35,522 nucleotides of DNA from a virus, in the IMG/VR virus record IMGVR_UViG_3300018432_000030, positions 1 to 35,522 of that record. The stretch is one strand, 5' to 3'. The position numbers were made by a program, and so were the translations under genes. Below the pieces are notes generated by a model. It searched no databases. It had not been told where the DNA came from and saw only the letters and a list, made by a program, of their open reading frames with translations. Shown in pieces: positions 1 through 35,522 of this stretch; position 1 is the stretch's first letter, and every line of letters starts with the position of its first letter.

Positions 1-10
1 GTCCGACCAT
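1..10 (-). CDS. start of a gene running off the left edge
   Basis: An ATG at 10-8 is preceded by a near-perfect ribosome binding site (AGGAG, complement of 17-21) at 6 nt spacing, better than most in this genome. Only three codons (M-V-G) fit before the edge, so the product is unknown. If the two window ends are joined, the frame continues from 35522 and stops after 12 codons, giving a very short peptide just upstream of the packaging genes. Confidence 0.4.
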
Positions 11-118
11 GATCATCTCCTAAAGACCAGGACGCGCCTCTGACCTGCACGTTTGCACCTGGGCACCCGCGCGGGTCATGGGGTCCCGGGGTGTCGCCGT
101 GTCGACTCTCACGCTGCG

Positions 119-307
119 TCATGTCCGGCCCGGTCGTTTCGTCACGCGGGCGCATGACTTGCAGGCGTGTGCTCCGGTGGGTAGCGCAACGATGGGTCCG
201 CCTCCGCATACGGGGCAGGCGGGGTAGGGGTCGACGGGTGCGGGTTCGGGTTCGGGGTTGCGTGGTCCTTCGCGGTCGCGGTCGGGGTCGAGCTCGCCGA
301 GGTTCAT
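119..307 (-). CDS. small zinc-ribbon-like protein (62 aa)
   Basis: The ATG start overlaps the preceding stop (ATGA), so it is probably translationally coupled. The C-terminal half has two cysteine pairs, CPVCGG at about 31-36 and CKSC at about 49-52, spaced as in a zinc ribbon; the N-terminal half is acidic and proline-rich. It is the last complete gene of the leftward array. Function is unknown; DNA, RNA or protein binding is possible. Confidence 0.75.
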   Translation of the reverse strand: MNLGELDPDRDREGPRNPEPEPAPVDPYPACPVCGGGPIVALPTGAHACKSCARVTKRPGRT

Positions 308-534
308 CGCTCGAGCTCGCGGATCGCGGCGCGGTGTCCTTCGCGCATGGCTTCGATCAGGTCGGGGTTCCCGTCGTCGTCCTCGTCGGGCACCTCGAGC
401 TCGAGCACGACGTGCAGGTCGGGCAGCGCCCGTGTGCGCTCGAGGTAGTCGGCCCGGTCGACGCAGCCGTCGCACCCCTCGACCCACACGGGGTGCCACT
501 CGTCGTGCTCGTCTCGCTCGTCGTACTCGCTCAT
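304..534 (-). CDS. acidic small protein of unknown function (76 aa)
   Basis: The start is chosen at the ATG overlapping the previous stop (ATGA). The protein is rich in Asp and Glu and carries a CDGC motif at about residues 21-24. It lies between two cysteine-pair proteins in the same coupled operon. No family was recognised. Confidence 0.75.
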   Translation of the reverse strand: MSEYDERDEHDEWHPVWVEGCDGCVDRADYLERTRALPDLHVVLELEVPDEDDDGNPDLIEAMREGHRAAIRELER

Positions 535-761
535 CGGGTCCTGCCTCGTCGGGTGTCGAGCACGACCACGTTCGACAGGTCGGGCGGTCGGGGTGCGGGG
601 GTGTCCGTGATGAGCGGCAGCGTCTGCTGCTCGGGGGTGCGCTCGGCGTACACGCGGGCGCATGCGGTGCACATGCCGCGGTTCCTGCGGTGCGCCCGTC
701 GTGCGGTCGGGGTACCACACAGCGCGCAGTCGGGCAGGGGGCGGGGGCGGTCAGTGATCAC
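531..761 (-). CDS. small CxxC/CxxC protein (76 aa)
   Basis: GTG start four bases after the HNH gene stop. Two cysteine pairs (CALC near 12-15 and CTAC near 31-34) separated by a basic stretch suggest one structural zinc site. The C-terminal half is proline-rich and polar. Function is unknown. Confidence 0.75.
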   Translation of the reverse strand: MITDRPRPLPDCALCGTPTARRAHRRNRGMCTACARVYAERTPEQQTLPLITDTPAPRPPDLSNVVVLDTRRGRTR

Positions 762-764
762 GGG

Positions 765-1088
765 TCACCACGTCAGCCGCGACTGCCGGGCGCGTGCTCG
801 CCGTCGTGCGGCGCGCTGCATCCGGTTGGCTCGTCGTGCTGCCTCGCTGCGGTTGCAGTCTGCGTGTCCGAGCCCGAGCACTTCGCCTGTTCTGCTGTTG
901 TGGCACAGGTGCAGTTCCATGTCGGGTGTGATCAGGTGCGATCGCTTGACGCAGCGGGATCCGGGGTTGCGGGTTTCGGCGCATTGCCCGACTCCTGCGA
1001 GTCGGAGTGCGGCGAGGTGTTGTGCGCGGGCGGCCTGATGTGCCCGCCCGTATAGGGCTGAGCGGGGGCGGTCGTTCTTCCACGGCAC
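765..1088 (-). CDS. HNH endonuclease (107 aa)
   Basis: Predicted homing-type or packaging-related nuclease that nicks or cuts DNA. The core shows LCHN, then TGEVLGLGHADCN about ten residues later, which fits a ββα-metal fold with the catalytic His in the first block and the H...CN pair in the second; an upstream Cys pair may bind structural zinc. The N-terminus VPWKNDRPRSALYG resembles the start of many phage HNH proteins, hence GTG at 1088. A GTG at 1121 directly after an in-frame TAG would add 11 residues, and neither start has a good ribosome binding site. HNH proteins often sit beside packaging genes, but this one lies at the opposite end of the map. Confidence 0.75.
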   Translation of the reverse strand: MPWKNDRPRSALYGRAHQAARAQHLAALRLAGVGQCAETRNPGSRCVKRSHLITPDMELHLCHNSRTGEVLGLGHADCNRSEAARRANRMQRAARRRARARQSRLTW

Positions 1089-1123
1089 GGCCCCATGGTG
1101 ACGCAGCGGGCACGATTGCACCT

Positions 1124-1330
1124 ATGACGTCTGCGCTCGGTTCGATGCCTGGGACCCCGCTCGGTATGTGTGCGCCGTGTCTGCGGCGGTCGCCGCAGGT
1201 GTGGCGTCCGGCTGCGGCGCTGGTCGAGGGGTCGGGTATGTGCGCGCCGCATGCGGTCGCGGTGATGGCGTCGCTCGGTGCGGCGTTGACGACGTCGCTT
1301 GCGGTGGCGACGCGGGCGTCGGTCACCTGA
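1124..1330 (+). CDS. possible plus-strand CxxC/CxxH protein (68 aa)
   Basis: This ORF reads against its neighbours and ends by overlapping the 3' end of the gene at 1323-1541 by 8 bp. It encodes CAPC, then a hairpin-like WRPAAALVEGSG followed by CAPH and a helical tail, a plausible zinc-knuckle pattern. The competing minus-strand ORF (GTG at 1326, overlapping the previous stop) shares the same third codon positions, so base composition cannot separate them. That ORF has no stop until 751, runs through the whole HNH gene and reads as low-complexity sequence. The plus-strand reading is preferred only weakly; no ribosome binding site is seen. Confidence 0.35.
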   Translation: MTSALGSMPGTPLGMCAPCLRRSPQVWRPAAALVEGSGMCAPHAVAVMASLGAALTTSLAVATRASVT

Positions 1331-1541
1331 TCGTTTCGGCGCGTGCGGCGGTGCGTGCTGCGATGTACCGCTCGCAGGTGCGGCAGTCGCGCCCGACGTG
1401 TCCGTGGTGTTCGTCGCCCATGTGGGCGCCTAGTGCGGCGTTGAGCGTGTCGGGTCCGATGGGTGCGCGGTTGCCGAGTGGCCCGTATGGGGGGACGACG
1501 AGGGGTCGTCGTGGGCAGCGGCGGGGCAGGGGCGCGGTCAT
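1323..1541 (-). CDS. small His/Cys-rich protein (72 aa)
   Basis: The start is the ATG overlapping the preceding stop (ATGA). The protein has a basic, proline-rich N-terminus and a C-terminal block GDEHHGHVGRDCRTCERY with His and CxxC that could hold a metal. Codons are A-rich at third positions compared with the structural genes, as in the rest of this left end. Function unknown. Confidence 0.7.
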   Translation of the reverse strand: MTAPLPRRCPRRPLVVPPYGPLGNRAPIGPDTLNAALGAHMGDEHHGHVGRDCRTCERYIAARTAARAETIR

Positions 1542-1738
1542 CGCTTCTGCTGGCGCATGGCGGCGACGACGAGCTCGCGGGCTTGCGCGTCGGTCCATCC
1601 GTCGGCGATGAGTCGCTCGACGGCGGGGTGCAGCATGGCGGATAGTTCGCGGGCGGCTGCCTTCATCTGGTCCATGCGGGCGCGGTATTCGTCGCTCGGC
1701 TCGAGGGGGTCGGTCGCGGGGTCGCGGTCGCTGCTCAT
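1538..1738 (-). CDS. small helical protein of unknown function (66 aa)
   Basis: ATGA overlap with the upstream gene sets the start. The acidic N-terminus is followed by an amphipathic helical region containing ADGWTDAQARELVVAA near the C-terminus, reminiscent of small actinophage proteins without assigned role. No catalytic motif is visible. Confidence 0.75.
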   Translation of the reverse strand: MSSDRDPATDPLEPSDEYRARMDQMKAAARELSAMLHPAVERLIADGWTDAQARELVVAAMRQQKR

Positions 1739-2064
1739 GCGGGTGTGTCCTCTCGGGGTAGGGGTCGGGGTCGCGCGGCGGGGTGCTCGACGGTGTCGAG
1801 CTCGGGGTCGGCCAGCTGCGCGGGTGTGAGCGCGGGCAGGGTGCCGGTCGGGGGTTCGTATCTGCTGGCGCCGCGGGGCGGCTGCGCGGGTTCTTTCTCG
1901 GGCATGGGGTCGGCGAATCCCTCGGCGGTCTGGTGGGCGATGCGGTGCCGGCGCAGCTTCGACGTCGTGTCGGCTGATTGGCGCATGACGACGATCGACA
2001 GCCCGAGCGCGGTCAGGGATGCGGCGAGCGCGAGCGATGACAGGACGAGCGCGGTCGTGGTCAT
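1735..2064 (-). CDS. single-pass membrane protein (109 aa)
   Basis: Residues about 4-27 form one hydrophobic segment (TALVLSSLALAASLTALGLS) followed by basic residues, which predicts an N-out, cytoplasmic C-tail topology. The remaining 80 residues are proline-rich and polar. The ATG overlaps the stop of the 23-codon gene upstream (ATGA). Function is unknown; small membrane proteins are common among early phage genes. Confidence 0.8.
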   Translation of the reverse strand: MTTTALVLSSLALAASLTALGLSIVVMRQSADTTSKLRRHRIAHQTAEGFADPMPEKEPAQPPRGASRYEPPTGTLPALTPAQLADPELDTVEHPAARPRPLPREDTPA

Positions 2065-2132
2065 CGCGACCCCCTCAGCGGGCGCAGGACGTTTTCGGGG
2101 TTGCCGGGATACCCGGACGGGCTGTCGATCAT
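2061..2132 (-). CDS. 23-aa coupled micro-ORF
   Basis: A 24-codon frame starts with an ATG that overlaps the previous stop (ATGA) and ends with a TGA that overlaps the next ATG (ATGA), so it bridges two genes without a gap. The peptide has no membrane segment or motif. It could be a coupling device or a short functional peptide. Confidence 0.45.
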   Translation of the reverse strand: MIDSPSGYPGNPENVLRPLRGSR

Positions 2133-2506
2133 GGCAGCGGGGCGGTCAGGGTGGCTCGCGCCGCATCTGACGCGGGACGCACGGGGCAGCCGTCGGGGTG
2201 TTCGGCGGGGGGTAGCGCTCGGCGGTCGAGCGGCTCGCAGCGGCACCCGGCGATGCTGTGCCGGGCGGCTGCTCTGGCGCGTGCCCTGCCCTCGTCGGTC
2301 GAGCCGCGTCCGACGAGGGGCGGTGCCTCGCCTGCGGGGCGCCACCCTTGCTGCTCGATGGTGTCGAGGATGAGTGCGGCGCGGGGGGCTGCGCTGTCGG
2401 CGGGGCAGCCCCATTCGACGAGGTGCTCGGCGACGCGGTCGGTCGCGTTCTGCCGTCGGGCGGCGCGGGTGACGGGGTCGGTCATGGGGGCGATTGTGTC
2501 GGTCAT
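2129..2506 (-). CDS. conserved-looking phage protein of unknown function (125 aa)
   Basis: First gene downstream of the putative origin. ATG at 2506 is taken as start; an in-frame Met at residue 8 is an alternative. An amphipathic helical region (about 18-55, with VAEHLVEWGCPADSAAPRAA) precedes a flexible region with CRCEP and a final Cys. No family assignment is possible from sequence alone. Confidence 0.7.
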   Translation of the reverse strand: MTDTIAPMTDPVTRAARRQNATDRVAEHLVEWGCPADSAAPRAALILDTIEQQGWRPAGEAPPLVGRGSTDEGRARARAAARHSIAGCRCEPLDRRALPPAEHPDGCPVRPASDAARATLTAPLP

Positions 2507-2567
2507 CGGGTCCGTCCGTTCGGGTCGCGCGCGGTCAGTTACTTACGTCCACTACTTAGCCATTGGT

Positions 2568-2595
2568 TTGGTCTATGGGTTGGTCTATGGGTTGG
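2568..2595. repeat. tandem 12-mer repeat, TTGGTCTATGGG x2
   Basis: Two perfect tandem copies of TTGGTCTATGGG (2568-2579 and 2580-2591) are followed by a partial third copy TTGG (2592-2595). They lie in the least GC-rich intergenic stretch of the left arm, immediately beside the palindromic iterons, where a DNA-unwinding element would be expected in an iteron origin. Confidence 0.85.
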
Positions 2596-2599
2596 TGGG

Positions 2600-2725
2600 G
2601 GCTCACGGTGAGCCCTGGTTCGGCTCACCGTGAGCCCTGGTTGGCTCACGGTGAGCCCTGGTCCCCCGTCGATCACGGCTCACCGTGAGCCCTGCTCGGG
2701 TCGGGATCACGGCTCACAGTGACCC
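2600..2725. repeat. five copies of palindrome GGCTCAC(S)GTGAGCC
   Basis: Copies lie at 2600-2614, 2622-2636, 2643-2657, 2677-2691 and 2711-2725. The first four are GGCTCAC[G/C]GTGAGCC, a palindrome with 7-bp arms about one central base; the fifth is diverged (GGCTCACAGTGACCC). Each is followed by CTG. The first three start 22 and 21 bp apart, about two helical turns; the last two intervals are exactly 34 bp and carry ATCAC in front. Copies 4 and 5 are inside the 3' end of the winged-helix gene. Confidence 0.9.
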
Positions 2726-3068
2726 CTGATCGGCTGTAGTTCACGACCCGCTCGAGGACGTCGTCGGGGATCGCGAGCCGGTATTCGTCGGCGATCCCGC
2801 GGCGCCCCATCCGTGACCCCTCGACGACCCGCACGAGCAGCCCGACGTCGCGCAGCAGCCGGTATGCGCGCTTGACGGTCGCGAGCGACAGCCCCGTGTC
2901 GGCGACGGTGCGCTCGTTCCCCGGGAACACCTCGCCCCCTTTCGCGTCCGCGTAGGTCGCCGCGTTCAGCGCAACGTGCTTCGCGCTCGACGGCAGCGGC
3001 AGCGCCTTGATCACCCGTTCCCACTCGTACCGCAGCGGCGGCTCGTCGACGGCACGACGACGGGTCAT
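2673..3068 (-). CDS. winged-helix DNA-binding protein, putative replication initiator (131 aa)
   Basis: Residues 13-100 read as a winged helix-turn-helix of the HTH_36/replication-initiator type: a helix with YEWERVIKALPLPSSAKHVA, the VFPGNERTVADTGLS turn, the recognition helix LATVKRAYRLL (62-72), and a β-wing GLLVRVVEGSRMGRR closing with EYRL. The ATG overlaps the previous stop (ATGA). The last 18 or so codons are made of two of the palindromic repeats, so the polar C-terminal tail is largely a by-product of the DNA sites. The family and the repeats suggest it binds the adjacent iterons to start replication or to control its own gene; this is inference. Confidence 0.75.
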   Translation of the reverse strand: MTRRRAVDEPPLRYEWERVIKALPLPSSAKHVALNAATYADAKGGEVFPGNERTVADTGLSLATVKRAYRLLRDVGLLVRVVEGSRMGRRGIADEYRLAIPDDVLERVVNYSRSGVTVSRDPDPSRAHGEP

Positions 3069-3310
3069 GTCGGGCACCGCTCGCAGCGGCGGGCGATCAG
3101 CGCGGTACGCCCGAGGTCCATGCACACGGCGCACGCCTGCCGCAGCGGCGCCGGCAGCAGCAGCGTGCCAGGGTGCGTGCTGGTCACGTCGGACCCGCAC
3201 AGCGCGACCCGCGGGTCGGACCGCTGACAGCCGCACACGAGGTGTGCCACGGTCACCCGGTCGGGCGGTTGTCGGTCGCCGCGTGACGCGTCGGCGGGGG
3301 TGGGTTGCAT
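3065..3310 (-). CDS. cysteine-rich small protein, putative zinc binding (81 aa)
   Basis: The start at 3310 has a good ribosome binding site (GGAGG) upstream, which excludes longer versions of the ORF. Cysteines occur as CGC near 26-28, CAVC in the middle and CERC at the C-terminus, with a nearby His, consistent with one or two zinc sites. Its stop overlaps the winged-helix gene start (ATGA), so both are probably made from one transcript. Function unknown. Confidence 0.75.
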   Translation of the reverse strand: MQPTPADASRGDRQPPDRVTVAHLVCGCQRSDPRVALCGSDVTSTHPGTLLLPAPLRQACAVCMDLGRTALIARRCERCPT

Positions 3311-3409
3311 GATGGGAAGCACCTCCGGTCGGTCGGAGTCAGCCCCGGGATCGGCGACGCTTGCCACGTCGCCCCCGGGGCGCCCTATGGCTCGGGCGAT
3401 GGGTGGACG

Positions 3410-3643
3410 CTACGCGCGCCCCGTCGGGTCGGATCGGGCGCGACCCCACGCGTTGTGGTGCCAGGCGCGGCCCGGCTCGAGGTCGAGCCGCGCGGCGTTG
3501 CGCGCCGCCCGCTCGTCGGCGGGCAGGTCGAGCCCGAACCGCCGCTCGCGTGGTGCGAGCGTGCCGCCGTCGGTCCATTCGGGCACGTGCGCGCCGAGCT
3601 CGGACAGCCACAGCTGCGCGAGCTCGGGGTCACCCTCCGGCAT
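3410..3643 (-). CDS. small protein of unknown function (77 aa)
   Basis: ATG at 3643 follows a purine-rich ribosome binding site (GAGAGGGGG). The acidic N-terminal helix (MPEGDPELAQLWLSELGAH) is followed by a basic C-terminal half. It is transcribed leftward, divergently from the gene at 3733. About 100 bases separate it from the next gene and hold only a short GC-rich inverted repeat, so a weak internal promoter there cannot be excluded. Confidence 0.75.
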   Translation of the reverse strand: MPEGDPELAQLWLSELGAHVPEWTDGGTLAPRERRFGLDLPADERAARNAARLDLEPGRAWHHNAWGRARSDPTGRA

Positions 3644-3662
3644 GACACCCCCTCTCACTGCG

Positions 3663-3691
3663 TCGATTTCGTAACACGCTGCGTCTAGTCT
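3663..3691 (+). promoter_or_regulatory. putative rightward promoter overlapping an operator palindrome
   Basis: A -35-like TCGATT (3663-3668) lies 17 bp from a -10-like TAGTCT (3686-3691), upstream of the plus-strand gene at 3733. The -10 sits inside the palindrome at 3681-3696. Spacing is ideal; the hexamers are weak matches. Confidence 0.4.
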
Positions 3692-3696
3692 GACGC
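3681..3696. promoter_or_regulatory. operator-like palindrome GCGTCTAGTCTGACGC
   Basis: One of three sites with the form GCGTC-N6-GACGC in this window; the others are at 11123 and 12533. It lies between two divergent genes and covers the rightward -10. A further half-site GCGTC occurs at 3660-3664. A bound repressor here would block RNA polymerase. Confidence 0.55.
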
Positions 3697-3732
3697 GGAC
3701 AGCGACCGCGACCGCACCACGGAGGTACCGCC

Positions 3733-3966
3733 ATGCCCGACACCCGAACCGACCGAATCGCCGTGCTCGCCGCGCAGCTGACCGCGCTCGACCCGCCCGC
3801 CGTGCGGCTCGCCTGCGCCCGCGTCGAGCATGCCCGACGCGACCTGCACGCGCTGTTGCGCGGCGGCAGCCCCGCCCGGCTCGTGCAGGCGGGCAGGTAC
3901 CGCCTCGAGCGGGCGCAGCGCGACCTCGAGACGGCATGGCGCGGGGTCCTTCACTCGATCGGGTGA
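3733..3966 (+). CDS. plus-strand helical protein of unknown function (77 aa)
   Basis: The ATG is preceded by a textbook ribosome binding site (GGAGGT, 6 nt spacing) and its own promoter-like region, so it is a real gene although it opposes the surrounding operon. The sequence is almost entirely α-helical and rich in Ala, Arg and Leu, with alternating charges that would suit a coiled coil or a small DNA- or RNA-binding protein. Its 3' end overlaps the convergent gene at 3951 by 16 bp. Control by the adjacent palindrome suggests a regulated role, perhaps in the prophage or early state. Confidence 0.75.
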   Translation: MPDTRTDRIAVLAAQLTALDPPAVRLACARVEHARRDLHALLRGGSPARLVQAGRYRLERAQRDLETAWRGVLHSIG

Positions 3967-4106
3967 CACGCGCCGGCTGACGACCCCTGCATCTCCTCGC
4001 GGGTATGGGGGTCGTCGTCGTTCGGCACATCGTCGAGCACATCGTCGAGCGTCAACTGCCCGTCGATGTGCTCGACGTGCTCGAGGTCGTCAGGCGTGCG
4101 TTTCAT
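3951..4106 (-). CDS. acidic 51-aa protein of unknown function
   Basis: ATG at 4106 has an AGGTG ribosome binding site 5 nt upstream, and third positions are more GC-rich in this frame than in the opposing one. The protein is Asp-rich (QLTLDDVLDDVPNDDD) with no known motif. The alternative plus-strand extension from 4005 would cover it but has a poorer codon pattern and is rejected. Confidence 0.65.
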   Translation of the reverse strand: MKRTPDDLEHVEHIDGQLTLDDVLDDVPNDDDPHTREEMQGSSAGACHPIE

Positions 4107-4127
4107 GGCGCACCTACGGTCGGGGGT

Positions 4128-4370
4128 GTGCCGCTGACGGACGACGGGGCGGCGCGTCTCGCCGTCGAGCTCGAGCGCGCACACGAGGTCGTCGACCCGC
4201 CGCTGCTGGTGTGGCTGTTCGACCGGGAACTGCTGCGCGAGCGGCGCGGCACCCTGTACGGGCGGGCGCCGGGGGCGCCCCCGCGGGTACTGATCGTGTG
4301 GCACGACCCTGGGGCGGTCGACCGGGTCGAGTGGATATGCGAGCCGTTCGTGCGGGACCGCCGCGAGTAG
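4128..4370 (+). CDS. plus-strand protein of unknown function (80 aa)
   Basis: GTG at 4128 begins a frame with the strong GC3 pattern of real genes here. Only 21 bp separate it from the divergent minus-strand gene, and a TACGGT hexamer ends 7 bp before the GTG, the spacing seen for leaderless transcripts in actinobacteria. The product has a β-rich C-terminal half (PRVLIVWHDPG, then VEWICEPFV) and no recognised family. It ends one base before the convergent VRR-NUC gene. Confidence 0.6.
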   Translation: MPLTDDGAARLAVELERAHEVVDPPLLVWLFDRELLRERRGTLYGRAPGAPPRVLIVWHDPGAVDRVEWICEPFVRDRRE

Positions 4371-4371
4371 C

Positions 4372-4737
4372 TCACCGGATCACCTCGCGGGCGAGCCGGG
4401 CGAGCGTGTCGGCGATGTGCCCGCACAGCCAATCCTCGGGGCGCCACAGGTACACCTCGCGGATACCGACCCGCTCGCCCGCCTTGAGCGCCGCGAGCCA
4501 CTGCACCTGCTCGGGGGTCACGGTGCCGTCGGTGCTCTTGAGCTCGACGAACGCGAGCGCCCCCGTGCGCGGGAACACGATCACGAGGTCGGGAAAGCCT
4601 TTCGCCGACCGTCGGCTGTCGTGCGTGTGATAGGCGAGCCCCCCGAGCTTGCGGACCGCGTCGACGATGTTCGCCTGCAGGTCCGCCTCGCTCATCCTGT
4701 CGGCGAGCCGCGGCAGGTGCCCGTTCCGACGGGTCAT
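4372..4737 (-). CDS. VRR-NUC domain nuclease (121 aa)
   Basis: A PD-(D/E)XK-type nuclease of the VRR-NUC family, which occurs in phages as a stand-alone Holliday-junction or structure-specific nuclease. Key residues are visible: GFPDL (47-51, catalytic Asp50), FVELKS (63-68, Glu65 and Lys67) and a conserved Gln near 78. The length is normal for phage stand-alone forms. The ATG overlaps the methylase stop (ATGA); a Met at residue 15 is an alternative start. It closes the recombination gene block (exonuclease, RecT, methylase, VRR-NUC), so a role in resolving replication or recombination intermediates is likely. Confidence 0.88.
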   Translation of the reverse strand: MTRRNGHLPRLADRMSEADLQANIVDAVRKLGGLAYHTHDSRRSAKGFPDLVIVFPRTGALAFVELKSTDGTVTPEQVQWLAALKAGERVGIREVYLWRPEDWLCGHIADTLARLAREVIR

Positions 4738-6332
4738 GTCATGCCGCCGAACAGGTCGAGCGCGATCGGTTTCGACAGGCGGGCCACGATCAGCGGCAGG
4801 TGCGACGCTTCCCGCTCGATCGCGACGCAGCGGAACCCGTCGACGATGCACGCCTCAGCGGTTGTGCCGGTGCCGGCGAACGGGTCGAGCACGACCCCGC
4901 CCGGTGGGGTCACGAGTCTGACCATCCACCTGAGTAATTCGACGGGCTTCACAGTTGGGTGCGCGGTCGTGGTCCCGTCCTCGTCGACGGCGGTCGGACG
5001 TTCCCGGGTGGGGGCTTTCGCCTGGTAGCGGAACACGGGGAAAAACCGGGACGCGCCGCCCTCGTCCGCGTAGGTGTCGCGCTGCGTCTCGTAGCCCGCA
5101 GCAGCGTCCTTGCCGAACGTCGTCCGCTCACCCTTGGGTCGGGTGCCCGCCCGCATGGCGCCTGACTTGAGCGTGCCGCTCTGCTGGTCGAGTTCGTCGG
5201 CCACGTCGCCGTCCATCACCACGTTCGTCGGCCACCGGCCTCCTGCGGGGCGCTCGCGGCCTTTCGCCGCGTCTGACCATCCGCCGCCGTAGCCGTGTCC
5301 GGCGTCAACGCGCTTTCCGGTGGCCCCGCCGCTAGTCCGGTCGTCGCCGGTTCCGACCCGGCACCCGTCGATGTTCAGCGCCCCCGTGCCGTGCGCCAGG
5401 ATCGTGGCTGCGACCGTGCCCGACAGGGATTTGCGGGCCACCACGACCGGCTCGAACGCGGGCTTGAGTGCCGTCCCCCATCCCTGCCACTGCTGGGCGG
5501 CGGGAGTGGCAGGGGCGGTGATCGGGATGTCGTAGCCGCCGACACCACCCCGCTTGCGACCTTCGGCGGTCCATTCACCGCCAGGTGCCTTGCGGGTACC
5601 GATCACGTCCCGCTCAGCCTCGGCGCGCTCCACGACGGGTAAGTGGTCGTCGGACAGTTGCAGTCGCTCGCGCAGAACCTGCCAGTCGGCAATCGTCGGC
5701 ACGCGGGCACCTGCGGGGTCCTGCCGCTCCCAGTGCTCGCAGCCGTCGCGGTAACCGAACCAGGCGTTGACCTCGCCGCGGGTGAGCCCAACGGCTTCGC
5801 GGCGTTCGCGGATGTGGCGACCGAGGGCGTAGCGGTCCTCAAACTTGCGCCCATTGGCCTTGTCGATGGCCTTGGAAACGTCGAGCGACTTCGGGAACCC
5901 GGACCCGTACAGCCACGCGATCGAGTCGCGCACCTCGAACCCGGCATCCTCGACGGCGACGGCGAGCCGGTGCCACGTGCGGGTGCCGCCGAACGCGAGC
6001 AGGTGCCCGCCCGGTTTCAGTACCCGTAGACATTCCCGAGTCCACGGCCCGCACCACTCCCCGAACCGCAGCGACTCGACACGGCGGGTTCGGGCAGCGT
6101 CGGCGGCGTTGCTTGGGTTGTGATTGCCGCCGACATGATCGAACGTCGCACCCGCGGCGGGTGCCCGCCCCGTCTCGTTCGCGTAGGTGTCCCACTTTTG
6201 ACCCATGAACCCGAGCCCGTACGGCGGATCAGTGACGATCGCGTCGACGCTGCTATCGGGCATCGTCCGCATGACGTCGAGGCAGTCGCCGTGCCACACC
6301 GTGACCGACTCGTCCGCATAGAACGGGGTCAC
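4734..6332 (-). CDS. DNA methyltransferase with embedded XRE-like segment (532 aa)
   Basis: S-adenosylmethionine-dependent N4-cytosine/N6-adenine DNA methylase of β topology: the catalytic DPPY lies at 35-38, before the cofactor motif DPFAGTGTT at 483-491, with the HPTVKP block just upstream (458-463). GTG at 6332 overlaps the RecT stop (GTGA). Residues about 165-230 interrupt the catalytic domain with a helix-turn-helix-like stretch (GRHIRERREAVGLTRGEVNAWFG), and 320-430 hold a long glycine-rich insertion probably serving target recognition. No cognate restriction enzyme is adjacent, so it is probably an orphan methylase that protects phage DNA or marks it for regulation. The target base cannot be told. 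Confidence 0.9.
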   Translation of the reverse strand: MTPFYADESVTVWHGDCLDVMRTMPDSSVDAIVTDPPYGLGFMGQKWDTYANETGRAPAAGATFDHVGGNHNPSNAADAARTRRVESLRFGEWCGPWTRECLRVLKPGGHLLAFGGTRTWHRLAVAVEDAGFEVRDSIAWLYGSGFPKSLDVSKAIDKANGRKFEDRYALGRHIRERREAVGLTRGEVNAWFGYRDGCEHWERQDPAGARVPTIADWQVLRERLQLSDDHLPVVERAEAERDVIGTRKAPGGEWTAEGRKRGGVGGYDIPITAPATPAAQQWQGWGTALKPAFEPVVVARKSLSGTVAATILAHGTGALNIDGCRVGTGDDRTSGGATGKRVDAGHGYGGGWSDAAKGRERPAGGRWPTNVVMDGDVADELDQQSGTLKSGAMRAGTRPKGERTTFGKDAAAGYETQRDTYADEGGASRFFPVFRYQAKAPTRERPTAVDEDGTTTAHPTVKPVELLRWMVRLVTPPGGVVLDPFAGTGTTAEACIVDGFRCVAIEREASHLPLIVARLSKPIALDLFGGMT

Positions 6333-7495
6333 TGCTGCTGCTCGCGGTCGGCTGCCTCGAGGTCGCGCGCCTCGATCAGCGTCTCGACGACCTGAATGCA
6401 CGAGGACACCTCGGCGCGGTTCAGGTCGGTGCGGGTCGTGACGGGGCGCCGCAGTTCGGTCGTCAGCCACGCGTGCTGGTCCTCGTCGGACTCGACCCCG
6501 AGGTCGCGCAGCTTGCCGATCAGCGCGCCGATCGACCGCTGCGTCGCGGGACGCTGGTCGCCGACCGGGTCGGTTGGGTGCGACGGCTCGGCAGGTTCGG
6601 CGGGGCTGTCGTCCGGCGCCGGCGCCCGCTGCGAGGTGAGCGCGTCGGCGACGACGTCGTGCGAGTCGGGCGCCCCGAGCTCGTCGACGCTCACCGGCTG
6701 CTCGGCGGGGTCGAACTGCTCGCCCGCGGTCGTCTCCCCGCGCCTGATCGAGTCGGCGACGACCTGCAGCTGCGCGACGTCCTCGTCGTCCCACCGCTCG
6801 AGGGGGCGACCGACGCGCCGCTCGAGTTGGGTCAGGGTCACGTGCTGCCGCTCGAACCACTGCACCGCGTTGCGGCGCCGGTCGGCGAGCGGTATCCCGT
6901 CGCCGCGCTTGAGCGTCTCGCGCAGCGCCCGCTCGGCGCTGTCGACGAGCCACCGCGGCAGGGTCGCGAACACGCACTCGCGCATCGCCCTCGCGCCCGC
7001 GTTCTGGTTGTTCCGGTACACGTCCTGCAGGTCGATGATCGGCTGCCGCACCTTCCCGCGGCCACCGCCCGGGGCGGGCGCCATGATCTGGTGCGGCACT
7101 TGGAACGTGCGGGTCGCGCGGCTGTTGCGCTGCATGTCCCAGCAGAACGCTTGCACCTCGGACAGCCCGCGGTCGTCGTCGCGCCTTAACTCGTGCACCC
7201 CGTAGTCGACGTTTCCCCAGATGACGGCGAGCTCGCGGGCGAGGTGCACCGACAGTCCCTGCCCGCGGTTCGGTAGCGCCCAGAACGACACGCGGGCGAG
7301 GTCGAACGATCCCGTCGCGTCGGCGAGCTCGGCGCGCACCCGGTCGAGGTCCCGCGGGAACCGTTGCGCGACTTGCACCTGCGCGGCGACCTGCGCGACG
7401 GCGCGCGCCTGCTCGACGGCGACGACCGCCTCGAGCCGCTCGCCGTTCTGCCCGCCGAGCCGGTCGGCGACTGTGGCTAGTGCGTCCGTGGTCAT
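6329..7495 (-). CDS. RecT-like single-strand annealing protein (388 aa)
   Basis: Probable DNA-pairing protein that would anneal single strands exposed by the RecE-like exonuclease coded 1.5 kb upstream. Residues about 50-230 hold the core, with ELAVIWGNVDYGVHELRR, then VQAFCWDMQRN, and NNQNAGARAMRECVFATLP, a pattern found in actinobacteriophage RecT-like proteins. Residues about 255-320 are a flexible acidic, proline-rich linker; the C-terminal 70 residues look like a small separate domain. ATG overlaps the previous stop (ATGA). The pairing role is inferred from the family pattern and context. Confidence 0.75.
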   Translation of the reverse strand: MTTDALATVADRLGGQNGERLEAVVAVEQARAVAQVAAQVQVAQRFPRDLDRVRAELADATGSFDLARVSFWALPNRGQGLSVHLARELAVIWGNVDYGVHELRRDDDRGLSEVQAFCWDMQRNSRATRTFQVPHQIMAPAPGGGRGKVRQPIIDLQDVYRNNQNAGARAMRECVFATLPRWLVDSAERALRETLKRGDGIPLADRRRNAVQWFERQHVTLTQLERRVGRPLERWDDEDVAQLQVVADSIRRGETTAGEQFDPAEQPVSVDELGAPDSHDVVADALTSQRAPAPDDSPAEPAEPSHPTDPVGDQRPATQRSIGALIGKLRDLGVESDEDQHAWLTTELRRPVTTRTDLNRAEVSSCIQVVETLIEARDLEAADREQQQ

Positions 7496-7740
7496 GAGGT
7501 CCTCTTTCGGTGCTGGTCAGCGTTCGGGCATGTGGCGAAGTGCGCGACGAACCGCGGGGGGTCGTCGAGCATGGGCGCGTCGGGGTCGACGAGCAGCGCG
7601 ACCGGGGCATAGGCGCCCGGGGTCGGGTCGGATAGGACGATGTTCCCGTCAGGTACGGGCTCGTCGTCGATCGGCATACGGTTCCCGTTCGCGGTCGTGG
7701 CCCATCGGATGCGGGCGCCGCACGACCGGCAGGTATTCAC
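7492..7740 (-). CDS. small zinc-ribbon-like protein (82 aa)
   Basis: GTG start overlapping the previous stop (GTGA). Cys pair CRSC at 4-7 and a later HFATC block with Cys and His could form one zinc site framing a β-rich middle (PIDDEPVPDGNIVLSD). Such proteins are frequent in actinophage early operons. Function unknown. Confidence 0.8.
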   Translation of the reverse strand: MNTCRSCGARIRWATTANGNRMPIDDEPVPDGNIVLSDPTPGAYAPVALLVDPDAPMLDDPPRFVAHFATCPNADQHRKRTS

Positions 7741-8075
7741 GTCGACCCCTGCTCGAGCGCGGCGACGACCGCGGGGTGTGCGCGTAGGTCGGCGAGTCTG
7801 CGGTCGGTCGCGGTCAGCGTGCGCTCGGCATCGTCGACGAGGTCGGCGAGGTGCTCGACGACCGACTGCTGCACGACCCGCTCGCGCTCGAGGTCGGCGA
7901 GTCTCTCGCGCACGAGTGCCGGATCGAGCCGGATCAGCCCCGATCCGTCACGGTCGTAGGGTCGTCCGGTCAGCGGGTCGACGTCGCTCGGGTGAATGCA
8001 CCCGCATCCTGTGCAGCGGTCGTGGTGACTATTCAGGCAGGGGGTGCAGCGGTTCACGTTGCGCGATGCGGTCAT
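7737..8075 (-). CDS. cysteine-rich N-terminus with coiled coil (112 aa)
   Basis: ATG at 8075 overlaps the stop of the preceding zinc protein (ATGA). Residues 10-24 carry four cysteines and three histidines (CTPCLNSHHDRCTGCGC), a likely zinc knuckle. Residues about 55-105 form a charged coiled-coil helix (RERLADLERERVVQQSVVEH). The layout suggests an adaptor that binds nucleic acid or protein and dimerises; the exact role is unknown. Confidence 0.75.
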   Translation of the reverse strand: MTASRNVNRCTPCLNSHHDRCTGCGCIHPSDVDPLTGRPYDRDGSGLIRLDPALVRERLADLERERVVQQSVVEHLADLVDDAERTLTATDRRLADLRAHPAVVAALEQGST

Positions 8076-8359
8076 CGCGGCGCCCCGCAGTCGGCGCAGA
8101 CACGACGGTCGCCGAGCCGCATCGTCGACGAGTGAGCACAGCGGTTCCCTGCCCGAGTGCACGACGGGCACAGGTCGCGTCCGCCGACCTGCGACCATCC
8201 CGCTTCGTGCGCGACGTCGATCGGCGAATCGGGGTCGATCGTCTGCGACATCGGCAGGTAGCGCGGCGCGACCGGCAGGAACGCGCGGCATGTCTCAAGT
8301 GCCATCGTCGGGCGGTCGTCGCGGGTGCCGTCGCACTGCACGAGCAGTCGCAGCGTCAC
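8072..8359 (-). CDS. zinc-ribbon protein (95 aa)
   Basis: GTG at 8359 overlaps the stop of the 46-aa gene (GTGA). The C-terminal half has CPSC, CAH and CADC blocks, enough ligands for two zinc sites. The N-terminal 45 residues are hydrophobic to polar without a membrane segment. Function unknown. Confidence 0.75.
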   Translation of the reverse strand: MTLRLLVQCDGTRDDRPTMALETCRAFLPVAPRYLPMSQTIDPDSPIDVAHEAGWSQVGGRDLCPSCTRAGNRCAHSSTMRLGDRRVCADCGAPR

Positions 8360-8496
8360 GAGTCGCCCCACAGTGCGCGCTCGTAGCGGTCGGCTGCGCG
8401 GTCGCCCTCGCGCTCGACGTCGTCGCGGGTCACGTTCACGTCGGGCTCGTCCGGCTCGGGCTCGGGGCGCCGGCGCCGCTCGCGCGGGTCAGTCAT
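8356..8496 (-). CDS. 46-aa charged protein of unknown function
   Basis: This short frame starts with ATG overlapping the HNH-AP2 stop (ATGA) and its TGA overlaps the next GTG (GTGA). The first 18 residues alternate Arg, Glu and Pro; the C-terminal half is an amphipathic helix (DDVEREGDRAADRYERALWG). The double coupling supports translation. Confidence 0.65.
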   Translation of the reverse strand: MTDPRERRRRPEPEPDEPDVNVTRDDVEREGDRAADRYERALWGDS

Positions 8497-8975
8497 CGCG
8501 CACCGTCCGTCGGGAAGTTCAGCCGGGCGAACTCATGCCATTGCTCGCGCGCGGCGACGTCGTATGCCCGTGCGGCGTCCTCTGCGGTGTCGAAGTAGCC
8601 GAGGTGTCGGTGCACGCCGTCGGTGGTCAGGTAGGCGCGCCAGCGCCCCGTGCGCTTGTAGTGGCTCACTCCCTTGTAACCCCCGACGACCCGCGGGCGG
8701 CTGTTCGCGTTGTTCTGTGATCCTGTCGCGTGCCGCAGGTTGTCGCGGCGGTTGTTCAGCCCGTCGCCGTCGATGTGATCGACCAGCGGCCACCCCGTCA
8801 GGAACGTGTGCAGGTACAGCCCGCGCTGCACGTTCGGCTCGGGGCGATAGAACCGCCGCGCATACCAGCGACCGTCGCAGTCGGCGGCGTGCCAGCTGCC
8901 TACGCTCAGCACGGCGGGGGCGTCCTCGTCGTCGATGACGGCGACGAGTCCTCGTGACAGCGGGACCCCGGTCAC
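8493..8975 (-). CDS. HNH endonuclease with AP2 DNA-binding domain (160 aa)
   Basis: Free-standing homing-type endonuclease. Residues about 55-85 contain the HNH core: LHTFL followed by VDHIDGDGLNNRRDNLR with His67 and the Asn residues. Residues 99-155 form an AP2-type domain (GYKGVSHYKRTGRWRA, later HLGYFDTAEDAARAYD), which contacts DNA. GTG overlaps the exonuclease stop (GTGA). The gene sits between the exonuclease and RecT genes, where an invading homing gene is plausible, but the coupled overlaps show it is now part of the operon. Confidence 0.9.
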   Translation of the reverse strand: MTGVPLSRGLVAVIDDEDAPAVLSVGSWHAADCDGRWYARRFYRPEPNVQRGLYLHTFLTGWPLVDHIDGDGLNNRRDNLRHATGSQNNANSRPRVVGGYKGVSHYKRTGRWRAYLTTDGVHRHLGYFDTAEDAARAYDVAAREQWHEFARLNFPTDGAR

Positions 8976-9844
8976 TGGTCGTCGCCGTATATGTCGAGCT
9001 CGTGCTGACGATGCGCCCATGCGGGTGCGCTGATGGTCGTTATCCCGGCAGCGGTGTATCCCGGCCATGTGTCCTCGCGGGTGCAACGGGCGAACGTCTC
9101 GAGCGCCTGCTGCACCTTGTCGGCGCCCATTTGTAGCGTCGGCGCGTCGAGCTCGACGACGTTCACGAGGTACGGCGCCGTTTTCTCTTGGAACACGAAC
9201 AGGAACGGCACCGACCGGGCGAGCCCGAGCCCGAGGACGAGGTCGCGGTAAAACGCGGCCTGCATGTGGTACCCGTACGCGACGATCGAGCGGGCGAGCG
9301 CGTCGGGGTCGGCGCTGTCGGTCGTCTTGTAGTCGACGAGGATCAGCCGCCCGTTCTGGTCGGCGCGGCGCAGCCAATCGACGCGCCCGCGGCGGTCGAC
9401 GCCGTGCTCGGGGTCGTGCCAGAACAGCGACACCTCGGGTTCGCCGCTGCCTTTCGTCAGCACCCGCGCGGCGAGCGGGTCGGCGCGCAGCGCGTCGGCC
9501 ATGTCGGCGACCTGTTTCGCGGTGTCGGCGAGGATCGGCACCCTGCCCTCGGCGCGGGCGAGGTCCCGCGCCGCGCGTGCCTCTTTCGTGCGCCAGTCGG
9601 GGAACGTGAACACGGCGAGCTCGGGTCCGACCCCGAGTACCGCGGCGTGCGCCGCGTGCCCGACGTCGAACTGCGCGCGGGGTGGGCGCCCGTGCTCGCG
9701 TTCGTACGCGAATCGCGCGGGTCCGCCTGGCCGGACGATCGTTTTCGCGCCGCTGAATGACAGCGCGGGGTGCTGCAGGTACTGCTCGTGCGGCAGGTCG
9801 CGCACGACAGCGTCACCTGTCGGGCTGAGGTCGATCACGGTCAC
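8972..9844 (-). CDS. RecE/RecB-like PD-(D/E)XK exonuclease (290 aa)
   Basis: Probable 5'-3' double-strand DNA exonuclease, the partner of the RecT-like protein. Motifs of the PDDEXK_1/RecB-nuclease group are visible: GHAAHA at 62-67, the catalytic Asp in GRVDWL (153-158), VDYKT at 170-174 with the catalytic Asp171 and Lys173, and YHMQAAFY at 192-199 with a conserved Gln. GTG overlaps the previous stop (GTGA). Length is close to other phage forms of the family. The pair would support recombination-dependent replication or end repair; no Sak or Redβ homologue is seen. Confidence 0.88.
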   Translation of the reverse strand: MTVIDLSPTGDAVVRDLPHEQYLQHPALSFSGAKTIVRPGGPARFAYEREHGRPPRAQFDVGHAAHAAVLGVGPELAVFTFPDWRTKEARAARDLARAEGRVPILADTAKQVADMADALRADPLAARVLTKGSGEPEVSLFWHDPEHGVDRRGRVDWLRRADQNGRLILVDYKTTDSADPDALARSIVAYGYHMQAAFYRDLVLGLGLARSVPFLFVFQEKTAPYLVNVVELDAPTLQMGADKVQQALETFARCTREDTWPGYTAAGITTISAPAWAHRQHELDIYGDDQ

Positions 9845-9966
9845 TGGTCGTCGTCCTCTCCGTTGACGCAGGCGCGGTCGCGCGGCGTGGGGCATGGCGG
9901 GATGGTCGGGCAGTGCCCGTCGAGGCTGAACGGGCAGAACACGTCGGGCAGTTCGTCGTCGGTCAC
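9841..9966 (-). CDS. 41-aa cysteine-containing protein
   Basis: GTG overlaps the previous stop (GTGA) and lies downstream of GAGAGGA. Cysteines at about residues 11, 19, 24 and 33 could bind a metal ion. The TGA overlaps the exonuclease GTG. Function unknown. Confidence 0.65.
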   Translation of the reverse strand: MTDDELPDVFCPFSLDGHCPTIPPCPTPRDRACVNGEDDDQ

Positions 9967-10133
9967 GGTCGGGGGTCCTCTCGGGGGTCGGGGTCGTCGG
10001 TCGCGTCGGCGATGGCTGCGGCGACGGCGAACGGGTCGAGCCGCAGCAGCGCGAGCTCGGCACGCGCGCATTCGGCGCACGTGACCTCGTATTTGTTCTG
10101 ACAGCCGCGTCCGCAGCGGGGGCAGAGCTTCAC
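9963..10133 (-). CDS. 56-aa zinc-ribbon protein
   Basis: Starts at GTG overlapping the preceding stop (GTGA). CPRC at 4-7, a Cys at 11 and CAEC at 19-22 form a compact zinc ribbon, followed by a helix and an acidic tail. Function unknown; it belongs to a series of tiny zinc proteins encoded along this operon. Confidence 0.7.
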   Translation of the reverse strand: MKLCPRCGRGCQNKYEVTCAECARAELALLRLDPFAVAAAIADATDDPDPREDPRP

Positions 10134-10336
10134 GGTCGGGTGTCCTCTCGGTCGGCGGTCATAGCGGCGGTGAGTGCCTCGAGCAGCTGTTCGGCGTCGT
10201 CATGCCCGAGCCGCAGCATCAGCCCGACGGCGGGGCAGCGGACGTACACGATCCCGTCGCGGTCGCGGTCGCGGTCGACGTCGAACGGGTGCGGTGTGAG
10301 GGCGGCTGACGCGCTGGTCACTACGGCTACGGGCAT
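10130..10336 (-). CDS. small protein of unknown function (68 aa)
   Basis: ATG at 10336 has a GGAGGA ribosome binding site, which fixes the start although it lies inside the end of the upstream membrane-protein gene (10-bp overlap). The sequence has a β-rich middle (GIVYVRCPAVGLMLRLGHDD) and a helical C-terminus. No motif recognised. Confidence 0.75.
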   Translation of the reverse strand: MPVAVVTSASAALTPHPFDVDRDRDRDGIVYVRCPAVGLMLRLGHDDAEQLLEALTAAMTADREDTRP

Positions 10337-10494
10337 GGGTAGTCCTCCGGTCGGGTGTGGGCGCGCTGGTCGGCGAGCCGGATCGCCCGCGCGATGAGTA
10401 CGGCGACGGTCACGGCGGCGATCAGCCACGCGAGGACGGCGAGCACGACGAGTAGCCACATGCGCCGCAGTCTGCGCGGCAGGTGTGACGTCAT
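10327..10494 (-). CDS. 55-aa single-pass membrane protein
   Basis: ATG overlaps the previous stop (TGATG). A basic N-terminus (HLPRRLRRMW) is followed by a 24-residue hydrophobic segment (LLVVLAVLAWLIAAVTVAVL) and a polar tail, predicting one membrane helix. Small membrane proteins of this kind are common among phage early genes; role unknown. Confidence 0.75.
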   Translation of the reverse strand: MTSHLPRRLRRMWLLVVLAVLAWLIAAVTVAVLIARAIRLADQRAHTRPEDYPCP

Positions 10495-10601
10495 CAGGTG
10501 AGCACCTCGAGCGCGGGGCTCGCCGACTCGCGGATCGCCCACACGAACGCGCGCACCCGCCGATCCTCGGCGGCGCGGCGACGACGCAGCGCGGCGATCA
10601 C
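10494..10601 (-). CDS. 35-aa coupled small ORF
   Basis: GTG overlaps the previous stop (GTGA) and the TGA overlaps the next ATG (TGATG). The peptide starts with a strongly basic helix (ALRRRRAAEDRRVRAFVW) and may bind nucleic acid. Without it a 100-base hole would be left in an otherwise gapless operon. Confidence 0.55.
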   Translation of the reverse strand: MIAALRRRRAAEDRRVRAFVWAIRESASPALEVLT

Positions 10602-10837
10602 GAGGTGCCCCGCTCGAGCTCGGCGAGCACCTCGCGCCCGCGGGCGGTCAGCACGACCATGCGAGTAACAGGCGAATGTGTCGCGAGCTCATGCGTGATG
10701 AGCGACAGCAGGGTTCGCAGTTTCGGCGGCTCGATTCCTGCGGGCGGCGCCGCTCGCAGGACACCCGCGGGCAGTGCGGCGAATCGCAGCGCGTTGATCT
10801 GCTGCGGCGACAGGCGGGGTCGGGCGGGGTTGCTCAC
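10598..10837 (-). CDS. winged-helix-like small protein (79 aa)
   Basis: GTG overlaps the previous stop (GTGA). The C-terminal half (TLLSLITHELATH, then MVVLTARGREVLAELERG) matches the last helix and wing of a MarR/PadR-like winged-helix fold, suggesting DNA binding. It is short for a full domain. The same LTDRGRQVLDEAL-type ending occurs in the larger DNA-binding protein at 11465-12220. Confidence 0.65.
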   Translation of the reverse strand: MSNPARPRLSPQQINALRFAALPAGVLRAAPPAGIEPPKLRTLLSLITHELATHSPVTRMVVLTARGREVLAELERGTS

Positions 10838-11028
10838 TGGTCGACCTGCGCGGCGTTGTACGCGGCGATCGCGGCGCGGGCGCCCGTCTCGTCGGCCCGG
10901 TCGGTCGTGTCCAACACGACAGCCGGCGCGGGCTGCTCGAGGTTCGCGGACGCGAGCGCGTCGGCGACACCCCCGAGCCCGGCGACGACGGCGGCGAACA
11001 TGAGCAGGGTTGCAAGGGTGTGACGCAT
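10834..11028 (-). CDS. secreted or membrane-anchored small protein (64 aa)
   Basis: First gene of the leftward early operon, with an AGAGGA ribosome binding site before ATG 11028. Residues 1-28 look like a signal peptide (MRHTLATLLMFAAVVAGLGG) with possible cleavage after ADALA; the rest is polar and helical. There is no lipobox Cys. The product may act at or outside the membrane; function unknown. Confidence 0.7.
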   Translation of the reverse strand: MRHTLATLLMFAAVVAGLGGVADALASANLEQPAPAVVLDTTDRADETGARAAIAAYNAAQVDQ

Positions 11029-11106
11029 GATCGGTGTCCTCTGGTCGCGGTCGCATGTGGTGTTGCTCCGTCGACGGGGTCAGGGTCGGCGGTTCGTGCT
11101 GAGGAC

Positions 11107-11135
11107 AACATACCCCCGGGGTGCGTCAGTTTCGA
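11107..11135 (-). promoter_or_regulatory. putative promoter of the leftward early operon
   Basis: On the minus strand a -35-like TCGAAA (complement of 11130-11135) is 17 bp from a -10-like TATGTT (complement of 11107-11112), preceded by a G-rich extended region. The first gene starts about 80 bases downstream. The -35 lies within the operator palindrome at 11123-11138. Confidence 0.5.
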
Positions 11136-11138
11136 CGC
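11123..11138. promoter_or_regulatory. operator-like palindrome GCGTCAGTTTCGACGC
   Basis: Second member of the GCGTC-N6-GACGC family; read on the minus strand (GCGTCGAAACTGACGC) it differs from the 12533 site at only two of sixteen positions. It covers the -35 of the early promoter, as expected of a repressor site. The Cro/CI-like protein at 12572-12805 and the DNA-binding protein at 11465-12220 are the candidate ligands. Confidence 0.6.
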
Positions 11139-11151
11139 GACACGCGCCGCT

Positions 11152-11180
11152 GTCCACACTCTGTGCGTAACCATGTGGAC
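11152..11180. promoter_or_regulatory. inverted repeat GTCCACA-N15-TGTGGAC
   Basis: Seven-base perfect arms (11152-11158 and 11174-11180) lie just upstream of the early promoter -35. The 22-bp centre-to-centre spacing puts both arms on one DNA face, fitting an activator or accessory site. It could also be chance in GC-rich DNA. Confidence 0.3.
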
Positions 11181-11210
11181 GACCCGATAACTGCCGTGAC
11201 GGAACCCCGC

Positions 11211-11351
11211 CTAGCGGTCGACCGGGCGCCCCGCCCGCAGGTCACGCAGGCACAGCCACGCGTCGACCGCGACCCCCGCGGCGATGCCGGCAGGCAACGG
11301 GGCGACGATCAGGAACCCGCACACGATCCATGACCACACCCGGTCGAGCAT
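11211..11351 (-). CDS. 46-aa single-pass membrane protein
   Basis: ATG at 11351 begins a frame with a 25-residue hydrophobic segment (VWSWIVCGFLIVAPLPAGIA) and a basic C-terminal end. It lies alone between the stem-loop at 11361-11399 and the early promoter, with a weak ribosome binding site. If the hairpin terminates transcription, read-through would be needed for its expression. Confidence 0.5.
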   Translation of the reverse strand: MLDRVWSWIVCGFLIVAPLPAGIAAGVAVDAWLCLRDLRAGRPVDR

Positions 11352-11360
11352 CCACGAACG

Positions 11361-11399
11361 ACAGCACCCCCGCCCGGGATCACGGGGCGGGGGTGCTGT
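11361..11399 (-). terminator. perfect 15-bp stem-loop, probable terminator
   Basis: ACAGCACCCCCGCCC (11361-11375) pairs perfectly with GGGCGGGGGTGCTGT (11385-11399) around a 9-base loop. No U-run follows on either strand, which is usual for high-GC actinobacterial terminators. It lies 65 bases after the stop of the 251-aa DNA-binding protein gene and would end that regulatory operon. Confidence 0.75.
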
Positions 11400-11464
11400 G
11401 TGCTCACGGGCGCGACCCCGTTCGCTGCGACCGCGACGGGAACCACCCCGACGCGGTGCCGATG

Positions 11465-12220
11465 CTAGCCGAGCGGCGCCTGCTCGGCTGCGTCCCGCGC
11501 GGCGAGCGCCTCGTCGAGCACCTGCCGACCGCGATCGGTCAGCACGTACGGCATGCGGCGCTCGCGCAGCCCCTCGCCGAACGCGAGCAGCCCGCCCCCC
11601 TTGCCGTTGCGCCCGCGCTCGAGCCGCGACAGCAGTCCCGTCGCGGTGCCGATCGGCCATCCCGTCTCGAGGTCCAGTTCTGACGAGGTCAGCCCGCGCT
11701 CGCCCTGCGCGGCGACCCGGGCGAGCGCCGTGCGGGTCCGGTCGAGTCCGCGGAACGGGTCGAGCGGCTCGGGCTCGTCGTCGACGACCGTCGACGGGCG
11801 GTCGGGCACGAGCCCGAGCCGACGCTGCGTCGCGTGCACCGTGCCGACCGACGCGCCGAGCGCGTCCCGCTGCTCGCGGACGGTGTACCCGGCGATCGTC
11901 ATGGACGCGATCAGCGCGTCGCGCTCGGCGACGATCGCCGACTGACCTTGCGCCAGCTTGTACACGAACAGGTCGCCGAATTCGCGCTCGACGTACTCAT
12001 GCCAGTGCGCGTAGCCGAGCACGACGTGCGCTGAGCCCTCGCGGAGCTCGACGAGGTTCGTTCCCGACTGCCGCAGCAGTTCCCGGGTCGTGTCGGTCAG
12101 CTGGCGGGCGCGCTCGCGGGTCATGTACAGGATCGACGTGCGGTCGACGGGCGCCCACACGGCGAGCGGCGCGTCGCGGTCGTCGTCGTGCGCCGTGATC
12201 ACGGCGAGCTCGGCGCTCAC
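11465..12220 (-). CDS. helix-turn-helix and winged-helix DNA-binding protein (251 aa)
   Basis: Residues about 35-85 contain an LREGSAHVVLGYAHWHEYVEREFG block seen in phage and plasmid DNA-binding proteins. Residues 95-137 form a helix-turn-helix (ALIASMTIAGYTVREQRDAL, then SVGTVHATQRRLGL). The C-terminal 85 residues look like a separate winged helix (GLTSSELDLETGWPIGTATGLLSRL, ending in LTDRGRQVLDEAL). GTG overlaps the previous stop (GTGA). With two DNA-binding units it may regulate the adjacent promoters or help partition or replicate DNA; which is unknown. Confidence 0.75.
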   Translation of the reverse strand: MSAELAVITAHDDDRDAPLAVWAPVDRTSILYMTRERARQLTDTTRELLRQSGTNLVELREGSAHVVLGYAHWHEYVEREFGDLFVYKLAQGQSAIVAERDALIASMTIAGYTVREQRDALGASVGTVHATQRRLGLVPDRPSTVVDDEPEPLDPFRGLDRTRTALARVAAQGERGLTSSELDLETGWPIGTATGLLSRLERGRNGKGGGLLAFGEGLRERRMPYVLTDRGRQVLDEALAARDAAEQAPLG

Positions 12221-12510
12221 AGCGCACCGCCCGCGCGCAGTTCGCGGTTCACGGCGGCAGCGGCGGCACCCGGGGTGCCGTACAGCGCGATCAGGTCGGC
12301 AGCCGCACCCGGCTGCACGAGCACGATCAGGGTTCCGTCGTCGGCGCCGAGCTCGTCGCCGTCGATCGTCTCGAACATCTCGAGCCGGGCGCGGTACACA
12401 GCCGGGGCGGTGGTCATGTCGGCGACGTCGAGAACGACAGTGCCGAGCAGTCGGGTCGCGGCAGCGGCGAGCGCTGCGGCGCTGATCTTGGGGGTACGGG
12501 TCGCGGTCAC
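12217..12510 (-). CDS. protein of unknown function in regulatory operon (97 aa)
   Basis: The GTG start lies six bases after GACAAT and one base after TAGAGT, so the transcript may be leaderless. The protein is Ala-rich with alternating helices and strands (TLIVLVQPGAAADLIALYG). It is co-transcribed with the 251-aa DNA-binding protein (GTGA overlap) and sits behind an operator-like palindrome. Confidence 0.7.
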   Translation of the reverse strand: MTATRTPKISAAALAAAATRLLGTVVLDVADMTTAPAVYRARLEMFETIDGDELGADDGTLIVLVQPGAAADLIALYGTPGAAAAAVNRELRAGGAL

Positions 12511-12532
12511 GACTCTATTGTCGGCACATGTC

Positions 12533-12548
12533 GCGTCGAACTTGACGC
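12533..12548. promoter_or_regulatory. operator-like palindrome GCGTCGAACTTGACGC
   Basis: Third site of the GCGTC-N6-GACGC family, 23 bases upstream of the GTG at 12510. A TTCGAC inside it lies 17 bp from TAGAGT on the minus strand, a possible -35/-10 pair. Repressor binding here would shut the 12510-11465 operon. Confidence 0.6.
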
Positions 12549-12555
12549 GGCGCGC

Positions 12556-12571
12556 TGTTCGATTCTGAACA
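12556..12571. promoter_or_regulatory. palindrome TGTTCGATTCTGAACA
   Basis: TGTTC-N6-GAACA lies directly after the stop of the repressor-like gene and 8 bases from the 12533 palindrome. The same TGTTC-N6-GAACA frame occurs at 29250-29265. It may be a binding site for a second regulator or a weak hairpin. Confidence 0.4.
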
Positions 12572-12805
12572 TCACCCGATCGGGGGAGTCGTCGTGCGGG
12601 CGAGCCGCAGCAGGTGCTCGGGGGTCACCTCGAGCGCGCGGGCGAGCGCGTCGAGCTCGTCGATCGTCAGCTGCCGGTCGCCGTTCATGGCGCGGTGCAG
12701 CAGCGTCGGCGGCATGCCCGCCGCGCGGGCGAGCGCATTCTGCGACAGCCCCCGCGCGGACATGCGGCGGCGCACCTCGTCGGCGACAGCGTCGGCGAGC
12801 GTCAC
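12572..12805 (-). CDS. Cro/CI-like repressor (77 aa)
   Basis: Small XRE-family helix-turn-helix protein. Helices span 3-17, SQNALARAAG (21-30), the recognition helix PPTLLHRAMNG (32-42) and ELDALARALEVTPEHLL (50-66). It lacks any oligomerisation or cleavage domain, so it is Cro-sized rather than a full CI. GTG at 12805 is chosen because GAGAGGA lies upstream; a GTG at 12859 would overlap the divergent gene. It is the natural candidate ligand for the nearby GCGTC-N6-GACGC sites. Its gene starts 15 bp from the divergent plus-strand gene. Confidence 0.8.
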   Translation of the reverse strand: MTLADAVADEVRRRMSARGLSQNALARAAGMPPTLLHRAMNGDRQLTIDELDALARALEVTPEHLLRLARTTTPPIG

Positions 12806-12820
12806 GGGCGGGGTCCTCTC

Positions 12821-13435
12821 ATGCAGGTGAGTGTTCGCGTCGGACCCGTTCAGTTCCACGGCTGGCGCGCCTTCCTGTACTGGTCGTGCGCTGCGCTGGT
12901 CGTCCTGACGGCTCGGCTGCTGACGTGGTCAGTGTGCCGCCCCCGCACGTCGGGCGCGCTGCTCGGCTCGGCGGTACTGCTGTGGGGCGCACTCGAGCAC
13001 CCGGTCGCGACGCTGCTGCTGCTGTGGCTGCCGCTCGAGGTCGGGCACGCGTGGTCGGTGTACGCGCCGCTGTCGTGGCGCCGGCGGGCGCGGCCCGCCC
13101 TGCTGGCCCGTTGGCGGTCGCTGTGGCTGTACCGCCGCACATGGCGCACGGCGATGCAAGTCGCCGAGCTCGACAGGCGGGACCGCGACGGGCGGCTCGA
13201 GGTTCCGCGGCTCGGGCGGGTGCGGTGCACCGCGACCGCCGACGTGGTGCAGGTGCGTGCGCTGCTCGGGCAGCGGTTCAGCGACTATGAGACAGCCGGG
13301 CCGATGCTGGCGCACGTGTTCGGGGCGACCGGGTTCACGGTGCACCGCGGCGACGACCGCAGGTTGACCCTCGAGCTCGTCCGCGGCAAGCGTGGCCGCT
13401 CGTGGAACCGCGGCGCCCTCGACTACGGCGAATAG
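12821..13435 (+). CDS. plus-strand membrane protein resembling the N-terminal part of FtsK/TraB-type translocases (204 aa)
   Basis: Hydrophobic segments at about 16-36 and 46-72 predict two membrane helices, followed by a basic region (RRRARPALLARWRSLWLYRR) and a soluble domain of 90 residues. That domain (GRVRCTATADVVQVRALLGQ, then an ending with FGATGFTVHRGDDRRLTLEL) resembles the membrane-proximal domain of plasmid TraB/FtsK-SpoIIIE proteins of actinomycetes. The ATPase core (Walker A/B) is absent. It is divergent from the repressor gene and opposes the late genes, a position typical of genes expressed from a repressed phage genome. Exclusion or immunity is one possible role. The start (ATG 12821 or GTG 12827) has only a weak ribosome binding site. 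Confidence 0.7.
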   Translation: MQVSVRVGPVQFHGWRAFLYWSCAALVVLTARLLTWSVCRPRTSGALLGSAVLLWGALEHPVATLLLLWLPLEVGHAWSVYAPLSWRRRARPALLARWRSLWLYRRTWRTAMQVAELDRRDRDGRLEVPRLGRVRCTATADVVQVRALLGQRFSDYETAGPMLAHVFGATGFTVHRGDDRRLTLELVRGKRGRSWNRGALDYGE

Positions 13436-13438
13436 GCA

Positions 13439-13488
13439 GCACCCCCGCCTACCTTCCGGCTCGTAGGTCCGGGGTGTGACGGGGGTGC
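13439..13488. terminator. bidirectional hairpin between convergent genes
   Basis: Outer arms GCACCCCCG (13439-13447) and CGGGGGTGC (13480-13488) enclose an inner hairpin CCTAC/GTAGG (13448-13452 with 13463-13467). It starts 4 bases after the plus-strand gene stop and ends 48 bases before the last late gene stop, so it can terminate both convergent transcripts. Confidence 0.65.
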
Positions 13489-13535
13489 GTCCCTGTCTCG
13501 ACGGACGGGATCAGCCGCGCGAGACGAGGTCGAGC

Positions 13536-13796
13536 CTAGAACGGCGAGCGGTCGCCCGACGTCATCGCCTGCGCGTAGCGGGCGACGAGCTCGGCAGCTG
13601 CGCCGTGCCCCGAGCCCGACAGCATCGCGGCGACGTCGTTCAGCGTCCGGGCCTTCGTCGTCGCCAACCACCCGACGAGCTCGGGGTCGCTGCTGATGTG
13701 CCGCACGAGCCTGCGTTGCCGGGCGCGCGGCGTATCGGACGCGCCGCCGTCGGTCGCCCGACGGTTCGGTCGGGATTCGTACTGCTCGGCGGTCAC
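13536..13796 (-). CDS. last late gene, unknown function (86 aa)
   Basis: GTG overlaps the previous stop (GTGA). The N-terminal 30 residues are polar and basic; the C-terminal 55 form a helical domain (LVGWLATTKARTLNDVAAML, then AAAELVARYAQAM). It follows the fibre genes and precedes the hairpin, so it is expressed with them. A tail-associated or chaperone role is possible but not shown. Confidence 0.7.
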   Translation of the reverse strand: MTAEQYESRPNRRATDGGASDTPRARQRRLVRHISSDPELVGWLATTKARTLNDVAAMLSGSGHGAAAELVARYAQAMTSGDRSPF

Positions 13797-14638
13797 GGGC
13801 TCGTCGCGATCTCGACGGTCACCGGCTGAACGGTCGACCCGTCCCACACCCCGTCGAGGGTCAGCGGCTGCTCTGCCGCGCCGTCCCACAGGTGCCAGGT
13901 CTGTTCGGGCGCGTAGTCGGCGACAGCGATCCCGTAGCGGTCCTGCACATAGGAATGCCACACGACCCGCTCGGCGACGGTGAGCGGGTGATCCCAGATG
14001 CAGAACTCCCACATGCGCGCGGGCAGACAGTTGCTGCTGCCCGAGTTGGACAGGAACAGCCGGAAAGTGGCTGCCGCGCCTGTGTTCGGGGGCAGGTCGG
14101 TGGTCGCGGCGGTCGCACCGTCGCTGGTGCCGTTGTGGAACACCTCGGCTTGATACCTGTCGGCGGCGGCGGTGATGACGTTCGGCACCCCGGTGTTGAT
14201 CGCGTCGCGGGTGTCGGTCCCGGCGCTGGCGCCGCCCTCCCGGTAGTTGGTGAGGCTGACGCTGGTCGTCGTCGGCACGTTCAGTATGAACCGGCGCGCC
14301 GCGACGGTGGCGCCGTAGACGGATGCGATGCCGCGCGGCGTGGTGCCGCTGGTGCGTTTCCACACAACGGCGACCGTGTAGTCGTCGGGCATGTCGAGGG
14401 AACCGGCCAGGGACACCCCCGACGTTGCGGTCGTGCTGACACAGGGGATGCCGTTGCCCTCACCGGGGGCGGTGAGGCGGACCGGCGCGACCGTAGCGGG
14501 GGACGAGGGGGCGAGCGACTGCCCGGCGACCCGGTCGACCCACGTCGAGACGGGATCGCCGTCGGCCTTGCCTGCGGTGGCGTCGTCGGACCGCCACCAG
14601 CGGAATAGGCCAGGGACGTCGGCGGGTGAGCGGGTCAT
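13793..14638 (-). CDS. LamG/concanavalin-like minor tail protein (281 aa)
   Basis: Residues about 8-235 read as a jelly-roll lectin-like domain of the LamG type: PGLFRWWRSDDA at the start, alternating strands with DDYTVAVVWKRTSG, then MWEFCIWDHPLTVAERVVWH near the end, the classic closing segment of such domains in phage proteins. The C-terminal 45 residues (LTLDGVWDGSTVQPVTVEI) resemble tail-fibre decorations. ATGA overlap with the fibre gene upstream. It probably binds host surface glycans. Confidence 0.75.
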   Translation of the reverse strand: MTRSPADVPGLFRWWRSDDATAGKADGDPVSTWVDRVAGQSLAPSSPATVAPVRLTAPGEGNGIPCVSTTATSGVSLAGSLDMPDDYTVAVVWKRTSGTTPRGIASVYGATVAARRFILNVPTTTSVSLTNYREGGASAGTDTRDAINTGVPNVITAAADRYQAEVFHNGTSDGATAATTDLPPNTGAAATFRLFLSNSGSSNCLPARMWEFCIWDHPLTVAERVVWHSYVQDRYGIAVADYAPEQTWHLWDGAAEQPLTLDGVWDGSTVQPVTVEIATSP

Positions 14639-15261
14639 GCCGTGCGGTAGATGATCGTCCCGGCAGCGGTGCCACCGGGTACGGGCGCCCCCGCGGCCAG
14701 GACAAGAATCGGTTTCCCGGTCAGGTCGCTGTATGCGCCGGTCGCGGCGACGTCGGCGAGGTCGGTCGCGAGGATCGCCCGCACCTGTTCGTCGCTGTAT
14801 CCGTCACCGCCGACGAGCCCCGTCAGCACCTCGGCCAGCTGCTCGGCGGTCAACGTTCCCGTCAGCCCCGCGATCGATGACACGGCGGGCACCGACGCGG
14901 GGGCGACGACCGACGTCGCAACCGGCAGCAGCGACTCGAGCGGCACCTGCGGCACCGCGGCGGGCAGCAGAACACGCCGCGCCTGCGGCGCCTCGACTCC
15001 CGACAGTTGCCAGAACACCCAATAGCCGAGCAGCGACGGCGACGAGCCCGGGTCGTCCGATGCGGGCAGAACGACCGACCCGACCCCATCGTCGTCGAGA
15101 GTGACGACAGTCGGCGCGTCGAGAATTTTCGTCCCGGTCGGCACATGCAGCAGCGGCGCCTCGGGCTGGAAAGTGACCGTCCCGCGCGCCGCGCTGCCAT
15201 CGGATCTGAGATACGGGCCAACGTCGACAGTGACCGTCGCGAGCCCGTCGGGTAGCGCCAT
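14635..15261 (-). CDS. putative tail fibre/minor tail protein (208 aa)
   Basis: The N-terminal 95 residues form a β-rich domain (ATVTVDVGPYLRSDGSAARG, later DPGSSPSLLGYWVFWQL). Residues about 135-190 contain GLTGTLTAEQLAEVL and YSDLTGKPI, a segment common in fibre proteins of actinophages. ATG 15261 is taken as start, with a weak ribosome binding site, 44 bases after the holin stop. With the LamG protein downstream it may form a receptor-binding complex. Confidence 0.7.
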   Translation of the reverse strand: MALPDGLATVTVDVGPYLRSDGSAARGTVTFQPEAPLLHVPTGTKILDAPTVVTLDDDGVGSVVLPASDDPGSSPSLLGYWVFWQLSGVEAPQARRVLLPAAVPQVPLESLLPVATSVVAPASVPAVSSIAGLTGTLTAEQLAEVLTGLVGGDGYSDEQVRAILATDLADVAATGAYSDLTGKPILVLAAGAPVPGGTAAGTIIYRTA

Positions 15262-15305
15262 GCCGTCAGTCTGCCCGAACCGTAGCGGCGTGCTCGGCGA
15301 CGAGG

Positions 15306-15563
15306 TCAGCCACGGCTGCGCGAGTAGCCGACGACGAGCGTGCACAGCGCCGTGACGATCAGCCCGACCGTGCCCTGCACCTCCGTCGGTACGGGTCCGT
15401 CGAACACGAACATGCCGAGCCCCCAGAGCACCCCGGGCAGCAGGGTGCTCGCGTACTGCGCGACCGCGGCGGCGCGCTCGGCGCGGTCCCGCTCGTCGTC
15501 GACGGGCGCGGCGTGGTCGGCGACGTCGGCGCGCTGTGGCTCGACGATGTGACTCGTGGACAT
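15306..15563 (-). CDS. holin (85 aa)
   Basis: An acidic cytoplasmic N-terminus (residues 1-36) is followed by two hydrophobic helices, about 38-54 (STLLPGVLWGLGMFVF) and 62-80 (GTVGLIVTALCTLVVGYS), with a short basic tail. Topology, size and the position after the endolysin gene match actinophage holins. The start at 15563 has a weak ribosome binding site; 127 bases between endolysin and holin contain no convincing gene. Confidence 0.8.
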   Translation of the reverse strand: MSTSHIVEPQRADVADHAAPVDDERDRAERAAAVAQYASTLLPGVLWGLGMFVFDGPVPTEVQGTVGLIVTALCTLVVGYSRSRG

Positions 15564-15690
15564 GTGCCCATCATCGGCAGGATCGGGCGGCCCCCCGAGC
15601 ATCTGCTGTGACAACGTCCCGGGCGGATCAGCACAGCATGTGCCGACGGCGGTCACGGTCGGGTCGCGCCGCGCCCCACGGACCACACGG

Positions 15691-16443
15691 TCACCATCGG
15701 GCGCCCCGGGCGGCGAACGCGGCAATCGTCCGCGGCCCGACGACCCGCCCGTTCGCGTCCGGCCCGGTCACCCCGCACTGCGCCTGCGCCCGCCGCACGA
15801 CGTCGACGGTCTGCTCGAGGTAGTTCCCGAGCGGGGTCAGCAGCGGCAGCGCCGGGTTCCACTTGTATGCGTTCAGGAACCGCTGCAGCGCGATCACCCG
15901 CGAGTCGGTCCGCATCCCGTAGGACAGCGGGACCATGCCCGCGGCGGGGTCGGCGGGGTTGCGGACGGTCGCGGGTCCGACCTGCCCCGCGTAGGCGGGG
16001 TGCGCGTACAGGACGACCGCCGACGTCGACCGCTTGCGGCGCCACACCCCGCCGCCCATGCGCTGATTCCCGGCAGCCCCCGACGTCGTGTTGCCCTCGA
16101 TCGTGGTCAGCGTCCCGTCGGCGTTGACCGCCTCGACGAGCCCGACGTGACTGATCCGGTCGACCCCGTCCCCGGGCCAGTCGAACAGCACGAGGTCGCC
16201 GACCCTCGGTGTGCGGTCGGCGCGTCCCTGCTTCTGGTAGTACGCGGCGAGGGTCGGCGTGTACGCGGTTTTCGGGATGAGCGCGCCGGCGCCCGCCTGC
16301 CCGAACACCCACCAGCAGAACTGCGCGCACCACGCGACCCGATCCGCCCCGTACGCCTTGCCGTACGGGTTGGTACCGCCCGAGCCCTCGACGGTGCCGA
16401 TCTGCGTGCGGGCGACGTCGAGCACCCGAGCGGCGGTCGTCAC
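15691..16443 (-). CDS. endolysin with CHAP domain (250 aa)
   Basis: Peptidoglycan hydrolase released by the holin at lysis. Residues 5-140 form a CHAP cysteine amidase/peptidase: catalytic Cys39 in VAWCAQFCWW, His99 in RISHVGLVE, then Glu116 and Asn118 in TIEGN. Residues about 170-245 (SYGMRTDSRVIALQRFLNAY, ending VGPRTIAAFAA) resemble a peptidoglycan-binding domain. There is no signal peptide, consistent with holin-dependent export. GTG overlaps the previous stop (GTGA). Confidence 0.92.
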   Translation of the reverse strand: MTTAARVLDVARTQIGTVEGSGGTNPYGKAYGADRVAWCAQFCWWVFGQAGAGALIPKTAYTPTLAAYYQKQGRADRTPRVGDLVLFDWPGDGVDRISHVGLVEAVNADGTLTTIEGNTTSGAAGNQRMGGGVWRRKRSTSAVVLYAHPAYAGQVGPATVRNPADPAAGMVPLSYGMRTDSRVIALQRFLNAYKWNPALPLLTPLGNYLEQTVDVVRRAQAQCGVTGPDANGRVVGPRTIAAFAARGARW

Positions 16444-16589
16444 TGCTGTTCGCTGTCGGTGCCATCGGGCAGGTCGGCGGGGTCCTGCGATGGCTGCTCG
16501 TCGGGGTCGTCGGGCTGCGGACCGTTGTCGGTCGGCTGCACCTGATCGTCGGTGTCGGTCATGTCCTCGAGCGGGGTCGGGTCGGTCAT
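16440..16589 (-). CDS. acidic, intrinsically disordered 49-aa protein
   Basis: ATGA and GTGA overlaps couple it to the hydrolase before it and the endolysin after it. It consists almost wholly of Asp, Pro, Gln, Glu and Thr and has no hydrophobic core. It could be a linker-like tail component or an accessory to lysis; no function is assigned. Confidence 0.6.
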   Translation of the reverse strand: MTDPTPLEDMTDTDDQVQPTDNGPQPDDPDEQPSQDPADLPDGTDSEQQ

Positions 16590-17239
16590 GGTGCTACCTC
16601 CGGGGTGAGTGCCGCGGCGATCCGCGGCGCGATCAGGTCGGCGAGGTAAGCATGCCCGCGGGTGTTGGGGTGCAACCCGTCGGACCCGATCAGGTCGGGG
16701 CGCCCGGCGAACCACTGCTCGGCGAGCGGGTCGACGAACGTCGCCCCGACCGCGTCGGCTGCGGACCGGACGGCGTCGCGTAGCGCCCACATGACCGCGG
16801 TCACGTCGCCGTTCGGGTACTGCGGTCCGATGACCAGCAGCGGCGCGTCGGGCGCCCATGCCCGGATCGCGCCGTAGGTGACGACCGCGGCGAGGTAGAC
16901 GGCGAGCGGCGACCACGGGCGGTCGTTGATCGACCCGAATACGACGATGAGGTCGGGCTGCTCGACCGGGGCGACGGTCGTCATGTACGGCAGCGTGACA
17001 CCGTCGCCGAGGTCGACGTAGCCGCAGCCGCCCACCCCATTGTTTACGGTCTCGACGTCGAGCTCGCGGGCGACGAGCCGCACCCAGCCACGTTCGCCTG
17101 TCGACCGCCCGTCGGTGAACGAATCGCCGAACACGACCACCCGCGGCAGCGGCGGGGGCGTCGGCGGGGGCGGCACGTCGTCGGGTCCGAGCAGCAGCAG
17201 CCCGCGCTCGAACAGCCACCCCGCGGGGGGTTCGGTCAT
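16586..17239 (-). CDS. SGNH/GDSL hydrolase, tail-associated esterase (217 aa)
   Basis: All four blocks of the SGNH family are visible: FGDSFTDG (37-44, nucleophile Ser40), NNGVGGCG (66-73), FGSINDRP (101-108, Asn105) and SDGLHPN (186-192, Asp187 and His190). A proline-rich linker (21-32) joins a short N-terminus to the enzyme. Embedded among minor tail genes, it most likely removes acyl groups from host envelope polysaccharide or glycolipid, helping adsorption. The exact substrate is unknown. Start ATG 17239 lacks a clear ribosome binding site and is 9 bases after the previous stop. Confidence 0.88.
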   Translation of the reverse strand: MTEPPAGWLFERGLLLLGPDDVPPPPTPPPLPRVVVFGDSFTDGRSTGERGWVRLVARELDVETVNNGVGGCGYVDLGDGVTLPYMTTVAPVEQPDLIVVFGSINDRPWSPLAVYLAAVVTYGAIRAWAPDAPLLVIGPQYPNGDVTAVMWALRDAVRSAADAVGATFVDPLAEQWFAGRPDLIGSDGLHPNTRGHAYLADLIAPRIAAALTPEVAP

Positions 17240-17248
17240 CGTCGACGG

Positions 17249-18118
17249 TCAGAATCCCGCGACTGTCTGCAACGGGTAAAAACCCGCGTTCAGCTGCACC
17301 TGCGCTCCTGTTGCGAGTGACCGTCCGGGCGCGACAGCGGTCAGCCGCACGACTCCCGCGTTCGTCATGTATCCCTGGGTCAGCCCGCCCGACGCGTGCG
17401 CCTGCATGGGCACGTTCAGCGGCGGGGTGTAGGCAGCGGCAAGGGTGCCTAGGTCGATGTTCGCGACGTCGCCGTCGGCGCCGACGGTGATCGCTGCCCC
17501 TGTTCGGGTCCATAGGGTGTCGCAATAACACAGGTCGAGCCCGTATCGCCGCAGGTACATGGAAGTGAGCGACCAGCCCGCGACGATGCCCGTCACGAGT
17601 CCCGACGTCTCGTCGAGCGCGGGCCATGCCACGTTTCGGCGCACCGCCCCGAGGTCGCCCGGCACCCGCTCGTCGACGATGTTCGTCAGCGTCGTGCCCG
17701 ACCCGCCCGGGGTCTGCCAGCGGTGCAGCGGAAGATCCCACACCCCGTCCTCGGCCTGTGTCAGCGCCGGCACGGCGGGGGACACGGCGGGGGTGCCCTG
17801 CAGGATCACGGGCAGCACCGTTTTCGCGGCGAGGTCGCGGCGCAGCACGAGCCGGTCGATGCGCGGGTTCGCGTTCGTGTTCGTGGCAAGCGTCGTCGAC
17901 CATGCGGTGCCCGTGCGCTCGTACCCGGCGCCGCGCACGTGCGCCCGCCCGAGCGCCATCGTCACTGTCAGCCCCGACACGGTCAGCCCGAGGTCGCCCG
18001 CCGTCGACGCGGTGAACGTCGACCCGTACACCCCCGACAGTTCCCGCGCGAATGCGTCCCGGTACCACTGCGCCTGCGTCCAGGTCACCCCGTCGAACGG
18101 TCCGTACACGTCCGGCAT
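17249..18118 (-). CDS. minor tail protein, possible receptor-binding/baseplate subunit (289 aa)
   Basis: ATG 18118 follows GGGGAGA. Residues 1-115 have a helix (TWTQAQWYRDAFARELSGVY) followed by β-strands and NPRIDRLVLRRDL, a pattern common in baseplate-type minor tail proteins of actinophages. Residues 150-289 are β-rich and glycine/alanine-rich, as in receptor-binding heads. Position between the gp37-like protein and the esterase fits. The exact role is inferred. Confidence 0.75.
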   Translation of the reverse strand: MPDVYGPFDGVTWTQAQWYRDAFARELSGVYGSTFTASTAGDLGLTVSGLTVTMALGRAHVRGAGYERTGTAWSTTLATNTNANPRIDRLVLRRDLAAKTVLPVILQGTPAVSPAVPALTQAEDGVWDLPLHRWQTPGGSGTTLTNIVDERVPGDLGAVRRNVAWPALDETSGLVTGIVAGWSLTSMYLRRYGLDLCYCDTLWTRTGAAITVGADGDVANIDLGTLAAAYTPPLNVPMQAHASGGLTQGYMTNAGVVRLTAVAPGRSLATGAQVQLNAGFYPLQTVAGF

Positions 18119-18128
18119 GTCGTCTCCC

Positions 18129-19301
18129 CTACTGGTTGCGCACTAGCCGGGCGAGCCCGGTCGCGACCTTCGCGAGCGTCTTCTGATTCGGTCCGGGCCG
18201 GACAGCTTTCGCGTCCGACGTGCCGACCGCGGGTGTGATCGTCTCCCGACCGCTCGAGTCGACAGCGAACGCGACCTCGCGGACGAGGTCGACGACGGTC
18301 GCCGCGGTCGCCGACCCGGGCAGCCCCACATGCACCGTCACCCGGTCGCCGAGGTCCCAATCGATCCCGTACGTGACGGCGGGGCTGTCGACCGTCTCAG
18401 TCGACAGGGACACGGTGCCGATGCCCTCGGCGACGAGGTCATCGGCGCCCTGCTGCAGATTCGTCGCGCTGTTCTCGTCGCGGCTGTCGATCAGCTGCTC
18501 GATCCGTCGGCCCCACGCGAGGTCGGCGACGTTCACGGACTGCGCGTACCGCCGCGTGCGGGCGGCGAGGTTCCCCGGTCCCGCATTGATCCCGAACGTG
18601 ACCGACGGCGGCAGTTGCTCGTAATCCCACCCGGTCAGGTTCTGCAGGCTCGCCGAGAACCGCACCCCCGCCGACACGTCGCGGGGCGCGTACACGTCGG
18701 CGCGCAGCCCGTCCGCTGTGGTCACCACGCGCACCCCGAGGTCGGCGCCGGACAGCACACCCCACGCGGTGAGCGTCTCGAGCAGCGGCGCCCACTGCGT
18801 CGACCACAGCCGCGACGTGCCGACGAGCGGGTCGTCGCCCATGACGAGAGTTGGCACCCGGCGCGCCGCCTGCGCCCCTGGCCCGGCCTGCTCGCGGATC
18901 AGGTGCCACATAGCCGACGACGCGGGCGCGGTGCGCTGCCAGTAGTCGGCGGTCTGCGCGTTCGGCGCCGCGGCGGGGCTCGGGTAGGTGAGCCGGTCGG
19001 CGAGGTGCTGGTCGTCGCCGAGCCCCTGCACTGTGATCGTTGCTTCGCCGCTGCCCGCGTCCCAGCCGATGCGGCGGGACGAGCCGACCATGCACGACAC
19101 CTGCTGCACCCCGTCGCGGTTCACAACGAACCCCGAGCCGGGGGCGAGCCGCCCGTACGTGTCGGTATCGAACGGCACGGTTAGCTCGCACGCGTCGACC
19201 CCGAGGTGCCGCCGCACCCCCTTGGCGGTGATCAGCGGCACCCCGCCCGACAGCTGATATCCGGCGTCGCGGGTGAACGCCTGCCACACGTGCCCGACCA
19301 T
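18129..19301 (-). CDS. minor tail protein, ReqiPepy6 gp37-like (390 aa)
   Basis: The start overlaps the Dit-like gene stop (TGATG). The pattern VSCMVGSSRRIGWDAGSGEATITVQG, the later NVADLAWGRRIEQLIDSRDEN and a C-terminal β-rich YGIDWDLGDRVTVHVG match the siphovirus ReqiPepy6 gp37-like family, which lies after the distal tail protein and acts as tail-tip or Tal-like hub. It probably joins the tail tube tip to the fibre proteins. No enzymatic motif seen. Confidence 0.82.
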   Translation of the reverse strand: MVGHVWQAFTRDAGYQLSGGVPLITAKGVRRHLGVDACELTVPFDTDTYGRLAPGSGFVVNRDGVQQVSCMVGSSRRIGWDAGSGEATITVQGLGDDQHLADRLTYPSPAAAPNAQTADYWQRTAPASSAMWHLIREQAGPGAQAARRVPTLVMGDDPLVGTSRLWSTQWAPLLETLTAWGVLSGADLGVRVVTTADGLRADVYAPRDVSAGVRFSASLQNLTGWDYEQLPPSVTFGINAGPGNLAARTRRYAQSVNVADLAWGRRIEQLIDSRDENSATNLQQGADDLVAEGIGTVSLSTETVDSPAVTYGIDWDLGDRVTVHVGLPGSATAATVVDLVREVAFAVDSSGRETITPAVGTSDAKAVRPGPNQKTLAKVATGLARLVRNQ

Positions 19302-20215
19302 CAGCGCGCGCCGCTGTACAGCCGGTCAGCCTCGAGGTCGATCCGGCTCGCGGCGCCCGCCCCGGTCAGCAGCGCCTCGACGATGTTCGTTCCGTCGACG
19401 AGCGGCCACAACGCGGGATCGGTGCCGAGCGACCCGAACAAGTTCGCGCCGACCGTTAGCACCGTCCGCTCGTCTACGTCGACGGTCACGACGTTGACCG
19501 CCTGCCGGGTCGGGCGGGTGTCGATGCGGACCCACTGCCCGTCGCCGAACCCTCCGGGCGGGGTCAGCACGAGCTCACTCGTCGTCGTCGTCGCGCCGAC
19601 GGTCGCCGTGTTCCGCAGCGTCAGCTGTGTGCCGGGCCCGCGGACGAGCCACCGCGGGTAGGTGGGCGCGTCGGTGTCGCCGAGGTCGATCGTCGCCTCG
19701 CCCTCGATCGTGGTCGCGGCGAGCGTGATCGGCGGGATCGGAAAGAACGGGGCGGGCGCGGCGAGCCCGTAGCTGTGGTGCAACGTCTCGCCGATCCACC
19801 ACGGGCGCGGCGACCAGAACTCGAGCGCGCAGCGGTACCGCGTGACGCGGTACGTGCCCGTCTCGAGCCCCTTCCGGTAGTAGCAGCGCAGCGACCGCTC
19901 GGTGCCGTCCTCGCCGACCGCGCGTAGCGTGCCCTGCCCGAGACGCGGGCGCAACACGTGCGCCAGGTGACGCACCCGCTGCCGTAGCTCGTCGCCGTCG
20001 GACGCGACGAGGTCCATCCCGAGAGTCGTCGACCGCGACCCGACGTTGATCTGCTGCAGGTCCTCGCCGTCGACCCCCGCGAACGACTGCGTCGCGAACT
20101 CGTATTCGGGGGCGAGCTCGCCGCTCGTCCCCTCGTCGAGCACGTACGTGCCCGCCGACCACTCCGACAGGTCGGTCGTCGAGCCGTCCGCGGCTGTCCA
20201 CAGCCATTGCCTCAT
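19301..20215 (-). CDS. distal tail (Dit-like) protein (304 aa)
   Basis: ATG overlaps the tape-measure stop (ATGA), the usual order tape measure then Dit. The N-terminal region with LAPEYEFATQSFAGVDGEDL and GSRSTTLGMDLVASDGDEL, the RCALEFWSPRPWWIGE segment and a C-terminal β-rich domain are characteristic of siphoviral distal tail proteins, which form the hub ring at the tail tip. Cysteine and tryptophan content is normal. Confidence 0.85.
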   Translation of the reverse strand: MRQWLWTAADGSTTDLSEWSAGTYVLDEGTSGELAPEYEFATQSFAGVDGEDLQQINVGSRSTTLGMDLVASDGDELRQRVRHLAHVLRPRLGQGTLRAVGEDGTERSLRCYYRKGLETGTYRVTRYRCALEFWSPRPWWIGETLHHSYGLAAPAPFFPIPPITLAATTIEGEATIDLGDTDAPTYPRWLVRGPGTQLTLRNTATVGATTTTSELVLTPPGGFGDGQWVRIDTRPTRQAVNVVTVDVDERTVLTVGANLFGSLGTDPALWPLVDGTNIVEALLTGAGAASRIDLEADRLYSGAR

Positions 20216-23200
20216 GTGCCCGCCCCCGCGAGGAACTCGTCGCGCCGCTGCTCGCGTGCCACGAGCGCGGCGACCTCGGCGGGTCCGACGACCCCCGACA
20301 CGTTGACGGTTCGGCTCGAGGACGTCGGCGCAGCGACGGCGCCGACCCCGCTCGTGTCGTACGCGGGCGGGGTGTAGCCGACCGCGCCGGCGCCGCGCAC
20401 GCCCGTGTCGACGTCGACCGCGGCCTGCAGCGACTGCACCGCCTGGGAGTCGGCGAGCGCCGCGAGCTCGGCGGCGACGACCGGACGCATGGACGCGATG
20501 CCCGCGGCGAGCCCCTCGCCGATCGACGTCCCGACCCCCTCGAACACCTTCGACGGCGACCTGATCCCGAGCCGCCGTTTCACAGCGTCGGTCAGCTGCC
20601 GGGCGAGCCGGTCGGCTGCCTGCGCGAGCCCCTTCGACTGCTGCGACAGCCCGTTGACGAGCCCTTGCGCGGCGTCGACCCCCGCCTGATACAGCCGTTT
20701 CGTCGCGTCACTGCCGAGCCCCTTAGACGCGCCGCTGATCTTCGACTGCAACGCGTTCACCTGTTTGATCGTTTTCGGTCCGCCCGCGAGCAGCGCGTCG
20801 GCGGTCGCCCCGCCCGCCTCGACCCCCGCCTCGGCGATCTGCTTGTACACGTCCTGCGATACGCCCAGCTTCGCGAGCTTCGCCAGCTGCGCCCGGAACC
20901 GCGTGATCGCGGTCAGCCGCTGCTGCAGTTCGTCGACGAGGACGCGCGGGCTGCCCGCCGTCTTGATCGCGGTCAGGCTCGCGAACTGAAGCGCGCTGCT
21001 GCGCACCGACGCCGCGAAGTCGGTCCGCATCTTGACCGCGTCGGCGAGCTTGTCGCGTGCCACCTCGAGTCGCTTTGCGATCTGGTCGCGGCTCTTGGCG
21101 AGCGCGATCAGTTTGTCGTCGGAGCGGTTCAGGACGTCGATAGCGTCGAGTGCTTTCTGCGCCGACGCTAGATCGCTGTTCTTTAGCGCCGCGTGGAACG
21201 CTTTCACGAGCTCGGCGCCGAGCTTCTTGGACGCCGCTTTTACTTCCTTTTCCGATCCGTCGATTCCCTTTATCAGACCCTGCCCGATGTTCACGCCGTA
21301 CTTCTTGAATACCTTCGACGGCGACCTGATGCCTAGCGCACTCTCGAACGGGCCACGAATCCATCCCGGCAGCTTGTTGAGGAAAAATCGCCCGATCGAC
21401 GAGAGCAGCGACCCCGCCCCGTTCAGCAGCCCCTGAATCATGTCTTTACCCTTTTGGTACAGGGTCGATCCGAGACTGCCGAGCGCTGACCCGACCTTGC
21501 CCGGCAGCCCCTTAAAAAAGTTCACGACGGAACTAATGCCGCTGCTGATGGCGCGACCAGCAGCCGCCATCGCATTGTTAAACGCGATCCGCAGATTCAG
21601 CCCGAGCGTTTCGGCACCCCGAACGAACCGCTGCGGCAACGCCTTAAACCATTTGATGACGTCGTCGCCCCACACGAAAAAATACGTCTTGATATTGTTA
21701 AACGCTGTACTGATGGCGCCCCCGATACGGGAACCGCCCGCCGTGAACCCCCGCGCAAACCCGCCGATAATGTCGCCGACCCACCCGACGACCTTATCGG
21801 CGACCTTCTTGATCGCCGTCACGAACCACGCCAGCAGCCGCCCGATCAGCGGGATTTTCGCGAGCACCTCGGCGACCTTCGCGACCACCTTCCCGGGCAG
21901 GAACGCGATCGCCAGAATCCCCATAACCACGGCGAACCAGTTATCCGCCAGCCCCGACAACAGCCCCATTAGGTCGAAATTCAGGATGCCGGTCGCCAGC
22001 CCGACGAGCATCGTCGGCACCTGCTCGCCGAGTTTCATCGCCAGCCCGAACCAGTCGATCTGGTCGAACAGGTTCCCCAGCGCCGTGAACATGTCCCCTG
22101 CCAGGGTGCCGAGACTGCCGAGCGCAGTCTGTACGGCGGTCACGATCCCGGTCCCGATCCCTGACCAGTCACCCGAGTTAGCCATGTCGAGCAGGGTCTG
22201 CAGCTTGGGCAGCACCTCCCCGCCGATCAGGTCGACGAAAGTCGACTGCAACCCGCGGGCGAACGTGCCGAGCGTGTTCGACGCGGTGTTGCCGAGCGCC
22301 TCGTCGAGGTCCTCGGCTTTGCCCTTCGTGTCGTCCATGCCGGGTCCGACGTTCGCGAGCGACCCGAGGAACGCGGGAATCTGATCGACCGATAGATCCT
22401 CGAGGGGGGTGCCGAACAGTGCGACCGCCTGCGCCGCCCGGTCGGTCGGATCCTTCACGTTGAGCAGCGCCTGCGCGATCTGCTGAACGGCGGTCTGCGC
22501 GCCGGCGCCGCCCGTCGCGATCGCCTCGCCCATCGCCTGCGCGTCGAGCCCAAGGTCGGTGAGCACGGGCGCGGTCGCGGCGAGGTCCGAGCCGACCAGG
22601 ATCGTAAGCTCTTTCAGCGCGTCGCCGACCTTGTCGAGCACGACCGGCCCGCCCTCGGCTGCGGACGTGAGCAGCCCGAATGCCTGCTCGCCCGTGTAGC
22701 CGAGCGCCCGAAAATTCGTGCCGTACTCGGTCAGGATCGCGGGCAGTTCCTCCCGCATCGCCGCGGGCACCTTCTGGTACGCGGCGGTCATCATGTCGAA
22801 CCCCGCGGTCGCGTCGGGCACTAGCCCGTTCTTGATCAGCACACCGACGGTGCCGACCGCCTCGTTCACGTCGGTACCGAACGCACTCGCGAAGTTCAGT
22901 GCGTCCCGCGTCGCTGTCTTCACGGCGGCGCCGCTCGCGTCGCGCATCCCCTCGATCGACGACACGACCGCGCCGACCGCGTCGCTCACCGTTTCCATGC
23001 TGTCGCCGTAGTTCGCGGCGTACAGGTCGCCCGCGACCTTCCCGGCTTTCGCTGTCTCGGCGGGATCGAGCCCCAGCTGCGCGCCGAGCTTCGCGGTCTG
23101 CGTTTCCTTGCTCAGCGCCTCGACGAACCCGGCGCCGACCGCCAGCCCCGCCCCCGCGGCGACCCCCGCGATCTTCCCGAACATGCCCGACACGCGGTCG

Positions 23201-23313
23201 CCGAACGCGTCAGCGTCGTCGCCCGCGGCTTTCATGCTGTCGCCGACGTCGGCGACCTTGCTCGACGCGCGGTCCTTCGCGAGCAGGTCGAACACCATCG
23301 ACAAATCAGCCAC
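20212..23313 (-). CDS. tail tape measure protein (1033 aa)
   Basis: Longest gene in the window. It sets tail length and is ejected on infection; 1033 residues correspond to a tail of roughly 150 nm by the usual 0.15 nm per residue. GTG 23313 follows GAGGTG. Features: Ala/Gly-rich coiled-coil N-terminus, hydrophobic segments at about 460-510 (VVMGILAIAFLPGKVV, IGRLLAWFVT), and two copies of LGIRSPSKVF followed by IG[QE]GL at about 660 and 920. Residues about 400-710 use A/T-ending codons much more than the rest of the gene, indicating a mosaic origin. Confidence 0.95.
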   Translation of the reverse strand: MADLSMVFDLLAKDRASSKVADVGDSMKAAGDDADAFGDRVSGMFGKIAGVAAGAGLAVGAGFVEALSKETQTAKLGAQLGLDPAETAKAGKVAGDLYAANYGDSMETVSDAVGAVVSSIEGMRDASGAAVKTATRDALNFASAFGTDVNEAVGTVGVLIKNGLVPDATAGFDMMTAAYQKVPAAMREELPAILTEYGTNFRALGYTGEQAFGLLTSAAEGGPVVLDKVGDALKELTILVGSDLAATAPVLTDLGLDAQAMGEAIATGGAGAQTAVQQIAQALLNVKDPTDRAAQAVALFGTPLEDLSVDQIPAFLGSLANVGPGMDDTKGKAEDLDEALGNTASNTLGTFARGLQSTFVDLIGGEVLPKLQTLLDMANSGDWSGIGTGIVTAVQTALGSLGTLAGDMFTALGNLFDQIDWFGLAMKLGEQVPTMLVGLATGILNFDLMGLLSGLADNWFAVVMGILAIAFLPGKVVAKVAEVLAKIPLIGRLLAWFVTAIKKVADKVVGWVGDIIGGFARGFTAGGSRIGGAISTAFNNIKTYFFVWGDDVIKWFKALPQRFVRGAETLGLNLRIAFNNAMAAAGRAISSGISSVVNFFKGLPGKVGSALGSLGSTLYQKGKDMIQGLLNGAGSLLSSIGRFFLNKLPGWIRGPFESALGIRSPSKVFKKYGVNIGQGLIKGIDGSEKEVKAASKKLGAELVKAFHAALKNSDLASAQKALDAIDVLNRSDDKLIALAKSRDQIAKRLEVARDKLADAVKMRTDFAASVRSSALQFASLTAIKTAGSPRVLVDELQQRLTAITRFRAQLAKLAKLGVSQDVYKQIAEAGVEAGGATADALLAGGPKTIKQVNALQSKISGASKGLGSDATKRLYQAGVDAAQGLVNGLSQQSKGLAQAADRLARQLTDAVKRRLGIRSPSKVFEGVGTSIGEGLAAGIASMRPVVAAELAALADSQAVQSLQAAVDVDTGVRGAGAVGYTPPAYDTSGVGAVAAPTSSSRTVNVSGVVGPAEVAALVAREQRRDEFLAGAGT

Positions 23314-23322
23314 GGGTGCACC

Positions 23323-23808
23323 TCATCTCAGGAACTCGTCGGCCCACCGCTCGAGCGCGTCGATCAGGTCGCGCCGAATCTGCGGCGCCCGCTCCTCGAT
23401 CGTCTCGCTGAAGTAGCCGACCGCGTTCGGAACGAACTGCACCGCCTTGATCCGCTTCCCCTTGTCGTTCAGCAGGAACCCGCCCCGCCCGTCGGGGATC
23501 GGGTGCGCGATGCGTCCCTGCGTGTCGGTGCGCGGATCGGTGCGGTTCGCCCGGATCGACACGCCCGCGGTCGACAGCCCCGTTTTCGCGACGGTGCGGT
23601 AACGGGCGCCGCGGCTCATGTGCCTGCCGAGCCCGCCGCTGCGCTCGAACCGTGTCGCGGCCTGTCGGCGCACCGCGGGCAGCAGCGGCTTCGCGAGCGT
23701 CCGCACGTCCTTGTGCAGCTGCTTACGCAGGTCCCCCGCCCCCGCCCGCTTGAGCTTGGCGCTCATCTCGTAGAACACCCGCGCGCCCATGTCCTCGGCA
23801 CCCGGCAT
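23323..23808 (-). CDS. HK97 gp10-like tail protein (161 aa)
   Basis: The basic N-terminal half (MSAKLKRAGAGDLRKQLHKD) and the SRGARYRTVAKTGLSTAG segment followed by a C-terminal helix (RRDLIDALERWADEFLR) resemble HK97 gp10-like head-tail or tail-completion proteins. ATG 23808 follows a G-run at good spacing. Its place between chaperones and tape measure is unusual, as the family normally precedes the major tail protein. Another tail assembly role is possible. Confidence 0.6.
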   Translation of the reverse strand: MPGAEDMGARVFYEMSAKLKRAGAGDLRKQLHKDVRTLAKPLLPAVRRQAATRFERSGGLGRHMSRGARYRTVAKTGLSTAGVSIRANRTDPRTDTQGRIAHPIPDGRGGFLLNDKGKRIKAVQFVPNAVGYFSETIEERAPQIRRDLIDALERWADEFLR

Positions 23809-23811
23809 CCG

Positions 23812-24602
23812 TCACCCCCCCAATCCGAGCGCGGCGATCAGCGCCGCCTGCTCGGGCTCGTACTCGCGCCGCGGCTGCTGGTCGAGCAGCCGGTCGAGCT
23901 TGCCGCGTTCAGCCTCGAACGTCGGCACCGTGACCTTTTTCGATCCCGCCGCGAGCATCACGGCGGCGACCTGCCGCTCGACCAGCACGTGACGCTCGAG
24001 CCGCTCGACGATCAGCGCGTACACGACGTCACAGCCGTCGGACAGCGTCAGCCGGTCTAGGACGCCGTCGACGCTTCCCGCGCCCGCTTGACCACGAGCC
24101 CGAGGTCGGGTCGACCCCGCCGCTCGAGGTCGGTCTGCACCCGTACGTCGCCCTGCCGGATCGACGAGCCCGGCGAGGATGAGCCTGCCGCCGAGCTCGC
24201 GGCGGTTGCTGACCGCCCATCCTGCGAGTGCGACGGCTGCTGTGTAGGGCGTGCGGCGGCTGCCGTGACTGCGTCCGTGACAACCTTCATGAGCGCCTCG
24301 CCGTCGGCGCCTTTCGCGTTCGCGTGGTCCTCGAACGCTTCCCACTCGTCGTCGGCGATGCACGACTGCAGCAGCGCGTACAGCGCCGACAGCCCTTCCA
24401 TGTCGTCGGAGGTCTTGCCCCGCTTGGCGACGACGGCGAACTTCATCAGCGCGAGCAGCGACACCCCCTGTTCGCGGACCGTGAACCTCTTGCCGAGAAA
24501 ATCGACGGTCGCGACGACGGTCGCGACCTCGTCGCCCGGCATGTCGTCGACGACCTCGCCGACCTCGATCTGCGGCTCGACGAGCGACGGCGCGGCGCTC
24601 AT
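23812..24602 (-). CDS. tail assembly chaperone, frameshift product (gpG-T type)
   Basis: The second chaperone frame ends at 23812 and has no start codon of its own near the boundary, but encodes a typical T-like tail (SVDGVLDRLTLSDGCDVVYA, later EYEPEQAALIAALGLGG). It lies in the -1 frame relative to the gene at 24057-24602, and is open upstream to 24363, so a -1 slip anywhere in about 24060-24363 would join them. This is the standard arrangement for λ G/GT-type chaperones that wrap the tape measure. No canonical XXXYYYZ heptamer was found, so the slip site is unassigned; the coordinates span the fused product. Confidence 0.65.
24057..24602 (-). CDS. tail assembly chaperone, upstream frame (gpG-like, 181 aa)
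   Basis: Start overlaps the major tail protein stop (TGATG). An acidic N-terminus is followed by a helical domain (FTVREQGVSLLALMKFAVVAK and SALYALLQSCIADDEWEAFE), characteristic of λ gpG-like proteins of actinophages. The last 60 residues are Ser/Ala/Gln-rich and disordered, where frameshifting is expected. It is the abundant form of the chaperone pair. Confidence 0.85.
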   Translation of the reverse strand: MSAAPSLVEPQIEVGEVVDDMPGDEVATVVATVDFLGKRFTVREQGVSLLALMKFAVVAKRGKTSDDMEGLSALYALLQSCIADDEWEAFEDHANAKGADGEALMKVVTDAVTAAAARPTQQPSHSQDGRSATAASSAAGSSSPGSSIRQGDVRVQTDLERRGRPDLGLVVKRAREASTAS

Positions 24603-25192
24603 CACGCGGCCCGCGCGGTGCCGGCGGACCACATCTTCCACGGGCGCAGACCCGTGCTCGGCTGCTCGAACGCGTACTCGCACGGAATCAGCGCCTTTTC
24701 GGGTGCGGGTCGGAAGTCGGTCGACACCTCACCCGTCTGGAAGCACTGACGGCCCATGATGCGCAGCGTCGCGTCGGTCGATTCCCACATGAGCATCGCG
24801 CGCGTTTCGGTGCCCTCGACGGGCGGCTCGAGGGACGTCACCTCGGCGCCTGCGGTGCCTGTCGGGACGAGCGCCGCGACCCCGCCGTTCAGCGCGCGGC
24901 GGTAGTTCGTCAGGGTCCAGGACGCGAGCGCGAACGACAGCGTCGACGTCCGCCCGGTCACGACGTTGCGGATCGGCGACAGGAATTCGGCGACCGTGAT
25001 CGTGTCCGTGTCGACCGAATCACTGAACGTCGACCCCTCGTCGGTCGGCCCGAGCAGCAGCCACGCGGCGGCGAGCGTGTCACTAAACTTGCCTGCGGTC
25101 GCTGTGACTGTCGGCTCGACGGTGCCGAGCGGGGCGATCCACAGGATTCCGGGGTCGGTCAGAATCTGCGGCTGTGGGACAACTCCGGGCAT
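24602..25192 (-). CDS. major tail protein (196 aa)
   Basis: β-rich tube subunit. The length, the position before the chaperones and segments such as FSDTLAAAWLLLGPTDEG and the C-terminal PCEYAFEQPSTGLRPWKMW agree with actinophage major tail proteins. ATG 25192 lies 3 bases after the previous stop. No Ig-like C-terminal extension is present. Confidence 0.85.
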   Translation of the reverse strand: MPGVVPQPQILTDPGILWIAPLGTVEPTVTATAGKFSDTLAAAWLLLGPTDEGSTFSDSVDTDTITVAEFLSPIRNVVTGRTSTLSFALASWTLTNYRRALNGGVAALVPTGTAGAEVTSLEPPVEGTETRAMLMWESTDATLRIMGRQCFQTGEVSTDFRPAPEKALIPCEYAFEQPSTGLRPWKMWSAGTARAA

Positions 25193-25195
25193 CGG

Positions 25196-25510
25196 TCAGC
25201 CTTCCGTGGTGATGACGTCGGGGGACGCCGCGGCGGGCGCCGCGGTGTGGGTCGGGTCGATCGTCGGCGGCTCGGGCGAGACGACGGTCGCCGAGCCCTC
25301 GAACGCGTCGCGCTTGTCGACGTAGTCGGACGGGATCCACGCGTCGTCGCCGTCGACCGCAGACACGGGCACGGGGTCGCCGACGTTGTACGCGCGCTGC
25401 CCGTAGTAGTCGATCGCGACGCGGGCTGTGTACTGCCTCCACTCGCGCTGCTGCTCGTTCTCGTACTGGTCGGTCGAGCTCGTGCTGCTCGCCCGCTGAC
25501 GTGTGGTCAT
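25196..25510 (-). CDS. unknown protein between tail terminator and tail tube genes (104 aa)
   Basis: ATG 25510 has AGGGG at good spacing; an ATG at 25525 overlapping the previous stop is an alternative. The N-terminal third is Ser/Gln-rich. The middle (ARVAIDYYGQRAYNVGDPVP and AWIPSDYVDKRDAFEG) looks like a small β-barrel, and the C-terminus is Pro/Thr-rich. It may be a tail tube accessory; none is assigned. Confidence 0.65.
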   Translation of the reverse strand: MTTRQRASSTSSTDQYENEQQREWRQYTARVAIDYYGQRAYNVGDPVPVSAVDGDDAWIPSDYVDKRDAFEGSATVVSPEPPTIDPTHTAAPAAASPDVITTEG

Positions 25511-25521
25511 GGTGTCGCCCC

Positions 25522-26007
25522 TCATCCGTAGGTAACTGCGGTGTACGTGATCGTGACGACCGCGGTCGCGGTCGCCCCCGCCCGGGTCGTCGCGAGCAGA
25601 ACGTCGGCGACCAGGGACAGCGACGAGCCGGGCATCAGCCGCGCCTCGCCCTCGCTGTTGGGCAGCGTCGGCTCGCGCTGCAGCCACCCGGACCACGGCT
25701 CGAGCAGGTCGAACGCGGCGGCGCGCGCGGTCGCCACGTCGGCGCCGGCGACGATGAGCTCGCAGCCGATCGACCCCGCCTCGACGTTCTGCGACTGCGC
25801 GCCGTGCGACGGCTCGAGGTGCACCGCGGGACCCACGTCCCCCGACAGGTAGCCGACGGTCAGCCACCGCCGCAGGTCGGTGCGCTGCTCGCGGGCGCCC
25901 TCGAACACCCGCACCGCGGGGCGCCCGTCGGCTGCGTCCCATCCCTCGAGGGTCGGCAGCCGCTCGAGGTGCGCGTCGATGATCAGCGGCGCCGCGAGCT
26001 TCGTCAT
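25522..26007 (-). CDS. tail terminator-like protein (161 aa)
   Basis: ATGA overlap with the adaptor gene. An α/β protein with the ending SLSLVADVLLATTRAGATAT followed by a final strand TITYTAVTYG is typical of neck/tail terminator proteins placed just before the major tail gene. The order adaptor-terminator-tube supports the call, and no other tail terminator candidate exists. Confidence 0.7.
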   Translation of the reverse strand: MTKLAAPLIIDAHLERLPTLEGWDAADGRPAVRVFEGAREQRTDLRRWLTVGYLSGDVGPAVHLEPSHGAQSQNVEAGSIGCELIVAGADVATARAAAFDLLEPWSGWLQREPTLPNSEGEARLMPGSSLSLVADVLLATTRAGATATAVVTITYTAVTYG

Positions 26008-26522
26008 GCGATCGCCGCGAGCCGGTACGGCGACAGCAGTTCGGCGACCCGGTTCGGCAGCGCGAACGTCGGAGACGGCTGATCGTCGTCGGACACGGGC
26101 GAGGTCACGGTGCGCTGCGTGTCGTACATGTGGGTCGCCCAGTCGAGCGCCGCAGTTTCGAGCGCGGACGGCCAGGGTTCGCCCGTGACGCTGATCAGGT
26201 ACGCGCCGCCCGTCGTCGGGGTGTCGAGCTCGACGATGCCCGAGAGTAGGTCGACGTGCGCGGGCGCGACCGCGTACCCCGTCGGGTCGGCGACGGACCC
26301 GACGGCGGCGAGGTCCACGCACGGCAGCCGCAGCGCCCGGTCGCCGCGCCGCGCCGACACCCGCACCGTGATTGTCTGCGCGTCGATGCGGCCCGTCATG
26401 CGGCGCACTTCCTGCACCGCGCTGTCGAGCGCGCGTTGCATCTCGACCCGGTCGCGGCTGCCCTCGGCGGGCGGCTCGACCGCGTTCAGGTGGTGCGCGA
26501 GGTCATCGACGGTCAGCGGCAC
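26004..26522 (-). CDS. head-tail adaptor (gp6-like connector, 172 aa)
   Basis: The helical N-terminus (LTVDDLAHHLNAVEPPAEGS) and the sequence AVQEVRRMTGRIDAQ, then RALRLPCVDLAAVGSV and a C-terminal helix ETAALDWATHMYDTQRTV, fit the HK97 gp6/SPP1 gp15 adaptor family that docks beneath the portal. It begins 3 bases after the previous stop with GTG. No separate stopper protein was recognised. Confidence 0.8.
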   Translation of the reverse strand: MPLTVDDLAHHLNAVEPPAEGSRDRVEMQRALDSAVQEVRRMTGRIDAQTITVRVSARRGDRALRLPCVDLAAVGSVADPTGYAVAPAHVDLLSGIVELDTPTTGGAYLISVTGEPWPSALETAALDWATHMYDTQRTVTSPVSDDDQPSPTFALPNRVAELLSPYRLAAIA

Positions 26523-26525
26523 GGG

Positions 26526-26804
26526 TCAGCCCCGACGGTTCGGTCGGGGCGGGATCGCCGTCCGTTTCGGCGGTTCGGGGCGCGGGTCCTGCGGCTCACG
26601 CTCGGGGGTGAGCGCCTCGCGGCGCTGCCGCGCCGCCTCGTCCTCGCTGCGCGCCCACCGCGCCATGCTGCGCGCGTTCGCGCCCCCGTCGAGCGCGGGC
26701 GACAGCGCCTGACGGTCGAACTCGTCGGCGAGGTCGCCCCAATTCCACCCGCGCTCGCGCATCAGCGCGACGTAGTTCGCGGTCGTATCGCCCGGTGCTG
26801 TCAT
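26526..26804 (-). CDS. small structural-region protein of unknown function (92 aa)
   Basis: ATG 26804 follows a strong GAGGGGG site. The N-terminal helical part (NYVALMRERGWNWGDLADEF) and a Pro/Arg-rich C-terminus resemble small proteins between capsid and connector genes in actinophages. Function unknown. Confidence 0.75.
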   Translation of the reverse strand: MTAPGDTTANYVALMRERGWNWGDLADEFDRQALSPALDGGANARSMARWARSEDEAARQRREALTPEREPQDPRPEPPKRTAIPPRPNRRG

Positions 26805-26877
26805 TGTCGCCCCCTCGTCGTACGGTGCGGGGTGCGGCGGACAGGTCCCCCCGTTCCTGCCCGCCGCCCCCGATCGG

Positions 26878-27570
26878 TCAGCTGCTCGAGTCGCCCGAAC
26901 CGCTGCCGCTCTTGCTGTGCCCCTTGCTCGAGCTCGACGTCGGCTCGGGCGCAGGCGGGGGCGGGGGTGCCGTGTCGGACGTCTCGACACCCGACGACGG
27001 GTCGCCCTGCGCCACCTGCGCGCCTTCCTGACCGACCTTGACGTCGTCAGGGATCGACAGCGGCCCGGGGTTCGGCAGGAATCCCGACGCGGGGTCGACC
27101 GACGGCGCCGCCGCAGCGCCCGCGATCGACGCGTCGTAGGCGCGCTGCGCGGTCACGCCCTGCTCGACCGCGGCCTGATCGCCGATCACGGCCTGATACG
27201 GGTCGCGGCGCGCCGACTCGATCACCCGCGCCTGCAGGATCGCGAGCCCCGACGGACCCTGCCCCGCCGACGGGTCGGCTTCCCGCGCCCACGCGGCGAG
27301 GTGGTCGTACCCGTCGAGCGGCTGCCGCTGGTGCAGCTGCTCGAACTGGTCGGCGAGTTCCTGCATCACCTCGCGGGGCTCGCGCCCCTGAATGGCTGCC
27401 TGATCCCGCGCGATCTGGAAATAGTTCGACTGCGTCGCGGGCGGCACGAACCACTCGGGGGCGATCGCCTCGCCGACGAGCGCCGACGTCGACGACGGCG
27501 CCTCGGCGACCGCCTGCTCTTGCGGCGCGGGAACGTCCGTGCCGGGCGGTACCTGATTCGGTGCGGTCAT
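26878..27570 (-). CDS. unknown head-region protein, Pro/Ser-rich C-terminus (230 aa)
   Basis: It lies between capsid and connector genes, following a 55-base gap after the capsid stop. Helical segments at about 40-120 (NYFQIARDQAAIQGREPREV, later YDHLAAWAREADP) are followed by a linker with a run of prolines and a Ser/Gly tail. It may be a minor capsid or decoration protein; no family was recognised. Confidence 0.8.
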   Translation of the reverse strand: MTAPNQVPPGTDVPAPQEQAVAEAPSSTSALVGEAIAPEWFVPPATQSNYFQIARDQAAIQGREPREVMQELADQFEQLHQRQPLDGYDHLAAWAREADPSAGQGPSGLAILQARVIESARRDPYQAVIGDQAAVEQGVTAQRAYDASIAGAAAAPSVDPASGFLPNPGPLSIPDDVKVGQEGAQVAQGDPSSGVETSDTAPPPPPAPEPTSSSSKGHSKSGSGSGDSSS

Positions 27571-27625
27571 GTGCTGATCCTCTCCTGACGGATCGAATGC
27601 GGCTCGGGTCGGGTCCGACTCGAGG

Positions 27626-29104
27626 TCAGAACGTCGGGGCGATGAGCCCGTTACCGCCCGTGCTGTCGGCGCCGCCGACGCGGGCGACGGCCTGCGGGTA
27701 GCGGCCCGCCGTGAACGCGGCGTACCCGTAGGCGATCAGCTTGACGGTCAGGTTCTGCCCGAGGGTCTGCTCGAACCGCAGCTGACGGGGCATGCCGTCG
27801 CCGTCCTCCCACAGCAACACCTGATCGTTGTCGATGACGAGCACGACGTCTTCGACGTTCGTCCCGACGTTCGTGGGCAGGTTCGCGTCGGTGATCACGT
27901 CGAGCCCCTGAATGTTGCCGACTGCTCGCGCGGTCCGGTAGTTGCCCGGGTCGTCGCCCGCCGACTGCCCACCTGGGGTCGTGTTGTTGCCGAGCACGTT
28001 CTGCCCGCCCGCGGTCGCGGCGACGATCGGGCGCCCCGTCGTGTCCGACAGCGACGTGAGGTAACCCCACCGCCGCGGGTGCATGACGATCAGTTTCGGG
28101 GTCACCCCGACCCCGACCGCGCCGACCCCAGCGACCGCCCCGGCGATCTTCGTGTTCAGCGCGGCAGCCGTGACGACACCGCCGAACGCGGTTGCCGTGA
28201 CGATTCCGGCAGTGTTCAGCATGCCGAGCATCTGCCCGGACGCGCCCGACCCCTGCGCGACCTGACGGTCGAGCTCGGCGTGATAGGCCCCGGCGAGATC
28301 CATGTACACGATCTGATCGATGCCGGGTGTGCCCCGCTCGAGCGACTGACGGCTGACGTCCTGCTGCCCGCCGATGGTCGCCACGGGCACGACGAGGTCG
28401 GACCACACCTCGTCGGTGTTCTGCAGCGCACTGTTCTGCGTCGCCTGCGACGACACGGCGGCGCCCGTGGTGCCGCGCGGGATGGTCAGCGACATGCCCT
28501 GTTCGGGCAGCGGCAGCCCGGCGACCACGTTCGCCAACGGGCGCCCGGCCCGCATGATGCGGGCGGCGAGCCCGATCAGGTACTGCGGGACGACGAGCCC
28601 ACCGAACGAGCCCGTCGACACGGCGCGGGTCTGCTGGTCGCGCTGCGCGGGTGCCTCCCGCTCGACCTGCACCTCCTGCGCGTGCCGCTGCAGCCGCTGC
28701 TGCGCGTTGACGTCACCCAGCTGCGTCGCCCGGAACGCGTCGACGAAAAACGACGTCTCGCCGCGGCGGTCCCGCTCGGCGGTGTAGGTGCGCTGTTCCT
28801 GCCCGACGCGGGCGCCGCCGACCCCGCGCTGCTGGTCGTCGGTCATGCCGAGCTCGGCGCGCAGCGCCGCCGCGTTCGCGTTGCGGGTCTGCTCGTCGAG
28901 CGCGGACCGTAGCGCTTCCTGCTGCTGGTCGAGTTCGGCGTCGAGCCCGACGAGTGCCTCGCGGGCGGCGCGCAGCGCGGTCGCCTGCTCGGCGGTCGGG
29001 TCGCCGGCGCCGATCGCGGCGCGGGTGGTCTGTACCGCCTGCTCGTGCGCGGCGCGCTGGTCGAGTAGCTCGCGGATGCGAGCGCGGATCTGTTCGATCG
29101 TCAC
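27626..29104 (-). CDS. major capsid protein, HK97 fold (492 aa)
   Basis: Residues 1-75 form a coiled-coil delta/scaffold domain (EQIRARIRELLDQRAAHEQA). From about 160 the sequence matches the HK97 fold: STGSFGGLVVPQYLIGLAAR, LANVVAGLPLP, QDVSRQSLERGTPGIDQIVY, and a C-terminal P-domain and A-domain containing PKLIVMHPRRWGYL and LLWEDGDGMP. The protease encoded just upstream would remove the delta domain during maturation. GTG 29104 has GAGAGG upstream. The length is large because of the long delta domain. Confidence 0.93.
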   Translation of the reverse strand: MTIEQIRARIRELLDQRAAHEQAVQTTRAAIGAGDPTAEQATALRAAREALVGLDAELDQQQEALRSALDEQTRNANAAALRAELGMTDDQQRGVGGARVGQEQRTYTAERDRRGETSFFVDAFRATQLGDVNAQQRLQRHAQEVQVEREAPAQRDQQTRAVSTGSFGGLVVPQYLIGLAARIMRAGRPLANVVAGLPLPEQGMSLTIPRGTTGAAVSSQATQNSALQNTDEVWSDLVVPVATIGGQQDVSRQSLERGTPGIDQIVYMDLAGAYHAELDRQVAQGSGASGQMLGMLNTAGIVTATAFGGVVTAAALNTKIAGAVAGVGAVGVGVTPKLIVMHPRRWGYLTSLSDTTGRPIVAATAGGQNVLGNNTTPGGQSAGDDPGNYRTARAVGNIQGLDVITDANLPTNVGTNVEDVVLVIDNDQVLLWEDGDGMPRQLRFEQTLGQNLTVKLIAYGYAAFTAGRYPQAVARVGGADSTGGNGLIAPTF

Positions 29105-29249
29105 TGTGTTGACCTCTCGTGGGAAGTGATTCGGGAGGCCCGTCGGTCAGGTGTCCGACCGGGTCAGGCCCGCGGGGGGCGCGACGCGGTCGACGGCGCA
29201 ACGTGGGGCGGGACCGGGCGGCAGGGAAGCGCCGTCCGGGGTCATGGGG

Positions 29250-29265
29250 TGTTCAGTCTTGAACA
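29250..29265. promoter_or_regulatory. palindrome TGTTCAGTCTTGAACA
   Basis: Same TGTTC-N6-GAACA frame as the site at 12556. It overlaps the protease stop codon and begins the 148-base gap before the capsid gene, so it could be a regulator site or a small hairpin adjusting capsid expression. The rest of the gap holds only a 32-codon ORF without a ribosome binding site. Confidence 0.35.
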
Positions 29266-30047
29266 CGGGCGGCGAGCGGGTGCGGGGCGGCGAGCTCGGC
29301 GAGCGCGTCGAGCTCGGCGCGGGACATGATCGGGGCGCCGGCGCGGGCGGCAGCGGCACGTTTCGCGCTGCGCTGCTCGAGACGGCCCGCGAGCGCGAGC
29401 GCCTGGGAATCGTCCAGCTGCTCGACGTCGAGCTCGGCGGGGTCGTCGTCGCTGCCGAGCAGGTACGTATCGGGGTTCGCGCCGTAGTTGACGATCGACA
29501 CGTCGCCGCGGTTCATGTCGACCTGCTCGATCCGGTACGCGGTGTAATCGGGTGACCATGTGCCCCTGATGATGCGGAACGCGAACGACATCTCGGACAG
29601 GTCGCCGCGCCGGACCCCGCTCATGACGTCCCGCACGACGCTGTTCTGCGGGTCGAGGTCAGCGTCGGTCAGCAACCCGACGTCGTCGGCGGTCAGCCGC
29701 AGCGTGCCGCTCGCCGTCCTGGCAAGCGTCATCCCGCCATGGTTGAGCAGGAACGCGACGTCGGCGCTGTCCTGCAGCGTCTGATCGAACGCGGTCGCGG
29801 CGATCGTCTCTGTGTACGGGCCGAACATGTCCCACATGTCATAGGCGTGCTCGGTCACGGACGCGTACCCGCGGAAGTTCAGCGCGGGACCGCCGTCGCC
29901 CGCCTCGCGTACCTCGACGCCGTGCAGGATGCCGCGGGCGAGCGCGGGGCTGCCGGCGCGTTCGGCGCACCTGCGCTGCGACGGGCGGTCGGCCTGCGCC
30001 CGGTACCCGCCCTGCGCGCGGCGCTGCGCCGCGGCGCGGCGGTTCAC
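29253..30047 (-). CDS. prohead protease, U35 family (264 aa)
   Basis: Capsid maturation serine protease of HK97 type. The catalytic His103 lies in AFLLNHGGMTLARTASGTLRL without the usual Asp after the His; the Ser block is GDLSEMSFAFRI (148-159), with Ser151 or Ser154 as nucleophile. The N-terminal 40 residues are basic and may be processed. GTG overlaps the previous stop (GTGA). Position between portal and capsid is canonical. Confidence 0.88.
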   Translation of the reverse strand: MNRRAAAQRRAQGGYRAQADRPSQRRCAERAGSPALARGILHGVEVREAGDGGPALNFRGYASVTEHAYDMWDMFGPYTETIAATAFDQTLQDSADVAFLLNHGGMTLARTASGTLRLTADDVGLLTDADLDPQNSVVRDVMSGVRRGDLSEMSFAFRIIRGTWSPDYTAYRIEQVDMNRGDVSIVNYGANPDTYLLGSDDDPAELDVEQLDDSQALALAGRLEQRSAKRAAAARAGAPIMSRAELDALAELAAPHPLAARVQD

Positions 30048-30331
30048 TGCTGCCCCGCCAGCGTCGGCGCGTCGACCTCGTCGTCGTCGTCGAGCGGCAC
30101 CGCGAGCGGGGTGCTCGAGGTGCCCGCGATCGAGTCGCCGATCGGGCTGTCGGACTCCCCCACCGTCTCGAACTCGAGCTCGACCGACAGCACTTCGCCC
30201 GCCGTCGTCGACTCGCTCATGCTGTACACGACGCTCTCGATCATGTCGCGCACCTGCTCGGGTGCGGTCAACGGGCGGGACGTGTGCAACGTCCCGTCGT
30301 CGATCTGGACGCGCGCTCGGAACGTGCTCAT
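30044..30331 (-). CDS. 95-aa acidic protein between portal and protease
   Basis: ATGA overlap with the portal and GTGA overlap with the protease. The N-terminal half is a mixed α/β module (FRARVQIDDGTLHTS and EQVRDMIESVVYSMSESTT) and the C-terminal half is acidic and disordered. It has no known match; a portal-associated or scaffold-like role is possible but unsupported. Confidence 0.65.
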   Translation of the reverse strand: MSTFRARVQIDDGTLHTSRPLTAPEQVRDMIESVVYSMSESTTAGEVLSVELEFETVGESDSPIGDSIAGTSSTPLAVPLDDDDEVDAPTLAGQQ

Positions 30332-31569
30332 GCGGTCGGTACCTCCTGCGTCGCGGGGGTCGAGCCGTCCGCGGGCGCGGCGGCAGGTTCGGGGGTCGTC
30401 GCCTTGCCGAGCAGCCCCGCCGCGACCAGCGCGGCGAGTTCCTCGGCGGTCATCGGGGCACGGTCCTCGAGCGCCCGCACCTCGTCGAGCGTCAGAAAAC
30501 CGTTCTTCAGCCCGAGCTCATACGACTTGTAGCGGGTCATCAGGTCGCCGCGCAGCAGCCCCGCGATGTTCAGTTTCACGTACTGCCCGCGGACGGTCAG
30601 CCGCGACAGCGCCCGCTCGCGGCGGGCGATCGCCGGACCCAACCGGAACGCGAGCAGGTCCTGCACCCGCTGCTCGCGGTTGGCGTAGGTGACGGATGAG
30701 CCCGACGTGTTCGCGTCGATGAGCTCGCCCGGCACGTCGAACAGCCTCGCGACGTCGGTGTCGCCGTACCGCATCACCTCGAGAAACATCGCCTCGGCGG
30801 GGTTCACGCTCAGCTGCTGGTACCGCCAGTTCCCGCCGAGCACGAGCGGCTCGCGCCCCGACTGCGTCGCCAGTACGCGGCGCTTCACGATGCGCGCCCC
30901 GTCCTCGTCGATCGGCGCGTCGGAGGACAGCAGCGCCGACGGGGTCAACGCCTCGTCGTAGAACGACGCGCCGTAGTTCTCGGCGGCGAGGTTGATCCCG
31001 AGAGACCGCGCCGCCGCGGCGATCGGCGACTGCCCGACGACGTCCCCCGGAACCTCGTTCTGCGTCTCGTGCCACACGTCGAGCGCGTCGACGACCCGAC
31101 CGCCGAACCGTGTCTCGATCGTGCCGTCGCGCAGCACCCGCACCCCGACGTCGTCCGGGTGCACGAGCTCGACCTGCGTCGGCAGGTACGTGGTCGGGTG
31201 CCGGGCGACGATCCGCCCCCAGCAGTTGCCGCGCATGTCCAGGGACACCTGCGAGGCGTGCAGCCACGACACCATGTCGAATTGCGCGGACGGCTGCGTC
31301 AGCGCCCCGTTGACCTGCGAGTCGGGCACCCTGCGCGGCAGCCCGTCCGTCCCGTTGCGGAACACCCCGACCGGGAGACTGCTGATCACGTTCGCGCGCA
31401 GCCGGACCGCCGACCACACAGCCGGGATCGACAGCGCGCCCGCCCAACCGACGGCGCGCCCGGACGCGGCGCCGCGGCGTCCCCCGGTGGCGGCGTCGAC
31501 GAGCTCGCCGAGGTTGCTCGACCGCTGCTGCGTGGGGGCGCCGGCGCCGCGGTTCAGGAACAGTGCCAC
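30328..31569 (-). CDS. portal protein, HK97-like (413 aa)
   Basis: Dodecameric DNA channel at the capsid vertex. Family signs are AVGWAGALSIPAVWSAVRLR, NVISSLPVGVF, WLHASQVSLDMRGNCWGRIV, then VARLFDVPGELIDANTSGSS and AFRLGPAIARRERAL. GTG 31569 starts 3 bases after the previous stop. Length is typical for the family. Confidence 0.93.
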   Translation of the reverse strand: MALFLNRGAGAPTQQRSSNLGELVDAATGGRRGAASGRAVGWAGALSIPAVWSAVRLRANVISSLPVGVFRNGTDGLPRRVPDSQVNGALTQPSAQFDMVSWLHASQVSLDMRGNCWGRIVARHPTTYLPTQVELVHPDDVGVRVLRDGTIETRFGGRVVDALDVWHETQNEVPGDVVGQSPIAAAARSLGINLAAENYGASFYDEALTPSALLSSDAPIDEDGARIVKRRVLATQSGREPLVLGGNWRYQQLSVNPAEAMFLEVMRYGDTDVARLFDVPGELIDANTSGSSVTYANREQRVQDLLAFRLGPAIARRERALSRLTVRGQYVKLNIAGLLRGDLMTRYKSYELGLKNGFLTLDEVRALEDRAPMTAEELAALVAAGLLGKATTPEPAAAPADGSTPATQEVPTA

Positions 31570-31572
31570 GGG

Positions 31573-31845
31573 TCAGCCTCTCGGGGTGCGTGCGTCGAGC
31601 AGCAGCAGGAACGGCACCGCGACCAGCAGCGCCACCCCGAGCCCCCACAGCAGCCACGAACCGGCGACGGCGCAGCCGACGGCGGCCAGCCCCGGTATCA
31701 GCCGGGCGGGGCGGGTCGCCCAGCCGAGCACGGCGCGCGCCCATCCCCCCAGCGCGCGCCGTGCTCGACGGGTCCACCGCTCGGGGGCGGGACGCATCAC
31801 CCGAGGATCGACCGACGTCAGGTAGCTCGGCAGCGGTTCAGCCAT
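31573..31845 (-). CDS. membrane protein between terminase and portal (90 aa)
   Basis: ATG 31845 has an AGGGGGG ribosome binding site. A basic N-terminal half (ERWTRRARRALGGW) precedes two adjacent hydrophobic stretches (LIPGLAAVGCAVAGSWLLWG and GVALLVAVPFLLLLD), predicting a helical hairpin. Membrane proteins at this position occur in several actinophages without known role. Confidence 0.75.
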   Translation of the reverse strand: MAEPLPSYLTSVDPRVMRPAPERWTRRARRALGGWARAVLGWATRPARLIPGLAAVGCAVAGSWLLWGLGVALLVAVPFLLLLDARTPRG

Positions 31846-31854
31846 GCGCCCCCC

Positions 31855-33306
31855 TCACCACACCTGCGCTAGCGGGTCCGCCTGTTGCGACGCAGCATGC
31901 ACCGCGAGCGCCGCAGCCCGCGCGGGACTGACGTCGATCGTGCCCGACGACTCGAGCCTGCGGTGCGCCCCCGACGTGCGCCACGCCGCGGCGCGGACCG
32001 CCGTCAACAGTTCCGGCTCGGCGAAGTGCGTCAGGGTGCCCGCCGTGACCACGTCGGACAGGGTCGCCTCGGCGAGCGCCTGATCGACCTCGCCCGGCTG
32101 ACGCAACCACGAACCCCCGACGTCGTCGAACACTGACCGCGCCCGGCTGTCGACCGTGACGTTCCCGCCCCATGAGCGACGCAGCTCTGCGACGCGGTCC
32201 CGTAGCCATGTCGCATGCGGACGGTAGTCGACGACCTGCACGTGCACACCTGCGCCCCTGCGCCACGCGACGGCGATCGCCGACCACGAGCGGTCGGGGG
32301 CGACCGCAACCCCGAACGTGACGGGTCGACCGCGACCCGCGTCGGGGTCGGCGAGCGACTCGAACCGGTCGACGTCGATCGCGCCGCCCTCGTCGTTCGG
32401 GGGGTCCTCGTGCCACGACAGGAACTCGCGGGCGAACTCGAGCGGGTCCAGCAGCCGCCGCTGTTTCGCGACGTCCGCCTCGCGGACCCGACCCGACCAC
32501 AGCCCCGAACACGACTGCCACCACAGCTGCCGGTCGTTCAGCGCGCACGACGGGTCGGCGAGGTCGTGCCGGCACCGCGACTGCGACAGGTCGAACGGCG
32601 GCACCCCCTCGTCGGCGCCGCACGCCCGCCGCTCGGCGCCGAGCTCGACGTACGCGAGCCCCTCGTCGCCCGCCCGCCCGCGGCGCACGACCTGCCGCAG
32701 CGCCCCGCTCTCGAGCTTCCCCGCGCTGCTCGCGTACCTGATCTGCGCGTCGGGCATCGTGACGATCGTCGGCGCCAGCGCCCCGAGGTCACCCGGCTTC
32801 CCGAACAGCCACTCATCCAGGGTCAGCCGCGGCGTCGTGAACCCACGACCACCGCGCCCGCTGCGCGCGTGGAACTCGAGCACCGACGCGCCGCCGTCGA
32901 CGATGATCGCCTGCTCGCCGTTCGTCTCCCGAAACTCGCAGCGGGCCGCGTAATCCCGCGACCGTTTGATGCGCCGCTGCAAGTCGTGATACGTCTTCTG
33001 CGCCGTCGAGTACAGGTGCGCCGTCCACACGTGCAGCGGCACCTCGGCGACGAACACATCGAATAACGCCGCGACCTGCATCCCGACTGTTTTCCCGACG
33101 ACCTGCCGCGGCCCGACGATGCACACCTCGCCGCACGCGGGCAGCCCGTCGGTGCCGACGGCGAGCATCGCGTCGACGTGCCACCGCTGCACCTCGTCCA
33201 GTTCCCACCCGAGGTCGGATGCGAGCCCGAGCGCGAGGTCGCCGTCGGTCTCTGGCCAGTCGGGCGCGGTGCGGTACAGCGGCGCGTACTGCTCGAGGGT
33301 CGTCAC
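31855..33306 (-). CDS. terminase large subunit (483 aa)
   Basis: DNA packaging motor and headful/cos nuclease. Walker A is GPRQVVGKT (65-73), Walker B LTLDE (161-165, Asp164 and Glu165), with YASSAG (191-196) as probable coupling motif. The nuclease domain (about 325-475) has VTFGVAVAPDRS (Asp338), VTVDSRA (Asp386) and IDVSPARAAALAVHAAS (Asp458 region) as acidic cluster. GTG overlaps the previous stop (GTGA), which rules out the longer upstream reading. The residue pair VV replacing the usual single N in the phage Walker A motif is unusual. Confidence 0.93.
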   Translation of the reverse strand: MTTLEQYAPLYRTAPDWPETDGDLALGLASDLGWELDEVQRWHVDAMLAVGTDGLPACGEVCIVGPRQVVGKTVGMQVAALFDVFVAEVPLHVWTAHLYSTAQKTYHDLQRRIKRSRDYAARCEFRETNGEQAIIVDGGASVLEFHARSGRGGRGFTTPRLTLDEWLFGKPGDLGALAPTIVTMPDAQIRYASSAGKLESGALRQVVRRGRAGDEGLAYVELGAERRACGADEGVPPFDLSQSRCRHDLADPSCALNDRQLWWQSCSGLWSGRVREADVAKQRRLLDPLEFAREFLSWHEDPPNDEGGAIDVDRFESLADPDAGRGRPVTFGVAVAPDRSWSAIAVAWRRGAGVHVQVVDYRPHATWLRDRVAELRRSWGGNVTVDSRARSVFDDVGGSWLRQPGEVDQALAEATLSDVVTAGTLTHFAEPELLTAVRAAAWRTSGAHRRLESSGTIDVSPARAAALAVHAASQQADPLAQVW

Positions 33307-33512
33307 CCGAATACCTCGCCCGTCAGCGCGGCGATCGACAGCGTCCCGACCGCGACCGCGGCCAGCCCCAGCCGGCGCGGCCACCCGTCGAACCCCGACA
33401 GCGCCGCAGGATCGGACGCGTGCGCCCGCGCGTCGGCGCGCACCACAGCCACGACGAACGCCAGCAGCAGCACGACGGCCAGCCCCAGCCCGGCCAGCCC
33501 CGCGACCCTCAC
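33303..33512 (-). CDS. membrane protein with two helices (69 aa)
   Basis: GTGA overlaps at both ends. Hydrophobic helices at about 5-24 (LAGLGLAVVLLLAFVVAVV) and 49-66 (LGLAAVAVGTLSIAALTG) are joined by a polar loop. Size and topology resemble a holin, but the lysis cassette elsewhere already has one. Function unknown. Confidence 0.75.
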   Translation of the reverse strand: MRVAGLAGLGLAVVLLLAFVVAVVRADARAHASDPAALSGFDGWPRRLGLAAVAVGTLSIAALTGEVFG

Positions 33513-33799
33513 CCGCGGATCCTCGGCAGCGGGTGCGCCAGCTTGGACGACGCCACGTAGCGCCGCAGGTCCACGACCACAACCCACCCGACCGACTCGC
33601 GGAGCTCGGCGCGCGCCGGGTTGCACCACGGCCCGAGCGTCTCAGCGTCGACGAACGCGCGCGCCGCCTCCAGCGACGGCACCGCGTACACCCGCACGAC
33701 CGCCGTCCCGTCCTCGTCGACCTCGTCCGGGCGGATCTGCCGGGGCACCCCGAACCGGGCGAACAGCGCCGCCTGCGCCGTCGCCTTCCCCGCGCTCAC
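33509..33799 (-). CDS. small protein of unknown function (96 aa)
   Basis: GTG overlaps the previous stop (GTGA). The α/β pattern (FARFGVPRQIRPDEVDEDGT, VVRVYAVPSLEAARAFVD, then VGWVVVVDLRRYVASSKL) suggests a compact folded domain. No family recognised. Confidence 0.75.
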   Translation of the reverse strand: MSAGKATAQAALFARFGVPRQIRPDEVDEDGTAVVRVYAVPSLEAARAFVDAETLGPWCNPARAELRESVGWVVVVDLRRYVASSKLAHPLPRIRG

Positions 33800-34041
33800 G
33801 ACGTCACCCCGACGTCGGGCGGGATGCACTGCGGATGCTCGGCGCGGGCATCCGCCCACCATGCGGGGTTGAGCGTCTGCGCCTGCACCGTCAGCAGCAG
33901 CACCCGCCCCGACCGCACCCCGTGCGCGACCTCGACGTCGGCCCTCGCGTCGACGTCGATCAGCACCCGCGGCAGCGGGCGGTCGCACACGGGGCAGTCG
34001 ACCGTGATCGCGGGGTGCGACGTCGCCCGGCTGGCAACCAT
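33796..34041 (-). CDS. CxxC small protein (81 aa)
   Basis: The start overlaps the previous stop (TGATG). One CPVC pair at about 15-18 lies in a β-rich N-terminal half (ITVDCPVCDRPLPRVLIDVD); the C-terminal half ends with LNPAWWADARAEHPQC. One zinc site is possible. Unknown role. Confidence 0.75.
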   Translation of the reverse strand: MVASRATSHPAITVDCPVCDRPLPRVLIDVDARADVEVAHGVRSGRVLLLTVQAQTLNPAWWADARAEHPQCIPPDVGVTS

Positions 34042-34220
34042 CAGCGCCGCCACGTGAACACGAGCGCCAGCCGACGCCCGTCACAGGAATCCACCGACCG
34101 CGACACCCGCACCTCGACGAACGTCGTCCACAGCGACACGACCGTCAGCCCCTCAGCCCGGTACGTCCGCACCCGACCGAACCGATCCCACGACCGCCAC
34201 CCGATCACGTCCGCGGTCAC
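34041..34220 (-). CDS. 59-aa protein of unknown function
   Basis: GTG overlaps the 27-aa ORF stop (GTGA). Strand-rich and basic (WRSWDRFGRVRTYRAEGLTV, then VVSLWTTFVEVRVSRS), possibly a small β-barrel. No motif. Confidence 0.65.
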   Translation of the reverse strand: MTADVIGWRSWDRFGRVRTYRAEGLTVVSLWTTFVEVRVSRSVDSCDGRRLALVFTWRR

Positions 34221-34300
34221 CGCCGCCACCCGTTCACGACCGACCACGCGACCGCGACCGCGGCGCACAACGCGACCACGTCAGCCGCCGTGAACCTCAC
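34217..34300 (-). CDS. 27-aa membrane micropeptide
   Basis: The frame is coupled on both sides by GTGA overlaps. The sequence (ADVVALCAAVAVAWSVVNGW) is one hydrophobic segment with a basic end. It fills what would be an 80-base gap in a gapless operon. Confidence 0.5.
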   Translation of the reverse strand: MRFTAADVVALCAAVAVAWSVVNGWRR

Positions 34301-34497
34301 TCGCCGCTGCCGAGCTCGTCGTCGAGCACCTCAGACAGCCGCACCACATCGTCACGCTCGAGCACCGCGACGTCATCCGACCCCGACGCAGCCGACCGCG
34401 TCGACAACCGGAACCGGCCCGCGTCGTCGACGACGAGCCGCGCCAACTCGAACCGTCCCCCGTCGCCCCGCACCTGCGCCTTCCACACCTCGCGCAC
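34297..34497 (-). CDS. 66-aa protein of unknown function
   Basis: GTG shares one base with the terminase-like gene stop (TAGTG). A β-rich start (MREVWKAQVRGDGGRFELAR) is followed by an acidic helix. No motif recognised. Confidence 0.75.
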   Translation of the reverse strand: MREVWKAQVRGDGGRFELARLVVDDAGRFRLSTRSAASGSDDVAVLERDDVVRLSEVLDDELGSGE

Positions 34498-35003
34498 TAC
34501 GCACCCCCTGCCCGCCGAGCCCGCCGAGACGCGAGCTCATCCCTGTACGACCCCACCCGAGACCCCGCCTCATCCTGCCCGCGCAGAAGCTCACTCATCG
34601 CCCGGTTCAGTTCACGGTGCAGCGCAGCCCGCGCCGACCCCGACCCCCCGCCGTAGTCGAGCGAGTCGGCGAGGTCCAGCGCCGCCGCACCCTGCCACGT
34701 GTCCAGCATGCCCGCCTCGATCAGCCGCGCCTCGACCTCGTCCGCGACCGGGCGCCGGCGCTGCCGGTACCGCGGACGTTTCGGCTCGTCATCGTCGGCG
34801 GGCGCAGCAGCGGGCGCAGCGGTCGGGGGTTGTAAGTCCACGACCGCGCCCGATCCCTTAGCCGTCGACGAGAATCTCGGCGGGGGCGACTGCGGCTCGA
34901 GCCCCTGCGCATCCCGCCCCGCACACCACGACGAACAGAACCCATCGCGCCGCCCCGCAGGGATCTTCCCCCCGCACGTGCAGTCGGGACCGTCAGCGTT
35001 CAC
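34497..35003 (-). CDS. probable terminase small subunit with N-terminal cysteine motif (168 aa)
   Basis: The C-terminal half (ARLIEAGMLDTWQGAAALDL, then GSARAALHRELNRAMSELL) resembles the helical oligomerisation domain of actinophage terminase small subunits that recognise the packaging site. The N-terminal 35 residues hold CTCGGK and CSSWCAGR, ligands for a zinc knuckle; a proline-rich linker joins the halves. GTG overlaps the previous stop (GTGA). The position eight genes upstream of the large subunit is looser than usual, so the call is tentative. Confidence 0.6.
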   Translation of the reverse strand: MNADGPDCTCGGKIPAGRRDGFCSSWCAGRDAQGLEPQSPPPRFSSTAKGSGAVVDLQPPTAAPAAAPADDDEPKRPRYRQRRRPVADEVEARLIEAGMLDTWQGAAALDLADSLDYGGGSGSARAALHRELNRAMSELLRGQDEAGSRVGSYRDELASRRARRAGGA

Positions 35004-35293
35004 AGCGAATCCCCGAACGCGTCGCGCAGGTCCTCGATCGGCACCTCGACACATTCGACCCGCTCGGGCGCCATGCCGCGCAGCAGCGGCACCTCGCGGT
35101 ACGTCGTACGGCACGGGGTGTCCGGGTCGCTGCCGAACAGCCGCTCGAACGGCGCCCGTCCCTCGGCTCGAGCAGCGGCCAGCGCGTCAGCGATCGCGCC
35201 GACCGCCTCGACCTGCACCCCATCGACCGCCTCGACGTACAGCACAGCAGCCCGCTCCCGATCCTCGAGCGACGGTCGCTCGACGTCAGCCAC
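35000..35293 (-). CDS. unknown protein (98 aa)
   Basis: GTG at 35293 overlaps the previous gene stop by 8 bases. The N-terminal half is helical (EDRERAAVLYVEAVDGVQVE), followed by a middle with one Cys and a C-terminal acidic helix (VEVPIEDLRDAFGDSL). No family recognised. Confidence 0.7.
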   Translation of the reverse strand: MADVERPSLEDRERAAVLYVEAVDGVQVEAVGAIADALAAARAEGRAPFERLFGSDPDTPCRTTYREVPLLRGMAPERVECVEVPIEDLRDAFGDSL

Positions 35294-35471
35294 CGTGCAC
35301 CGCCTCGCCGTGACACGAGCACGGGCACACGACCAGCACACCGACGAACCCCAGCCGCGCCACACACCCCACGTGCAGCCGCGTCGCACACGCGACCGAC
35401 CACAGCGGCACCGCCTCGACGTCCGTGTCGACTTGTAGTTTCGTCAAACGATCTTGCTCGACTCTCGTCAT
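35286..35471 (-). CDS. small cysteine-rich protein, first gene of the late operon (61 aa)
   Basis: ATG 35471 follows a clear GAGGA ribosome binding site. The sequence ends with CPCSCHGEAVHGG, and CATRLHVGC lies upstream; the cysteine and histidine pattern suits a zinc site. It is the most upstream complete gene of the packaging and structural array. Confidence 0.75.
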   Translation of the reverse strand: MTRVEQDRLTKLQVDTDVEAVPLWSVACATRLHVGCVARLGFVGVLVVCPCSCHGEAVHGG

Positions 35472-35522
35472 GATTCCTCACTATCCGTGACGATCATGCT
35501 GCGGGGGGAGAAAAATGTCCAC
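35472..35522. other. terminal leader region with C-run, possible packaging-site end
   Basis: The minus strand begins GTGGACATTTTTCTCCCCCC. A T-run next to a C/G run just upstream of the first packaging genes is where a cohesive-end site is expected. No promoter with good spacing is seen in the 50 bases. Confidence 0.3.

What the first reader, a model, noticed from the sequence alone, without database searches (positions are those of the whole stretch)
2530..2730. Putative iteron origin overlapping the 3' end of its own DNA-binding gene
Five copies of GGCTCAC[G/C]GTGAGCC are spaced by 22, 21, 34 and 34 bp. The outer two are embedded in the last 18 codons of a winged-helix gene, and a less GC-rich stretch with tandem 12-mers follows. 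This mirrors λ O/ori and plasmid Rep/iteron layouts. No polymerase or helicase was recognised, so the phage probably recruits host replication proteins here.
Basis: partly seen in the sequence, partly recalled or inferred. Interest (0 to 1): 0.8.

Follow-up and report, generated by a model that had tools for sequence, protein, structure and literature searches.

The report
Phage origin inside its initiator gene
A complete-looking ~35-kb actinobacterial phage carries its probable DNA replication origin at the end of the gene for the small protein that probably starts replication there, an arrangement like phage lambda's that also occurs, with changed DNA 'letters' but the same layout, in dozens of other phages and prophages.

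Summary
In detail: four perfect 15-bp palindromes plus one two-mismatch copy, spaced 22, 21, 34, 34, straddle the stop codon of a 131-aa winged-helix gene on the minus strand. The origin reading is well supported, though not proven. The closest relative (L005, 54% identical protein) keeps gene, place and spacing although its repeats have diverged. In 42 phage and prophage homologues, repeat arrays follow the winged-helix codons (33 stand out from the rest of their locus), usually with a destabilised tract (37); 20 of 22 perfect DnaA boxes lie in that zone. The 50 bp beyond the window's array are the least stable of the whole 35.5 kb. Repeat sequence co-varies with the recognition helix (partial Mantel r 0.25, p 0.0002). 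λ O has its iterons at the same place (codon 116; here ~113). It works like λ O/oriλ but is not an orthodox member: no Phage_rep_O match, no C-terminal helicase-recruiting domain, no P-like loader or DnaB, no DnaA box in this window. Such stripped-down initiators recur, e.g. on a Micromonospora phage-plasmid. New variant of a known kind. Helicase loading is open; a third conserved element, ACCGCGCGCGACCC, is unexplained.

The parts
2673..3068 (-). Initiator gene: 131-aa winged-helix protein; stop codon lies inside the repeat array
   Evidence: PHROGs phrog_1032 and phrog_270 'replication initiation protein', E 1e-7 and 8e-6; Pfam HTH_36 and RP-C below cut-off; AlphaFold model with helices and a two-strand wing, mean pLDDT 68
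2711..2725 (-). Iteron 1 (degenerate, 2 mismatches), inside the gene, starts near codon 113
2677..2691 (-). Iteron 2, inside the gene
2643..2657 (-). Iteron 3, beyond the stop codon
2622..2636 (-). Iteron 4, beyond the stop codon
2600..2614 (-). Iteron 5, beyond the stop codon
2539..2598 (-). Putative DNA-unwinding element: G-poor strand CCACCAACCCATAGACCAACCCATAGACC; includes tandem 12-mers 2564-2587 and CCACCAACCCATA 2586-2598, shared exactly with L045
   Evidence: 2539-2588 is the least stable 50-bp window of the record; CCACCAACCCATA in fetched loci only here and in L045/L074; ACCAACC 31 in the post-domain zone of 42 relatives against 1.8 expected, 0 on the other strand
2522..2535 (-). Third conserved element ACCGCGCGCGACCC, non-coding here
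   Evidence: Among 76 loci found only at this place in the window, L005 and L012 and overlapping copies of them; variants next to a DnaA box in L114 and L045
2129..2506 (-). Next gene downstream, 125 aa, conserved in L005 (54%), no family match; possible accessory protein
6329..7495 (-). RecT-like single-strand annealing protein of the same early module
   Evidence: phrog_3657; RecT-annotated phage relatives
8972..10063 (-). Exonuclease VIII-like protein (PD-(D/E)XK) of the same module; ORF coordinates, true start may be internal
   Evidence: phrog_412, PF12684, PF12705

Best explanation
The region 2522-2730 is the replication origin of this phage, and the 131-aa winged-helix protein encoded across its upstream part is its initiator. 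Dimers of the protein bind the five 15-bp palindromic iterons on the 3' side of their own coding sequence; the complex wraps and strains the DNA and opens the destabilised G-poor tract at 2539-2598; the host helicase and replisome are then loaded there. Shown by computation: the anatomy, conservation of place and spacing while the repeat sequence changes, the stability minimum, DnaA boxes in relatives, and co-variation of repeat and recognition helix. Inferred: binding as dimers, strand opening, and use of host helicase and polymerase. It works like lambda O/ori-lambda, with an initiator cut down to the DNA-binding domain.
For: Array real and unique in the record. Relative L005: protein 54% identical, array at the same place, spacing 34, 21, 22, 21, repeat half-site AGGGCTCAC kept while the right half has drifted. 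Family: 33 of 42 non-redundant homologues have an array in the top 6% of their locus (29 in the top 2%), against 3 of 16 long-ORF (480 aa or more) proteins that share the domain. Annotated lambda iterons start at codon 116 of O; here ~codon 113. 2539-2588 is the least stable 50-bp stretch of 35.5 kb; 37 of 42 relatives have such a minimum against 29% of control zones. Perfect DnaA boxes: 20 of 22 lie in this zone, 0.17 expected. Repeats most like the window's occur in L081, L080, L107, L104, L005 and L095, whose recognition helices are 53-67% identical to it; partial Mantel r 0.25, p 0.0002. L005, L012 and L013 proteins hit 'replication initiation O-like' families that lambda O also hits.
Against: No experiment. 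The window and L005 lack DnaA boxes. The protein has no C-terminal domain and no loader is recognised, so the loading step has no known agent. Relatives are not independent lineages, so the p-values are too small. 9 of 42 relatives fall outside the top 6% by the metric, some with arrays further downstream. PDB fold matches are those of any winged helix, E about 1e-2.
Confidence: 0.87

Rival explanations
1. The array is an operator: the winged-helix protein is a transcription regulator that binds the palindromes to control the downstream gene (2129-2506) or itself.
For: Palindromic sites plus a small winged-helix protein fit a regulator, and the array lies upstream of the next gene.
Against: No promoter-like site in the region (sigma-70 type only). 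It does not explain the stability minimum, DnaA boxes in relatives, or arrays inside longer initiator genes of relatives with O-like family hits. Autoregulation could coexist with origin function.
Confidence: 0.07
2. The array is a partition centromere (parS-like) bound by the winged-helix protein.
For: Tandem sites next to a small DNA-binding gene; mycobacteriophage parS loci are tandem 8-bp repeats (PMC7157519).
Against: No ParA-type ATPase in the window or in L005's record. Domain family hits are replication initiators, not partition proteins. DnaA boxes and a melting tract are not expected of a centromere.
Confidence: 0.03
3. The repeats are a by-product of codon or peptide repeats, or an RNA hairpin or terminator at the gene's 3' end.
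For: Some copies are translated, and in phiGD34-2 the 33-bp unit gives a repeated peptide.
Against: Three of five copies lie beyond the stop codon and the copies fall in different codon phases. L074, L096 and L114 also stop inside or before the array. No terminator-like site found. The one Rfam match is far below threshold.
Confidence: 0.02

Closest known systems
Phage lambda O protein and ori-lambda (and Stx phages P27, 933W; PMC7466680)
   Same: Winged-helix N-terminal domain; iterons start right after its codons (lambda codon 116, here ~113); 4-6 copies about 20-24 bp apart; easily melted tract on the downstream side; O binds as dimers in lambda.
   Different: Window protein has no Phage_rep_O match and no C-terminal P-binding half; array straddles the stop codon; two 34-bp spacings; unwinding tract is G-poor rather than strongly AT-rich; no P gene recognised.
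Actinophage and prophage initiator genes of phrog_26991, phrog_270, phrog_1032 type (phiGD34-2 gp53, LittleTokyo gp44, Amycolatopsis L012)
   Same: Homologous winged helix, iteron array directly behind it, spacings near 21-22 and 32-36, downstream ACCAA-rich tract.
   Different: Most have a C-terminal extension (zinc-ribbon-like, or O/DnaT-like in LittleTokyo), and about a third of relatives carry DnaA boxes; the window has neither. Annotated only as helix-turn-helix proteins; no origin is annotated.
RA3 plasmid RepB and oriV (PMC9455977)
   Same: Origin mapped by experiment to the 3' end of the initiator gene plus adjacent AT-rich DNA.
   Different: Single truncated repeat at the gene end, different repeats; no homology tested.
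repABC plasmid RepC (PMC3155836)
   Same: Origin lies within the initiator gene; weak Pfam RP-C similarity of the window protein (below cut-off).
   Different: No iterons and no DnaA boxes in repC.
Mycobacteriophage RepA prophage replicons (PMC7157519)
   Same: Actinophage, helix-turn-helix initiator, origin suspected within or next to repA.
   Different: RepA of 320-350 aa; the authors found no repeat motifs in the regions they examined next to repA.

Membership tests
lambda O/ori-lambda | Winged-helix DNA-binding domain of the phage initiator group | tested here: met
   phrog_1032, phrog_270; L005 hits phrog_391 and phrog_678 shared with lambda O; model
lambda O/ori-lambda | Match to Pfam PF04492 Phage_rep_O | tested here: not met
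   Only lambda O matched; window protein not
lambda O/ori-lambda | Iterons in the initiator gene right behind the winged-helix codons | tested here: met
   two copies in the gene, three just beyond
lambda O/ori-lambda | Easily melted tract next to the iterons | tested here: met
   Rank 1 least stable 50 bp of the record
lambda O/ori-lambda | C-terminal domain that engages a helicase loader | tested here: not met
   Protein ends within about 18 codons of the start of the array
lambda O/ori-lambda | P/DnaC-like loader or phage DnaB gene | tested here: not met
   No DnaB_C match; no loader among the window ORFs scanned; not every short ORF was scanned
lambda O/ori-lambda | Initiator binds the iterons | not testable with these tools
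   Indirect support only: repeat and recognition helix co-vary
lambda O/ori-lambda | Region drives autonomous replication | not testable with these tools
   Needs a plasmid assay
Iteron plasmid replicons with DnaA boxes | DnaA boxes at the origin | tested here: not met
   None with 1 mismatch or fewer near the array; present in 14 of 42 relatives
parS/ParABS | ParA-type ATPase | tested here: not met
   PF13614 absent

The most novel reading that the evidence does not exclude
A self-sufficient minimal initiator: a 115-131-aa winged-helix protein with no C-terminal domain, no recognised loader gene and, in this phage, no DnaA boxes opens the origin and brings in the host helicase by an unknown route, perhaps through the third conserved element ACCGCGCGCGACCC or the conserved downstream gene. 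The short form recurs (window, L074, L096, Micromonospora L114).
Probability: 0.3. Interest if true: 0.7.

Novelty: new variant of a known kind. Interest (0 to 1): 0.55.

Why it matters
Thousands of actinophages are sequenced, yet very few with a mapped origin turned up in the papers searched. This gives a rule (look right behind the winged-helix codons for repeats spaced 21-22 or 32-36, then an ACCAACC tract) that predicts origins in dozens of phages and prophages, including those of Mycobacterium abscessus, and makes them directly testable. It also offers small replicons for plasmid tools in actinobacteria and asks how an initiator without a helicase-recruiting half works.

Tried and rejected
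The window protein alone found no viral contigs relative; relatives came only through RecT and then alignments. The exact iteron pair is absent from viral contigs. GC skew is uninformative. Operator, centromere, terminator, RNA and peptide-repeat readings were considered and rejected as the main function. Tyrosine integrase absent, so attP is unlikely. PDB sequence search and fold search gave only generic winged-helix matches, including Rep and DnaD N-terminal domains at E about 0.02; lambda O itself has no solved relative in the PDB copy. Chymera gp44 itself is not followed by an array in the tested zone, although gp45 contains GGGGGACAGTGCCCC repeats. L049, L050, L090 and L091 homologues show no array. 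Literature searches found no description of this origin family; the library holds open-licence papers only.

Full report
Observation. The window (IMG/VR virus record G000, 35,522 bp, 71.5% GC) carries a minus-strand gene of 131 aa at 2673-3068. At its 3' end are 15-bp palindromes: four perfect copies and one with two mismatches, spaced 22, 21, 34, 34. Two are in the gene, three lie beyond its stop. No other copy with at most one mismatch exists in the record. A family of seven 10-mer hits in 240 bp was never reached in 3000 simulated windows (largest 5) or in other real windows (largest 5).

The gene. PHROGs match 'replication initiation protein' families at E 1e-7 and 8e-6; Pfam gives only below-cut-off HTH_36 and RP-C. 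The AlphaFold model shows a winged helix followed by one helix (mean pLDDT 68). Viral-structure matches include phage helix-turn-helix proteins and a putative replication protein O; PDB matches are generic. The gene sits downstream of RecT and exonuclease VIII-like genes.

Closest relative. L005, from a 35,220-bp contig, is collinear with the window but its ends fall inside the terminase region and it bridges the window's two ends. Both records are therefore probably complete, circularly permuted genomes (inference). Its initiator is 54% identical. Its array has the same place and spacings 34, 21, 22, 21; AGGGCTCAC is kept while the right half-site has drifted, and its reading frame runs through the array before stopping. 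So spacing and position are conserved while the translation is not. Beyond the array, GACCAACYCAT repeats and ACTGACCGCGCGCGACCC are also conserved.

Wider family. Homologues in M. abscessus prophage phiGD34-2 (33, 33, 34, 22), Arthrobacter phage LittleTokyo (22, 22, 22 after a first 19), Amycolatopsis prophage L012 and Acinetobacter prophages L013/L014 (35, 23, 21, 21) carry different repeats in the same place. A search of about 1,180 actinobacterial genomes added over 30 more homologues. Of 42 non-redundant homologues (HMM E at most 1e-12), 33 have an array in the top 6% of windows in their own locus, 29 in the top 2%; of 16 long-ORF proteins with the same domain, 3 do. Mean copies are 5.2 against 2.4 in controls.

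Origin features beyond repeats. (1) The 50 bp at 2539-2588, directly behind the array, is the least stable stretch of the 35.5 kb; 37 of 42 homologues have a zone minimum in the lowest 2% of their locus, control 29%. (2) ACCAACC occurs 31 times in the zones against 1.8 expected, and never on the opposite strand. (3) Perfect DnaA boxes (TTRTCCACA) are concentrated in the zone: 20 of 22, where 0.17 are expected; in the Micromonospora element both boxes in 36.5 kb are there. The window and L005 have none. (4) CGCGCGCGA on the gene strand occurs 16 times against 0.5 expected; its role is unknown. In L114 and L045 a variant is followed within a few bases by a DnaA box.

Does this protein bind these repeats? 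The repeats most like the window's belong to L081, L080, L107, L104, L005 and L095, whose recognition helices are 53-67% identical to the window's although the rest of the domain is only 34-54% identical. Over 33 loci, repeat similarity follows recognition-helix similarity after correcting for the rest of the domain (partial Mantel r 0.25, permutation p 0.0002). Shared ancestry is only partly removed by this test.

Short initiators. The window protein, L074 (131 aa), L096 and the 115-aa protein of L114 end before or in the array; most homologues continue, often with a CPHGLP...CxxCRRG zinc-ribbon-like tail. L114 lies on a 58.7-kb linear plasmid record of Micromonospora that carries a terminase and YqaJ/RecT genes, i.e. 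probably a phage-plasmid; spacings 46, 45, 45, 21, 22. Other replication genes on it are not excluded.

Comparison with the known. Lambda iterons start at codon 116 of O; in lambdoid phages the AT-rich tract flanks them and O is a dimer (PMC7466680). RA3 oriV was mapped to the 3' end of repB (PMC9455977) and a repABC origin lies in repC (PMC3155836). For RepA mycobacteriophages the authors suspected an origin in or next to repA but saw no repeats (PMC7157519). The window's system works like lambda O/ori. It is not filed as lambda O itself, since PF04492 and the C-terminal domain tests were not met.

Limits. Binding, melting, helicase loading and origin use were not tested. Homologues are related, so p-values overstate significance. 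The array metric misses arrays that start more than about 100 bp behind the domain. The host is unknown.

Noticed in passing
window 2522-2535 (-); L005 14417-14430; L012 8607-8620; L114 ~20590; L045 ~2094: ACCGCGCGCGACCC is conserved beyond the unwinding tract whether coding or not; in L114 and L045 a variant is followed by a DnaA box. Function unknown.
   Followed up: partly
window 1-35522 versus L076/L005: The two ~35-kb contigs are collinear but circularly permuted relative to each other, suggesting complete genomes and headful packaging or circular assembly.
   Followed up: partly
window 12572-12859 (-): A repressor-like HTH gene is present, but no tyrosine integrase and no ParA were found; lifestyle unclear (serine recombinases not tested).
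   Followed up: partly
L114 (CP108834.1): Linear 58.7-kb Micromonospora 'plasmid' with terminase, RecT and the same origin type: probably a phage-plasmid.
   Followed up: partly
L009 6414-6462: LittleTokyo has four tandem 11-mers GAACCGTCCTT right after its iterons, like the window's tandem 12-mers.
   Followed up: no
L108/L113 (G813:C20): Two adjacent copies of the winged-helix domain appear in one 458-residue open frame, without an array in the tested zone.
   Followed up: no
L010 6853-7033: Streptomyces phage Chymera gp45 contains five GGGGGACAGTGCCCC repeats spaced 36, 36, 36, 25, one gene beyond the winged-helix homologue gp44.
   Followed up: no
window 21000-22000: GC drops to 61% inside the tape-measure gene, against 71.5% overall.
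   Followed up: no
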